A program made the translations under genes and the position numbers. 7,812 bases of DNA from Deltaproteobacteria bacterium RBG_13_61_14 (lineage in GTDB: Bacteria > RBG-13-61-14): the NCBI GenBank assembly GCA_001797815.1, contig MGQK01000066.1:31693-39504 (forward strand), read 5' to 3'. The notes under the pieces are model-generated. The model searched no databases. It saw nothing but the letters and a program-made list of their open reading frames with translations, and was not told the DNA's origin. How positions within the stretch are numbered: the first letter of the stretch is position 1; the number at the start of each line of letters is the position of its first letter. Positions 1-7,812 of this stretch are shown here, in pieces.

Positions 1-386
1 ACCTCGACTATTACGCCGGCCTGAGCCGGAGCCGGCCCGACCTGGCCGTCCTGATGACGATCTTCCTGCTCTCCATGACCGGAGTGCCGCCCCTGGCCGG
101 CTTCCTGGGCAAGTTCTACCTCTTCCAGGCCGCGGTCCACAACCGCCTCTATATCCTGGCGGTGATCGCCGTGCTCAACAGCGTGGTCTCGGCTTATTAC
201 TACCTGCGCGTCATCGTGATCATGTATATGCAACCCGAGCCGGCCCGGCTCCAGCCGGCCATGCTCGACCGCAACCCCACCCTCAGCCTGGTCAGCCTGG
301 TCGCCGCAACGATGACGGTCGTCCTGGGACTCTTCCCCTCCCGATTCCTCGGCATCGTCATCAGCGTCCTCCAGCAAGTGGTCTAG
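1..386 (+). CDS. nuoN: NADH-quinone oxidoreductase subunit N (NuoN), 3' end only
   Basis: This is the C-terminal 127 codons of an antiporter-like membrane subunit of respiratory complex I, which takes part in proton pumping coupled to quinone reduction in the inner membrane. The reading frame enters at base 3 and ends at TAG 384-386; the true start lies before the window. The visible part begins with a loop (DYYAGLSRSRP), followed by a helix with the family signature GVPPLAGFLGKFYLF. Its lysine (codon 111-113) matches the conserved lysine in the late broken helix of NuoN/NuoL-type subunits. Further hydrophobic helices follow, including one rich in tyrosine (SAYYYLRV) and a final one near the C-terminus. 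NuoN is usually the last gene of the nuo operon, which fits the change of gene type just downstream. NuoM/NuoL or Mrp-type paralogues are less likely, because the loop before the helix and the short C-terminus are NuoN-like. Confidence 0.93.
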   Translation, partial: LDYYAGLSRSRPDLAVLMTIFLLSMTGVPPLAGFLGKFYLFQAAVHNRLYILAVIAVLNSVVSAYYYLRVIVIMYMQPEPARLQPAMLDRNPTLSLVSLVAATMTVVLGLFPSRFLGIVISVLQQVV

Positions 387-401
387 CCGTCGGAGCCAGG
401 C

Positions 402-1082
402 ATGGTCGAGGATCGGACCCGAATCAGCACCACGGTCGGCAGCGGGACTGAGCGCCACACCTTGCGCGCCCGCCTGATCTTTGAGGTCCGCGCCGGCGTC
501 CCGGTGCAGGGGGAATCGCTTAACCTCCTCTTCGGCGCCCAGATGCTGATCGGGCGGGACGAGTCCTGCGAGATCCCCATTCTCGACAACCGCATTTCCC
601 GCAAGCACGCCCTGATCCGGATTGATCCCGACGCCATCCGCCTGGTGGACCTGGGCTCGACCAACGGCACCGTGCGCAACGGCGAGCCGGTTGGGGAGGA
701 AATCATCCTCATGAACCGCGACCGGATCGAGTTCGGCCGGGCCTTGACCTTTGAGACCCGGGTGATCGAGCGCGAGGGGCATGTCACCTCGGTGCGCCTG
801 GCCTCGGGCCCGGTCGCCTACCTGCTCGCCCCGGCCGAGGCGCTGATCGGCCGCGCCGAGCCCGGAAACCGGGCCTGCGACCTGCTCATCTACGACCCGG
901 CCCTGGAGCTGCGCCACGCCCGCTTCGAGCATTTTTACGGCAACACCTTCGTGGTCTCGCTCAACGACCGGAACCCGGTCCGGGTCAACGGCAAGCCGGT
1001 CAAGGAACTCGAGGTCCACCACGACCAGTTGATCGAGCTGGGCAAGACCCTGATCCGTTACGAACTCGTCAACCCCTCGTAA
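402..1082 (+). CDS. Two-FHA-domain protein, second domain degenerate
   Basis: A 226-residue soluble protein with no signal peptide or membrane segment. FHA domains bind phosphothreonine peptides or act as protein scaffolds. The first FHA domain (about residues 40-120) has the full signature: IGR at 50-52, RISRKHA at 64-70 and DLGSTNGT at 83-90, then VRNG. The second (about 138-222) keeps IGR at 149-151, H172 and VNGKPV at 195-200. In my alignment, however, the phosphate-contacting Ser becomes Glu169 and the STNG Ser/Thr become Asp189/Arg190, so it probably does not read phosphothreonine in the usual way. The start follows a GGAG six nt upstream, 15 nt after the nuoN stop, so co-transcription with nuo genes is likely. 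No kinase or phosphatase is visible in the window. Domain identity is secure; the biological role is unknown. Confidence 0.88.
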   Translation: MVEDRTRISTTVGSGTERHTLRARLIFEVRAGVPVQGESLNLLFGAQMLIGRDESCEIPILDNRISRKHALIRIDPDAIRLVDLGSTNGTVRNGEPVGEEIILMNRDRIEFGRALTFETRVIEREGHVTSVRLASGPVAYLLAPAEALIGRAEPGNRACDLLIYDPALELRHARFEHFYGNTFVVSLNDRNPVRVNGKPVKELEVHHDQLIELGKTLIRYELVNPS

Positions 1083-1096
1083 GGACACCTGACTTC

Positions 1097-1154
1097 AGGG
1101 GCGCGCCTGAGTGATGCGGGTGCCGAGGGGCGCGGCTGAGTGGTGCGGGTGCCC
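1097..1154 (+). repeat. 29-bp imperfect tandem repeat, two copies
   Basis: Copy one (1097-1125) and copy two (1126-1154) both begin AGGGGCGCG and share CTGAGTG and TGCGGGTGCC; they differ at 3 of 29 positions. They occupy most of the 99-nt gap between the FHA gene and engB. The end of copy two forms the left arm of the hairpin at 1142-1165. The function is unknown; a local duplication is the simplest reading. Confidence 0.8.
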
Positions 1155-1165
1155 GCACCCGCACC
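1142..1165 (+). promoter_or_regulatory. GC-rich hairpin in the engB leader
   Basis: GGTGCGGGTG (1142-1151) pairs perfectly with CACCCGCACC (1156-1165) across a four-base CCCG loop, giving a 10-bp stem of mostly G-C pairs. It ends 16 nt before the engB start. No T-tract follows (the next bases are CCGCTAAAAATCTGCC), so it is not a standard intrinsic terminator. It could limit read-through, stabilise the processed engB message or restrain translation. The structure is seen directly; the role is inferred. Confidence 0.55.
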
Positions 1166-1181
1166 CCGCTAAAAATCTGCC

Positions 1182-1771
1182 ATGAAAATCACTTCCGCCG
1201 AATTTGTAACCACCGCCATTGACCCGGCCGGCTGGCCCCGCGAAGGCCTGCCCGAAGCCGCTTTCCTCGGCCGCTCCAACGTGGGCAAGTCCTCCCTGAT
1301 CAACTGCCTGGTCGGCCGCAAGAGCCTGGCCCGGACCAGCTCCACGCCCGGCCGCACCCGCGCCCTCAACTTCTTCCGGGTGAACGGGCAGTGGATGTTC
1401 GCCGATCTGCCCGGCTACGGTTATGCCAACGTATCTAAAGAGATGAGGAAGGGCTGGCAAAAACTGGTGGAGCAATATCTGCAGGAACGTAAAGAGTTAC
1501 GGGTGGCGGTATTGATCCTGGATCTGCGCCGGCCGGCGGGGGACGACGAGCGCGACCTGATCGGCTGGCTCAGCGGCCAAGGCCTGCCCTTCCTGCTCGT
1601 CGCCACCAAGGCCGACAAGCTCTCTCGCAGCCAGCGGCAAAAGGCCCAGGCCGAGCTAGCCCACGGGCTGGGGACCCGGCCTGACCAGATCGCACTTTTT
1701 TCCGCCCGAACCCGCGAGGGCCGGGAAGAATTATGTCGCCGTCTGCTCGAAGGGATGGGAGAAAAGGCGGG

Positions 1772-1775
<4 letters not shown>
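1182..1775 (+). CDS. engB: Ribosome biogenesis GTP-binding protein EngB (YihA/YsxC)
   Basis: A 197-residue TRAFAC-class GTPase needed for assembly of the large ribosomal subunit in bacteria where it has been studied. All G motifs are visible: G1 GRSNVGKSS (30-38), the G2 region with TSSTPGRT (52-59), G3 DLPGYGYA (75-82), G4 TKADK (142-146) and the G5 SA at 174-175. The length matches the family (about 195-210). No Shine-Dalgarno sequence precedes the ATG (AAAAATCTGCC), but the N-terminus MKITSAEFV...[11 protein letters not shown] aligns well with Firmicute-type family members, so this start is supported by homology. The start sits just below the hairpin at 1142-1165. The stop TAA (1773-1775) overlaps the stop of convergent sucD. 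Codons between about 1425 and 1515 are AT-richer (TCT AAA, AAA AAA, GTA TTG) than the rest of the gene, although the protein stays typical. Confidence 0.95.
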
Positions 1776-2641
<866 letters not shown>

Positions 2642-2648
2642 CTTGACC

Positions 2649-3377
2649 TCAGCTTTCCTTGAATTCATCCAGGTATTCTTGCTGGGTGATTAATCCCTTG
2701 CGGACCAGCAGTTTCAAAAGCGCTTTCAGCTCGCGGGTCAGTTGCGGCGTGCCATCGCCCCGCTCGTGTTCCACCTGCAGGCGGGGCGCGGGGGCGGCCG
2801 GGGCCTTCTCTTTCTCCGGGGCCATCGGGCCCCGCACCTCTCCGTGGATGATCTCCATTTCCTGGCTCACCTGCTCCGGGGCTCCGGAGGAGAGGTCCAC
2901 ATCCGGCTTGTAGCGGTAGGTCCCTTTGCCGTCCTGCTCATACCAGAACTCCCGGATCACGACCCGGATCGTGCTCTCCAGGCCCAACAGCGGCTCCACC
3001 TTGAAGCCGGTAAGAAACCGGATCTCGTCCTGCGCCTCGACGTTGGTGGGATCGGCCATGGCCAGCATGAGCACGTTTCCGCTCGGCGTCCGCCGGGTGG
3101 CGACGGGAAAGACCACGTGTTTTTCCGCCAGCTCGCGGGGCACCAGCCGGCAGATGGCCTCGGGAATCGAGCTCTGGCCGAAATCTACGGCCGGGATCCT
3201 AAGCTGCGTCGAAAGCGCCTTGAAATAAATTTTTTCCGTGATGAAGCGGCGCTCGAGCAGGATGGTCCCCAGCCGGCCGCCGTAGCGGCGCTGGTCTTCC
3301 AAAGCCGCGTTGAGTTGCTCCTTGCTGAGCACGCCGGCCTTGAGCAGGATCTCGCCGAGTTTGAGCCGTCCGGCCAT
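2649..3377 (-). CDS. Stand-alone MshEN (GspE/PilB N-terminal) domain protein, candidate c-di-GMP receptor
   Basis: A 242-residue soluble protein. Residues 1-150 match the N-terminal domain of type II secretion and type IV pilus ATPases (GspE/PilB/MshE), but no Walker A/B ATPase follows. Two MshEN-like helix motifs are visible: [19 protein letters not shown] followed by NAALEDQ (4-29), and [11 protein letters not shown]...KALSTQ (35-58). In MshE-type proteins this pair binds cyclic di-GMP; the second copy here has Ile instead of Leu at one position, a mild change. Residues 80-135 hold the family's [15 protein letters not shown] and [20 protein letters not shown] stretches. A low-complexity Ala/Pro/Glu linker (about 160-205) leads to a short helical tail, [20 protein letters not shown]. 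The ATG follows the upstream stop directly (TAAATG, with GCGGGG just before). c-di-GMP binding and any partner are inferred. Confidence 0.82.
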
Positions 3378-4094
3378 TTACCCCGCCGATGCTAAAGCAA
3401 GAGTTCCCATGCGATATTGTTGGTAATGCTTATTACAATATCCTTTGCTGCGGCGCCGGCCTTGACAGCCCGGCACCTGGCACCCTTTTCCCGAAGCCGA
3501 GAAGGTCTCGGAGCCCAGCGCCTGGGAAGAAAAGTTCACCGAGGGCGACCGAGAAGCACCGGGCGCGGCGGAGGGATTCGGAGGCGAACCCGGATCCGCC
3601 GCGCCAGAGCTCGGGTCCGGCGGGCCGGAGCCCGGCCTGCCCTGGGCGGGACCAGAACCTTGATTCTTGAGCACCCGCTGCACTTCCTGCCCGGCCCGGC
3701 GCTGGCGCCGCTGGAGGAAAAAGTAATACGCCATCCAGACCAGGCCGACCACCACGAGCAGCTTGAACAGGAAGACCACTTTCGCCCACAGCCAGGTCCA
3801 GAAGCCTCTGGACTTGGGCTGCTCTTGCAGTAAGCCCACCGTGGACTTCAGCCGCGCCACCCGCTCGCCCTGCGCGGTCAACTCCACGCTCATCCGGTCC
3901 AGTTCCGTCTGCAGTTGGGCCACCGAGGCTTTCAGGCTGGCGTTCTCTTCTTCCAGCGCCGTCACCTGCTCCTGCAAGAGGCGGACCTGTTCCTGCACCT
4001 GCCGGGCCTGTTTTTCCTCTTCTGAAGGACCGCAGCCCCCGCTGAGGAGGCTCAGGATCACCACCAGCGGTCCGATCCATCGTCTGGGCGACAT
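3378..4094 (-). CDS. Lipobox coiled-coil membrane protein with cytoplasmic CX4CX9CX2H zinc-type motif
   Basis: A 238-residue protein not recognised as a named family. Parts in order: signal segment with lipobox LSGGC (Cys21); long heptad-rich coiled coil with LLQEQVTALEEENASLK (about 24-92); hydrophobic helix WLWAKVVFLFKLLVVVGLVW and beyond (about 100-127) followed by QRRQRR; Gly/Pro/Ser-rich linker (about 145-200); and a C-terminal motif with Cys205, Cys210, Cys220 and His223 within GYCNKHYQQYRMG. Basic residues just after the helix predict a cytoplasmic C-terminus. If Cys21 is lipidated, the coiled coil would be a periplasmic segment anchored at both ends in the inner membrane. The C-terminal cluster resembles small zinc-binding motifs with the form C-x4-C...GxCxxHY seen in phage and bacterial proteins. 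The start has AAAGGA eight nt upstream. First gene of the operon with the MshEN protein and sucD. Function unknown. Confidence 0.8.
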   Translation of the reverse strand: MSPRRWIGPLVVILSLLSGGCGPSEEEKQARQVQEQVRLLQEQVTALEEENASLKASVAQLQTELDRMSVELTAQGERVARLKSTVGLLQEQPKSRGFWTWLWAKVVFLFKLLVVVGLVWMAYYFFLQRRQRRAGQEVQRVLKNQGSGPAQGRPGSGPPDPSSGAADPGSPPNPSAAPGASRSPSVNFSSQALGSETFSASGKGCQVPGCQGRRRSKGYCNKHYQQYRMGTLALASAG

Positions 4095-4131
4095 GGGGTG
4101 TTTCCTTTCTAAAACCGCATCGTCAGACCGA

Positions 4132-4160
4132 ACCTTAACCGAATTGTTTACCTAAGTCAA
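4132..4160 (-). promoter_or_regulatory. Candidate sigma-70 promoter for the lipobox-MshEN-sucD operon
   Basis: On the minus strand TTGACT (4160-4155) is followed after 17 nt by TAAGGT (4137-4132). The -35 box matches 5 of 6 consensus positions; the -10 matches only 3 of 6. It lies 38 nt upstream of the first operon ATG, leaving a short leader with the AAAGGA ribosome-binding site. It is the best candidate in the divergent intergenic region, not a certain one. Confidence 0.4.
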
Positions 4161-4179
4161 GGTGGCGGTGCCGGAAACA

Positions 4180-4209
4180 CTTGACATCAAGCGTCTGATT
4201 TGATTAGGT
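4180..4209 (+). promoter_or_regulatory. Candidate promoter and small inverted repeat upstream of the acyl-CoA dehydrogenase
   Basis: TTGACA (4181-4186) is a perfect -35 box. Only weak -10 matches follow at suitable spacing (TTAGGT at 4204-4209, 17 nt away). The -35 sits inside CTTGA-CA-TCAAG (4180-4191), a short inverted repeat that could be a repressor half-site pair. AGGAG at 4227-4231 is a good ribosome-binding site eight nt before the ATG at 4240. Confidence 0.35.
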
Positions 4210-4239
4210 AGTCGTCATTTCCAGCCAGGAGTGAACGAG

Positions 4240-6033
4240 ATGGCGAATCATTACGCGGTCAACGAGAAGGATATTCGCTTTGTCCTTTATGAGCATCTGC
4301 GCATCCAGGACCTGGGCCAGATGGAGCCTTTCGCCGGCCTGGGCCGGGAAGACTTTGACCAGGTCTTGAACCAGTCCCTGAAACTCGCCCAGCAAGTCCT
4401 GGCGCCCCTGCATGAGCTTTCCGACCGGGAAGGCATGAAGTTCGACCGGGGCCAGGTCACCGTGCCCAGGGAATTCCACCAAGCCTACCGCAAGTTCTGC
4501 GAGGGCGGCTGGATCGCGGTGTCCCGCAATCCCGAATACGGCGGCGGCGGCCTGCCCACGGTGATGCGGATGATGACGCTCGAGTTCTTTGAAGGCTCCT
4601 GCGTGGCCTTCGCCATCTATCCGGGCCTGGGCCACGGGGTCGGCCACCTGGTGGAGAGCTTCGGGGATGAAGAAATGAAGGCCCTTTATACCGAGCGGCT
4701 CTACCGGGGCGAATGGGGCGGGACCATGTGCCTGACCGAGCCGCAGGCCGGCTCGGCCCTGGCCGACGTCAAAACCACCGCCCAGCCGGTCTCGGACCGG
4801 ATTTACAAGATCAAGGGACAGAAGCAGTTCATCTCCTGCGGCGAGCACGACCTCACCCCCAACATCATCCACATGGTCCTGGCCCGGATCGAGGGCGCCC
4901 CCGCCGGGGTGCGGGGGATCAGTCTGTTCCTGGTGCCCAAGCGGCGAGTCGGCCCCGACGGCTCGCTCTGCGAACCCAACGACGTCGCCTGCATCGCCAT
5001 CGAAAAGAAAATGGGGCTGCACGGGTCCCCCACCTGCCAACTGTCCTTCGGGGAGAACGATAACTGCCTGGGCCTCCTGGTGGGTGAGCCCCACATGGGT
5101 CTGCCCTACATGTTCCAGATGATGAACGAGGCCCGGATCTCGGTGGGCATCCAGGCCCTGGGCCAGGCCGCGGCCGCCTACGAGCAGGCGCTCGCCTATT
5201 GCAAGGAGCGGATCCAGGGGCCGGACATCGCCGCGCGCAAGGGGCCGAACGTGCCCATCATCCGCCACCCGGACGTGCGCCGGATGCTCTTGTCCATGAA
5301 AAGCACGGTCGAGGGCCTGCGCGCGCTCATCTATCTCTCCGGCTACTACTACGACCTGGCCCGCATCCATCCGAACCCGGCCGAGCGCGAGCGCTACGAG
5401 AACCTGCTGGAAATCCTGACCCCGGTGTGCAAGGCCTACGCTTCCGACCAGGGCTTCCGGGTCAACGAGACCGCTCTCCAGTGCCTGGCCGGCTACGGCT
5501 ACACCAGCGATTATCCGATCGAGCAGTTCCTGCGCGACGCCAAGATCACCTCCATTTACGAAGGCACCAACGGCATCCAGGCCCTCGACCTCCTCGGCCG
5601 CAAGGTGGTGATGAAGGAAGGCGCGGCCTGGAAAGCCCTGGTCAAGGAAATTGAAACTTTCCTCGACCAAAACCAGGATCATCCTGCCCTCGGCGCTGAA
5701 GTAGAACTCCTCGCCCAAGCCCTGAGCGCCATGATCGAACTCACCTCCGCGCTCCAGGAGCGGAGCCGCCAAGACCTCCATGGCTTCGCCCTGGCGGCCA
5801 CGCCCTACCTGGAATGCATGGGCGACCTGATCGTGTCCTGGCTGCTCTTGGACCAGGCCGTCATCGCCCATACCCGGCTGCAAGAGGAGGGAGCGGACCA
5901 GGAGTTTTATCAGGCCAAGCTGATCACCGCCCGCTATTTTGCCCAGGAGCGGATCCCGCTTGGCCTGAGCCGCGCCCAGGTGATTGGAACCGGCCATCGC
6001 TTTCCCATGGAGATGCGGGAAAGCGCTTTTTGA
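4240..6033 (+). CDS. Acyl-CoA dehydrogenase, large (597-residue) DmdC/FadE5-like type
   Basis: An FAD-dependent acyl-CoA dehydrogenase that introduces a 2,3 double bond into an acyl-CoA and passes electrons to electron-transfer flavoprotein. The length and order fit the roughly 600-residue subgroup with extra N- and C-terminal domains. An N-terminal segment (HYAVNEKDIRFVLYEHL, about 4-20) is followed by the helical N domain, then the beta domain with MCLTEPQAGSALADV (about 163-177). The helical C domain carries IYEGTNGIQ, whose Glu441 matches the catalytic base (Glu376 of mature MCAD). A final C-terminal domain runs from about residue 460. I chose ATG 4240 because AGGAG lies eight nt upstream; an in-frame GTG at 4231 would add three residues and overlap that site. 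It is divergent from the lipobox operon. The substrate cannot be read from sequence: relatives act on medium/long-chain acyl-CoAs or methylmercaptopropionyl-CoA. No ETF genes are in the window. Confidence 0.92.
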   Translation: MANHYAVNEKDIRFVLYEHLRIQDLGQMEPFAGLGREDFDQVLNQSLKLAQQVLAPLHELSDREGMKFDRGQVTVPREFHQAYRKFCEGGWIAVSRNPEYGGGGLPTVMRMMTLEFFEGSCVAFAIYPGLGHGVGHLVESFGDEEMKALYTERLYRGEWGGTMCLTEPQAGSALADVKTTAQPVSDRIYKIKGQKQFISCGEHDLTPNIIHMVLARIEGAPAGVRGISLFLVPKRRVGPDGSLCEPNDVACIAIEKKMGLHGSPTCQLSFGENDNCLGLLVGEPHMGLPYMFQMMNEARISVGIQALGQAAAAYEQALAYCKERIQGPDIAARKGPNVPIIRHPDVRRMLLSMKSTVEGLRALIYLSGYYYDLARIHPNPAERERYENLLEILTPVCKAYASDQGFRVNETALQCLAGYGYTSDYPIEQFLRDAKITSIYEGTNGIQALDLLGRKVVMKEGAAWKALVKEIETFLDQNQDHPALGAEVELLAQALSAMIELTSALQERSRQDLHGFALAATPYLECMGDLIVSWLLLDQAVIAHTRLQEEGADQEFYQAKLITARYFAQERIPLGLSRAQVIGTGHRFPMEMRESAF

Positions 6034-6064
6034 ACCCGCTGCAGCGCTCCTGCAATCCGCTCTT

Positions 6065-6084
6065 CACTGTGCACTGTCCACTCT
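6065..6084 (+). repeat. Short heptamer repeat (CACTGTN)2-CACTCT
   Basis: CACTGTG (6065-6071), CACTGTC (6072-6078) and a decayed CACTCT (6079-6084) form a short heptanucleotide tandem repeat, 31 nt after the acyl-CoA dehydrogenase stop. No rho-independent terminator is clear between that stop and the csp promoter. Confidence 0.5.
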
Positions 6085-6099
6085 TAACGCCTTTGGAGG

Positions 6100-6162
6100 T
6101 TAAATTAGAATTAAATATTCTTAATTATTTTTCTTGACAAAGGGGGAAAAATTTGCTATTTA
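6100..6162 (+). promoter_or_regulatory. Promoter of the cold-shock gene with AT-rich upstream element
   Basis: TTGACA (6134-6139) and TATTTA (6157-6162) are separated by 17 nt, with an extended -10 TG at 6154-6155. Bases 6100-6133 directly upstream are almost all A/T in an otherwise GC-rich window, consistent with an UP element that contacts the RNA polymerase alpha subunit. Transcription would start near 6169, leaving a leader of about 177 nt before the csp ATG. The AT tract also contains AGAAT-TAAAT-ATTCT (6107-6121), a weak hairpin that might end transcription from upstream. Confidence 0.75.
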
Positions 6163-6168
6163 AAAAAG

Positions 6169-6345
6169 ATAGTAGAAGAATCCCCTGATTTTCAGGGCGA
6201 TTCAAAAGGTGGCAGTGAAAGTAGTAACCCAATCAAGTAATTGTTACTTGAAGGAGGTGGCCCAAAAGATTAGAAAAAGCCCAATCAAGGCTGGATAGTC
6301 GCAACTAAGGAAATTTCATCTTGAAGTGAAAGGAGTAGGGCGGCC
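6169..6345 (+). promoter_or_regulatory. Long structured 5' leader of the cold-shock gene
   Basis: Predicted untranslated leader of about 177 nt. Long leaders are known for cspA-type genes, where they control stability and translation with temperature. Two hairpins are clear. At 6178-6203, GAATC-CCCTGA pairs with TCAGGG-(C)-GATTC around a TTT loop, with one bulged C. At 6233-6251, TCAAGTAA pairs perfectly with TTACTTGA around TTG. CCCAATCAAG occurs at 6228-6237 and 6280-6289; GGTGGC at 6208-6213 and 6256-6261; CTTGAAG at 6247-6253 and 6320-6326. A near-perfect Shine-Dalgarno AAGGAGGT (6251-6258) lies 87 nt before the real start, and the working AGGAG is at 6331-6335. I see no copy of the E. 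coli cold box. The regulatory role is inferred. Confidence 0.65.
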
Positions 6346-6546
6346 ATGACTCAGGGAAACGTGAAGTGGTTCAACGACAGCAAGGGATTTGGCTTCATCG
6401 AGCAGGAAACGGGCGAGGATATTTTCGTCCACTTCTCGGCCATTGAGGGCGAGGGATACAAGTCCCTCTCCGACGGCCAGAAGGTGGAATTCGATTTCAT
6501 TGACACGCCCAAGGGCCTGCAAGCCACCAAGGTCATCAAGTTGTAA
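6346..6546 (+). CDS. Cold-shock domain protein (CspA family)
   Basis: A 66-residue single cold-shock domain, the usual length for this family. It binds single-stranded RNA and DNA and acts as an RNA chaperone or anti-terminator in the cytoplasm. [14 protein letters not shown] (5-18) contains the RNP1 motif KGFGFI, and DIFVHF (25-30) is RNP2. The conserved aromatic residues Trp9, Phe10, Phe15, Phe17, Phe27, His29 and Phe30 that form the nucleic-acid-binding face are all present. AGGAG at 6331-6335, ten nt before the ATG, sets the start. It is monocistronic: its own promoter at 6134-6162 and a strong terminator at 6564-6604. Whether it is cold-induced cannot be told from the protein; many family members are constitutive. 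Confidence 0.96.
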
Positions 6547-6563
6547 CGGCACCTGAGGAAAAT

Positions 6564-6604
6564 TCCCCCGGAGGGTCATCGGGGAAACTCCGGGGGATTT
6601 TTTT
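6564..6604 (+). terminator. Rho-independent terminator of the cold-shock gene
   Basis: TCCCCCGGAG (6564-6573) pairs perfectly with CTCCGGGGGA (6588-6597) around a 14-nt loop. Seven T residues follow (6598-6604). It begins 18 nt after the csp stop codon. An A-run at 6559-6562 faces the T-run, so it may also work weakly on the minus strand. Confidence 0.93.
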
Positions 6605-6618
6605 AACCCTAAAATCCC

Positions 6619-6669
6619 TTGAACCTGAACTTGAACGCCTGCCCCGCGCTTCGCGGGGTGAACGTGAAC
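6619..6669 (+). repeat. NTGAAC hexamer repeats flanking a perfect hairpin
   Basis: Three hexamers TTGAAC-CTGAAC-TTGAAC (6619-6636) and two GTGAAC units (6658-6669) flank the perfect hairpin CCCCGCG-CTT-CGCGGGG (6642-6658). Read on the minus strand in frame, such repeats give alternating residues such as VQVQVQ, which makes false open reading frames. Confidence 0.65.
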
Positions 6670-6769
6670 GAATAATGTAGCCCACCCTTCGCCTCTTCGG
6701 GAAGGCCGGGTTCCTTTCGCCGCCGGGAGAAAACCGCGTCCAGCCACCGCCTTAATAACAAATAGAATA

Positions 6770-6795
6770 GGGGCGCAGGTGCGCCCCGCCTGCGC
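6770..6795 (+). repeat. Two mutually exclusive overlapping hairpins
   Basis: GGGGCGCA (6770-6777) is perfectly complementary to TGCGCCCC (6780-6787). The overlapping GCGCAGG (6773-6779) is perfectly complementary to CCTGCGC (6789-6795). Only one of these can form at a time. Whether it is transcribed is unknown. Confidence 0.55.
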
Positions 6796-6872
6796 GGCCG
6801 CTGAAAATCATTGAACAACTTTTCCTATGCAAATATGCATTAATTAAAAACTAAAGACCTGACCCCTTTCAT

Positions 6873-6884
6873 AATCCGCGGATT
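6873..6884. promoter_or_regulatory. 12-bp perfect palindrome, possible operator of the FadH-like gene
   Basis: AATCCGCGGATT is a perfect 12-bp palindrome centred about 21 nt upstream of the candidate -35 box at 6897. A position just upstream of a promoter suits a dimeric activator or repressor. The factor is unknown. Confidence 0.35.
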
Positions 6885-6896
6885 TCCTCCTATCCC

Positions 6897-6925
6897 TTGA
6901 CCTCACCCCCGGCCCATGCGATGAT
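6897..6925 (+). promoter_or_regulatory. Candidate sigma-70 promoter of the FadH-like gene
   Basis: TTGACC (6897-6902) and GATGAT (6920-6925) are 17 nt apart, with an extended -10 TG at 6917-6918, the same arrangement as the csp promoter. The predicted start near 6932 leaves a leader of about 40 nt ending in AAGGAG (6959-6964), seven nt before the ATG. Confidence 0.5.
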
Positions 6926-6971
6926 AACCCCAAAATCTTTCCCGACCTCAATCCCCCTAAGGAGTTGAACC

Positions 6972-7812
6972 ATGTTTCCGAAGTTGTTCTCGCCGATCAA
7001 GATCGGCCCGCTCGAAGTCAGGAACCGGGTGGCCATGCCCGCCTTCGGCCTGCTCTATGCGGACAAGCGCCACTGCTCCCAGCGGATGGTCAACTTTTAC
7101 GAGGCCCGGGCCAAAGGCGGCTGCGGGCTTTTAATCGTGGGCGGCGTGGGTATTGACTTCCTCGGCTCGGGCTTCCTCATGCCCACCCTGGAAGCCGACG
7201 AATACATCCCCGGCTTCAAGAACCTCGCCGAGGCCTGCCACCGCCACGGCGCCAAGGTCTTGGTCCAGCTCTTCCACTCCGGCCGCTACCAGCACTCCAT
7301 CCTGATCGGCGGCCAAAAGGCGGTCGCGCCTTCGGTCGTGGCTTCGCGTTACACCAAGGAGGAGCCGCGGGAACTGAGCCGCGACGAGATCCTGGAGCTC
7401 CTGGACAAGTATGCCGCCGCGGCCGAGCGGGCGAAACAGGCCGGGCTGGACGGGGTCGAGATCATCGCCTCGGCCGGCTACCTCATCTCCCAGTTCCTCT
7501 CCCCCCTCACCAACCTCCGCTCCGACGATTACGGCGGCGGCTTCGAGAACCGCGTCCGCTTTGGCCGGGAGGTCATCGAAAAAGTGCGCGGCCGGGTGGG
7601 CCGGGACTTTGCGGTGACCGTGCGGGTGGCGGGAAACGATTTCATGCCCGGCGGCAACCGCAACCCGGAGTGGGCCCAGGCCTGCCAGGTTTTTGCCCGG
7701 GCCGGGGTGGACGCGATCAACGTCACCGGCGGCTGGCACGAGACCCAGGTGCCGCAGTTGCCCATGATGGTGCCGGCCGGCGCCTTTGTTTACCTGGCCG
7801 CCGGGATCCGGC
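6972..7812 (+). CDS. 2,4-dienoyl-CoA reductase-like flavoenzyme (FadH/Old Yellow Enzyme family), N-terminal part
   Basis: An open frame of 280 codons runs off the window end with no stop. It is the FMN-binding TIM-barrel domain of the Old Yellow Enzyme family. The start MFPKLFSPIKIGPLEVRNRV is typical; QLFHSGR (99-105) and DGVEIIASAGYLISQFLSP (160-178) follow, then TNLRSDDYGG and the GGWHE motif (253-257). Tyr170 and His256 lie at the same mutual spacing as Tyr166 and His252, the active-site pair of E. coli FadH, which favours a 2,4-dienoyl-CoA reductase over a generic ene-reductase. FadH enzymes also have a 4Fe-4S cluster and an FAD/NADPH domain; both would lie beyond this window. The usual role is removing the conjugated double bonds left in oxidation of unsaturated fatty acids, in keeping with the acyl-CoA dehydrogenase nearby. 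Related enoate reductases remain possible. A strong AAGGAG seven nt upstream fixes the ATG. Confidence 0.88.
   Translation, partial: MFPKLFSPIKIGPLEVRNRVAMPAFGLLYADKRHCSQRMVNFYEARAKGGCGLLIVGGVGIDFLGSGFLMPTLEADEYIPGFKNLAEACHRHGAKVLVQLFHSGRYQHSILIGGQKAVAPSVVASRYTKEEPRELSRDEILELLDKYAAAAERAKQAGLDGVEIIASAGYLISQFLSPLTNLRSDDYGGGFENRVRFGREVIEKVRGRVGRDFAVTVRVAGNDFMPGGNRNPEWAQACQVFARAGVDAINVTGGWHETQVPQLPMMVPAGAFVYLAAGIR

Follow-up and report, generated by a model that had tools for sequence, protein, structure and literature searches.

The window analyzed here is a 7,812-nucleotide stretch of a contig from Deltaproteobacteria bacterium RBG_13_61_14. On its minus strand lies a gene for a 238-residue protein (the target) in which a lipobox-type signal is followed by a coiled coil, a transmembrane helix, a linker and a zinc-type module. 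The gene, its parts and two neighboring genes are listed below, with the basis of each assignment in parentheses.

3378..4094, minus strand: 238-residue gene with lipobox signal, coiled coil, transmembrane helix, linker and zinc module (open reading frame, codon statistics, AlphaFold2)
4035..4094, minus strand: signal peptide, residues 1-20, MSPRRWIGPLVVILSLLSGG (sequence)
4032-4034, minus strand: C21, putative lipidated cysteine, with Gly as the +2 residue (sequence)
3825..4022, minus strand: long helix or coiled coil, residues 25-90, probably periplasmic (AlphaFold2; coiled-coil type Pfam and PHROG matches)
3714..3803, minus strand: transmembrane helix, residues 98-127, then RRQRR (positive inside) (hydropathy, AlphaFold2)
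3486..3659, minus strand: Pro/Gly/Ser-rich, low-confidence (disordered) linker, residues 146-203 (AlphaFold2)
3426..3482, minus strand: C-x4-C-x9-C-x2-H module, residues 205-223, with a helix from 217 (alignment, profiles, AlphaFold2)
2649..3377, minus strand: MshEN gene with a 24+5+24 c-di-GMP motif and a SHOCT-like C-terminus (NCBIfam domain above cut-off, motif)
1772..2668, minus strand: sucD-type succinate-CoA ligase alpha gene, probably in the same operon (open reading frame, domain matches)

Positions 3378-4094 of the minus strand are a continuous coding gene. It starts at an ATG with the purine-rich AGAAAGGAAACACCCC immediately 5' of it, and its TAA stop codon abuts the ATG of the downstream MshEN gene. 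Using codon statistics trained on the other genes within the window, the whole gene scored +0.08 bits/codon in its own frame versus -0.2 to -1.3 in the other five, and alternative frames on either strand were thereby ruled out. Scored by part, the own frame was strong over the coiled coil (+0.57 bits/codon) and the transmembrane part (+0.63), and slightly negative (about -0.4 to -0.5) over the signal, the linker and the zinc tail, where the frames were poorly separated. GC content by codon position was 0.66/0.51/0.76. An Rfam scan gave no match, and a promoter search found no promoter-like site. In the translation, C21, C205, C210, C220 and H223 were all found where an earlier note on this DNA had placed them. 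Pfam and NCBIfam matches to the whole protein (SARAF, HAP1_N, PspA, SMC and others) were far under the cut-offs and were discarded as coiled-coil or low-complexity matches.

The c-di-GMP-binding MshEN layout consists of two 24-residue motifs separated by a 5-residue spacer (PMC5013675). The product of the downstream gene has this 53-residue motif, with the second 24-residue motif off consensus at two positions, and is a stand-alone, c-di-GMP-receptor-like MshEN protein with no ATPase domain. Its orthologue in a genome of the same order (G001; 54% identity) is preceded by a gene that looks aroB-like instead of by the target, so the partnership of target and MshEN gene is not conserved. The sucD-type gene had no adjacent sucC within the window. 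The rest of the window was housekeeping in character (a Nuo/Mrp-type subunit, an FHA protein, an EngB-like GTPase, an acyl-CoA dehydrogenase and Oxidored_FMN), and a putative cold-shock-type protein was also present.

Signal, coiled coil and membrane helix

Residues 1-20 comprise a positive n-region and a short hydrophobic core, with SGG before C21. The strict lipobox consensus is [LVI][ASTVI][GAS]C (PMC6139136), from which SGGC departs at -3 and -2, fitting the permissive pattern only. The lipobox is weaker than the earlier note had claimed. Other lipoprotein-like signals in the source genome carry WGGC, AGAC or TGAC. The genome encodes two Lgt, one LspA and LolA, so that lipoproteins are made in this organism, with a Lol carrier of the diderm type, and lipidation is possible. 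With strict filters, about 440 kb sampled from this genome yielded at least 11 lipoprotein-like signals, and among these 11 the target alone had a later strong hydrophobic helix. The residue after C21 is Gly, which in E. coli does not serve as the signal for retention in the inner membrane. We consider that C21 is probably lipidated.

Alternatively, the protein may not be lipidated, its N-terminus being an uncleaved signal anchor or an ordinary processed signal, in which case it would be a plain inner-membrane protein with one or two helices and the same cytoplasmic zinc tail. The two departures of SGGC from the strict lipobox speak for such a protein, as does the lack of homologues in which C21 could be seen to persist. 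However, C21 is the only cysteine ahead of the zinc module, the n-, h- and c-regions and the CGPSEEE that begins at the cysteine are lipoprotein-like, the h-region is short (about 12 residues) and would make a poor anchor, and the WGGC and AGAC lipoboxes come from the same genome. We regard a non-lipidated protein as unlikely.

The AlphaFold2 prediction, made from the single sequence without an alignment, gave a 66-residue helix at 25-90 (pLDDT mostly 90 to 97), which would be ~99 Å long if straight, and a second helix at 94-145, followed by the low-confidence linker and a helix at 217-235 that begins inside the metal cluster. The Kyte-Doolittle maximum of the protein was 2.23, at residues 104-122. 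The transmembrane helix predicted earlier at 100-127 was found at about 98-127 by both hydropathy and AlphaFold2, and the proposed topology of an N-terminal signal, a periplasmic helix, one transmembrane helix with positive residues on its C-terminal side, and a cytoplasmic tail was supported. A cytoplasmic location of the zinc tail is suggested by the positive-inside pattern as well as by the biology of the module. A match of the N-terminal half to PHROG 937 ("hemolysin"; 1.2e-5) covered only the coiled coil and the start of the transmembrane helix and was taken as compositional.

The zinc module and its other carriers

Against a profile of 45 other modules, built without the target, the target module scored 41.6 bits (E 2.6e-11), whereas the best of 2000 shuffles reached 4.6 bits. 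Chance does not account for the zinc-type motif, and the earlier note had recognized a real one. The ligand pattern C, C, C, H was invariant across an 11-row module alignment (A1), and the target keeps the G-Y before the third cysteine and the Y after the histidine, its G-Y/KHYQQ core and all four ligands being intact. Judged from the sequence, the four ligands very likely bind metal. An AlphaFold2 model of five rows showed, at moderate confidence, short strands and a helix just past the third cysteine. A Foldseek search with the module model returned no fold match, and none of the PDB sequence matches to the module (A20 zinc finger, LIM) was significant. Neither Pfam nor NCBIfam had a model for the module above cut-off, the nearest Pfam entries, Zf_WRKY19 and DUF5763, falling below theirs.

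All 11 aligned modules matched PHROG 5351 (HNH endonuclease), the target at 5.7e-6 and over profile positions 5-34 of 171 only; the module forms the N-terminus of these phage enzymes. Gene 7 of Microbacterium phage Magritte, with HNH_3 downstream of the module, is an annotated example. In one sampled phylum, that of genome G030 and presumably Myxococcota, 112 of the 146 genomes searched carried the module, each with as many as 8 matches. There it either comes after a short N-terminal helical part and linkers rich in RGRP/KPGR, or is paired in proteins of ~100 residues; these carriers (L065-L093, L133-L152), in which the module makes up the core, are small and soluble and often have AT-hook-like linkers and Lys-rich tails. 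They apparently form a conserved but unnamed family whose members may be nucleoid proteins. When 73 distinct carriers were compared, the target was the sole membrane protein, the other 72 having neither a lipobox nor a credible transmembrane helix. One candidate for a further membrane carrier, L150, was rejected: its hydrophobic stretch precedes the module by ~570 residues and lies within a long GC-rich open frame of non-coding appearance.

The source genome also encodes a protein that combines a pair of zinc modules with two HTH_3 matches (L064:772-1620, minus strand) and, just downstream, a second two-module protein (L064:105-629). An Uhrbacteria protein (L033:7917-8498) has four tandem modules with near-identical GRPDNWTPPP spacers, and its gene is upstream of genes resembling those for ribosomal L10 and L7/L12.

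With nucleases, HTH_3 proteins and RGRP/AT-hook-like and Lys-rich proteins among the carriers, the relatives suggest a cytoplasmic location and a link with nucleic acid. The earlier view that the motif is of a cytoplasmic type fits these relatives, which are soluble proteins or phage nucleases. For the target module itself, binding of nucleic acid is a tentative suggestion, to which we give slightly less than an even chance. We know of no functional work on this module.

Orthologues and comparison with known systems

No whole-protein relatives were found in 60 related genomes or in plasmids, nor in viral contigs scanned with the single protein, and a scan of GTDB contigs likewise found none, turning up only the four-module Uhrbacteria protein. 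For the N-terminal 145 residues there was no orthologue either; only coiled-coil proteins matched, the best being small lipoproteins with no transmembrane helix. The target gene was absent from both same-order genomes. Within the scope searched, the target appears to be an orphan of one genome.

Its presence in a single genome would fit a recent chance fusion of a zinc-module gene with the gene for a small coiled-coil protein, either a lipoprotein or a membrane protein, the tail having no selected role. The poorer codon fit of the linker and tail relative to the rest of the gene is in line with such an origin, as is the mobility of the module carriers in architecture. Nevertheless, none of the four ligands has been lost, the G-Y/KHYQQ core is preserved, the frame is open across the whole gene, and the gene is coupled to the one downstream. 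We hold a fusion of this kind to be quite unlikely.

The earlier note knew of no described family with this build, a statement that is only partly right: a lipid together with a membrane helix is known in SctJ/MxiJ/YscJ, in unimolecular spanins (u-spanins) and in CyoA. In MxiJ, C18 is lipidated and a transmembrane helix lies toward the C-terminus (PMC7058355), and the SctJ family typically has a lipidated cysteine and a transmembrane helix, EscJ being an exception (PMC5073101). Transmembrane helices also occur in the lipoprotein CyoA (PMC7139219). The SctJ proteins (YscJ/PrgK/MxiJ), inner-ring lipoproteins of type III secretion, combine an N-terminal lipidated cysteine with a C-terminal inner-membrane helix, as the target probably does, but they have periplasmic ring-building motifs, whereas the periplasmic part of the target is modeled as a single helix. 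The u-spanins (T1 gp11) likewise unite a lipobox, a periplasmic domain and a C-terminal transmembrane domain in one small protein, the lipobox of the target being permissive only; they differ in belonging to a phage lysis cassette, in having no cytoplasmic zinc module and, in the best-studied family, in a mostly beta periplasmic domain. We did not file the target under SctJ or the u-spanins because ring-building domains were not found among the Pfam matches listed, nor a lysis-cassette context among the window genes scanned. CyoA, subunit II of quinol oxidase, differs in its two transmembrane helices, its other periplasmic domain and its role as an oxidase subunit. We know of no cytoplasmic zinc tail in SctJ, the u-spanins or CyoA. 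Small Lpp-like coiled-coil lipoproteins (e.g., L102 and L103) also have a lipobox followed by a coiled coil, but they end after it, and their likeness to the target is at the coiled-coil level only. With the PHROG 5351 endonucleases and the soluble carriers, the target has C-x4-C-x9-C-x2-H and a GYCxxHYQ core in common. Neither an HNH domain nor the SctJ family (PF01514) was among the best 25 of the 41 Pfam matches listed for the target.

An envelope-spanning tether of the u-spanin sort, with the lipid carried to the outer membrane after LspA and Lol and the helix left in the inner membrane, is improbable. In its favor, the parts come in the order seen in T1 gp11 (a lipoprotein signal, then a periplasmic domain and a C-terminal transmembrane domain), the lipobox cysteine is the only periplasmic one, as in all 58 surveyed u-spanins (PMC6139136), the +2 residue is Gly and the genome encodes LolA. 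Against it, the neighborhood is housekeeping and the window genes scanned included neither a holin nor an endolysin, u-spanins end after the transmembrane domain and are, in the family studied best, largely beta, spanin profiles matched as coiled coil only (E 0.009-0.07), and a helix of about 100 Å would be short for a typical periplasm. None of the parts of the target is without precedent; what is new is their combination, in a single genome, and its function is what we infer.

A possible inner-membrane tether

The observations concern architecture alone, namely a signal peptide followed by a long helix, a single membrane helix and a flexible tail that bears a metal module. We favor reading this as an inner-membrane tether with a cytoplasmic zinc tail, and give that reading an even chance. 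Sec export would begin at the N-terminal signal, and Lgt and LspA would lipidate and cleave the protein at C21, leaving a periplasmic coiled coil whose N-terminal end is fixed by lipid and whose C-terminal end is fixed by the membrane helix. Through this coiled coil the protein would form an oligomer, and the metal tail would hang in the cytoplasm from a 60-residue linker. The two least certain steps are that the zinc module may bind a nucleic acid or protein partner, holding it at the membrane, and that the translationally coupled MshEN protein may link the tether to the c-di-GMP level. Several points stand against a tether: there is no orthologue of the N-terminal part or of the whole, SGGC is non-canonical, the linker is not AT-hook rich, the pairing with the MshEN gene is not conserved, and neither a solved structure nor a matching fold turned up for the module. 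A lineage-specific transmembrane adaptor, in which a coiled coil anchored by lipid plus helix would fix DNA, RNA or nucleoprotein to the inner membrane and the coupled MshEN protein would exert c-di-GMP control, is a doubtful extension with a low probability.

The zinc module has no above-cut-off Pfam or NCBIfam model and yet is widespread in one bacterial phylum. If the topology of the target holds, a lipid-anchored periplasmic coiled coil would be joined in one protein to a cytoplasmic module of the nuclease/AT-hook type, which may provide a direct link from the envelope to the nucleoid or to a transcript.
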